A stretch of DNA of 40,432 nt from a virus, in the IMG/VR virus record IMGVR_UViG_3300048433_001073, positions 1 through 40,432 of that record; one strand, 5' to 3'. Below, in pieces: positions 1 through 40,432 of the stretch (the stretch's first letter is position 1; every line of letters starts with the position of its first letter). The translations under genes and the position numbers were made by a program. The notes beneath the pieces were generated by a model. It was not told where the DNA came from, did no database searches, and saw only the letters and a list, made by a program, of their open reading frames with translations.

Positions 1-3000
1 TCTTCAGTTGACGATCCAAATAAAATAAAATTTGGTAAAACCCGATTCTCTATTGGTGTTGAACCATCGATTGCTTATGTTGATGGATATCGAATTGCTG
101 AGCCTGAAAGAGTTGAAGTGATTGCTGAAAGAGCACGCAAAACTTCAGGATATCAACAATCATATAGTAACGCCACGCAAGGTTCATATATTAAAGGTAC
201 TGATATTACAGGCGGAGCACCTTCATTTGATGTAGATACTGTATATAATATTACAAACGGTACCAGTACGCTTGCTACATGTAAAGCACGTTCGTTAGAA
301 AAACAAATCCTTTCATCCGGGGCAGGCTTTGTTGAAGAGTATAAGCTATATGTTTACGACATTCAATTTCAAAGTTCATATACTTCTTTGACAGGCGCAA
401 CTAAAATAGAAGTTGATTCTCCATCCAGCGGTTTTGACTTTACTATTGATCAATCTCAAATAGGTTTATTCGAAGCACAGTATAACCGGCCGATATATCC
501 ACTTCCAGCTAATCTTATTAAACAAATTAAACAAGAAGTTAATGATCGACCTGAGTTTACTCAAAGAAAGCTGTTTACTGGGTCCGTAGTAAGTGCTACT
601 GAAATTACTATTAGCGCGCCAGCTGGTGGAAAATTTGAAGAATTCGGCCCTGCTTCATTTATCGTATTTGATACAGCCGGCAACGAGTGTGCTGTATCTG
701 CTGTATCACGCGAAAATAATAATGCACTCGCTAGACTCACTGTGTCGTCAATGGATAGCACTGGATCTTATACTACACTTGTTGTTGCTTCGGTTCGGAC
801 AACGTTAACTGAAAAAGGAAAAGATAAGCAGACAGTAACAAATGAAGTGCTTGTAGCTGACGGAAATAATGTTAATACAAATTTTACGACTACTTTAGCT
901 AATCATGATATTATTGCAATAACTTCGGCAGAAGATTATGAAGGAAATGATGTTACAGCTGATTTAGTTTTAGATAACGGTCAAAGAGATGGTTGTTATA
1001 AGCTAGGAAGCATTAAATATACTGGTGCTCAAATAACAGCGAGTGGAAATGGAACTGGTGGTCTTAAAATATCTTATACATATTTTAGTCATTCTAGCAC
1101 TGGAGATTATTTTTCAGTTAATTCATACAAGGTAGCAACTACTGATGTAGATTACTCAGAAATTCCTAACTATAAAGAATTACGACTTTCTGATTGTTTA
1201 GATTTTAGAGCCAAAGAAGGAGATAGCGACAGTGGTACACACTTAGATCCTAATAGCACAATTGATTCAAAGATAGATTATTATCTTTCACGCATTGACA
1301 AATTAGTTGTCACAAAAGATGGTCAGTTTAAACTCATAAACGGAGTTCCAGCTGTTGATCCTATTGCACCTGATGTTCCTTCGACTGCGATGCATCTTTA
1401 TACTCTCTTTATACCAGCGTTTACATTCTGCCACACAAATATTACAACAGACTTTGTTGATAATCGTAGGTACACAATGCGCGATATTGGTGGTATTGAA
1501 ACACGAATTCAGAATTTAGAATATTATACTTCTCTATCTCTTTTAGAAAAAGAAGCTGAAGGAAAACAAATTTTTGATACAGATGCAAACGCGCCGTATG
1601 ATAGGTTTAAAAATGGAATTATTGTTGACAGCTTTGCTGGACACTTGATTGGATATGTTGATGATGAACATTATAATTGTTCAATGGATCCTGATGAGCA
1701 TCTACTTCGCCCATACTTTGAAACACGAAGTGTTCCACTTACAAAAAATCTTTTAACTAATACAGTTGTTAATGACGGATTAGCAACTTTAGCATACACT
1801 GACGGTCCAGCATTTATATCTCAACTGCAAGCAGGTGTTAGTGTTAGCGTTAATCCATACGATGTTGCTACATGGTTAGGATCAGTTAAACTTTCCCCAT
1901 CTTCTGATGAATGGCTTGAAACTCGCCGCGCTCCTGATATTGTCAATAATGTTGGTGGCAATCTAAATGAAATGCAGGCTGAGGTTAATCGGGTTAATAA
2001 ACTTGGTACACAGTGGAATTCATGGCAAACAACTTGGACTGGAAAACCTAAAACTACAAGAACTTCTGAATTTAAAGCAACAGGTTGGGGAAAAATTAGT
2101 CCAGGTCGAAGAGGATTTGCACCAGACGGAAGTGGAAGATTTAAAGATACCACTTGGAGCCAAGTAGATTCAAAACAAACACGAGAAGGTATTAGAACAA
2201 CTGCCTCTATTAAGACAGTAAGTCAAGTGAAAGATGATAGAGTTATTTCTGTTAGCTTTGTGCCATTTATTCGTGCACGTAAAGTTTACTTTAAAGGTCA
2301 ACTATTTAAACCAAATACGAAGTTAAAGGTTTTCTTTGACGGAGTAGATATTACTAAATACGCAACAGGTGTTGTAGAAGCTGATTATAAAGAATGGTCA
2401 AATAATGCTACAGTAAGAGTTTATCACGGAGCTCGCCATACCACTTCAAATTTAGTTAGCGACGGAATTGGTGGAGACATTATCACTAATGATAGTGGAG
2501 AAGTTTACGGATGGTTTTTAATTCCAAATAATAGTGAACATCAATTTAAAACTGGCGAAAGAAAGTTTATATTGAGTGACGGTGCAGCAGCGAGTGATCC
2601 AAAATCAACAACAAGCGCAGAAGCAGTATATACTGCAACTGGTAAAATGCAAACGAAGCAACGTACAGTTGTTAATACTCGATCGATCGTTAGACGTACA
2701 CAGAGAGTTTCGCAATCTCGCACACAGACTACGAAAAAGGCTATAAAGACTGTATACCACGATCCACTTGCGCAATCTTTTGTTGTTGGAGAAAATCCTA
2801 ATGGTTTGTATATTAGAGAAATTGATTTATATTTTAGTACTGTTCCAACTAAAAACATTCCTTTAAAAATGTACTTAGTTGAAGTAGAGAATGGCTATCC
2901 TACACAGCGAGTTGTTCCATTGAGTGAAGTAGTTAAACAAAAGGGCGATGTAAATACGAGTCCTACTGCAGCCACACCTACTACATTTACATTTGATTCA

Positions 3001-4020
3001 CCCATATTCTTACAGTTTGGTACTGAATACGCTATTGTTACAGAATCAAATTCGGCTCAATATCGTCAGTGGTTATCTGAAGTAGGTAAAGATGATGTTA
3101 CAACTGGAGAGTTTATCTCGAAGAATCCTTATTTAGGTGTTTCGTTTAAATCGCAGAATGCTTCTACTTGGACAGCTGATCAAATGAAGGACTTTAAGAT
3201 GGAACTTCGTAGAGCTGAGTATGTAGCTGAAGGTTCTATCATATTAGATACTGTTGGTATTGGTAGTGATACAGAGGCTGCCGGCTCTGACGAGATTGAG
3301 GGTCCTCTCGAATACTCTCAGATTATGCTGAATACTGATTTTGTAAATCATCCAGAAACAGACATCTTGTTTGAAATTTCTACCAATGCAGGTAGCGATT
3401 ACAATGTGATTATTCCAAATGAAAATTACTATATTTCAACTCCGCAAGATGTGCCGATCGTAAGCAATAACGACATAAAAATCAGAGTAACTTTAAAAAC
3501 AAATGATACAAAGATCACGCCACTTATTGACTTAGATCGAATTTCTCTTATTGCTGTTAAGAACATTATTAATAGCGAATCAGTAGTTCAGACGGACGAG
3601 ACTGATGATACGACAAATACAGAATTATCCGCTGATCATGGAACTGCATTGGCAGTTTATATGACAAAAGAGGTTGTTCTAAATAATCCTTCAGATAGAT
3701 TAGATTCATATCTAAATATTCATAGACCATATAATGACAGCAACGTATTAGTCTATGCTCGATTTAAAAGATCGGAAGATAATATTGAAGATATTCCATT
3801 TACTAAAATTGGTCCAGAAACACCAATACCTATTAAAGATTTCGGTGACTATGCTGAAATTAAATATACAGAGGATTTCTCACTCACCGCGGCTGAGTCC
3901 GCGGCCGGCCAAAATCCTTTACCATTGTTTAATTCATTCCAAGTTAAAATTGTATTAACATCGGATGATCACGCTCTTGTTCCTATGGTAAAAGACTTCA
4001 GAGCAATCGCAACTATTTAA
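1..4020 (+). CDS. DUF4815-type large virion structural protein (5' end outside window)
   Basis: The reading frame is open from base 1, so this is the C-terminal 1339 residues of a larger protein. The GTG at 118 lies inside the frame and is not taken as the start. A segment near the left edge reads like the AYVDGYRI motif of DUF4815-type marine T4-like structural proteins. About residues 915-985 (counted from base 1) contain the DPLAQSFVV...GLYIREIDLYF...NGYPTQRVVP pattern of the same family. The C-terminus (FNSFQVKIVL...VPMVKDFRAIATI) also fits. The position immediately before the fibre cluster and gp13 corresponds to T4 genes 9-12, so a baseplate-periphery or fibre-attachment role is likely. 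That role is inferred from family and synteny, not from any catalytic motif. It is followed after 1 nt by the next gene. Confidence 0.85.
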   Translation, partial: SSVDDPNKIKFGKTRFSIGVEPSIAYVDGYRIAEPERVEVIAERARKTSGYQQSYSNATQGSYIKGTDITGGAPSFDVDTVYNITNGTSTLATCKARSLEKQILSSGAGFVEEYKLYVYDIQFQSSYTSLTGATKIEVDSPSSGFDFTIDQSQIGLFEAQYNRPIYPLPANLIKQIKQEVNDRPEFTQRKLFTGSVVSATEITISAPAGGKFEEFGPASFIVFDTAGNECAVSAVSRENNNALARLTVSSMDSTGSYTTLVVASVRTTLTEKGKDKQTVTNEVLVADGNNVNTNFTTTLANHDIIAITSAEDYEGNDVTADLVLDNGQRDGCYKLGSIKYTGAQITASGNGTGGLKISYTYFSHSSTGDYFSVNSYKVATTDVDYSEIPNYKELRLSDCLDFRAKEGDSDSGTHLDPNSTIDSKIDYYLSRIDKLVVTKDGQFKLINGVPAVDPIAPDVPSTAMHLYTLFIPAFTFCHTNITTDFVDNRRYTMRDIGGIETRIQNLEYYTSLSLLEKEAEGKQIFDTDANAPYDRFKNGIIVDSFAGHLIGYVDDEHYNCSMDPDEHLLRPYFETRSVPLTKNLLTNTVVNDGLATLAYTDGPAFISQLQAGVSVSVNPYDVATWLGSVKLSPSSDEWLETRRAPDIVNNVGGNLNEMQAEVNRVNKLGTQWNSWQTTWTGKPKTTRTSEFKATGWGKISPGRRGFAPDGSGRFKDTTWSQVDSKQTREGIRTTASIKTVSQVKDDRVISVSFVPFIRARKVYFKGQLFKPNTKLKVFFDGVDITKYATGVVEADYKEWSNNATVRVYHGARHTTSNLVSDGIGGDIITNDSGEVYGWFLIPNNSEHQFKTGERKFILSDGAAASDPKSTTSAEAVYTATGKMQTKQRTVVNTRSIVRRTQRVSQSRTQTTKKAIKTVYHDPLAQSFVVGENPNGLYIREIDLYFSTVPTKNIPLKMYLVEVENGYPTQRVVPLSEVVKQKGDVNTSPTAATPTTFTFDSPIFLQFGTEYAIVTESNSAQYRQWLSEVGKDDVTTGEFISKNPYLGVSFKSQNASTWTADQMKDFKMELRRAEYVAEGSIILDTVGIGSDTEAAGSDEIEGPLEYSQIMLNTDFVNHPETDILFEISTNAGSDYNVIIPNENYYISTPQDVPIVSNNDIKIRVTLKTNDTKITPLIDLDRISLIAVKNIINSESVVQTDETDDTTNTELSADHGTALAVYMTKEVVLNNPSDRLDSYLNIHRPYNDSNVLVYARFKRSEDNIEDIPFTKIGPETPIPIKDFGDYAEIKYTEDFSLTAAESAAGQNPLPLFNSFQVKIVLTSDDHALVPMVKDFRAIATI

Positions 4021-4021
4021 G

Positions 4022-4228
4022 ATGCGATTAATAGTAAAAGAAAACACTGCACTTGAGCGTGATCAAACAACAAATGCAATACTCAATAATGACTCTGCTG
4101 GATATAAAGCAGCATTAATGAGGAAGAAATATAATAAAAAATCTGCAGAACAAATTAATGAATTAAAAAACGAAGTATCTGAGTTGAAAGATTTAGTTAA
4201 AACACTTCTCGTTAAAATGAATAAATAG
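4022..4228 (+). CDS. Small coiled-coil protein, unknown function
   Basis: A 68-aa, highly charged protein. Residues about 40-66 (AEQINELKNEVSELKDLVKT and flanks) have clear heptad spacing of Leu/Val/Ile, so an oligomeric coiled coil is expected. The N-terminus (MRLIVKENTALERD) resembles small conserved proteins that I recall beside tail-fibre genes of marine T4-like phages, where the function is unknown. It starts 1 nt after the upstream structural gene and ends 4 nt before the giant fibre gene, so it is translated in the same operon. A role in trimerising or attaching fibres is possible but only inferred. Confidence 0.7.
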   Translation: MRLIVKENTALERDQTTNAILNNDSAGYKAALMRKKYNKKSAEQINELKNEVSELKDLVKTLLVKMNK

Positions 4229-4232
4229 AGCT

Positions 4233-7200
4233 ATGGCACGAAAAGAACTTTTTATAGACGTATTTGAAACTGACACATTTAACGAATGGAGACTTAAGAC
4301 TAATTCGATTAAGCTTAATCTTCAGGATATATATGACGAGATGGATGCATTTCCAACTATTGCTGTTATGCTCGTTGGAGATCAAACAGTAGACGGAGTT
4401 AAATCATATATTCAAAAATCTAGATGGGAACAGGAGTATACTGAAAATGAAGTAACTCCTATGTTGGAGTTAAGAGTTACAAATTCAAACTCTCCACGTA
4501 CATCAAACCATAAAGGATCTGGTCCTTCAATCGATTTTTATAATCCAGATACAACTGCTTCAGATCCTGGTGTATATGATGAGGGCTTCTCAACTCAAGA
4601 TACATGGTTAGCATCGCGTATAGCTTCTGTTTCAGAAAGTACTGTTGATCTTAATTCTAATTCTTCATTGATATTTTATACATCTAAAAATGTTAGACCG
4701 CTTACTGAAAAAATGCGGATTACTTCTGACGGTGAGGTTGGTATTGGAACTTCAAGTCCTAAAGGTCAATTAAGTGTTCGAACTGCCGATGATAATAGCA
4801 TTATTTCTATTCAGTCGAAAGATAGTAGGTATGCTGCAGTAACTTTTGGAGATAGTCAAAGCCACAAATCAGGTCAGATTCAATATCATAATGCTGGTAA
4901 CTCAATGCGATTCTTTACTGGAGAAGACAGTAATATTATTGCTTCTTCAAATGAAAGAGTACGTATTACAAGTGCTGGTAATGTTGGTATAGGAATAACA
5001 AACCCGGGAGCAAAACTTGATGTAGATGGAAATTTAAGAACTTCTGGTTATGTCGAAGCTTTTCCAAATGAGGGTGGAATAGCTCTTACTTATAACGATG
5101 GATATGGTAATGCTAATATAGCATTTAATCACACTAAAGCTATACCATCTAAAGCAGGATCATCAGCACGGATTACCGCAGAGGTTGATTCAACTACTGC
5201 TGCGATGTCACTTGAACTTAAAGACAATGTAAAAGCAGATGCTGCACAAGATACTACTAGAATCATATATCTTAAAACGGATTTAATTGATTTATATAAA
5301 CAAACTCGAATTCGCGGTCAATTAAATGTTGACAATAAAGTTGGAATCGGCGGAGTAGATTATCCGGATTATGCATTATGTGTTGGAGGTAAATCAACTG
5401 AAGCTGGTCACGTAGCTCTTAATGCACAAGGAGGAGCAATTAGTTTAAGACCGCTTAAAAATAAAACTCACCGATGGTTATTAAACGCACTTGATACTAA
5501 TGGCGGTAGATTTAATATAACAAGCGGAAGGTGGAATGCTTCTAAAAATACTTATGACGAAATACCGGTACTTTCGGTAATGACTAATAAGCAAGTGCGT
5601 GTTCCTAGTACGCTATCTGTTGGACCAAGTACTGGTAGTTCATTACCGTTTGTTGTAAGTGGTGAGGATGCAGGAATTTCAGGACAATTTGCAGGTACTG
5701 TTTGGGTTAATCAATTTAGCGGAAATACTAAAGCGCATGCTTTCCTATCAACTAATGATAATTCTGCCATGGTTGGTGGTAATCTTCGTTTGAATGGAAG
5801 TACTGAAGCAAAGGGAACTAACTTAAGAGGATCGTCAGCTATTAAGTTTAGCCAACCAAATGGTACAGCTGGTGAAATACTTTTCTTACGAGCTGAAGAT
5901 AGCGATGATGGTGGGTATAATGTTATTGAATCTGGTCGATTTGACGAAGCTGGTAGATTTGGTATTGGTGTAAATAATCCAACACAATCACTTGATGTTG
6001 ATGGAAATATTAAAGGTTCAAATAAGTTATTATTGATGAATAATAGCTATCCACAGTTTGTTTTATCTAATGCAGATGGACAAACTAAACGATATGGTAT
6101 TTGGAATAGTAGGTCAATAGACCGAATGGAGATTGGTCCTCAGACTGCTGTCGGTAATGGAACACCGGCTTTAAGTATTAATCGTAGTTCGATCGTAGAA
6201 ATTTATAAAGGTGGTAAATTACATTTAACAAAGGAGAAAATTGAAAGTGTTGGTGATCCTCTAGCTTTAGTTAATAAAGCATACGTAGATGATAAAGTAG
6301 AAACTGGAGGAGCACTCGTATTGAATGCATCTACTGGTTATTATGAAATACCAACTTTAACTGTACAAAGTCAAAATGGTACTGACGAAGGTGGACAGAT
6401 TGGACTTAGTAGAGCATCTGATGATAGTCGCTATTGGAATATTGATGTATATGGTAGTACCGCCACCCCATCTTTAAGATTCTTTCATGAAAATGAGGGT
6501 ACAAACACCGGCACTGAAGTAGTAACTATTACCTCAAGTGATAAAGTTGGTATTAATGAAAGTGATCCAGATTATGACTTATGTATTGGAGGTAAATCAA
6601 CTGAAGCAGGTAGCGTATGTATAGATGCAGATGGTGGATCAATTCAGTTAAGACCACTTGCGAATACTACTCACGCATGGATGTTTAACGCATTCGATCA
6701 GCCGAATGGAGATGCAGCAATTGTAAGTCGTGTACGAAGCGATTCAAGCCCTCGCGGCGGATTTTTTGGTCGTGGTGGGAGCAGAACTGGTTATAGATCA
6801 TCAAGCATATTAACATTTAGTAGTACTGGCACCGTAACAGCGAATAGAGGAAATATCGTTAGTAAGAAAGGTATTCAAGCCGATTCAGACATTGTTGCAG
6901 CTGGAGATGTTTACACCGGTAATAATGTGAAATTCGGTAAGGATTTTAGCCAATGGATTCTACATAGTAGACAAAATAATACTGTTCCAGGAGATTTTAT
7001 TGAACTTGCAGCCAGAAATAATGGAAACACAGATTGGCACTGGAATAATGGTTTTAGACAATATAAAAATGGTAACGCTCAAATTGGGGGAACTGTTGAA
7101 AATGTAGATACCGGATATAAACTTTATGTAGACGGTAGTATTTTGCTTAAAGAAGGTGGAGATATTATACAAAAAGGCAAAATTACTCCAGAAGGCTGGG

Positions 7201-9383
7201 GAGGAGGATTAACAACCTTTGATGTATATGCCGACGGTGGAACAATTGCAGTAGGTAAAGCTGGATCTAAAGTGTGTTACTTTGATCGTGACGGTCTTGG
7301 TTTTGTGAAGACTCGATTGACACTGGGTTATACTCCTAAACAAGCTACTGATGCAGTTCCCAAATCTTATGTTGATTCTGTAATTGCAGATGTAAGAGCT
7401 GGATCTTCTAATTTTGCAGGAAGAACACAATATGATTTTGGAGGAACTCAGAATAGTAGAACAACATCTCATGCAGATAGCTTAATACCAAAAACATTGG
7501 TTGGTCATAGTACACACGGTGGTGGATTTGTTTCTAAATTTACTACTACAAGTAACAGCGATGGCGGAGGAATAGCCCTTGAAGTTAGCGATAGCAATAA
7601 TGATGAACATGCTATAAGTGCATATAACAGTAATGCTTCTATTAATAAGGAAATCTTCCATGTACGAGCTGCTACTGGTGATCTTTACGCATCTGGAAAT
7701 ATATTCAATAGGGGAAATATAGGTACTGAGGGTAATATATCAATTGGTCACAACGCCGATGATTTTTACTCATTCCAACGAGGATATAATAATACAAATT
7801 TAAGTTTTATACACCACACAAAAACAAAAACGAAGGTACTACTTTCTTTTTCCGAGTCAAGCGGAAATGTGCACCTAACCCAAACTGGTACATCACCCAC
7901 AAGTCTTGTTACAAAACTTTATGTTGATACTGCAGTAGATAGTGTTAAAGATCTTGGACGAGACTTTGTAGGTAGAACTAATTTTGGTGGAGCGCAAGCA
8001 GGACGCTCAATACGAAACACACATATAGGATCAAGCATCGGAGATGGTGCTGGTCACTCTCATGGAGGTCACTTCGTTGCTCGATTTAGCAGCACTAGTA
8101 CTGATTCAGGAGGAATACAACTTCACGTTGGTGATACTAATAATGATGAACATGCTATAAGCGCATATAATACCAATACAGATAAAGAAATCTTTCATGT
8201 ACGATCTGCTACTGGTGATATGTTTAACGCAGGTAAATTCTATACTTTAGGGAATATAGGTACTGAAGGTAAATTACACATTGGTAAAACAGGAGATTAC
8301 CATTACATTTCAAAACATAGTACTGATGGATTACAAATAGGTTATACCGGCAATGGTAAATCTAGAACAGGTTTACGAGTAAAAGAAAGCGGAGAAGTAG
8401 CTTTAGGAAAAAGCGGAACTTCAGCTGGAGATCTAGTCAATAAGAAGTACGTTGATGATCGTATAGCTGGTGTCCCAGCCGGAGATATTACTGCAAGCGG
8501 ACTAACAAATGCTCTTAAAGGTTATTGGAGTAGTAGTAATGATGGTGCCGCATCTGGATTAGATGCAGATAAGCTTGATGGAAATCATGGTTCATATTAT
8601 TTAAATGCAGGAAATTTAACTGGAATCATTAACGACGCTAGAATTCCTGATATTATTACTCCATTAACTTCTGTTCGAACAAAAGAAATACGAACATCTA
8701 CTAATCAAGAACTTATTTTAAATGCCGGTGAATCAAGTGGTAAAATTTCTGGTCAAACTAATGAGTATGTTTATGTAAATGCTGAACAAGGATTGAGTGT
8801 AAATACACCACATCCTAGAAATAGAAATTGGGATGATGGTAGAAGTTTTGAAACCACAGTTATTACGGGTCGAGGAATTAATATTACAGGCAATAAAGTT
8901 TGGCACGCTGGAAATGATGGTGACAAGTCTGGATTAGATGCTGATTTACTTGATGGAAATCATGCAAACGTATTTGCTAAGGTAAACACAAAGGTTGCAG
9001 TATCTGCACCAACCTCTAATAATCATGCAACAACAAAAGAATACGTAGATAACAAAGTTTCTACAGCTCTAAATTCAGTTACAGGAAATTATAAAATTGT
9101 ATCTGGTGCATCTTATGTTACATCTGGATTTACCAATCAAGTTGGGTCATTTAACGAATCTAGAAACTATTTCGATGTATATCCACCAACTGGTTATACA
9201 ATGGCTGATTTAGAAGCATTTTTACCTTCTATGCATGTTATTCATTTTGCCGGTGGAGTAGATGCCAATGATTCGATTAAGTGCCATCACAGAATATTAT
9301 CAAATAGAATTAGAGTTTTTGTTCAAGGTACTGAACAAAGATCAGCACCAGCTGCTAACTATATAGCTGTGTGGAGGAACTAA
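4233..9383 (+). CDS. Giant repeat-built tail fibre protein
   Basis: A 1716-aa protein with the composition of a trimeric phage fibre: rich in Gly, Asn, Ser, Thr and Asp. The N-terminus (residues 1-60, KTNSIKLNLQDIYDEMDAF) looks like a virion-attachment domain. The shaft has repeated KVGIG/KLDVDGN segments, as in receptor-binding fibres and chaperone-capped proteins. It also has five K-x-YVD trimerisation motifs (NKAYVDDKV, PKSYVDSVI, TKLYVDTAV, NKKYVDDRI, TKEYVDNKV). Two copies of GLDADxLDGNH (about residues 1443 and 1569) match the repeats of T4 short and long tail fibres. Residues about 1630-1716 (NYFDVYPPTGYTMADL ... TEQRSAPAANYIAVWRN) form a compact tip domain typical of fibre C-termini. 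Internal duplications are listed separately. The receptor is unknown. Confidence 0.9.
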   Translation: MARKELFIDVFETDTFNEWRLKTNSIKLNLQDIYDEMDAFPTIAVMLVGDQTVDGVKSYIQKSRWEQEYTENEVTPMLELRVTNSNSPRTSNHKGSGPSIDFYNPDTTASDPGVYDEGFSTQDTWLASRIASVSESTVDLNSNSSLIFYTSKNVRPLTEKMRITSDGEVGIGTSSPKGQLSVRTADDNSIISIQSKDSRYAAVTFGDSQSHKSGQIQYHNAGNSMRFFTGEDSNIIASSNERVRITSAGNVGIGITNPGAKLDVDGNLRTSGYVEAFPNEGGIALTYNDGYGNANIAFNHTKAIPSKAGSSARITAEVDSTTAAMSLELKDNVKADAAQDTTRIIYLKTDLIDLYKQTRIRGQLNVDNKVGIGGVDYPDYALCVGGKSTEAGHVALNAQGGAISLRPLKNKTHRWLLNALDTNGGRFNITSGRWNASKNTYDEIPVLSVMTNKQVRVPSTLSVGPSTGSSLPFVVSGEDAGISGQFAGTVWVNQFSGNTKAHAFLSTNDNSAMVGGNLRLNGSTEAKGTNLRGSSAIKFSQPNGTAGEILFLRAEDSDDGGYNVIESGRFDEAGRFGIGVNNPTQSLDVDGNIKGSNKLLLMNNSYPQFVLSNADGQTKRYGIWNSRSIDRMEIGPQTAVGNGTPALSINRSSIVEIYKGGKLHLTKEKIESVGDPLALVNKAYVDDKVETGGALVLNASTGYYEIPTLTVQSQNGTDEGGQIGLSRASDDSRYWNIDVYGSTATPSLRFFHENEGTNTGTEVVTITSSDKVGINESDPDYDLCIGGKSTEAGSVCIDADGGSIQLRPLANTTHAWMFNAFDQPNGDAAIVSRVRSDSSPRGGFFGRGGSRTGYRSSSILTFSSTGTVTANRGNIVSKKGIQADSDIVAAGDVYTGNNVKFGKDFSQWILHSRQNNTVPGDFIELAARNNGNTDWHWNNGFRQYKNGNAQIGGTVENVDTGYKLYVDGSILLKEGGDIIQKGKITPEGWGGGLTTFDVYADGGTIAVGKAGSKVCYFDRDGLGFVKTRLTLGYTPKQATDAVPKSYVDSVIADVRAGSSNFAGRTQYDFGGTQNSRTTSHADSLIPKTLVGHSTHGGGFVSKFTTTSNSDGGGIALEVSDSNNDEHAISAYNSNASINKEIFHVRAATGDLYASGNIFNRGNIGTEGNISIGHNADDFYSFQRGYNNTNLSFIHHTKTKTKVLLSFSESSGNVHLTQTGTSPTSLVTKLYVDTAVDSVKDLGRDFVGRTNFGGAQAGRSIRNTHIGSSIGDGAGHSHGGHFVARFSSTSTDSGGIQLHVGDTNNDEHAISAYNTNTDKEIFHVRSATGDMFNAGKFYTLGNIGTEGKLHIGKTGDYHYISKHSTDGLQIGYTGNGKSRTGLRVKESGEVALGKSGTSAGDLVNKKYVDDRIAGVPAGDITASGLTNALKGYWSSSNDGAASGLDADKLDGNHGSYYLNAGNLTGIINDARIPDIITPLTSVRTKEIRTSTNQELILNAGESSGKISGQTNEYVYVNAEQGLSVNTPHPRNRNWDDGRSFETTVITGRGINITGNKVWHAGNDGDKSGLDADLLDGNHANVFAKVNTKVAVSAPTSNNHATTKEYVDNKVSTALNSVTGNYKIVSGASYVTSGFTNQVGSFNESRNYFDVYPPTGYTMADLEAFLPSMHVIHFAGGVDANDSIKCHHRILSNRIRVFVQGTEQRSAPAANYIAVWRN
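5337..5492 (+). repeat. Fibre internal repeat, module C copy 1
   Basis: Encodes a segment with KVGIGGVDYPDYALCVGGK, STEAG and ISLRPL, ending NAL. The same module recurs at 6543-6695 with PDYDLCIGGKSTEAG and IQLRPL. The two copies are about half identical at protein level and keep the same length, which indicates duplication of a shaft module. Confidence 0.8.
6543..6695 (+). repeat. Fibre internal repeat, module C copy 2
   Basis: Second copy of the module at 5337-5492. The shared core is PDYxLC(V/I)GGKSTEAG followed by LRPLxNxTHxW. It lies inside the tail fibre reading frame. Confidence 0.8.
7413..7751 (+). repeat. Fibre internal repeat, module F copy 1
   Basis: Encodes a block starting FAGRTQYDFGG, with NNDEHAISAYN, EIFHVRAATGD and GNIGTEGNISIG. 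A diverged copy follows at 7965-8288. The central nucleotides (aataatgatgaacatgctat) are identical in both copies, showing a fairly recent duplication. Confidence 0.85.
7965..8288 (+). repeat. Fibre internal repeat, module F copy 2
   Basis: Copy of the module at 7413-7751. It starts FVGRTNFGGAQ and has NNDEHAISAYN, EIFHVRSATGD and GNIGTEGKLHIG. It is separated from copy 1 by a KLYVDTAVDSV trimerisation motif, so the duplicated unit is a fibre segment plus linker. Confidence 0.85.
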
Positions 9384-9394
9384 TAAATAATAAT

Positions 9395-9742
9395 ATGTAT
9401 TACGTTTGTATAGAAGATAACCAAGTAACATCAATTGTTGATTATGAACCAAATGTTCCTGATACAGTATCAATTGAAACAATAACTAATGCTAAATTTA
9501 AAAGCATTGCAGATGGTAAAAGTTACTATGATGCAATTAAAAGAGAAGTAGTTAAAGTAGCTACTTCGATAATCAAAAGTGAAGAAAAATCAAAGAAGGC
9601 ACTAGAATTTTTAAATGATACTGATTGGAAAGTATTACGGCATATTCGAGAAACTGGATTAGGTATTGAACCAAGTCTTTCTGCTGCAGAGTATATTAAA
9701 TTAGAAAAAGAACGACAAAAACAATCTAAATTGGTTAAATAA
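9395..9742 (+). CDS. Probable tail fibre assembly chaperone-like protein
   Basis: A 115-aa product from ATG 9395. An in-frame GTG at 9371 would overlap the fibre gene, and a GGAGG at 9373-9377 lies 17 nt before the ATG, so the ATG is preferred but not certain. The middle (FLNDTDWKVLRHIRE) and the C-terminal SAAEYIKLEKERQ pattern match the Asp-Trp-x-x-x-Arg signature of phage tail fibre assembly or tail assembly chaperone proteins. The N-terminus (MYYVCIEDNQVTSIVDYEP) is the short beta domain common in that group. It directly follows the giant fibre gene, the usual place for a dedicated fibre chaperone. Function is inferred from motif and position. Confidence 0.6.
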   Translation: MYYVCIEDNQVTSIVDYEPNVPDTVSIETITNAKFKSIADGKSYYDAIKREVVKVATSIIKSEEKSKKALEFLNDTDWKVLRHIRETGLGIEPSLSAAEYIKLEKERQKQSKLVK

Positions 9743-9747
9743 CAGTT

Positions 9748-10614
9748 ATGGCATACTCAAAAATAATTCATACAAAGAGTGAAGCGGTCGGCGCTGCTCC
9801 AATAGCAAATAGTTTATCTTATGGTGAAATAGCAATTAATTATTCAGATGGACACATGTATATTAAGAAGGCTGATAACACCGTTAAAAAGGTAGCATCT
9901 ACCGATTTTCCTATTAAAATCGAGGGTTTAGAAACTGCTGTTAATTCTATCAACGCCACAATATCTTTTCTTAATTTACAATTTGTAAAAGCTGACAATC
10001 TTAATTTCGGCAGAGATAACGTAAACGCTAATTCAGACAATGATTCATTAACGTATGGTTTGGCTAACGAAGTTACTAATGCTGCTGAGCGAAGTATAAT
10101 ATTCGGTTCATTGAATGAAATACAATCTGCAGACTCTATTGCTATCGGTGATAATAATAAAGTATTAGGCTCGAAAGGAATAGCAATTGGATCTTACGTT
10201 ACATCTCCTGCAAATGTTTTTGAATTAGGAAAATGGTCAGAAGGACGTATTAGATTATCTTCTGTACGACTTGCAAATGAAAACGTTGCAATGACATTGA
10301 AAAATTCTAATTCAGCTATTTTACCTAGTACTGCAGGTGCATTACATGGAGCGGAATCTGCCACAACTCTTCCGGAAAATATGTATATTGTTCGTAGAGC
10401 TGCTGAAGAAATGTTAATAGATGTTAATATTGGTGGAGAAGTTAAATCAGTATCTATGGGCGATGCAAGTACATCGCCCGGTTCACCTGTTAAAAACTTT
10501 GGAGCTCCTATTGCTGGAGAAATATTAGTTAAGACTATTCGTAAATTAACACAAGCAGAATACACAAGTTTGGGATCAGACGTCGATCCTAATACCCTTT
10601 ATATTGTGGCTTAA
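9748..10614 (+). CDS. Tail fibre-like protein with YadA-type head repeats
   Basis: A 288-aa protein. The N-terminus has GEIAINYSDGHMYIKKAD, a pattern common at the start of phage fibre and tropism-determinant-like proteins. Residues about 85-150 carry SLTYGLAN, SIIFGSLNEIQ, SIAIGDNNKV and GIAIGSYV. These are successive 14-16-residue beta turns like the trimeric YadA-head (Hep/Hag) repeats. The C-terminus (KLTQAEYTSLGS...NTLYIVA) is a small module shared with the next gene. It starts 5 nt after the chaperone-like gene. It is probably an accessory fibre or fibre-tip protein; the partner is unknown. Confidence 0.75.
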   Translation: MAYSKIIHTKSEAVGAAPIANSLSYGEIAINYSDGHMYIKKADNTVKKVASTDFPIKIEGLETAVNSINATISFLNLQFVKADNLNFGRDNVNANSDNDSLTYGLANEVTNAAERSIIFGSLNEIQSADSIAIGDNNKVLGSKGIAIGSYVTSPANVFELGKWSEGRIRLSSVRLANENVAMTLKNSNSAILPSTAGALHGAESATTLPENMYIVRRAAEEMLIDVNIGGEVKSVSMGDASTSPGSPVKNFGAPIAGEILVKTIRKLTQAEYTSLGSDVDPNTLYIVA

Positions 10615-10635
10615 TAATTTTAAAATATAACAATT

Positions 10636-10899
10636 ATGGCAACTGATAAAAAAATTACAGATTTAAATCACATAGTACTTTCAGAACTAGATTCACAAAA
10701 CGATTCAATGGTAATTGTTAATACGTTTGAAAGTAAGAAAATTACTCCAGACGAGTTAATGGCTAATCGTATTAAAAGTCTAGACACATATAGTCATGGA
10801 CACATTGATAATATGGTAAAGATAACTCAAGGAGAATATGATGCATTAGCTGCTGCCGGAACAGTTGTTGCTACTACACTATATGTTATTACTATTTAA
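10636..10899 (+). CDS. Small fibre-associated protein, unknown
   Basis: An 87-aa protein. The N-terminus (KKITDLNHIVLSELDSQNDSMVIVN) resembles the attachment segment of phage fibre proteins. The C-terminus (MVKITQGEYDALAAAG...TTLYVITI) is the same terminal module seen in the preceding 288-aa gene. It therefore looks like a minimal fibre protein in which a short N-terminal domain is fused directly to the terminal module. The molecular role is not known. Confidence 0.65.
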   Translation: MATDKKITDLNHIVLSELDSQNDSMVIVNTFESKKITPDELMANRIKSLDTYSHGHIDNMVKITQGEYDALAAAGTVVATTLYVITI

Positions 10900-10940
10900 A
10901 GTTTATAGTAAAATTTTATAAACCTTAAATATTACTCCAC

Positions 10941-11915
10941 GTGAAAACTCTTTCGTTAACAAATTTAAGCAGAATTACTAAATTAGATTTTAGCAAAACA
11001 TCCGATGTAGATTCAGTTGGAGGAAGAATATCTTTAACTAAACTAGATAATTTAGAAGAATTCAAAGCTAGGAAGAATGGTATTATTCAATTAACGTGTT
11101 CTGATGCTAACACTAAACTTTTCGAAATAGATGTTACAGATAATGCTATAACAGATATGCCAAATATCGCAGCTTTGCCGGTGCTCAATACTTTTCGCGC
11201 TACTCGAAATCAAATAACTGCAACAATACCAACATCATTAGCTTCAAGTATTCAACGGTTTAATATAGAAAATAATAATTTTACTGGTCAAATTACAGAT
11301 ATTTCTGGTAATACAAACCTAATAGCGTTTGTTATTGGTCAAAATGCAATAACTGGAAATTTTCCTAATCTATCTGCTCTTACTAAGTTAGAACATTTGC
11401 GGGTAAATAAATGCAACTTAACTGGTCCTGTAAATACCAATATTAATAATCTTCGCAAGCTTAAGACGTTTGTGATTAATCATAATAGTTTTACTGGAAA
11501 CTTGCCTTGGTTGGGAAATGCAACAATCATGGTAACGTTACATGTGCATAGCAATAATTTGATAGGTTCTCTTCCAAACTTCTCAAAGATGGATGATCAC
11601 TTTGATCCTGCAAATAATGGATTAAAATCTGTAAATTGCGCAAATAATAATTTTACTGGTTATGGCGGAACTTCTATTCCTGCTACTCATTTAAGGGTTT
11701 TTAATGTTCACGATAATGACTTAAGCGAAAGCGCAATAAACGCTATACTTAGCCAGCTCGTAGCGAGTGGTAAAACATTTACACAACAAGAGGTAGATGA
11801 CGATGAAGGAGGAGTATTAAAATTAGAAGGTGGAACCAATAGCCCTCCAACAGGACAAGGTATAACAGATGTTGCTACGCTTCGAGCTGGAAATTGGACC
11901 GTAACACATAATTAA
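10941..11915 (+). CDS. Leucine-rich-repeat protein in fibre cluster
   Basis: A 324-aa protein. The frame is closed by a TAA at 10926 and GTG 10941 is the first usable start; no good Shine-Dalgarno is visible. Residues about 10-270 are leucine-rich repeats of roughly 20-24 residues with NNFTGQI, NAITGNFPNL, NSFTGNLPWLGN and NNLIGSLPNF turns. This is the LxxLxxLxLxxNxLxGxxP style of plant and receptor-like LRRs. The tail (GGTNSPPTGQGITDVATL...WTVTHN) is a recurrent terminal module in phage and bacterial LRR proteins. No signal peptide or membrane segment is seen. Its place between small fibre genes suggests a virion-borne receptor-binding or decoration protein, but an intracellular role is not excluded. 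Confidence 0.75.
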   Translation: MKTLSLTNLSRITKLDFSKTSDVDSVGGRISLTKLDNLEEFKARKNGIIQLTCSDANTKLFEIDVTDNAITDMPNIAALPVLNTFRATRNQITATIPTSLASSIQRFNIENNNFTGQITDISGNTNLIAFVIGQNAITGNFPNLSALTKLEHLRVNKCNLTGPVNTNINNLRKLKTFVINHNSFTGNLPWLGNATIMVTLHVHSNNLIGSLPNFSKMDDHFDPANNGLKSVNCANNNFTGYGGTSIPATHLRVFNVHDNDLSESAINAILSQLVASGKTFTQQEVDDDEGGVLKLEGGTNSPPTGQGITDVATLRAGNWTVTHN

Positions 11916-11919
11916 TATA

Positions 11920-12153
11920 ATGGCAATAGAAACAATAACAACTGTAGATAATATTGAAACCAATGTCAATCAATGGAATCTAATTTATAATCCTCTTACT
12001 AAAAATATAATAGTAGAACCTATGCAAAGTTCAGGATTTACTTCATCTCCTTATGCTATGGTTATAGCTGATACTAAAGAAGAAATGGATCAACATATCG
12101 CAGACAATAATTTAAATATTATCGAAGAAGAATACGATTATGATACTATATAA
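11920..12153 (+). CDS. Small acidic protein, unknown
   Basis: A 77-aa protein starting 4 nt after the LRR gene; its last 14 nt overlap the next gene. The sequence (IETNVNQWNLIYNPLTKNIIVEP...DTKEEMDQHIADNNL) recalls a short beta domain followed by a helix. I do not recognise the family. Tight coupling to the LRR and downstream beta proteins argues that it is part of the fibre cluster, possibly an assembly factor. The C-terminus is very acidic (EEEYDYDTI). Confidence 0.6.
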   Translation: MAIETITTVDNIETNVNQWNLIYNPLTKNIIVEPMQSSGFTSSPYAMVIADTKEEMDQHIADNNLNIIEEEYDYDTI

Positions 12154-12382
12154 CGCAGTAGATATAAGAGGTGGCACCGATGTTGTAATAGAAATACGAC
12201 ACGGTTCAGATGTAGTGTGGTCAGGAGAAACAGACTTCGGTGGAATATGGGTATTCGACGATCCTTCACCTAATGATACAATTAAAATGACTGCGACTTT
12301 TCCTGGTAGATCATCAGTTGATTGGGGAGATGGAATTTCTGAAGGTTTAACTTCAGATACATCTATCACACATACGTATTAA
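12140..12382 (+). CDS. Small PKD-like beta protein, unknown
   Basis: An 80-aa protein whose ATG overlaps the end of the preceding gene by 14 nt, typical of translational coupling. The C-terminal part has VDWGDGISE...THTY, the WGDG...hTY signature of PKD/Ig-like beta-sandwich domains. The rest is beta-rich (DVVIEIRHGSDVVWSGE). A decoration or fibre-linked carbohydrate- or protein-binding module is plausible. Function is inferred from fold signature only. Confidence 0.6.
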   Translation: MILYNAVDIRGGTDVVIEIRHGSDVVWSGETDFGGIWVFDDPSPNDTIKMTATFPGRSSVDWGDGISEGLTSDTSITHTY

Positions 12383-12385
12383 AGT

Positions 12386-12393
12386 TATAAATA
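12386..12393 (+). promoter_or_regulatory. Late promoter box TATAAATA
   Basis: Exact match to the T4 late promoter -10 element recognised by gp55-RNA polymerase. It lies 6 nt before the ATG at 12400. Confidence 0.8.
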
Positions 12394-12399
12394 GATAAT

Positions 12400-12735
12400 A
12401 TGGCGACTTATTCAAATTTATATATCGATCAAGGATCAGATTTTAACTTTATTGTTGATCTTACACCTACTGTCGGGTCGACTGATTTAACTAGCTATAC
12501 ACATAAAGGACAATTGCGTAAGACTTATACTTCTACGAATGCAGTCGATTTTACTATTTCCATAAATAATACCAATAAAGAATTGACTGGTTCTTTAACT
12601 GCTGCACAAACCGGAGCACTTAAAGCTGGAAGATATGTTTACGATATTGAAATACGTTCAGGAGATTCTACTCCAATCGTAACACGTGTTGTCGAAGGTC
12701 AAGTTGATATTACACCTCGAGTAACTGTCGGATAA
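12400..12735 (+). CDS. Beta-sandwich virion-associated protein, unknown
   Basis: A 111-aa protein. The pattern YIDQGSDFNFIVDL...YTHKGQLRKTY...LTAAQTGALKAGRYVYDIEI...TRVVEGQVDITP is one I recall as widespread in marine phage structural clusters: an Ig-like domain often encoded next to fibre genes. No catalytic residues are apparent. It has its own late promoter box immediately upstream and is followed by another late promoter, so it is probably a late, possibly abundant, virion component. Exact location in the particle is unknown. Confidence 0.65.
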   Translation: MATYSNLYIDQGSDFNFIVDLTPTVGSTDLTSYTHKGQLRKTYTSTNAVDFTISINNTNKELTGSLTAAQTGALKAGRYVYDIEIRSGDSTPIVTRVVEGQVDITPRVTVG

Positions 12736-12737
12736 TA

Positions 12738-12745
12738 TATAAATA
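12738..12745 (+). promoter_or_regulatory. Late promoter box TATAAATA
   Basis: Exact T4-type late element, 19 nt before the ATG at 12765. It would drive the 1393-aa fibre gene. Confidence 0.8.
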
Positions 12746-12764
12746 AAACAAACGAGAAATTACA

Positions 12765-15700
12765 ATGAGTAAAATTTACATAGGAACTACACTAGTATCT
12801 GATAATGGTGCTGAAAATATTAGCAACCTAGTTGACGGTGCACCTGAAGCATTAAACACATTAAGAGAACTGGCTGAAAACTTCGATGAAGGTATTAAGC
12901 TTACTGCTTTATCTGATGTAGAAATTAAAGATGGTAAAGTAGGAACACTTGGTGCACTGAGTCTTACTGACTCAGTTCGTACAGCTGGTACATATAGAGG
13001 TTTAAATTCTTCTTCATCTTTATCTGGTACAGGAGCAAAATTTGATGTTGTTATACATCAATCGATTGTTTTAACTGTCGATACTACTACTCTTGCTGGT
13101 CAGGCTGATTCGAATCGTACGGCAGGTAGCTATGACGGAGTAACAACTGAAGTATCACCATCTGGTGGAACAGGTCTAACATTTGATGTAGTAGTTAACG
13201 GAGGAGCTGTTGGACTTACTATTGTTGATCGTGGTACTGGATATAGTGTTGGTGATACTATTACTATTAGCAACTCAGATTTGGGCAACGTGACTGGTGT
13301 CGCTGATGTAACATTTACTGTAGCAACTTTAACAAGTAATGTAAGTTCTGTAACTGTTCACACCGCGGGTACTGGTTATGTTGCTGGTGAAACTATTACA
13401 ATTACCGAAGATAAATTCGGCGGTAGCGGGACTGACAATCTAACATTTGATGTAGCAACTCTTGCAGATTCTGGAATCATGGTCTATGATGCCACTGCAG
13501 CTGGAACTGTAGCTGATCCACACTTTATAAATCAAACTTTCGAAGAAATTGGAATTCCGCGCCTTGCTGGTCCAACTTTTACCGGATCTACTTATTTTGA
13601 TGATTTAGTAGTTAGCGGAGGAGCAGACTTTAATACATTAGTTACAATTGGCGCAGATACTAATATTTCTAATGGAGGTAATAAAATTCTCTTTATCGGT
13701 GACGGAAATGAAGCAAATACTGGTTCAGTAACTGGAAAGAATACAATGCTTTCTGTTGGAAAAGATAATGTAATGAATGCGCTGAGAATCGCTAGCATTG
13801 GTGAAGAAAATGAAATTGGTGGAGATAATTCACTTACAGTTGGTAAAAAGAATATAACTAAAAGATCTCGTAATATTGCTTTAGGTGAAGAAAATATTAT
13901 AGGCACAGCAACATCCAGTGTTGGCAATAATGCTATTGCAATTGGATATAAAAATACATTAGAAGCTGGAAATAGTTTTATTGCAGGAAATGAGAATAAG
14001 ATTCTTAATCCTGATTTAAGCGGCGGTGGAGCAAGCGCTATTCTTGGGACAGAAAATGAAATAGCTGATGGTTTTAATAATTTCCTAATTGGAAAACAAA
14101 ATATTATTTCGGCTAAGACCAATTACGCAATTGGTATAGGAAGAGTTAATACTTTAAGCGGAGAAAATTCAGTAGCTGTTGGAACTGGTCTAAAAGACTT
14201 TGACGATAATAATACTATTATGCTCGGTCAGTTTAATGCTGATCCTGGTGGCCAATCAAAAGTAATTATTGGATCAGGTTATAATGATGGTTCGAGATTT
14301 ACAGCAATTGAATTAATAGGAAGAAGTTCAGGAGAGCGCAAACGTTCTAAAATAATTGTTAACTCGCTCAAGCACAATATACTTAATAGCTATGCTTCAG
14401 ATTCGGCTGCAGATGTAGAATCAGTTGCAAGCGGCGAACTTTATCGTAACAATTCGTTTGTTATGGTCAGAGGAGATACCTCTCTAAGTACCACAAATAC
14501 ACTGACTGGTAACCTGACACTTTCCAACTCGACCCACTCAAAGGGGTTAAGCTTAGATACTACGAGTCATATATATCAAATAGGCGATATTGATGGTGAA
14601 AATAACGGCGCTTATTTAGAAATTAATGATTCTTCATCAGGACCTTCGGCTGCTATCTTTGAAAACTGTAGTGTTGGTGTAGGCAAAACTCCAGATTCAG
14701 GCGTTGAATTAGATGTTAGCGGTGATATTAAAGCAAGCGGTAATATAACAACTGGTAATGCTTTTAACGGTAACCTTATAGGTAATTTGACCGGAACAGC
14801 TCCTACTGCACCGACAGCAGCTGCTGGAACAAATGATACACAAATTGCTACTACAGAGTTTGTTCAAAGTGCGGTTCAAGGTGCAGACAGCATTGCTGAA
14901 ATGAATGATGTTACACTCACATCATTAGCAGACGGTGAATTGTTAGTTTCAAGTTCAGGTGATTTTATAAATCAAACTTTAGCAGAAGCAGGAATTGCAC
15001 CTAGTGCTAGTCCAACATTTACTGGAAACGCGAATTTTGGAGGCAATATTGCATTAACTGCAGGCGCTAACTCTCAAATAAATCTTCAGAGTGATACTAT
15101 AATTGATTTCGATGGAGATTTAAGTATTAACGGTGGTGGTTATATAAGTTGGAGTTCTACAAATGTAATTAGTTTAGAAGAAAGGTTGTTATTACAACCA
15201 GATGGTAATACGGCAGCTCAATGGGGAGATGATGGTTTTACCGCAGACCACATTATCTGTAACAATACGTTAACATGCACCGGAGATATTGAAGCTGATG
15301 GTGCAGAGTTTGGTGTGAATGGAGGCGATTTTACAGTTGATGGTAATCTTCTTTACGTTGATGGATCATTAAATAGAGTTGGTATAGGAACTGCAATACC
15401 TGATAAGAAATTGGATGTTCGTGGAGACGTAAAAATTCAAAAAGATGATAATACTGCAGCTTCTTTACTTGTTAAAGGTCCAGCTACAATTACTCATGAC
15501 TTATTTAAACATAGCGGTGAAACTGGTGGATTTGCAGATAACTCAAATCACTTTCATACTATACAAAAGATTAATCGCATTACACAACAAGTTGGTACAA
15601 ATACAGCAAACGAAAGAGTACAAGAACAGTATTACGCAATTGAAGGGAATAATCTTAAAAATAGTCAAGCCGCATTTTGGAATTGGGGTCGTGTGTCAGC

Positions 15701-16946
15701 AGAGATTGCTAACACTTCAGTAAGTTTAACTAATCTAGTTGGATGGGACGTTTCAGATATTCAAGATAGTAGTAATAGATCAGCGACCTCGGAGGTAATG
15801 TTTCCAGCGGGTGGTGCTGAACCTACTGAATTCACATTTGACACCGCAGGAAATAATCCATTTACATTAAACGACGTATTACAAATAACGGTTGAAATAG
15901 ATTTTGAAGGTGCAATTGTAGCAGCAACCAATTTTGCTAAAGTTACTGGAATAAGCGGTGCGGTAGCGCAAGTCACTCTTTACACTGGTAATTATAAAAC
16001 AACTGTACAAGTTCCAGATGGAAATAGCCAAACTGCAGTTACATCTAACTTTAGTGTCAATAAAATTGATACAACCCAAAGCATGCCACTTGCATCTAGT
16101 ACTGGTATCAATGTATTAAGTGACTCTACTCGAACAACTACTACTGATACATTTAAGCTTGTTTTTGCAAGTGCACACAGTCTTGAATTAAATGATGTCA
16201 TTACAGTTATTACTGATGGAACTGGAGGATTTCAGCCGGCTGAGTCTGCATTTGTAAAAAATGTAGTTTCTACTACTGAAGCAATATTTGTTTATGGTCG
16301 AGTATTCGAACCAGCAAGTAGGTTAGCATTAAGTGATATTGGAAGTAGCTCAGTCGTCGGAATACTAAAAGGAACACTTGATGGTTTACACCGATTTACA
16401 GCTGGTGACCAGTTAATGCACTTCAATGCAGATAACCAAGGTAGATATAAGAGTTATCAAATAGGACCTGGCTCAGAAGTAGGTGGAGATTGTATTGCAA
16501 TTGGTAAGAACGTTTATAATAAAGACGCTTCAACTATTAAGATCGGTTATGATAATAATATGTTGAACATTCGTTCTTCTGGAATTGATGTTGCTGGAGA
16601 TATTAATGCTACTGGTGATGTCTCTTTCTCTGCCGATCTTGAAGTGTCAGGTGACTCTCTTTTTTCTGGGTCTGTTGAAATAGCAGATAGTATGGAATTT
16701 AGTGGCGGCGGTGACCTAGAATTTACATCTGGTGGAAATATTGCTGGTAGTTGTGACGTTGATGTAACTGGAAGTGTTCAATCATCTAAATGGCTTAGAC
16801 CTGGAGTATATGCAACTACAGCTGCAAGAGATGCTGCTATCACTTCACCCGCAGCTGGCATGATGGTTTTCGTAACTGACGGTGATGGTAGCGGAAATCC
16901 TAAATTCCAAGGTTATACTGGAAGTGCTTGGGTTGATTTCCACTAA
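12765..16946 (+). CDS. Large modular tail fibre with YadA-head-like domain
   Basis: A 1393-aa protein. The N-terminus (residues 20-40, VDGAPEALNTLRELAENFDE) is a common attachment and trimerisation segment of marine phage fibres. Residues about 65-240 contain repeated GTGYSVGDTITI / GTGYVAGETITI beta repeats. Residues about 311-505 contain many SVGKDN, ASIGEENEI, NIALGEENII, AIAIGYKN and SFIAGNENKI turns: a long YadA/Hep_Hag-like trimeric head. ATTEFVQSAV near residue 705 is a fibre coiled-coil linker. The C-terminus (YATTAARDAAITSPAAGMMV...FQGYTGSAWVDFH) is a familiar fibre tip. It is the last gene before gp13, the place of T4 wac (fibritin), but the sequence is not recognisably fibritin. 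Confidence 0.85.
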   Translation: MSKIYIGTTLVSDNGAENISNLVDGAPEALNTLRELAENFDEGIKLTALSDVEIKDGKVGTLGALSLTDSVRTAGTYRGLNSSSSLSGTGAKFDVVIHQSIVLTVDTTTLAGQADSNRTAGSYDGVTTEVSPSGGTGLTFDVVVNGGAVGLTIVDRGTGYSVGDTITISNSDLGNVTGVADVTFTVATLTSNVSSVTVHTAGTGYVAGETITITEDKFGGSGTDNLTFDVATLADSGIMVYDATAAGTVADPHFINQTFEEIGIPRLAGPTFTGSTYFDDLVVSGGADFNTLVTIGADTNISNGGNKILFIGDGNEANTGSVTGKNTMLSVGKDNVMNALRIASIGEENEIGGDNSLTVGKKNITKRSRNIALGEENIIGTATSSVGNNAIAIGYKNTLEAGNSFIAGNENKILNPDLSGGGASAILGTENEIADGFNNFLIGKQNIISAKTNYAIGIGRVNTLSGENSVAVGTGLKDFDDNNTIMLGQFNADPGGQSKVIIGSGYNDGSRFTAIELIGRSSGERKRSKIIVNSLKHNILNSYASDSAADVESVASGELYRNNSFVMVRGDTSLSTTNTLTGNLTLSNSTHSKGLSLDTTSHIYQIGDIDGENNGAYLEINDSSSGPSAAIFENCSVGVGKTPDSGVELDVSGDIKASGNITTGNAFNGNLIGNLTGTAPTAPTAAAGTNDTQIATTEFVQSAVQGADSIAEMNDVTLTSLADGELLVSSSGDFINQTLAEAGIAPSASPTFTGNANFGGNIALTAGANSQINLQSDTIIDFDGDLSINGGGYISWSSTNVISLEERLLLQPDGNTAAQWGDDGFTADHIICNNTLTCTGDIEADGAEFGVNGGDFTVDGNLLYVDGSLNRVGIGTAIPDKKLDVRGDVKIQKDDNTAASLLVKGPATITHDLFKHSGETGGFADNSNHFHTIQKINRITQQVGTNTANERVQEQYYAIEGNNLKNSQAAFWNWGRVSAEIANTSVSLTNLVGWDVSDIQDSSNRSATSEVMFPAGGAEPTEFTFDTAGNNPFTLNDVLQITVEIDFEGAIVAATNFAKVTGISGAVAQVTLYTGNYKTTVQVPDGNSQTAVTSNFSVNKIDTTQSMPLASSTGINVLSDSTRTTTTDTFKLVFASAHSLELNDVITVITDGTGGFQPAESAFVKNVVSTTEAIFVYGRVFEPASRLALSDIGSSSVVGILKGTLDGLHRFTAGDQLMHFNADNQGRYKSYQIGPGSEVGGDCIAIGKNVYNKDASTIKIGYDNNMLNIRSSGIDVAGDINATGDVSFSADLEVSGDSLFSGSVEIADSMEFSGGGDLEFTSGGNIAGSCDVDVTGSVQSSKWLRPGVYATTAARDAAITSPAAGMMVFVTDGDGSGNPKFQGYTGSAWVDFH

Positions 16947-16957
16947 GCACGTATAGT

Positions 16958-16979
16958 CTAATCATCACTGAATGATTAG
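16958..16979 (+). terminator. AT-rich inverted repeat, possible weak terminator
   Basis: Perfect 8-bp stem CTAATCAT / ATGATTAG with a 6-nt loop, followed by TTTG. It lies between the fibre gene and the gp13 late promoter. The stem is low in GC and the T-run is short, so it may instead be an operator or RNA-processing hairpin. Confidence 0.4.
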
Positions 16980-16988
16980 TTTGTAATG

Positions 16989-16996
16989 TATAAATA
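16989..16996 (+). promoter_or_regulatory. Late promoter box TATAAATA
   Basis: Exact late element, 5 nt before the gp13 ATG at 17002. It starts the neck-terminase transcription unit. Confidence 0.85.
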
Positions 16997-17001
16997 GAAC
17001 C

Positions 17002-17946
17002 ATGGCTAAACCTAATTCAAGACAAACATTAATCGATTATTCTCTTCGAGCCTTAGGTGCTCCAGTAATTGAAATTAATGTTGACGAAGATCAATTAGAA
17101 GATCGCGTTGATGAAGCTTTACAGTTTTATCAAGAATACCATTCTGATTCGATAGTACGAAATTATCGTAAACATAAAGTTACAGATTCTAGTTTAACAG
17201 TTGCAGATTCATCTGGTTTTACTACATCATCAACAATAACGGGTGGAACATCGGGAGCTGAAGCAGTTATCGTTTCTATTCCAGATTCTACAACAATACG
17301 TTATGATAATGTTAATGTAAGTGGAACTGAATTTGTTGCAGAAACAATTACAAGCGATTCAGCAAGCACAACAGTTTCAGTCGTAACAAAGGGTGATGTT
17401 GAAAATGGTTTTGTTGAAATACCTGATTCAATGATATTTGTAAATAGTATATTTCCAATTCAGGCGAGTTCATCACAATCAGGAATGTTTTCACTTGAGT
17501 ATCAAATGCATCTAAATGATCTTTATAACTTACGACATCCAGGAGTTTTGATTGATTACGAAATGACAAAGCAGTATATGGCTTTAATCGATCTTAAAAT
17601 TAATGGAATGAGCCAGAAAAGTACATTCTCTCGTCATCAAAATCGAGTATATATTGAAGGAGATGATATGAAAGAAGGAAGATTCATTATTGTTGAAGGT
17701 CATGAGGTTTTAGATCCAGATACATATACAGATGTATATAACGATATGCTTTTAAAGAAATATCTTACGGCTTTGATTAAACGACAGTGGGGAGTAAACC
17801 TTATTAAGTTTGAAGGAATGCAACTTCCAGGTGGAGTCACATTGAATGGTCGTCAAATCTATGATGACGCTGTTCAAGATATTGAAAAGATCGAAGAAAC
17901 GATGCAACTAACTTATGAAAAACCCATTGACCTATTCGTAGGATAA
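17002..17946 (+). CDS. gp13: Neck protein gp13
   Basis: A 314-aa protein, near T4 gp13 in length (309). The N-terminal segment (SRQTLIDYSLRALGAPVIEINVDEDQ, then RVDEALQFYQEYHSD) and the C-terminal part (VNSIFPIQ, LYNLRHPGVLIDYEMTKQY, FSRHQNRVYIEGD) match gp13 of marine T4-like phages. Gp13 and gp14 form the neck connecting the portal to the tail and are needed for head completion. Residues about 62-135 are Ser/Thr/Val-rich (GGTSGAEAVIVSIPDSTTIR) and look like a small beta domain inserted into the family core. The gene is followed by gp14 after 6 nt, as in T4. Confidence 0.93.
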   Translation: MAKPNSRQTLIDYSLRALGAPVIEINVDEDQLEDRVDEALQFYQEYHSDSIVRNYRKHKVTDSSLTVADSSGFTTSSTITGGTSGAEAVIVSIPDSTTIRYDNVNVSGTEFVAETITSDSASTTVSVVTKGDVENGFVEIPDSMIFVNSIFPIQASSSQSGMFSLEYQMHLNDLYNLRHPGVLIDYEMTKQYMALIDLKINGMSQKSTFSRHQNRVYIEGDDMKEGRFIIVEGHEVLDPDTYTDVYNDMLLKKYLTALIKRQWGVNLIKFEGMQLPGGVTLNGRQIYDDAVQDIEKIEETMQLTYEKPIDLFVG

Positions 17947-17952
17947 TGTATT

Positions 17953-18888
17953 ATGCCAAGAAACGTTTATTTTTCTCATGGTACTCAAGGCGAGCAACAT
18001 CTCTATGAAGATATAATTATAGAGAGTCTTCGTATATATGGACATGAGTGTTATTATATACCAAGAACTATCGTTAATGAAAACTCTGTATTTAATGAAG
18101 AAGAGTTAAGTAAGTTCGGAGAAGCATACATGATTGAAATGTATGTTGATAGCGTTGATGGTTACGAAGGCGACGGCAATCTTTTAAGTAAGTTTGGATT
18201 AGAAGTAAGAAACCAAATTAGTTTTGTTCTATCGCGTAAACGATGGAATAATCTAATCGGTAAATTCGGCAATGCTCCTAACGAGTTGATTAGACCAAAT
18301 GAAGGCGATCTAATTTATCTGCCTCTTGTTAAAGGATTATTTGAAATTCGGTATGTTGATGGCGATACACCATTCTATCAACTTCAAAATATGCCAACGT
18401 ATAAACTTACGTGTGAGCTGTTTGAATACGGTAATGAAGCGATTGATACTGGTGTCGAAGAGATTGATTCAATCGAAACCAATTATGCGAGTAGAACAAC
18501 ATTCAATCTTGGAACTGGAACTGGTTCGTTTATTGTCGGTGAAAACATTACACAATCTTTAGGCGGTTCTCCAGAAGTCACGATTAGCGGAGAGATTGCT
18601 GAAGTACGAACTGGAGAAGTAGACGTAGTTGGCATTGAATCAAGTGATGGTACTAATCTATCGTTTAGTTTAACAAGTGATGTTGTTGGCAATTTAATTG
18701 GAGAGAGATCAGCATCATCATATCCAATTACTCTTAAAGATCCTACAGTACCGGGTTCTTATAAAGATTCAGTCACACCACTGGATACAAACGATGCATT
18801 TGCAGATAACGAAGAATTCGAATCGATCGGTAATAACTTTATTGACTTTTCAGAGATTAACCCATTTGGAGAGGTAGACACACTATAA
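17953..18888 (+). CDS. gp14: Neck protein gp14
   Basis: A 311-aa protein, longer than T4 gp14 (256). The N-terminus (MPRNVYFSHGTQGEQHLYED, then CYYIPRTIVNEN) and the segment RNQISFVLSRKRWN are characteristic. It partners gp13 in the neck at the head-tail joint. Residues about 178-265 (GTGTGSFIVGENITQSLGG ... GEIAEVRTGEVDVVGIESS) form a beta-rich insertion that probably explains the extra length. gp15 starts 1 nt after its stop, so the neck and tail-completion genes are translated together. Confidence 0.93.
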   Translation: MPRNVYFSHGTQGEQHLYEDIIIESLRIYGHECYYIPRTIVNENSVFNEEELSKFGEAYMIEMYVDSVDGYEGDGNLLSKFGLEVRNQISFVLSRKRWNNLIGKFGNAPNELIRPNEGDLIYLPLVKGLFEIRYVDGDTPFYQLQNMPTYKLTCELFEYGNEAIDTGVEEIDSIETNYASRTTFNLGTGTGSFIVGENITQSLGGSPEVTISGEIAEVRTGEVDVVGIESSDGTNLSFSLTSDVVGNLIGERSASSYPITLKDPTVPGSYKDSVTPLDTNDAFADNEEFESIGNNFIDFSEINPFGEVDTL

Positions 18889-18889
18889 C

Positions 18890-19645
18890 ATGTTAGACGG
18901 AGTACATTTTTACAATCAGACATTAAAGAAGTCTGTAGCAGTTTTCGGGACGATATTTAATAATCTCAAGATCGTTAAAACTGGCGCATCTGAAACTCGT
19001 GTGCCTTTGGCATATGGACCAAGGAGTAAATTCCTTGCACGTATCAATCAAGATAGTAGCTTAGAAGATCAGAAACTCGCTATTAAGTTGCCTCGTATGA
19101 GTTTTGAAATTACATCTATCGATCGCGATAGTTCATCTGCTTTAAATAAAGGAAACCTTAAAAGATTTGACATAGCAGGAACAGAGCTAAAGAAAGATAC
19201 ACTTCGACAATCTGTACCTTATACTCTCGGAATGCAGCTAAATATATTGGCTAAAACCCAAGATGAAGCGCTGCAAATATTTGAACAGATTCTACCAACC
19301 TTTGTTCCTGAGTATACAGTCGCTATTAAAGATATGGATGGTATTGGAAACTCGGTTGATGTGCCGATTGTATTAACAGGAACAACTATTCAAGATGATT
19401 ACGAAGGAGACTTTACTACTCGTCGAACAATTGTTTATACCTTAGATTTTCAAATGAAAATTCGTTTTACTGGTAGAGTCACACCCAAACCAGTTATTCG
19501 AGCAATTACTGCAGACTTATATAACAGCTCAACAGAAGAAACTGCAGAAACAGCGGTTGATCGAGTACAAACCGATTTAGGTTCGGTTGATGATACTCCA
19601 GAAGATTTTACAACCAATACAACATTTGGTTTTGATGATGAATAA
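18890..19645 (+). CDS. gp15: Tail sheath stabiliser / tail completion protein gp15
   Basis: A 251-aa protein (T4 gp15: 272). The sequence FYNQTLKKSVAVFGTIFNNL, VPLAYGPRSKFLAR and LPRMSFEITSI are strong gp15 signatures. Gp15 caps the tail and joins it to the neck. It lies between gp14 and the terminase genes exactly as in T4. The 3' end overlaps the start of the terminase small subunit by 8 nt. Confidence 0.93.
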   Translation: MLDGVHFYNQTLKKSVAVFGTIFNNLKIVKTGASETRVPLAYGPRSKFLARINQDSSLEDQKLAIKLPRMSFEITSIDRDSSSALNKGNLKRFDIAGTELKKDTLRQSVPYTLGMQLNILAKTQDEALQIFEQILPTFVPEYTVAIKDMDGIGNSVDVPIVLTGTTIQDDYEGDFTTRRTIVYTLDFQMKIRFTGRVTPKPVIRAITADLYNSSTEETAETAVDRVQTDLGSVDDTPEDFTTNTTFGFDDE

Positions 19646-20057
19646 TACTAAAAAAGATATTTTAGCAGCCCTTGAAACAAACCTTCCACAACAACTAAAA
19701 AAGATAAAAACTGAGGTAGCTCAGACAGAAATTGTTGTTGATACTGAGGAAGATTACGCATACTCAAGAGAAAAGATAAAGGATTTAATTACAAAGGCTG
19801 AAGAAGCAATTGATAATATGATGGCTCTTGCAAGTGAGACTGAACATCCACGCGCATTTGAGGTTCTTGCAGGAATGTTTAAGACCACTACTGATATGAT
19901 GGATCAGCTTATAACTTTACAAAAGAAAAGAAAAGAACTAACTCAATCTGAAGAACAAAAACCTGGATCTCCAGGTAATACTACAAATAATGCGATTTTT
20001 GTCGGTTCTACTACAGAACTACAAAAGTTTTTGAGTAATAATAATGACAATAATTAA
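19638..20057 (+). CDS. gp16: Terminase small subunit gp16
   Basis: A 139-aa product from ATG 19638. An ATG at 19635 and earlier in-frame codons lie inside gp15 and are less likely starts. Helical, with the conserved segments ILAALETNLP, DYAYSREKIKDLI, AIDNMMALASETEHPRAFEV and a C-terminal TTNNAIFVGSTTELQKFL. These match gp16-type small terminases of T4-like phages (T4: 164 aa). It stimulates the gp17 ATPase and guides DNA packaging initiation. It overlaps gp15 by 8 nt and gp17 by 14 nt, which fits a coupled terminase operon. Confidence 0.9.
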   Translation: MNNTKKDILAALETNLPQQLKKIKTEVAQTEIVVDTEEDYAYSREKIKDLITKAEEAIDNMMALASETEHPRAFEVLAGMFKTTTDMMDQLITLQKKRKELTQSEEQKPGSPGNTTNNAIFVGSTTELQKFLSNNNDNN

Positions 20058-21639
20058 TGGTGAATCTGGGTATTTGGGTAATCCTCTTGTTAAGAGAGAC
20101 GGAATTAACCAAAACTTTACAGAAGAACAGGTATCTGAATATGTGAAGTGTATGAAAGATCCTATATACTTTGCTGAGAAGTATATTAAGGTAATATCGC
20201 TTGACGACGGCCTTGTAAAGTTTAAGCCGTATGAATATCAAGAGAAGATGTTTAATCATTTCAATGATAATCGTTTCTCTATTATTTTAGCGTGTAGGCA
20301 ATCAGGTAAATCTATTAGCACCGTCATCTATATTCTATGGTATGCAGTATTTCATCCAGAAAAAACGATTGCTATTCTAGCCAATAAAGGTGCTGTTGCA
20401 CGAGAGATGCTATCACGTATTACTCTTGCGCTCGAGAATCTACCGTTCTTTCTTCAGCCTGGTTGTAAAGCACTCAATAAAGGTAATATAACATTCGCGA
20501 ATAATACGAAGATTGTAGCAGCTGCCACATCTGGTTCTTCTATTCGTGGTCTATCTGTGAATCTCCTTTTCCTTGATGAGTTTGCTTTCGTTGAGAATGC
20601 TGCTCAGTTCTACACATCGACATATCCCGTTGTTTCAGCAGGTAAAGAAACAAAAGTGATTATCACATCGACCGCAAATGGTGTTGGCAATGTGTTTCAT
20701 AGATTGTATGAAGGAGCTGTACAAAATACAAATGAGTTTAAAGCTTTTCGCGTTGATTGGTGGGATGTTCCTGGTCGAGATCAAAAATGGAAAGATCAGA
20801 CAGTAGCAAATACATCAGAATTACAATTTGAACAGGAGTTTGGTAATTCATTCCATGGAACATCGAACACACTTATATCATCTAATACTCTTTTAAATCT
20901 AAAGGCTCAGACACCACTGACAGTTAGAAATGATGTCTTTTTCTATGAGAATCCAATAGAGAATCATCGTTATATAATGACTGTCGATGTTTCAAAGGGG
21001 CGAGGACAAGACTATTCTACATTTAATGTTATTAAAATGGACGATGATGGGTTTCATCAAGTGTGTACATACCGAAATAACTTAATTTCGCCGATGATCT
21101 TTCCAGATGTTATCGTAAAAATAGCTTCGCTATATAATAATGCTTTAGTAATTATAGAGAATAATGATGCTGGTCAAGTTGTATGTAATCATGTATATTA
21201 CGAATATGAATACGATAATACTTTTGTTTCTTCATCGATCAAGACAGATGGAATCGGAGTAATGATGAATAAACGTGTTAAGCGCATTGGTTGTTCGAAT
21301 CTAAAAGATATTATTGAATTAAGCAAATTACGTTTAGTTGATGCCAATACTATTGATGAGTTGACTACATTTGAAATAAGAAAAGGAAGCTACTCAGCAA
21401 CTGTTGGAAATCATGATGATTTGGTCATGAACTTGGTTATGTTTGCATGGTTTGTATCTTCTGATGCTTTTGGCGACTTAAGTGATGTTGATCTTAAATC
21501 TTTACTCTATGAAGATAAAATAAAACAGATGGAAGAAGATATTACTCCTGTTGGCATTATTGATGAGACACCATTAGAAGGAAGCCACACTATATACGAA
21601 GATATGGTTAATGACTTGAATACATGGAAAAATCTCTAA
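20044..21639 (+). CDS. gp17: Terminase large subunit gp17
   Basis: A 531-aa protein (T4: 610). ATPase domain: Walker A CRQSGKS at residues 84-90, Walker B LLFLDE at 174-179 with the catalytic Glu, and coupling motif TST at 208-210. Nuclease domain (RNase H fold): Asp315 in TVDVSKGRGQDYS, Glu372 in VIIENND, and Asp458/459 in NHDDLVM. All catalytic positions appear intact. The enzyme translocates DNA into the prohead and makes headful cuts. It overlaps gp16 by 14 nt and is followed by a late promoter for the tail genes. Confidence 0.97.
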   Translation: MTIINGESGYLGNPLVKRDGINQNFTEEQVSEYVKCMKDPIYFAEKYIKVISLDDGLVKFKPYEYQEKMFNHFNDNRFSIILACRQSGKSISTVIYILWYAVFHPEKTIAILANKGAVAREMLSRITLALENLPFFLQPGCKALNKGNITFANNTKIVAAATSGSSIRGLSVNLLFLDEFAFVENAAQFYTSTYPVVSAGKETKVIITSTANGVGNVFHRLYEGAVQNTNEFKAFRVDWWDVPGRDQKWKDQTVANTSELQFEQEFGNSFHGTSNTLISSNTLLNLKAQTPLTVRNDVFFYENPIENHRYIMTVDVSKGRGQDYSTFNVIKMDDDGFHQVCTYRNNLISPMIFPDVIVKIASLYNNALVIIENNDAGQVVCNHVYYEYEYDNTFVSSSIKTDGIGVMMNKRVKRIGCSNLKDIIELSKLRLVDANTIDELTTFEIRKGSYSATVGNHDDLVMNLVMFAWFVSSDAFGDLSDVDLKSLLYEDKIKQMEEDITPVGIIDETPLEGSHTIYEDMVNDLNTWKNL

Positions 21640-21650
21640 AAAGCGTAAAG

Positions 21651-21658
21651 TATAAATA
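21651..21658 (+). promoter_or_regulatory. Late promoter box TATAAATA
   Basis: Exact late element 74 nt before the gp18 ATG. Unlike most late boxes here, it would give a true 5' leader of about 65 nt, which carries an AAAGGA-type ribosome binding site (21722-21727) before the ATG at 21733. Confidence 0.85.
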
Positions 21659-21732
21659 GAAATCTAACCGATTTGAATTACATCTTATTATGCAACTTAT
21701 CAATCAACAATAACTGAAAAAAAGGAAAAAAC

Positions 21733-24432
21733 ATGGGTTTTCAAGTATCACCTGGAGTCGAGGTTAAAGAAATCGACTTAACTAATGTAATACCTGCGGT
21801 ATCTACCTCTATTGGTGGATATTCTGGGTATTTCACGTGGGGTCCAGTGAACGAAATTGGTCTAGTCAGTTCTGAAAAAGAACTAGCTGGTAAATTTGGT
21901 ACACCAGACGCCGCACACACACAATCTTTCTTGACTGCTGCTTCATTCTTGAAGTATGGCAATGCACTAAAGGTCGTTCGCGCCGGAGATCCTGGAACTA
22001 TGCTTAATGCTAGAGCCGGAGATCATGAAGTACCATTTGGTGGTATTGAAGCAATCGCAATCACAAATGCTCCTGTTGGAGGAGAGTTCACAGACGTTAC
22101 AGGAAATGAACTACTCTCAATAATGGAAGATCCAGTCGGCACACCAGCCGGTAGTGGTTCAGTAATTGCACCACGTTTCGACATTGGTGCATCTGCAGAT
22201 AGTCTTGTAGCTTCTCTTGGATATAAAGTTACACTTACTGATGGCACAGGGCTTATCAACACATCTGGATCAGTCACTCTCTCTACTGGAGAAGTTGTTG
22301 AGTATAGTGCTGCTACAGCTGGTACCATGGTCGTAACTAATGGACAAGATTCAGGCGTTCCAACAGATCTATATGTTCAAACTAATACTGGTGCTGGTAT
22401 TTATGGCGATATTACAGTTGCTTTAACTCAAGCATCACTTATTACAGCTCCTGACGGAACTGCTGCAGCTGCTGGTCAACTAAATGCCACCGATCCAGTT
22501 ACTGTTTACACAACAAGTAATGACACTACAAGTGAGCCATTTACTGTTGCTGTAGGTAATGCTGAAGGCGGTTTCGATACCACTACTTCTGTCTTTAATG
22601 CTGCAGATTATACTCTAGGTGCAGGTGTTGCTGATCCAACATTGTTTGCCGCGATTGGTGATAAAACTGGTCTTGTAGCATATGATGCTTCAGGTGCTTT
22701 TATTCCTGGTCTTTTCTTTACAGTTAAATACGATATCGTTGCTATACACATTGTTAGCATCGGACAAGATTATGGCATTGCTAACGTAGCTGTTGGCTTT
22801 CAAAATGTAGTGAATGCTAGTGTAAATGGTGCTTTGACCACGGGCAATGACGTAGCTACCCCATTGGTAATCGACGGCAATTCTGAAGGTACTATTACTG
22901 TAGGTATGGTTGTAACTGGAACCGGTATTGTTGGAACAGTTACAGTAACTCAAGTAACAGATCAAAATAATGTTGTATTAAGTTCAGCACAAACCTTAGC
23001 TGATGACGCTGCACTTAAATTTACAAGTGTTGCTGATGATCTTAATCCTGGTGATTTTGTATTCGATGAAGATGAGCGTGTTTTTACCGAAGCTGATTAC
23101 ATCCCAACAACAACTGCCTTCGAAGGGATGATGCCAGCTGGTGACCCAGCTGCAGGCGTTCTTCCTAGTAAGTTATTTGCTAAATATCCCGGCGATCTTG
23201 GTAACTCTCTAGCAGCATATATCATCGACGCCGCATCTTGGCCAAATACCCCAGCTGCTATTCAAGGTGAATTTGATGCAGCTCCTGTAGGAACTGAAGT
23301 TCACGTATTCATTTACGATAACTTTGGAGAAATCACAGGTATTGCTGGTTCAGAACTTGAAAAGTTTGCTTTCCTTGACACCGAAGTTGGTGCTAAGCTT
23401 GCAAATGGTTCGAACAACAACTATATGGATGTTGTTAATTCTAACTCCAAATGGATGTATATCGCACGAGAAGTTGCAGGTAGTGCTACACCGTTCCTAT
23501 TCACTTTAGGTGCTGATGTTGCTACTCCTGGAGTTGCTAATAATGCCGATATCATGACTGGTCTAGAAGAGTTTGCTGATCCTGAATTAGTAGATGTAAA
23601 TCTGCTCTTCGCACAAGTTGACGCAACTGATGATCCATCGATGGTAATTGCAAATAAGCTAATGACAATCGCTGCTACTCGTAAAGATGCAGTAGCATTT
23701 GTTTCTCCGCCAATCGTTGAATCTGCTGGAGGTACTAATCCACTAGAGCAAGTTCTTGGAGCGCACTCTGCGTTACCACGAGGTATTGAAGGTTCATACG
23801 GAGTGTTTGACTCAACTGCATTATACGTATACAATAAGTATGCTGATAATTACATGTTTATTCCTGCTTCTGGTCATATGGCTGGTCTTTGCGCTAAGAC
23901 AGATGGTATTGCAGAACCTTGGTTCTCACCAGCTGGATTAAATCGTGGAAGTCTATTAGGTGTCACTAAACTTGCGTTTAATCCTAAGAAAGCTGAAAGA
24001 GACAGTTTGTATAAAGCTGGTGTAAATCCAATCGTATCGTTCCCTGGACAAGGTATCGTACTCTTTGGAGATAAGACAGCACAATCAAAGCCAAGTGCTT
24101 TTGACCGCATTAATGTTCGCAGATTGTTTATCGTTCTTGAAAAAGCGATTGCAACAGCTGCTAAATACCAACTCTTCGAATTGAATGATGAATTCACTCG
24201 AGCGATGTTCAGAAATATGACAGAGCCTTTCCTACGGGATGTTAAAGGTCGTCGTGGTATTACTGACTTCTTGGTTGTATGTGATGATACCAATAATACC
24301 GGTGAAGTGATTGACACTAACCGATTTGTTGCTGACATCTATATCAAACCTGCACGTTCGATTAATTTCATTACACTTAATTTCATTGCTACTCGCACTG
24401 GAGTTGATTTCTCTGAAATCGTTGGTAAATAA
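21733..24432 (+). CDS. gp18: Contractile tail sheath protein gp18
   Basis: An 899-aa protein, much longer than T4 gp18 (659). The N-terminus (SPGVEVKEIDLTNVIPAVST, then GYFTWGPVNE) and the C-terminal half (from about residue 481, LFAKYPGDLGNSLAAYIID; GHMAGLCAKTD; NVRRLFIVLEKAI; DFLVVCDDTNN; YIKPARSINFI) are classic sheath motifs. The intervening residues about 95-470 are low-complexity, beta-rich, surface-type sequence. They include a DGNSEGTITVGMVVTGTGI module seen in other marine phage structural proteins. The sheath contracts to drive the tube through the cell envelope. The gene has its own late promoter with a long leader and a good ribosome binding site, consistent with high expression. 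Confidence 0.97.
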   Translation: MGFQVSPGVEVKEIDLTNVIPAVSTSIGGYSGYFTWGPVNEIGLVSSEKELAGKFGTPDAAHTQSFLTAASFLKYGNALKVVRAGDPGTMLNARAGDHEVPFGGIEAIAITNAPVGGEFTDVTGNELLSIMEDPVGTPAGSGSVIAPRFDIGASADSLVASLGYKVTLTDGTGLINTSGSVTLSTGEVVEYSAATAGTMVVTNGQDSGVPTDLYVQTNTGAGIYGDITVALTQASLITAPDGTAAAAGQLNATDPVTVYTTSNDTTSEPFTVAVGNAEGGFDTTTSVFNAADYTLGAGVADPTLFAAIGDKTGLVAYDASGAFIPGLFFTVKYDIVAIHIVSIGQDYGIANVAVGFQNVVNASVNGALTTGNDVATPLVIDGNSEGTITVGMVVTGTGIVGTVTVTQVTDQNNVVLSSAQTLADDAALKFTSVADDLNPGDFVFDEDERVFTEADYIPTTTAFEGMMPAGDPAAGVLPSKLFAKYPGDLGNSLAAYIIDAASWPNTPAAIQGEFDAAPVGTEVHVFIYDNFGEITGIAGSELEKFAFLDTEVGAKLANGSNNNYMDVVNSNSKWMYIAREVAGSATPFLFTLGADVATPGVANNADIMTGLEEFADPELVDVNLLFAQVDATDDPSMVIANKLMTIAATRKDAVAFVSPPIVESAGGTNPLEQVLGAHSALPRGIEGSYGVFDSTALYVYNKYADNYMFIPASGHMAGLCAKTDGIAEPWFSPAGLNRGSLLGVTKLAFNPKKAERDSLYKAGVNPIVSFPGQGIVLFGDKTAQSKPSAFDRINVRRLFIVLEKAIATAAKYQLFELNDEFTRAMFRNMTEPFLRDVKGRRGITDFLVVCDDTNNTGEVIDTNRFVADIYIKPARSINFITLNFIATRTGVDFSEIVGK

Positions 24433-24433
24433 T

Positions 24434-24441
24434 TATAAATA
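24434..24441 (+). promoter_or_regulatory. Late promoter box TATAAATA
   Basis: Exact late element 19 nt before the gp19 ATG, followed by an AAAGGA ribosome binding site (24446-24451). Confidence 0.85.
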
Positions 24442-24460
24442 AAGAAAGGAAATAACTATT

Positions 24461-24985
24461 ATGGCTAACGTAGATTCATTTAAAGCAAAACTAATCGGAG
24501 GAGGCGCACGCGCCAATCTCTTTAAGGTTATTATTAATAACCCACCAATTGGAGCTGGTCTCAATACCGAGCTGCTATCATTCACATGTAAGGGAGCACA
24601 GCTTCCTGCAAGTGTTGTGGCTCAAATTGATGTACCATTTCGTGGTCGACAGCTAAAAGTTGCTGGTGACCGTACATTCGAAAACTGGACAATCACCGCT
24701 TACAATGAGGATGCTCAAGATGTAAGAAGTGCATTCGAAAGTTGGATGAATAGCATCAATGAGCATGTCAATAACGTAGGTGTTAAAAACCCATCGTTAT
24801 ATCAAGCGGACCTTATCGTCCAACAACTTGATCGACAAAACAGCATAACAAAAGAATACGCAATTCGCGGAGCATTCCCAGTGAATGTTTCAGCTATTGA
24901 TCTTAGTTATGATGCTAATGATGCAGTTGAAGAATTCACAATTGAGTTCGCTTATCAGTATTGGGAGTCCAATACCACAAGCTAA
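24461..24985 (+). CDS. gp19: Tail tube protein gp19
   Basis: A 174-aa protein (T4: 163). Sequence features include ARANLFKVIINNPP, LLSFTCKGAQLPASVVAQID, VPFRGRQLKVAGDRTFENW, SAFESWMNSINEH and a C-terminal EFTIEFAYQYWE. These match gp19 of T4-like phages. It forms the hexameric inner tube inside the gp18 sheath. It has a separate promoter and a strong terminator right after, so gp19 can be made as a short abundant mRNA. Confidence 0.96.
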   Translation: MANVDSFKAKLIGGGARANLFKVIINNPPIGAGLNTELLSFTCKGAQLPASVVAQIDVPFRGRQLKVAGDRTFENWTITAYNEDAQDVRSAFESWMNSINEHVNNVGVKNPSLYQADLIVQQLDRQNSITKEYAIRGAFPVNVSAIDLSYDANDAVEEFTIEFAYQYWESNTTS

Positions 24986-25005
24986 CTTATAAGAATAAAT
25001 GAACT

Positions 25006-25041
25006 ATCCCGCTGGGGCTTAAAAACCCCAGCGGGATTTTT
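25006..25041 (+). terminator. Strong rho-independent terminator after gp19
   Basis: Perfect 12-bp stem ATCCCGCTGGGG / CCCCAGCGGGAT (25006-25017 with 25026-25037) and an 8-nt loop, followed by TTTT. The very high GC of the stem stands out in this AT-rich genome. It separates the tail genes from the head genes. Confidence 0.93.
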
Positions 25042-25043
25042 AT

Positions 25044-25051
25044 TATAAATA
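25044..25051 (+). promoter_or_regulatory. Late promoter box TATAAATA
   Basis: Exact late element 7 nt before the gp20 ATG at 25059, immediately after the terminator. Transcription restarts at the portal gene. Confidence 0.85.
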
Positions 25052-25058
25052 TTATTAT

Positions 25059-26624
25059 ATGGAATTATTTGGATATCAGATCACTAAAAAGATAGGCGCA
25101 AAAGAAGCTAAAAAGGAAAAAGAAGTAGTATCTTTTGCACCAAAACCAGAAGATGATGGCGTTGCATCGACAGTTGCAGCCGGTGGATACTATGGACAAT
25201 ACGTAGATCTAGACGGTACAGCATCTTCGAATGACAGAGATCTAATAATTAAATATAGAGAAGCATCTCAACAGCCCGAATGTGATTCGGCGATCAGTGA
25301 TATTGTTGATGCTGCTATTGCTTCTGCACACCAAAGTGCACCAGCTAAACTTGATCTGACTGATTTAGATCAAGGTGATAATATTAAAAAATCAATCACT
25401 GAAGAATTTAATAACGTACTATCGCTTTATAAGTTTAATAAACAAGGCGAATCTTTCTTTAAGAAATGGTATGTTGACGGACGTATATATTTTCATGTTA
25501 TTATTGATGATAAGAATCCGAAAAGGGGAATTTTAGAGTTACGCCCTGTTGAATCTCTCTTTATGAAAAAAGTAAAGGAGGTTAAAAAGGTAACTGATAC
25601 AAAGACAGACGCCACCGTACAAAAGATAGTTAATGAATACTATGTATATTCAGAAGACTTTAGCGGAACAGGCGCTGGTGTTGTAGGAAAAACAAGAGAT
25701 GGACTTTCAGGAGTTAAGATATCAAAAGAAGCAATTATTAATGTAACATCTGGTCTTTTAGATGCTACACAAAAACGAGTAGTATCGTATCTGCATAAAG
25801 CATTGAAGCCAGTTAATCAGCTTCGAATGATGGAAGATTCATTGGTAATGTATCGTTATTCACGTGCACCCGAGAGGAGAATCTTTTATATTGATGTAGG
25901 TAATTTGCCAAAGGGTAAAGCAGAAGAATATGTCCAAGGTATTATGAATAAGTATCGTAATAAACTCGTTTATGATGCTTCTACAGGAGATATTAAAGAT
26001 GATCGTAGACACATGTCTATGCTAGAAGATTTCTGGCTTCCACGTAGAGAGGGAGGAAGAGGTACAGAAATTACTACTCTTCCAGGCGGAGAAAATCTTG
26101 GTCAGATTGACGATATTCTATTTTTCCAAAAGAAGTTATATAAGACATTAAACGTTCCTCTTACACGACTTGAATCAGATGACTCATTTAATCTTGGTAG
26201 AGCTTCTGAAATATCACGAGACGAAGTAAAGTTTCAAAAGTTTATTGATCGTATTCGTAAGAAATTCTCAAATATATTGGTTGAAGCTCTTCGTATTCAG
26301 CTTATTCTTAAAGGAGTAATTACTGAAAGCGATTGGAAAGAAATCGGAGAGAAGATCAATATTGACTTTATTGAAGATAACTATTTTGCTGAGTTAAAAG
26401 AGTTTGAAATCATGAAGGAAAGATTAGATATGGCTTCACAGATGGAAGAATTAGTAGGCAAGTATGTATCTACTAAATATCTTCGCCAATCTATTCTAAA
26501 ACAATCAGATGAAGATATCGAAAGATTGGATGGAGAAATTGACGACGAAAAAGATAAACCAGAAGATGACGATACGGGTGACACAGATGCAGATACAAAT
26601 GCAGAAGATGATCTTAATATTTAG
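25059..26624 (+). CDS. gp20: Portal vertex protein gp20
   Basis: A 521-aa protein, almost the same length as T4 gp20 (524). Key segments: MELFGYQI, AGGYYGQYVDLDG, ECDSAISDIVDAAI, FFKKWYVDGRIYFHVIIDD, LRPVESLFMKKV, YRYSRAPERRIFYIDVGNLP, RHMSMLEDFWLPRREGGRGT and FQKKLYKTLNVPLTRL. All are conserved in marine T4-like portals, the region used for gp20 diversity surveys. The dodecameric portal initiates head assembly, and DNA passes through it during packaging and ejection. The C-terminal 40 residues are extremely acidic. Confidence 0.97.
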   Translation: MELFGYQITKKIGAKEAKKEKEVVSFAPKPEDDGVASTVAAGGYYGQYVDLDGTASSNDRDLIIKYREASQQPECDSAISDIVDAAIASAHQSAPAKLDLTDLDQGDNIKKSITEEFNNVLSLYKFNKQGESFFKKWYVDGRIYFHVIIDDKNPKRGILELRPVESLFMKKVKEVKKVTDTKTDATVQKIVNEYYVYSEDFSGTGAGVVGKTRDGLSGVKISKEAIINVTSGLLDATQKRVVSYLHKALKPVNQLRMMEDSLVMYRYSRAPERRIFYIDVGNLPKGKAEEYVQGIMNKYRNKLVYDASTGDIKDDRRHMSMLEDFWLPRREGGRGTEITTLPGGENLGQIDDILFFQKKLYKTLNVPLTRLESDDSFNLGRASEISRDEVKFQKFIDRIRKKFSNILVEALRIQLILKGVITESDWKEIGEKINIDFIEDNYFAELKEFEIMKERLDMASQMEELVGKYVSTKYLRQSILKQSDEDIERLDGEIDDEKDKPEDDDTGDTDADTNAEDDLNI

Positions 26625-26644
26625 ATCTTTAAAAACACAATTAT

Positions 26645-26652
26645 TATAAATA
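26645..26652 (+). promoter_or_regulatory. Late promoter box TATAAATA
   Basis: Exact late element 6 nt before the ATG at 26659. It would drive the 52-aa core peptide and then gp21. Confidence 0.8.
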
Positions 26653-26658
26653 CAGACT

Positions 26659-26817
26659 ATGAAGGCATCAGATATATTTAATAACATTATTACAAACGAT
26701 AAAGAAGGTTCAGAGAGAGCCTTTGAACAAGTAATTCAAGATAAGCTGAAAGATGCCCTTGAAGTTCGTAAGGTTGGTCTTACAGCAACAACTTTTAATA
26801 CAGAAGAAGAAAGCTAA
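26659..26817 (+). CDS. gp67: Short prohead core protein, gp67-like
   Basis: A 52-aa ORF starting MKASDIFNNIITNDKEG and ending NTEEES, directly abutting gp21 (its stop is followed at once by the gp21 ATG). Position between gp20 and gp21 is that of T4 67/68. The spacing of ND, A/F, Leu-x-x-Ala and Glu-x-x-x-x-x-x-Thr resembles the N-terminal half of T4 gp67 as I remember it, but the acidic C-terminal tail of gp67 is missing. It would be a component of the assembly core degraded by gp21. Identification rests on synteny and a weak motif match. Confidence 0.7.
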   Translation: MKASDIFNNIITNDKEGSERAFEQVIQDKLKDALEVRKVGLTATTFNTEEES

Positions 26818-27462
26818 ATGAAATTAATAACAGAACATTTAGAGTCAGTAAGCTATATTACTGAAGCAAACGAAAAAGGTGAAAAGAATGTTTTCATCGA
26901 AGGCGTTTTTATGCAAGCGGAGAAAGAAAACCGCAACAAAAGAATTTATCCTAAAGACGTGCTAAGCGAAGCAACTGCTAAGTACGTTAAGGAGCAGGTT
27001 AAAACTGGTCGAGCCGTTGGTGAATTGAATCACCCAGAAGGCCCGCAGATTAATCTTGATAAAGTTTCACATCGAATTACCTCTCTTAAATTTGAGGGTA
27101 ATGATGTTGTTGGAAAAGCACTAATCCTTGACACGCCGATGGGTAAAATCGTGAAAGGTCTCGTTGAAGGTGGCGTTAAGCTTGGTGTTTCAAGTCGTGG
27201 TATGGGTACTGTTGAGCGAAGAGAGAACAAAACGTACGTTAAGGATGATTTTATTCTTAACACCGTTGACATTGTTCAAGATCCCTCTGCACCGTCTGCC
27301 TTCGTTGAAGGTATTATGGAAGGTGTAGAATGGGTTTGGGATAATGGTCTTCTAAAACCTCAGCAAATTGAAGAATATGAGACAGAGATCAGGAAAGCAT
27401 CTTCAGATCGCCTCGCTGAGGCACAAGAAAATGTTTGGCAAGATTTCCTCTCCAAACTCTAA
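26818..27462 (+). CDS. gp21: Prohead core protease gp21
   Basis: A 214-aa protein (T4: 212). Serine protease of the herpes-assemblin-like fold: His72 in GELNHPEGP, Ser125/Ser126 in LGVSSRGMG, and the VDIVQDPSAPSAF segment with Asp151. Catalytic His and Ser motifs are intact. It matures the prohead by cutting gp22, gp23 and core proteins after Glu in short hydrophobic-x-Glu motifs. It begins at the stop of the core peptide and precedes the scaffold gene, as in T4. Confidence 0.96.
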   Translation: MKLITEHLESVSYITEANEKGEKNVFIEGVFMQAEKENRNKRIYPKDVLSEATAKYVKEQVKTGRAVGELNHPEGPQINLDKVSHRITSLKFEGNDVVGKALILDTPMGKIVKGLVEGGVKLGVSSRGMGTVERRENKTYVKDDFILNTVDIVQDPSAPSAFVEGIMEGVEWVWDNGLLKPQQIEEYETEIRKASSDRLAEAQENVWQDFLSKL

Positions 27463-27482
27463 TCTAAAAAGAAAGTAAATAT

Positions 27483-28850
27483 ATGTCACAAGAAGATATT
27501 ATCGAAGACATCACTGAAGAAGCTTTGCTTGAAGATCAGGAGCTTGTGCAGGATACATCTGCCGAAGAAGTTACTGAAGAACAAAGCTATTCTGATGCAA
27601 TTAAGAGTGTTCTTCTCGGAGAATCTAAATCATCTAAGAAAGAAGTCGAAGAAGACGAAGACGAGGATGATAAGGAAGAAGACGAGGATGAAGACGAAAT
27701 GGAAGAAGGCTACATGAAGGCTTCTAAATCTAAGAAGAAAATGGAGGATGAAGAGTCCGACGAAGAAGACGAAGATGAAGAAGAAATGGATGAAGCTGTT
27801 TCCAAAAAAGAATCCGAGAAATCTAAGAAAGAAGACGAGGATGAAGATGAAGATGAAGATGAAGAAGAAATGGATGAAGCTTCTAAACTACCTACAGCTA
27901 CTGGTGACCCTGAAACAGCGGTTATCGTAAAAGATGGTGAAAAAGAAGCTGAAGCTACTGCTAAATCAATTGCAAAGTCAGGAATAAAACCTGTCGCTCA
28001 ACCAAAAGGTAAAGGCGATGCTAAAAAAGCAAAAGGAACTCAAGACGAAGAAGAATCAATTAAATCAGTTGAAAAAGCAGCAGACTCTAAGCCAAGCGCA
28101 AAGCAAGAAGATCTCGATCTCCTTATTTCCGCTGAAGCAAATCTAACAGAAGATTTCAAAGCAAAGGCATCTACTCTATTCGAAGCAGCTGTATCCCAAA
28201 AGGTTGTTGCAGAGAAAGAGCGTCTAGCAGAAACTTATGAGCAAAACCTTGTTGAAGAGGTTACTGAAATTCGTGAAAGCCTTATTACCAAGATTGACGA
28301 CTATCTAAATTATGTCGTTGAATCATGGGTTGAGGAAAATCAAATTGAAGTTGACTCAAAGCTTCGTACAGAAATTGCTGAAGGTTTCATCAGTTCTCTT
28401 AAAAATCTATTTGTTGAAAGTTACATTGAAGTACCTGCAGCAAAAGTAGATTTATTTGACGATCTAGAAAAAGAAGCTTCTGAAGTTAAAGAAAATCTTG
28501 AAGTAGCTACTAGCGAAATAAGCACCCTCTCTGAAAAGCTTGAGGTTCTTACTCGCGAGAAGATTATTTCAGAAAGCGCTAAAGATCTTGCTGAAACACA
28601 AGTAGCAAAATTGAAAGCACTTACCGAAGAAGTCGAATTTGTATCCGAAGAAGCTTTTGCTGAAAAGGTTGCAACCATTAAATCATCTGCATTTTCTTCA
28701 ACATCGACTGAGATCGTAGAAGAATCAGATTCAGAAACTGAAGTTATTGTAGAAGGCGAAAGCGATATTAACGAGAATGTCTCTAATGACATGAAAAAAT
28801 ATCTTTCAGCTCTTACACAAATTAAAAACAACAATCCCAACGGTAAATAA
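27483..28850 (+). CDS. gp22: Prohead scaffolding core protein gp22 with acidic insertion
   Basis: A 455-aa protein, far longer than T4 gp22 (269). The C-terminal two-thirds is the helical scaffold (LISAEANLTEDFKAKASTLF, EERxxxxE helices, DDYLNYVVESWVEENQIEV, and long coiled coils after residue 310). Residues about 53-133 are runs of Asp/Glu interrupted by KKE and EEMDEA repeats, coded by repetitive gaa/gac/gat triplets. The scaffold is removed by gp21. The acidic block resembles the polyacidic tail of T4 gp67, absent from the short upstream peptide. Apparent ORFs in the other + frames here are shadows of the repeat. Confidence 0.92.
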   Translation: MSQEDIIEDITEEALLEDQELVQDTSAEEVTEEQSYSDAIKSVLLGESKSSKKEVEEDEDEDDKEEDEDEDEMEEGYMKASKSKKKMEDEESDEEDEDEEEMDEAVSKKESEKSKKEDEDEDEDEDEEEMDEASKLPTATGDPETAVIVKDGEKEAEATAKSIAKSGIKPVAQPKGKGDAKKAKGTQDEEESIKSVEKAADSKPSAKQEDLDLLISAEANLTEDFKAKASTLFEAAVSQKVVAEKERLAETYEQNLVEEVTEIRESLITKIDDYLNYVVESWVEENQIEVDSKLRTEIAEGFISSLKNLFVESYIEVPAAKVDLFDDLEKEASEVKENLEVATSEISTLSEKLEVLTREKIISESAKDLAETQVAKLKALTEEVEFVSEEAFAEKVATIKSSAFSSTSTEIVEESDSETEVIVEGESDINENVSNDMKKYLSALTQIKNNNPNGK

Positions 28851-28888
28851 TTTACCACACTTACAACAATATAAAGAAAGAAATTAAT

Positions 28889-30154
28889 ATGTTTAACGCA
28901 GAAAATGACATCAAAAAGTGGGGCCCCGTGCTTGAGCACGCTGACGCACCCGCTATCTCAGATAACTACCGCAAGGCTGTTACAGCAAAACTACTTGAAA
29001 ATACTGAAGCCGCTCTTAAGCAAGAGTCTGCTCAGCTTGGTTCTCTTACAGAGAATAATCAAGGAATTGGTTCTGTTGATAACTTCAACCCAGTACTTAT
29101 CTCTCTTGTACGCCGTGCAATGCCTAACCTTATCGCTTACGATATCGCTGGTGTTCAGCCAATGAGCGGACCAACTGGTCTTATCTTCGCAATGAAGAGC
29201 AAATATGCTGACGGTAATGCTATCACTCCTAGTTCTAGCCAAGACGAAGCATTCGCTCCTGAAACTGGCACAGTAGCTACTAGCATTGTTACTAACGAGC
29301 CTAACACAGCATTCTCCGGTGCATCTGGTGGTGTTGGTATTGCTACAGGAACAGCTGAAACTCTCGGTGCATCTGGTAATCTATTCGGTGAAATGGGTTT
29401 CTCTATCGAGAAAGCAACTGTAACAGCTAAGACACGTGCTCTTAAAGCTGAATACACAATGGAGCTTGCTCAAGATCTTAAAGCTATCCACAATTTGGAT
29501 GCTGAGTCTGAGCTTGCTAACATCCTATCGACTGAAATCCTTGCTGAAATCAATCGTGAAGTTATCGGTTCGATCAACACAGTTGCTAAAACTGGTGCTG
29601 AATCAACTGATGTTGCTGGTACATTCAACCTCGTTGCTGATGCTGACGGTCGTTGGGCATTTGAGAAGTTCAAAAGCCTTATGTTCCAAATCGAAATGGA
29701 AGCTAATACAATTGCTCGCCAAACTCGTCGCGGTAAAGGTAACTTCATCGTCTGTTCAAGCAACATCGCTTCAGCTCTTGCTTCAGCGGGTTCTCTAGAT
29801 TACACAGGCGCTCTTGCATCTAACCTTAACGTTGATGACACTGGAAACACCTTTGCAGGTGTTCTTAACGGTCGCACAAAGGTCTATATCGACCCATTCG
29901 CTGCAAGCGATTATGTAACAACTGGCTATCGTGGAACTAATCCATACGATGCTGGTCTGTTCTATTGCCCATATGTACCACTCACTATGGTACGTGCAGT
30001 TGACGAAACCAACTTCCAACCGAAGATGGCTTTCAAGACTCGTTACGGAATGCAACAAAATCCATTCGTTGGTGTTGCTGATGGTGTTGGATCTGCTGAT
30101 AGCAATCCTTACTTCCGTCGCTTCGAAGTATCGAATATCAACGCAGTAGACTAA
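28889..30154 (+). CDS. gp23: Major capsid protein gp23
   Basis: A 421-aa HK97-fold capsid protein (T4: 521; the T4 insertion domain seems reduced). Strong signatures: NDIKKWGPVLEHADAP, LVRRAMPNLIAYDIAGVQPM, SGPTGLIFAMKSKY, EMGFSIEKATVTAKTRALKA, ELANILSTEILAEINREV, GKGNFIVCSSNIASAL and YCPYVPLTMVRA. A gp21 cleavage motif Leu-Thr-Glu lies at residues 53-55, aligned with the Leu-Thr-Glu site of T4, so mature gp23 would start at Asn56. The only late-like box upstream is TATAAAGA (28870-28877), one mismatch from consensus. Codon choice is rich in C-ending codons, as expected for an abundant protein. Confidence 0.97.
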   Translation: MFNAENDIKKWGPVLEHADAPAISDNYRKAVTAKLLENTEAALKQESAQLGSLTENNQGIGSVDNFNPVLISLVRRAMPNLIAYDIAGVQPMSGPTGLIFAMKSKYADGNAITPSSSQDEAFAPETGTVATSIVTNEPNTAFSGASGGVGIATGTAETLGASGNLFGEMGFSIEKATVTAKTRALKAEYTMELAQDLKAIHNLDAESELANILSTEILAEINREVIGSINTVAKTGAESTDVAGTFNLVADADGRWAFEKFKSLMFQIEMEANTIARQTRRGKGNFIVCSSNIASALASAGSLDYTGALASNLNVDDTGNTFAGVLNGRTKVYIDPFAASDYVTTGYRGTNPYDAGLFYCPYVPLTMVRAVDETNFQPKMAFKTRYGMQQNPFVGVADGVGSADSNPYFRRFEVSNINAVD

Positions 30155-30178
30155 GATTAATTAGTTTATAAACTTCTT

Positions 30179-30211
30179 AAGTGGAGGTCTTTCGGGGCCT
30201 CCACTTTTTTT
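30179..30211 (+). terminator. Strong rho-independent terminator after gp23
   Basis: Stem AAGTGGAGG / CCTCCACTT (30179-30187 with 30198-30206) followed by seven T. It ends the head gene unit; the next late promoter starts 2 nt later. Confidence 0.93.
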
Positions 30212-30212
30212 G

Positions 30213-30220
30213 TATAAATA
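30213..30220 (+). promoter_or_regulatory. Late promoter box TATAAATA
   Basis: Exact late element 5 nt before the ATG at 30226 and directly after the gp23 terminator. Confidence 0.85.
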
Positions 30221-30225
30221 CATGT

Positions 30226-30693
30226 ATGACACAACTAACAGATAACTTTAATATGCTCTCGCCTACAGGGTTTAGAGTAACAATTGAATCACCTAAATTT
30301 TCGAATTTAGAATACTTCATTAGCACTGTCAGTCTTCCAACAATTTCTTTAGCAGAGGCGGAAGCTGGTTTTAGAAATTATCAGGGATTTGTTCCTGGTG
30401 ATAAGGTTTCGTATGATACTCTTGATATGTCGTTTGTAATTGACGAAGATATGAAAAACTATACTGAAGTCTTCAATTGGATTAAAGCAAATGCTGATGA
30501 AAATCTTCCGGCAAAACACGACCTTATCTTGTCAATTCTAACAAGTCACAATAATTTAAATAAGCAAATTAAGTTTGTTAATGCAATGCCGACCTCTTTA
30601 GGAGGAGTTGAGTTCAATACTCAGGTTGACACAATTGACTACTTACAAAGTACGATCTCTTTTAGATATGATTACTTTGAAATAATTCTATAA
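30226..30693 (+). CDS. Tail-tube-fold virion protein (gp3-position candidate)
   Basis: A 155-aa product from ATG 30226. An upstream in-frame GTG at 30181 lies within the terminator hairpin and is rejected. The pattern SPTGFRVTIESPKF, ISTVSLPTISLAEA, GFRNYQGFVPGDKVSYDTLD and VIDEDMKNYTEVFNWI parallels the layout of gp19 in this same genome (LP turn, FRG/FRN, GD, acidic-aromatic, W). It is therefore probably a tail-tube paralogue such as a tube terminator, initiator or completion protein. In related marine phages the gene after gp23 is, as I recall, annotated gp3. The exact T4 equivalent is not established from sequence alone. Confidence 0.65.
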   Translation: MTQLTDNFNMLSPTGFRVTIESPKFSNLEYFISTVSLPTISLAEAEAGFRNYQGFVPGDKVSYDTLDMSFVIDEDMKNYTEVFNWIKANADENLPAKHDLILSILTSHNNLNKQIKFVNAMPTSLGGVEFNTQVDTIDYLQSTISFRYDYFEIIL

Positions 30694-30702
30694 AATTTAA
30701 AC

Positions 30703-30710
30703 TATAAATA
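30703..30710 (+). promoter_or_regulatory. Late promoter box TATAAATA
   Basis: Exact late element 10 nt before the uvsY ATG at 30721. It suggests that the recombination genes are also transcribed late. Confidence 0.75.
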
Positions 30711-30720
30711 ACTCTATACT

Positions 30721-31167
30721 ATGATACTTGATGATATACTAAAAATGTGGGGTGAAGACGTTAAGATTGATGATCTTAACCTTGATTCAGAAACGGTAAA
30801 GTCTGCTAAATTGCATTCTAAATACCTCGAACTTTTTTCTTTAGCAAAGCTTCAATTAAAGCGAAATGAGATGGAGCTAGATAAAGTTCGTAAAGAGAAA
30901 TGGCTTTACTATAATGGTAAGATGTCAAAAGAACAGATTGATGAACGATCTTGGAAGTATGATCCATTCGATGGAATGACTAAACCATTAAAGTCAGATA
31001 TGGATATGTACTATAAGACTGATGAAGATATAGTTCGAATAACAAGTAAGATTGAATACCAAAAAGCAGTAGTAGAAACTCTTGAAGAAATCATGAACAA
31101 TATTCGGTGGAGACATGGCCACATAAAGAATATTTTAGATTTCAAGAAGTTTACTTCTGGTGTATAA
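30721..31167 (+). CDS. uvsY: Recombination mediator UvsY
   Basis: A 148-aa protein (T4: 137). The layout fits UvsY: an N-terminal ILDDILKMWGEDVKIDD, a helical Lys/Glu-rich middle (LHSKYLELFSLAKLQLKRNE, then KVRKEKWLYYNGKM) and a C-terminal AVVETLEEIMNNI...HIKNILDFKKF. UvsY loads the UvsX recombinase onto gp32-coated ssDNA during recombination-dependent replication. uvsW begins at the last base of its stop codon (TAATG). Confidence 0.92.
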   Translation: MILDDILKMWGEDVKIDDLNLDSETVKSAKLHSKYLELFSLAKLQLKRNEMELDKVRKEKWLYYNGKMSKEQIDERSWKYDPFDGMTKPLKSDMDMYYKTDEDIVRITSKIEYQKAVVETLEEIMNNIRWRHGHIKNILDFKKFTSGV

Positions 31168-32660
31168 TGATTAATATTAGGAAAAAAGACGAAGCTCACT
31201 TAGTTATAGAGTCAGAGGATTCTGGACTACTAAGAGAGCTGAGTGAATACTTTACGTTCTTCGTTGAAGGATATAAGTTCATGCCTGCATATCGTAATAA
31301 AATGTGGGATGGAAAGCTCAGACTATTTGATATGCGATCGCAACAAATTCCGTTTGGTCTTTTAGGTAAAGTAGACGAGTTTGCCAGAGCTCGTAAGTAT
31401 AAAACTATAGTAGATCCTACAATAAAACCAACATTAAGTGCCACTGACGAAGAGTTAGATAAGTTTATTGGATCTCTACCATTATCGTTAAATGGTGAAA
31501 AGATCGAGGCACGTGACTATCAGGTTGATGCGTTTAAAAAAGCTACGAAGTCTCAGAGAGCTATTTTAGTTTCTCCAACTGGATCTGGTAAATCTCTTAT
31601 TATATACATGCTGTCACGATATTTCTTAAGCAAAGATATGGATAAGAAGGTACTCATCGTAGTTCCTACTACATCTTTGGTTGAGCAAATGACGAAAGAT
31701 TTTGCAGATTATTCAGGCTGTGATGATGAATTTGATGTAGACGAAGATGTGCATAAGATATATTCAGGAAAAGAAAAGCACAATATCGAATCAAGTATTG
31801 TAATCACTACATGGCAGAGTGCGATTAAACTACCTCTCGATTGGTTTAGATCATATGGAATGATTGTAGGTGATGAAGCACACACATTTAAAGCGAAGAG
31901 TTTAACCACTATAATGAATCGTTTGAATCAAGCATACTTCCGAATAGGAACAACTGGTACTCTCGATGGTGGTAAAGTAAACGAGCTCGTTCTCGAAGGA
32001 AGCTTTGGTCCAACATACCAAGTAACCACCACAAAAACGCTGATCGATTCAAAGACTCTTGCAGATTTGACTATTGAAGCATTGGTACTTAAGTACTCAG
32101 ACGAAGTTAGAAAGATGATGGCTCGTGCCAAATATCAGGATGAGATTAACTTTATTGTTCTGAATGAATCTCGTAATAAGTTTATCACAAACCTTACTTT
32201 GGATCAGAGTGGAAACACTCTTGTTCTATATAACCTTGTTAACAAACACGGGAAAGTCCTTTATAATATGATAAGTAAGAAGGCAAAGGGACGAAGCGTC
32301 TTCTTTGTGTCAGGCGAAGTGAACGCTGAGGAGCGAGAACGCATACGCGAACTTACTGAAAAGGAAACCGGTGCTATTATTGTAGCGAGTGTAGGAACAT
32401 TTAGTACAGGTATTAACGTTAAGAATTTACATAATATTGTATTTGCTGCACCGACCAAGTCACAGATTCGAGTCCTACAGTCCATTGGAAGAGGCTTGAG
32501 AAAGTCTGATTCAGGTCAAGAGACGATTGTTTATGATTTGGCAGATGACCTTTGTTGGAAAAAACATAAGAACTATACGCACAACCATGCTATAAATAGA
32601 ATTAAGATATATGCTAAAGAAGGTTTTAACTACAATATTCACCCAGTAAACATACCATAA
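31167..32660 (+). CDS. uvsW: Recombination helicase UvsW
   Basis: A 497-aa protein (T4: about 503). The start is the ATG that overlaps the uvsY stop; a longer in-frame ATG at 31107 lies inside uvsY. SF2 helicase motifs: Q-like ARDYQVDAF near 115, Walker A SPTGSGKS at 136-143, motif II GDEAH at 235-239, motif III GTTGTL at 261-266, and motif VI QSIGRGLRK near 440. The N-terminal 90 residues match the UvsW substrate-recognition domain. It unwinds R-loops and branched DNA, shifting replication to the recombination-dependent mode. An internal TATAAATA (32591-32598) lies near its 3' end. Confidence 0.95.
   Translation: MINIRKKDEAHLVIESEDSGLLRELSEYFTFFVEGYKFMPAYRNKMWDGKLRLFDMRSQQIPFGLLGKVDEFARARKYKTIVDPTIKPTLSATDEELDKFIGSLPLSLNGEKIEARDYQVDAFKKATKSQRAILVSPTGSGKSLIIYMLSRYFLSKDMDKKVLIVVPTTSLVEQMTKDFADYSGCDDEFDVDEDVHKIYSGKEKHNIESSIVITTWQSAIKLPLDWFRSYGMIVGDEAHTFKAKSLTTIMNRLNQAYFRIGTTGTLDGGKVNELVLEGSFGPTYQVTTTKTLIDSKTLADLTIEALVLKYSDEVRKMMARAKYQDEINFIVLNESRNKFITNLTLDQSGNTLVLYNLVNKHGKVLYNMISKKAKGRSVFFVSGEVNAEERERIRELTEKETGAIIVASVGTFSTGINVKNLHNIVFAAPTKSQIRVLQSIGRGLRKSDSGQETIVYDLADDLCWKKHKNYTHNHAINRIKIYAKEGFNYNIHPVNIP
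32591..32598 (+). promoter_or_regulatory. Internal TATAAATA within uvsW (possible late promoter)
   Basis: Exact late-box match inside coding sequence, 61 nt before the downstream ATG at 32660. It could serve the small downstream gene, or may be a chance match in AT-rich DNA. Confidence 0.35.
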
Positions 32661-33103
32661 TGAATGACTTTTACGACGATATTTTTTCAGAGAATCTAGC
32701 AACATACAAACTAACTGATAGCAGCTATATAGTAGCTGAAGAGGTAGAGATCGATAAAGATACCGGATCTATTTACGTAGCAAACCCGCTTGAAATGATT
32801 AGGGAAAAAGGAGGTATGCGCCTTAAGCCATGGATAATAGTTGAAACTGATGGCATAGTTGAACTTAACTCAGCAAACATAATATGTCGAACCGAAGTTC
32901 CGAACGTGGTATCTAAGTACTATTTAAAATATATCGCTTACGATAAACTTATTAATAATATACAGAAGCTAGAAGAAGAGGAGATTAATCAAGAAGTAGA
33001 CCAAGATACTAACGATGAATTTGATAATCTAGATTCAACGTATGACTTCTTTGATAAACTGCATAAGCCGAAAGAATCAAGATGGGATTGGAAAGCTAAC
33101 TGA
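32660..33103 (+). CDS. Conserved-type hypothetical, small beta domain with acidic tail
   Basis: A 147-aa protein whose ATG overlaps the uvsW stop (TAATG). The N-terminal 80 residues (YKLTDSSYIVAEEVEID, TGSIYVANPLEMI, LKPWIIVETDGIVELNSANI) have the strand spacing of a small beta barrel, possibly Lsm/Hfq-like. The C-terminal part is an acidic helix (KLEEEEINQEVDQDTNDEFD) ending in WDWKAN. I recall related unlabelled proteins in marine T4-like phages at this point. Translational coupling to uvsW suggests a nucleic-acid-related role, but no catalytic motif is seen. Confidence 0.65.
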   Translation: MNDFYDDIFSENLATYKLTDSSYIVAEEVEIDKDTGSIYVANPLEMIREKGGMRLKPWIIVETDGIVELNSANIICRTEVPNVVSKYYLKYIAYDKLINNIQKLEEEEINQEVDQDTNDEFDNLDSTYDFFDKLHKPKESRWDWKAN

Positions 33104-33172
33104 AGCTCTCTTTTGGTTGAATAAACCTATTATAACGTTTTTTATGAAATAAGTAAACCTTAAAAATAGTTA

Positions 33173-33201
33173 TTTACATATGTGATTAAATAGAGTATAA
33201 T
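33173..33201 (+). promoter_or_regulatory. Sigma70-like promoter upstream of gene 55
   Basis: TTTACA (33173-33178), 17-nt spacer, TATAAT (33196-33201), 7 nt before the ATG at 33209. It is close to the host housekeeping consensus, so gene 55 is probably made before late transcription. With initiation about 7 nt after the -10, the mRNA would have almost no leader. Confidence 0.75.
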
Positions 33202-33208
33202 ATACATT

Positions 33209-33811
33209 ATGAAAGAAGAAGAACCAGCTAAAAAACCAGCTAAGAGAGTACGTCGTGCCAAAGAGCACTATGTCAATAATAAAGAATTTTCCCAAGCAGT
33301 CGTCGATTATGTTAACAGCGTTAATGAATCTCGCACAGCAGGAAAAGAAGAACCAGTAATTACTGATTATATCGGTAGATGCTTTTTAAAGATAAGTGAC
33401 GGTCTATCCCATAAACCAAACTTTATTGGATACACATATAGAGAAGAAATGGTAATGGATGCAGTAGAAAATTGTATCAAAGCTATTATGAATTATAACG
33501 TTGAGAAAGCAACTCGCACAGGATTACCTAACGCGTTTGCATACTTTACTCAAATATCATATTATGCCTTTCTTCGAAGGATCGCAAAAGAAAAGAAACA
33601 ACAAGATATTAAAGAACGATACATCGCCTATGCAGGTGCAGATGCTTTCGCTGACTTTGATTCTGAAATGCCTACTGCGCAATCAGATAATATTATTGGC
33701 TCTATTCGTGCAAAGAATCAATCAATTAAAAATAAAGATTTAGCTCTTAAAGAGTTTAAAAAGAAAAGTAAGAAGACAGACAAACCAAGCGGTATAGAAC
33801 TTTTCTTTTAG
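33209..33811 (+). CDS. gp55: Late transcription sigma factor gp55
   Basis: A 200-aa protein (T4: 185). Shared landmarks: YVNNKEFSQAVVDYVN at residues 21-36, ISDGLSHKPNFIGYTYREEM at about 62-81, the region-2-like helix DAVENCIKAIMNYN, and FAYFTQISYYAFLRRIAKEKK at about 110-130. The last residues GIELFF are a hydrophobic-acidic tail like the clamp-binding C-terminus of T4 gp55. It directs RNA polymerase to the TATAAATA late promoters found throughout this window. The N-terminus carries a Lys/Arg-rich extension (KKPAKRVRRAK) not needed for the core fold. Confidence 0.93.
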   Translation: MKEEEPAKKPAKRVRRAKEHYVNNKEFSQAVVDYVNSVNESRTAGKEEPVITDYIGRCFLKISDGLSHKPNFIGYTYREEMVMDAVENCIKAIMNYNVEKATRTGLPNAFAYFTQISYYAFLRRIAKEKKQQDIKERYIAYAGADAFADFDSEMPTAQSDNIIGSIRAKNQSIKNKDLALKEFKKKSKKTDKPSGIELFF

Positions 33812-33820
33812 TATTACATT

Positions 33821-34882
33821 ATGAGCAAACTTGCTGTGTTAAATGACACCCACTTTGGTGTTAAGAATGGGTCGGCTATATTCATGGACTACGCCTCGAA
33901 GTTCTTTGATGAGGTATTCTTTCCATATTGTGTAGAGAATGATATAAAGCAAATTATTCACTTAGGTGATTTCTTTGACCATCGTAAATACGTTAACTAT
34001 AAGGTGTTAAAGCATTCTTATGATTGCTTCGTATCAAAGCTGTATGAGCATGATATGACAATGGATATTATTCCAGGTAATCATGACGTATATTGGAAGA
34101 ATACAAATACCCTCAATTCGCTTGAGACAATACTTAAACAATACTCTGATCGCATTAATATCCACATGCATCCAAATGATAAGGAGTTTGATGGATTAAG
34201 CATTGGCTTCCTTCCATGGATAACACAAGATAATCATGAAGAGTGCATGGACTTTATAGCGAAATCTAAATCGTCTATCATCGCTTCTCATCTCGAGTTA
34301 CAAGGATTTGAAATGGGTAAAGGTTTGCCTGTTGCTTCTCATGGATTAAATAGAAGTTTATTCTCTCGTTATGAAATGGTTCTATCAGGTCATTACCATA
34401 CTCGATCATGTCAAAACAATATACACTATCTTGGAACACAGATGGAATTAACATGGTCTGATGCTGGAGATCCTAAGTACTTTTATACTCTCGACACTCA
34501 ATCGCGTGAGTTAACACCTATAAGAAATAAGCATGTACTTTTTCGCAGAATAAGGTATAATGATACAGAGACAGAAGTAATAACAAAAAAAGACGTACAA
34601 GGAACATACGTTAAAATAGTAGTAGTTGCAAAGAAAGACTTATATGAATTCGATAAATTTATTGATCGCATCCAATCTTATGAACCATTTGAAATTAAGA
34701 TTGTTGAAACCTTCGACGAATACGCAGGAGAAAATGTCAACGACGATACAGTATCTACACTTGACACACCTACATTACTTAATACTTATGTCGATTCTAT
34801 AGAAACAGATCTTAAGACTGACAGATTAAAAACAATGTTACAAGAACTATTCGTAGAAGCACAGCAGCTTGAATCTATATAA
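33821..34882 (+). CDS. gp47: Recombination nuclease subunit gp47 (Mre11-like)
   Basis: A 353-aa protein (T4: 339). Metallophosphoesterase motifs in order: NDTHFG (Asp9, His11), GDFFDHR (Asp50), PGNHD (86-89), SHLE (His157) and GHYH (190-193). All metal ligands are present. With gp46 it forms the Mre11/Rad50-type complex that resects DNA ends for recombination. The stop overlaps the gp46 start (TAATG). A C-terminal alpha/beta region contacts gp46 in homologues. Confidence 0.95.
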   Translation: MSKLAVLNDTHFGVKNGSAIFMDYASKFFDEVFFPYCVENDIKQIIHLGDFFDHRKYVNYKVLKHSYDCFVSKLYEHDMTMDIIPGNHDVYWKNTNTLNSLETILKQYSDRINIHMHPNDKEFDGLSIGFLPWITQDNHEECMDFIAKSKSSIIASHLELQGFEMGKGLPVASHGLNRSLFSRYEMVLSGHYHTRSCQNNIHYLGTQMELTWSDAGDPKYFYTLDTQSRELTPIRNKHVLFRRIRYNDTETEVITKKDVQGTYVKIVVVAKKDLYEFDKFIDRIQSYEPFEIKIVETFDEYAGENVNDDTVSTLDTPTLLNTYVDSIETDLKTDRLKTMLQELFVEAQQLESI

Positions 34883-36609
34883 TGCTTATATTTGAATCTA
34901 TATCATACCAGAATTTTCTTTCAACTGGTAATACACCTACTGTTATACCATTAAATAAAGACTCTGCAACTCTTGTTGTTGGATCGAATGGTGCTGGTAA
35001 GTCTACGATGCTAGATGCCATCTCGTATGCATTGTTTGGTAAGCCTCATCGTAACATTAATAGACCACAACTTATTAATAGCATCAATAATAAAAAGTTA
35101 TTGGTTGAAGTAAAGTTCTCGATTGGTCCAAATAAGTATCGTGTTGTACGTGGTATGAAGCCAAACATATTTGAGATATATCATAACGATAATCTTCTTA
35201 ATCAAGAGTCACATAGTCGTGATTACCAAAAGGTATTAGAAACAAATATACTTAAGTTAAATCATAAATCATTTCATCAAGTTGTTGTTTTAGGTTCATC
35301 TAACTTTATTCCATTTATGCAGCTTCCTTCGCACCAACGAAGAAACGTTATTGAAGATCTACTTGACATTGGTGTGTTTACGAAGATGAATATGCTTGTC
35401 AAAGATAGATACTCAAAGACAAAGAGCGATATACTTGACACAGATCAGCAGCTTAATATTATTAAAGAACAGATTGCTCTACAGAAGAAGCATATCAACG
35501 ATCTAAAGAATATCGATATTCAGCAATCTACAAAGGCTCTTAAGCAGATCGATACGATGCAGACCGAGGTTGATCTGCTTGAATCACGTAATGAGGAACT
35601 ACAAGAAAAATATAATTCAGTCGAACCAGAATGTTTGAGCTGTAAAAATGCTGCAACTGATAAACAATCGTCACTTAACGAATATAAGATTCGAATTAGC
35701 ACGAATATTAAAAAGGTTGTAAAGGATGCAAAGTTCTTTGAGACAAATGATTGTTGTCCAGTATGTGATCAATTGATTAGCGAAGAGTTTAAGGTTACCA
35801 AAAAGAAAGAATCACAAGAGAAGGCACAAGAACTTAGTGAAGGTCTTAAGACGCTCGAAGATAAGATTACTGATATTAATTCAAAGGTTGAAGCAGCAAA
35901 CAATGAGTATGCAGCAATTCAAGATATATTGTCAGATATTAGATCTAATCAGAATCTTATCAATAACTTGCATAAGCAAATGAATGATTTGAAGAAACAG
36001 AATAATTCAACAAATGAATTAACTGATACCAAAGAAGCTGAGTCAGATTTAGACGATAGGAAAGTTCAATACGATGAGATGCTAGATAACAAATCTTCTC
36101 AGCTCGAGACTCGTACATATTACGAAGCTATAGGTGAGATGCTTAAAGATACTGGTATCAAAACAAAGATTATTCGTCAGTACCTTCCAGTGATGAATAA
36201 GTTGATTAACAAGTATCTTAATATCCTTGACTTCTTTGTTAAGTTTGACTTAGATGAATCATTTAACGAAACGATTAAGTCTCGTCATAGAGATGAGTTT
36301 AGTTATGCTTCGTTCTCAGAAGGTGAAAAGACTCGAATTGATTTGGCACTTCTGTTCTCATGGAGGCAGATTGCTAAGATGAAAAATTCAGCGAACACCA
36401 ACCTTCTTATTTTAGACGAGACATTTGACTCATCTCTCGACGTGGATGGTGTAGACAATCTTCTCAAGATTCTATATAGTCTAAAGGAAGATAGCAATGT
36501 CTTTATTATATCTCATAAGAAAGATGTGCTCGATGGCAAATTCCCAAGTAGAATCGAGTTTGAGAAAGCAAACAATTTTAGCAGAGTGGCAAAGAGTGAA
36601 TTACTATAA
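34882..36609 (+). CDS. gp46: Recombination nuclease subunit gp46 (Rad50-like ATPase)
   Basis: A 575-aa SMC/Rad50-type ATPase (T4: 560). Walker A GSNGAGKST at about 34-42; central coiled coils at about 180-400; zinc-hook CPVC at residues 292-295; ABC signature SFSEGEKT at 477-484; Walker B LLILDE at 508-513. A second CLSC pair is at 251-254. The protein drives DNA-end processing with gp47. A small unknown gene overlaps its 3' end. Confidence 0.95.
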   Translation: MLIFESISYQNFLSTGNTPTVIPLNKDSATLVVGSNGAGKSTMLDAISYALFGKPHRNINRPQLINSINNKKLLVEVKFSIGPNKYRVVRGMKPNIFEIYHNDNLLNQESHSRDYQKVLETNILKLNHKSFHQVVVLGSSNFIPFMQLPSHQRRNVIEDLLDIGVFTKMNMLVKDRYSKTKSDILDTDQQLNIIKEQIALQKKHINDLKNIDIQQSTKALKQIDTMQTEVDLLESRNEELQEKYNSVEPECLSCKNAATDKQSSLNEYKIRISTNIKKVVKDAKFFETNDCCPVCDQLISEEFKVTKKKESQEKAQELSEGLKTLEDKITDINSKVEAANNEYAAIQDILSDIRSNQNLINNLHKQMNDLKKQNNSTNELTDTKEAESDLDDRKVQYDEMLDNKSSQLETRTYYEAIGEMLKDTGIKTKIIRQYLPVMNKLINKYLNILDFFVKFDLDESFNETIKSRHRDEFSYASFSEGEKTRIDLALLFSWRQIAKMKNSANTNLLILDETFDSSLDVDGVDNLLKILYSLKEDSNVFIISHKKDVLDGKFPSRIEFEKANNFSRVAKSELL

Positions 36610-36829
36610 GAAAGATACTGCTAATAATGCAATTGGTATTACACGCATAAAGCAAAAGCAAGATCCACAACAGGCTGATGACGAAATATTTAAGGGATAT
36701 TTTATGTCATGTTTAGCTCCACAGGTCAAGTCTGAGTATGATGTTGACATCGAATATGGCACATATCAGAATATCATAGACCAAATTTGTGATATTTTGA
36801 AAGGTTTTTCGGAAAAAAGTCCTAAGTAG
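36533..36829 (+). CDS. Small unknown protein overlapping gp46 end
   Basis: 98 aa from ATG 36533, which overlaps gp46 by 77 nt. An alternative GTG at 36596 would overlap by only 14 nt and give 77 aa; an ATG at 36497 is also possible. The non-overlapping part (YYKKDTANNAIGITRIKQK, EIFKGYFMSCLAPQVKSEY, DIEYGTYQNIIDQICDILKG) is non-random, with balanced charged and hydrophobic spacing and predicted helices. It therefore looks like a real protein. The family is not recognised. The start is uncertain. It may be translated by coupling to gp46. Confidence 0.6.
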   Translation: MANSQVESSLRKQTILAEWQRVNYYKKDTANNAIGITRIKQKQDPQQADDEIFKGYFMSCLAPQVKSEYDVDIEYGTYQNIIDQICDILKGFSEKSPK

Positions 36830-36854
36830 TTGATATTCAATAAGATAATTAGGG

Positions 36855-36882
36855 TGTACATATTGCTGGTTTATGGTATAAT
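36855..36882 (+). promoter_or_regulatory. Sigma70-like promoter of the zincin/vWA gene
   Basis: TGTACA (36855-36860), 16-nt spacer ending TTATGG, TATAAT (36877-36882), 16 nt before ATG 36899. It is closely similar to the promoter at 39183-39210 (TGTACA, 16 nt, TATGG, TATAAT). Confidence 0.75.
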
Positions 36883-36898
36883 AGATCCATAGTTAATT

Positions 36899-39112
36899 AT
36901 GGAAAGTATATTAGATCTTCAAAATCAGTCGTCTCTGGCCAAGCTATTGGCTACTGAGAACATTACTGTTACTCACAACAAGCGTCTATCGACTGCTTAC
37001 TTCGACGTTAAGAATCGTGTGCTTGGTCTTCCAGTTTGGAAGGATCAAGGTAAGGTTGTATATGACATGCTTGTAGGCCACGAGGTTTCACACGCATTGT
37101 ATACACCTCATGCAGAGTTCGAAAAGTTTCTTGAAGACGAAGGTCGTTCTCACTTTGATATCCTTAACATTGTTGAAGATATTCGCATCGAGCGTTTGAT
37201 CAAACTCAAGTACGCTGGAATGCCTCGCATTTTCAATGGAGCTTACAAGAAATTGGTCGAAGGTGACTTCTTCAAGGTCGAAGGTAAGAACATTGATGAA
37301 TTGAATTTTCTCGATCGTCTCAACCTTCGTGCAAAAATTGGTCCTCACTCTGACATTCCTTTGTCTGACGAAGAGCTTGCAATTTACAACAAGTGCCTAA
37401 AGGCCGAAACATTCGAAGATGTGATTGAACTCTACCACGAGATCAAAGAATTTATTGCTGAAGAAGCCAACAAGAAAATGGAAGAAGACTCTGACGAATC
37501 TCCTTCTGACAATCAAGAAGGTGACGAAGGCATTAGCGAAGAATCTGAAGGTGATGACACTGAAGAAGATGAAGGCTTTGGTTCTACTAGTGATGGTCAA
37601 GAATCTGATGATGATTCTGACGATGGCGAAGAAGCTGAAGGTGAATCTACTGAAGGTGACGAAGGTGGTGATGAAGCATCGTCTGAAGACATTAAGTCTG
37701 ATGACGATGACGAAGAATCAGTTGGCGAATCAACTTACACTAACGGTGCTGGTGATGCTGCTGACATAGATGAAGACGATACTGTTGATGAAGAGTACAA
37801 GTCTGAAACCCTCAAATCTTTTGATGAAAATATTCAAGAAGATGAAGATCGTCACGGTGGCAGAACTGCTATTGCTATGATGCCGCTCAAAAGCACGATT
37901 GACAAGTGTGTTATTCCTTACAAAACGGTTTTAGCTGCACGTCCAAAAATCGAAGATTTGTTCACCACTGGTGCACCAAACGAATATGAACATAAGACTA
38001 CTCACAACGATCGTTACATCAAGCTAAAGAAGCTTGTAAACAAAAGAGCTTCTGTACTTGCTCGCGAGTTTGAGCGACGTAAAGCATCATACCAATACTC
38101 ACGAGCTCAAGAGTCTCGTAACGGTACCATTGATGTAAACAACTTGCACAAGTACAAGTACGATGATCAAATCTTCAGCACCACAATGCGTTTGGCTGAT
38201 GCTAAGAGTCACGGCATGATATTCTTTATCGACTACTCAGGTTCGATGGCAGGTGTTCTCAAAGATGTATTAGAGCACACACTCAATCTTATTCAGTTTT
38301 GCAAAAAGGTTGGAATTCCATTTCAAGTCTTTTCATTCACTTCACTTCATAATCAAATCCCGGAGCTTGAGCAAAACGAAAACGAGTTCGATATGTCAAA
38401 CGTCATTATCGCAGAATTGTTCTCGAGCGATATGAAAAAAGCAGAGTACGAGCAAGCGTTTAAGACAGTTGCTTATCAAATCCTCTTTTCTCAATACCGC
38501 ATTGCTGATCAGTTCACTTCGAAGTACGAACAACTTGGTGGAACACCTCTTGATCACACTTTAATCGCTGCTCACACACTCGTTAATAAATTCAACAAGA
38601 AGCATGCAGTTCAAAAAACCAATGTAGTAATACTTAGCGATGGTGATTCATACGGTTGCGTACCTCACAGTTGCGGTTTCGGCGTAAGCAAAATTACAAC
38701 CAATATTAATAGAAAGCAATATACATTCGGTCGTTATGGTTCTACTAATCGACTCACTGAAATTCTTAAGAAAGCTACTGGAGCAACTCTTATTGGTTTC
38801 TTCCTTCCAAGCGGTAGACCAGCGATAAGAACTAAAGTTCGCGAGATGGTTGGATATAATGATTCAGCGCAAAATATGAAAAAGTACAAGAAAGAAGGTT
38901 TCCTTCACGCAACCGATTGCAAAGGTTATGATTCATACTTCTTACTTCCTGACAATATCGAAATTACTGAAGACGAGTTTCACTACGATGGTGCTGAAGT
39001 CGCAAACAATCGTACAGCTCAAAGTCAACTCGCGAGATCATACGCAAAGCACAATGTTAAGAATCGCCAAAACCGCATCATTCTCAACAAGTTCGCCGAA
39101 ATGGTTGCTTAA
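36899..39112 (+). CDS. Zincin-like metallopeptidase / vWA (CobT-like) protein
   Basis: A 737-aa protein with three parts. Residues 1-180 hold the zinc-binding HExxH motif (HEVSH, 61-65, in GHEVSHALYTP), with NIVEDIRIERLIK at 90-102 supplying a candidate third Glu ligand. Residues about 183-316 are a low-complexity acidic linker rich in Asp, Glu, Gly and Ser. Residues about 320-737 are a CobT-like C-terminal region. Its vWA domain has the MIDAS motif DYSGSM (Asp445, Ser447, Ser449), GGTPLDHTL near 547 and VVILSDGDS near 580. In related T4-like phages it is called peptidase. It is paired with the AAA+ gene downstream, like vWA partners of MoxR/CobS ATPases. The substrate is unknown. Confidence 0.88.
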   Translation: MESILDLQNQSSLAKLLATENITVTHNKRLSTAYFDVKNRVLGLPVWKDQGKVVYDMLVGHEVSHALYTPHAEFEKFLEDEGRSHFDILNIVEDIRIERLIKLKYAGMPRIFNGAYKKLVEGDFFKVEGKNIDELNFLDRLNLRAKIGPHSDIPLSDEELAIYNKCLKAETFEDVIELYHEIKEFIAEEANKKMEEDSDESPSDNQEGDEGISEESEGDDTEEDEGFGSTSDGQESDDDSDDGEEAEGESTEGDEGGDEASSEDIKSDDDDEESVGESTYTNGAGDAADIDEDDTVDEEYKSETLKSFDENIQEDEDRHGGRTAIAMMPLKSTIDKCVIPYKTVLAARPKIEDLFTTGAPNEYEHKTTHNDRYIKLKKLVNKRASVLAREFERRKASYQYSRAQESRNGTIDVNNLHKYKYDDQIFSTTMRLADAKSHGMIFFIDYSGSMAGVLKDVLEHTLNLIQFCKKVGIPFQVFSFTSLHNQIPELEQNENEFDMSNVIIAELFSSDMKKAEYEQAFKTVAYQILFSQYRIADQFTSKYEQLGGTPLDHTLIAAHTLVNKFNKKHAVQKTNVVILSDGDSYGCVPHSCGFGVSKITTNINRKQYTFGRYGSTNRLTEILKKATGATLIGFFLPSGRPAIRTKVREMVGYNDSAQNMKKYKKEGFLHATDCKGYDSYFLLPDNIEITEDEFHYDGAEVANNRTAQSQLARSYAKHNVKNRQNRIILNKFAEMVA

Positions 39113-39182
39113 CATTTTTTAAATTTTGGACCTTATTATATACAAAGTGCATAAACTATTGCCTATCAGAGATATAAAAAAG

Positions 39183-39210
39183 TGTACAAATACCCCAGAT
39201 ATGGTATAAT
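39183..39210 (+). promoter_or_regulatory. Sigma70-like promoter of the CobS-like ATPase gene
   Basis: TGTACA (39183-39188), 16-nt spacer ending ATATGG, TATAAT (39205-39210), 29 nt before ATG 39240. It shares both hexamers, the spacing and the TATGG extension with the promoter at 36855-36882. TATAAATT just before the ATG (39232-39239) is one base off the late box. Confidence 0.75.
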
Positions 39211-39239
39211 ATATCTATAACAGTTAATTAGTATAAATT

Positions 39240-40397
39240 ATGAATAAAAACAAAACCCTCACAGAAGCCCTCAAATCTCGCGGGCAATTTAGTTATCGCA
39301 ATCAAGAGATTCTCGAGATTGCTCACGGTCTTGGAATTGACCACAACGATGCCTACAAGGTTATTCGTAAAATGTATAAACTCTCTCGTGGTGTTTATAC
39401 TCTTACTGGACCTTCTGCTCCAACACCTTCAGCAGAACCTGCTCCTTCGACAGCAATCGCAAACCACGTCGAACTTCGAGGTGTTGCTTCTGTCGCTAAC
39501 GATGAGATTTACGTTCCATCGGTAGATCCTACTTACATCAAGTGGGGAGAGTATAACACGATTATGAAGATCATCAAGTCGAAGCTCTTCTTCCCCGTGT
39601 ATGTCTCTGGACTTTCTGGAAATGGCAAGACCATGATGATCGAGCAAGCGTGTGCTAAGGCAAAACGCGAGTACGTTCGAGTACAGATTTCACCTGAAAC
39701 CGACGAAGATGATTTGATCGGTGGTTTTCGCCTCATCAATGGCGAGACAGTTTTCCAAAAAGGACCAATCATCAAAGCGATGGAACGTGGTTGCCTCTTA
39801 CTCATCGACGAAATCGATCGTGCTACGAACAAGATCATGTGTCTGCAAGGTGTACTTGAAGGCAATCCAGTTTTGCTCAAGAAAACTGGACAAGTGATCA
39901 CTCCTGCTGAAGGCTTCAATGTGATTGCCACAGCAAATACCAAAGGTCGTGGCTCCGACGATGGTCGATTCACCGCAGCTTCTATCATTGACGATGCATT
40001 CCTCGAACGATTCGTGTGTGCGATCGATCAAGAGTTTCCCTCACCAGTCATCGAGAAGAAAATCGTGATGGCTCACATGAGCAAGTTCGGCGTTGAAGCC
40101 GAAGAGTTTGCTGATAAGCTAATCGCTTGGTCGAACGTTATACGCAAGACCTTTGAGGCTGATGGTGTCGAAGAGATTGTCTCTACTCGTCGTCTATGCC
40201 ACATCGTTAAGACATACTCTATCTTCGAAGATCGCTCTAAAGCAATCTCGATGTGCATCAATCGCTTCGACGAAGAAACACGTACAGCGTTCCTCGACCT
40301 CTACACCAAGATTGACGAAAGCCAATTGACCGAAGACGGCGAGATCATTGAAATCGTTGAGAACGGTGGATATGATCCAGAGATTGACACTCCCTAA
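39240..40397 (+). CDS. cobS: CobS/MoxR-type AAA+ ATPase
   Basis: A 385-aa protein. Residues 1-57 look like a small helix-turn-helix or winged-helix domain (NQEILEIAHGLGIDHNDAYKV). Residues 58-75 are a Pro/Ala-rich linker. The AAA+ core follows: Walker A GLSGNGKT at 124-131, Walker B LLLIDEID at 186-193, sensor-1 Asn233 in ATANT, and arginine finger region DDAFLERF around Arg257. The overall sequence is MoxR/CobS-like. CobS is the ATPase subunit of aerobic cobaltochelatase and is, as I recall, near-universal in T4-like cyanophages. Since no cobalamin gene is seen here and the neighbour is a vWA/zincin, the substrate may be a protein. The last 35 bases of the window after it show nothing. Confidence 0.9.
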   Translation: MNKNKTLTEALKSRGQFSYRNQEILEIAHGLGIDHNDAYKVIRKMYKLSRGVYTLTGPSAPTPSAEPAPSTAIANHVELRGVASVANDEIYVPSVDPTYIKWGEYNTIMKIIKSKLFFPVYVSGLSGNGKTMMIEQACAKAKREYVRVQISPETDEDDLIGGFRLINGETVFQKGPIIKAMERGCLLLIDEIDRATNKIMCLQGVLEGNPVLLKKTGQVITPAEGFNVIATANTKGRGSDDGRFTAASIIDDAFLERFVCAIDQEFPSPVIEKKIVMAHMSKFGVEAEEFADKLIAWSNVIRKTFEADGVEEIVSTRRLCHIVKTYSIFEDRSKAISMCINRFDEETRTAFLDLYTKIDESQLTEDGEIIEIVENGGYDPEIDTP

Positions 40398-40432
40398 TAA
40401 TTTGTGACGAGAGTTGCATTCATAACTAACTA
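40398..40432 (+). other. Right-end intergenic stub
   Basis: 35 bases to the window edge. I see no start codon with a convincing ribosome site and no hairpin. Confidence 0.5.

Follow-up and report, generated by a model that had tools for sequence, protein, structure and literature searches.

The cobS gene is often cited as an auxiliary metabolic gene of marine phages that boosts host vitamin B12, and this cobalamin reading is the literature default (PMC8651126, PMC2984593). The stretch of DNA analyzed here (the window, 40,432 nucleotides), an ocean virus contig that represents a fragment of about 40 kb of a T4-like myovirus, raises the question of what such a gene does beside a gene encoding an apparent metallopeptidase.

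Organization and pairing of the two genes

The initial annotation described a protein joining an HExxH motif, an acidic linker and a vWA MIDAS domain, encoded beside a CobS/MoxR ATPase, and we find both genes with these features, on the same strand and 127 bp apart (Table 1). The vWA protein matches the profile phrog_459 over residues 10-737 (E=7e-165), and the ATPase matches phrog_249, labeled 'porphyrin biosynthesis', over residues 83-366 (E=3e-106); as sequence matches to family profiles, these are not due to chance. The same metallopeptidase-vWA and MoxR architecture was reported in 2021 in group 2.2 jumbo phages (PMC7824862). The pair is therefore not of a new kind, as it belongs to a known family with a published architecture.

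Table 1 Features of the gene pair and its upstream neighbors in the window.
Feature	Position	Strand	Basis
gp55 (phrog_234), upstream neighbor, outside the pair	33209-33811	+	
gp47 (phrog_100), upstream neighbor, outside the pair	33821-34882	+	
gp46 (phrog_77), upstream neighbor, outside the pair	34882-36609	+	
Early-type promoter TGTACA-N16-TATAAT, extended -10, for vWA gene (predicted)	36855-36882	+	motif; family statistics
Zincin-vWA gene, 737 aa, phrog_459 'peptidase'	36899-39112	+	ORF, profile match
HExxH, putative metallopeptidase site, H61-E62-V-S-H65	37079-37093	+	invariant in 64/64 ungapped and 41/41 diverse sequences
E98 in NIVEDIRIER, candidate third metal ligand	37190-37192	+	invariant; model helix 86-104
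Long acidic disordered linker, residues ~198-300	37490-37798	+	pLDDT <50 at 198-296
Pre-vWA region, aligns with NorD 'finger' region	37865-38209	+	structure alignment; hhalign to CobT
vWA domain	38210-39109	+	invariant residues; fold match to NorD, Mdn1 MIDAS
MIDAS D445-Y-S447-G-S449, plus T549, D581	38231-38245 (DxSxS)	+	invariant residues
C-terminal tail NKFAEMVA (family TKFAExIA)	39086-39109	+	conserved in family
Early-type promoter TGTACA-N16-TATAAT, extended -10, for ATPase gene (predicted)	39183-39210	+	motif; family statistics
CobS/MoxR AAA+ ATPase gene, 385 aa, phrog_249	39240-40397	+	ORF, profile match
N-terminal winged-helix-like domain, residues 1-57	39240-39410	+	predicted fold; in T4-like relatives listed
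Walker A GLSGNGKT	39609-39632	+	invariant core residues
Helix-2 insert beta hairpin, NorQ H2i counterpart	39720-39761	+	strands 161-166, 169-174
Walker B core D190 E191 I192 D193 R194 (in LLLIDEID)	39807-39821	+	invariant in 78/78

The proposal of a two-gene system came with a call to examine co-occurrence, and the pairing proves essentially complete. Of the 155 distinct vWA loci that could be tested, 154 have a linked ATPase gene, and all 155 do when L071 and L172 are counted as one contig: L172, the sole locus without the ATPase gene, overlaps L071, where it is present. L071 was likewise rejected as an independent ATPase, since L172 is the same contig and places a vWA gene 7.7 kb upstream. 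The vWA gene precedes the ATPase gene in 147 loci, while the order is flipped in five and the genes are divergent in two; cyanophage record counts are equal for both genes (365/61/24). The two genes are thus not found independently of one another in most relatives. One ATPase (L074) was seen without a vWA gene, on a short contig. AAA matches in Staphylococcus and Listeria phages were dropped as wider members, their neighbor being DUF7192 and not a zincin-vWA gene. The distances of the two proteins correlate at 0.88 (partial 0.42 after gp45, gp46, and gp47), which is barely above the correlation with neighboring genes and therefore proves little. The family has a broad host spread.

The zincin-vWA protein

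H61, E62, H65, D445, S447, and S449 are invariant, but for one gapped sequence, in a set of 65 vWA sequences from relatives that are 31-84% identical. A broader alignment of 41 sequences, extending to relatives from SSU5-like phages, Rhizobium phages, and bacterial mobile elements, has no more than nine invariant columns, among them H61, E62, H65, and E98 (p ~1e-6 under random placement). An HExxH motif and a conserved downstream Glu (E98), which together form a zincin signature of the gluzincin type, are thus both present. The HExxH motif also occurs in ICP2, GMA3, and halovirus HCTV-2, but Pseudomonas phage nickie and Stenotrophomonas phage ANB28 have lost it while keeping the MIDAS and the ATPase. 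The suggestion of ATP-driven unfolding coupled to proteolysis is consequently sustained in part: the site is intact and conserved in the family, but it is not indispensable everywhere, and the two lineages without it therefore point to remodeling, not proteolysis, as the constant function.

In the structural model, strands are followed by the helices bearing HExxH and E98. The vWA domain dominates the fold-search lists and, because it occupies them, the zincin domain receives no separate fold answer; when PDB sequences were searched using the vWA profile, the matches were to acidic low-complexity sequence only. Compared directly as profiles, the zincin domain and the CobT N-terminal domain match weakly (probability 7%, E=0.005), and SSU5-like proteins combine a PF06213 match (2.6e-23) with HExxH. 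The possible link between the zincin and CobT N-terminal domains rests on these HExxH-bearing, PF06213-matching SSU5-like proteins and one alignment. At the other end of the protein, the NKFAEMVA tail may be the positional counterpart of the NorD C-terminus (PMC13036017).

The ATPase

The ATPase belongs to the MoxR/CbbQ clade with a helix-2 insert, as indicated by its Pfam matches (AAA_5, E=1.8e-19, and CbbQ_C, E=1.3e-4, both above cut-off), its best folds, and the hairpin at residues 161-174, in which R164, L165, G168, E169, and T170 are invariant. Its N-terminal domain, which had been called HTH-like from the sequence, appears winged-helix-like in the predicted fold, with three helices and a beta hairpin at residues 3-54, and none of the Pfam HTH models reaches cut-off on it. 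The net charge of this domain has a median of +3 (181 sequences). The ATPase of SSU5-like phages has a C2H2-like zinc finger, an assignment below the Pfam cut-off. Both types of domain would be compatible with tethering to nucleic acid.

Promoters and genomic neighborhood

TATAAT is found in 72 of 148 regions upstream of the vWA gene and in 99 of 148 upstream of the ATPase gene, where mononucleotide shuffling gives 21 and 22 expected, respectively. The late TATAAATA motif is found in none of the 148 upstream regions of either gene; by contrast, it is present in 35 of 75 for regA. Late promoters in the window all lie on the + strand, mostly directly ahead of structural genes. From the motifs, we predict that both genes have sigma70-type promoters of the early type. 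In the literature searched, we found no report on the timing of cyanophage cobS transcripts.

The pair follows gp46 in 87 of 95 cases and precedes gp45/44 in 96 of 103. It lies near the DNA polymerase III alpha gene in SSU5-like, Rhizobium, Pseudomonas, and Stenotrophomonas phages, and near primase, helicase, and DNA polymerase genes in ICP2. In L158, it is found near RecT and a PD-(D/E)XK nuclease, and a ribonucleotide reductase bearing a TSCPD domain belongs to the module that holds the pair. No replication genes are visible alongside the pairs of GMA3 and halovirus HCTV-2. Association with replication genes, in terms of position, is thus observed in several unrelated viral groups.

Possible functions of the pair

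Read as an auxiliary cobalamin pair, the two proteins would be a phage CobS-CobT that hijacks host CobN and raises B12 for ribonucleotide reductase. The CobT Pfam matches of the SSU5-like relatives, the TSCPD-bearing reductase in the L158 module, and the CobN-type subunit encoded in control Synechococcus and Haloferax genomes would fit this. However, the window ATPase scores 67.9 bits where the CobS equivalog cut-off is 558.55, and the vWA protein has no match to PF06213 or PF11775 at E up to 1; 51 family members have none at E up to 0.01, whereas the SSU5-like relatives do match. CobN (PF02514) is absent from the window fragment and from 14 viral records carrying relatives, and PhiR41_1 infects E. 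coli K-12, while E. coli, one of 14 controls, has no PF02514 match. In addition, HExxH is missing in the aligned cellular CobT proteins and, even among cells, 20 of 41 CobT-bearing alphaproteobacterial genomes have no visible CobN. The unmet curated models, the absence of CobN, and relatives in CobN-less E. coli therefore argue against cobalt chelation. The doubt that the initial annotation cast on this reading was well placed: a chelatase fits badly, no CobN is found in the window, and we consider a cobalamin function very unlikely.

A virion-assembly chaperone and protease, which would help build the particle and process structural proteins, is what the jumbo-phage study proposed for this architecture, reasoning from the MoxR-vWA pair of ATV tail assembly (PMC7824862), and cobS counts among the core genes of T4-like cyanophages (PMC3037559). 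Against this stand the missing late motif, with what are by sequence early-type promoters in its stead, and the replication, rather than structural, neighbors in several groups. Early expression does occur among phage assembly chaperones, in some cases, and we regard a role in assembly as unlikely; a dedicated virion-assembly factor the pair probably is not. The early-type promoters, together with the ATP-driven metallopeptidase design and the broad host spread, would also suit a protease for counter-defense or host shutoff, directed at host proteins shortly after infection. This appears improbable, as the near-universal and fixed place in the T4-like replication module looks like that of a core function, not of a variable accessory, and PADLOC gave no convincing match. 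The pair might also be a pure remodeler, the zincin being a substrate-binding arm whose HExxH metal is structural and which cleaves nothing; CobT has an identical layout without HExxH, and the two phage lineages that dropped the motif retain the remaining parts. Yet the four putative ligand or catalytic residues are fully conserved from T4-like to bacterial-element relatives, and HExxH recurs in ICP2, GMA3, and HCTV-2. Such complete conservation of HExxH and E98 seems beyond the needs of a scaffold, and remodeling with no cleavage is in our view rather unlikely.

The explanation that we favor, and to which we give about an even chance, is an early NorQD-like remodeling machine with an intact metallopeptidase arm, whose target likely belongs to replication or takeover. 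Following the NorQD mechanism (PMC13036017), the AAA+ protein would form a hexamer, the finger and C-terminal tail of the vWA partner would enter the ring pore, and ATP hydrolysis would turn the partner. The MIDAS would grip the target, while the N-terminal zincin, on its long acidic linker, would be a second arm that clamps it and probably cleaves it where HExxH is intact, as in the window. Both genes would be transcribed from their sigma70-type early promoters, ahead of the late structural genes. The target would likely be a phage replication, recombination, or late-transcription component, or host machinery that is displaced. The early-type promoters and the placement among replication genes suggest that remodeling or cutting occurs during viral takeover or DNA replication. 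We propose more tentatively that the pair is a replication-coupled, ATP-driven remodeler-protease with a live metallopeptidase in T4-like phages, SSU5-like phage-plasmids, podoviruses, and haloviruses.

The pairing, the intact site, CobN-less hosts, early-type promoters, and placement by replication genes all argue against the B12 reading and offer another explanation, open to test, for a gene pair that is core in very abundant marine viruses. SSU5-like PhiR41_1 on E. coli K-12 provides a laboratory system for the pair in a host without CobN. If the replication-coupled reading is true, CobT would be a relative whose peptidase died, and much of the viral 'cobS' in ocean surveys would be unrelated to vitamin B12.

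Comparison with known systems

Fold searches place NorQ/CbbQ first for the ATPase (Z 19-24 over about 250 residues, the next rows at about 15) and the NorD vWA domain first for its partner (Z 16.2; the 261 residues covered take in the pre-vWA region), with the Mdn1 MIDAS domain at 15.1. Residues 323-737 of the model align structurally with NorD 358-638 (Z 16.2), and hhalign to CobT covers residues 376-594. These rankings bear out the NorQ/NorD-like design that had been suggested for the pair. NorQ-NorD, which inserts iron into nitric oxide reductase, shares with it the AAA fold with H2 insert, the N-terminal domain, long linker, finger, vWA domain, and C-terminal tail. The phage pair differs in the intact HExxH of the N-terminal domain, in the winged-helix-like domain added to the ATPase, and in having no respiratory target. 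Among single AAA folds, that of the Rubisco activase CbbQ-CbbO matches best (6l1q, Z 23.8), whereas the phage locus has no visible Rubisco context. Midasin/Rea1 is similar in AAA profile (E=2.6e-41) and shares the vWA fold in its MIDAS domain, but it is a single giant eukaryotic ribosome-assembly protein.

CobS and CobT are also encoded by adjacent genes. The ATPases are homologous (PD_CobS, E=8.6e-19), and CobT has the domain order and acidic linker of the phage protein, with which its pre-vWA and vWA regions align; the window pair, in contrast, falls under the CobS cut-off, lacks CobT Pfam matches and CobN, and has an intact HExxH. The domain order and the kind of partner ATPase are shared with the jumbo-phage pair (PMC7824862) and with PHROG 459 and PHROG 249, the 'peptidase' and 'cobS' of T4-like cyanophages, and the window pair matches both profiles. 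Compared with the jumbo-phage pair, the one described here lies in a T4-like fragment, where the evidence favors early expression and replication genes over assembly.

Gene layout and domain architecture

The window, an entire IMG/VR virus record of 40,432 bases, has the gene content of a T4-like myovirus. Its structural genes, identified by eye from translations, are followed by profile matches to a UvsW-type helicase, the late sigma factor gp55, SbcD/gp47 and SbcC/gp46. The motifs that the initial annotation had read in the zincin-vWA protein (protein 1) and the CobS/MoxR ATPase (protein 2) were all found in the translations, at the residues it named.

Features of the window and their surroundings
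Feature	Position	Strand	Surroundings
Zincin-vWA gene	36899-39112	same as ATPase gene	3' of gp46
ATPase gene	39240-40397	same as zincin-vWA gene	contig end 35 bases beyond
ORF of leucine-rich-repeat look by eye (candidate)	10941-11915		tail-gene region

Protein 1 (737 residues) starts with a domain carrying HExxH at residues 61-65 and a conserved E98 in a second helix. A disordered acidic linker (pLDDT below 50 at 198-296 in the predicted model) comes next, then a pre-vWA region that is long and helical, and finally the vWA domain, which reaches the C-terminus. In protein 2 (385 residues), an N-terminal domain predicted to be winged-helix-like (residues 1-57) is joined through a short linker to a full MoxR/CbbQ-type AAA+ module. 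ATPases of SSU5-like phages (L126:5581-6813, L236:9196-10431, L241:9444-10679) instead carry a C2H2-like zinc finger, CKWCGKSFHxxxSHxxxGxC, in the place that the winged-helix-like domain occupies in T4-like ATPases.

In fold comparisons, NorQ and CbbQ were clearly the top matches of the ATPase (Z 19-24, the remaining AAA rows running from about 15 down), and those of protein 1 were the NorD vWA domain (Z 16.2) and the midasin MIDAS domain (Z 15.1). NorD in the solved NorQD complex consists of an N-terminal domain, a long linker, a finger, the vWA domain and a ring-contacting C-terminal tail (PMC13036017), an order of parts that protein 1 matches. The C-terminal tail of phage vWA proteins, TKFAExIA, is strongly conserved, and by analogy this tail and the finger may do the same job as in NorD.

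Association of the two genes

We counted 155 distinct vWA loci long enough to show a neighbouring gene, and 154 of them had the ATPase at the same locus. The sole exception (L172) is on the same contig as an overlapping locus (L071), which carries the ATPase 7.7 kb downstream of the vWA gene. The order was vWA-ATPase in 147 cases, ATPase-vWA in five and divergent in two, and cyanophage records gave equal counts for both genes (365, 61 and 24). The co-occurrence proposed as a check of the initial annotation thus holds.

In Prochlorococcus phage P-SSM4, pcyA (L128:7976-8665) sits between the two genes. On a Thioalkalivibrio contig (L155:7036-17196), perhaps an integrative element, genes for a zincin-vWA protein and a DNA topoisomerase lie close to each other, and a gene for a CbbQ-type AAA protein is about 4.5 kb away. 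Herelleviridae genes annotated 'AAA family ATPase / porphyrin biosynthesis' (L124:4707-6682, L125:4740-6588) are followed by DUF7192 genes with neither MIDAS nor HExxH, possibly another divergent AAA-partner pair.

Conservation and loss of the peptidase site

H61, E62, H65 and E98 are unchanged in 65 vWA sequences (relatives 31-84% identical), except for one gapped sequence at the HExxH positions. These four residues also account for four of just nine invariant columns in a wider 41-sequence alignment that takes in SSU5-like, Rhizobium-phage and two bacterial mobile-element relatives. Vibrio phage ICP2, Gordonia phage GMA3 and halovirus HCTV-2 likewise have an intact HExxH. Two phages, Pseudomonas phage nickie (SEISK) and Stenotrophomonas phage ANB28 (REVST), have lost the motif but both retain MIDAS and the ATPase.

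HExxH was not found in the corresponding domain of the cellular CobT proteins examined, yet the CobT N-terminal domain can be aligned to the phage zincin domain by way of SSU5-like proteins, which match PF06213 at 2.6e-23 and carry HEVGH. CobT therefore looks like a relative with a dead peptidase; direct profile comparison of the two domains was weak.

Promoters and replication-gene neighbourhood

Each gene of the pair is preceded by TGTACA-N16-TATAAT with an extended -10; no other exact copy occurs in the window. A similar promoter-like site (TTTACA-N17-TATAAT) precedes gp55. In T4-like phages, NATAAATA/TATAAATA is an established late motif (PMC2984593). The window holds ten TATAAATA sites, all on the + strand and the majority directly preceding structural genes, a number reached in 2 of 100 shuffles. 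Across the family, in the 120 bases upstream, 72 of 148 vWA genes have TATAAT where mononucleotide shuffles predict 21, and 99 of 148 ATPase genes have it where they predict 22. TATAAATA is absent from all of these upstream regions, against 35 of 75 for the comparison gene regA. Early transcription of both genes by the host RNA polymerase is therefore probable.

Of the T4-like loci with enough flank, 87 of 95 have gp46 upstream and 96 of 103 have gp45 or gp44 downstream. In several groups of unrelated phages, replication genes are again found nearby: DNA polymerase III alpha in SSU5-like phages of Klebsiella, Escherichia and Salmonella and in Pseudomonas, Rhizobium and Stenotrophomonas phages, and primase, helicase and DNA polymerase in ICP2. 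A Pelotomaculum contig (L158:5925-19499), apparently a prophage, has a module that combines a zincin-vWA and an AAA_5 gene with RecT and a PD-(D/E)XK nuclease. No clear replication neighbours were seen among the genes surrounding the GMA3 and HCTV-2 pairs. Such co-location suggests a role in replication.

Function of the pair

Two readings have been published. A virion-assembly role was proposed for the jumbo-phage MoxR/metallopeptidase-vWA pair (PMC7824862), and the authors of PMC8651126 favour a B12 function in which a phage CobS-CobT-like pair hijacks host CobN. However, the window ATPase scores 67.9 bits against a CobS cut-off of 558.55, the window vWA protein has no CobT match, and CobN was not found in 14 viral records bearing the pair. 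E. coli K-12 MG1655 is the host of the SSU5-like phage PhiR41_1, and the E. coli control genome gave no CobN match. On the side of a B12 link, the Pelotomaculum module contains a ribonucleotide reductase with a TSCPD domain, a type linked to the B12-dependent class.

CobS-CobT minus the chelatase subunit is common even in cells. Our cellular survey (loci L242-L266, genomes G001-G063) found CobT in 41 and CobN in just 22 of 58 alphaproteobacterial genomes, some possibly incomplete, with CobT lacking CobN in 20 of the 41 and CobS present in all 20; the control genome of Caulobacter vibrioides also has CobS and CobT without CobN. Cellular CobS-CobT often cannot be a cobaltochelatase, and the name leaves function unfixed. 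The zincin-vWA gene of Escherichia phage Cyrano (H126, OV696614.1) is annotated as dimethylbenzimidazole phosphoribosyltransferase, probably through the double meaning of the gene name cobT.

The pair is an ordinary gene family, wrongly named in databases. Taken whole, we give even chances to a remodelling machine of NorQD type that works early, has a peptidase arm which is probably active, and targets replication or takeover proteins. We are more confident of a remodelling function as such, and that the pair is not a chelatase; the targets are the more doubtful part.

A MoxR ATPase with a vWA protein bearing a fused N-terminal metallopeptidase was already reported in group 2.2 jumbo phages (PMC7824862), and the window pair belongs to the same kind. 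Our analysis adds how large and how tight the association is, how well the active site is conserved and that it is lost at times, the promoters of early type, and the synteny with replication genes across several unrelated groups. These points shift the balance away from both virion assembly and CobN hijack.
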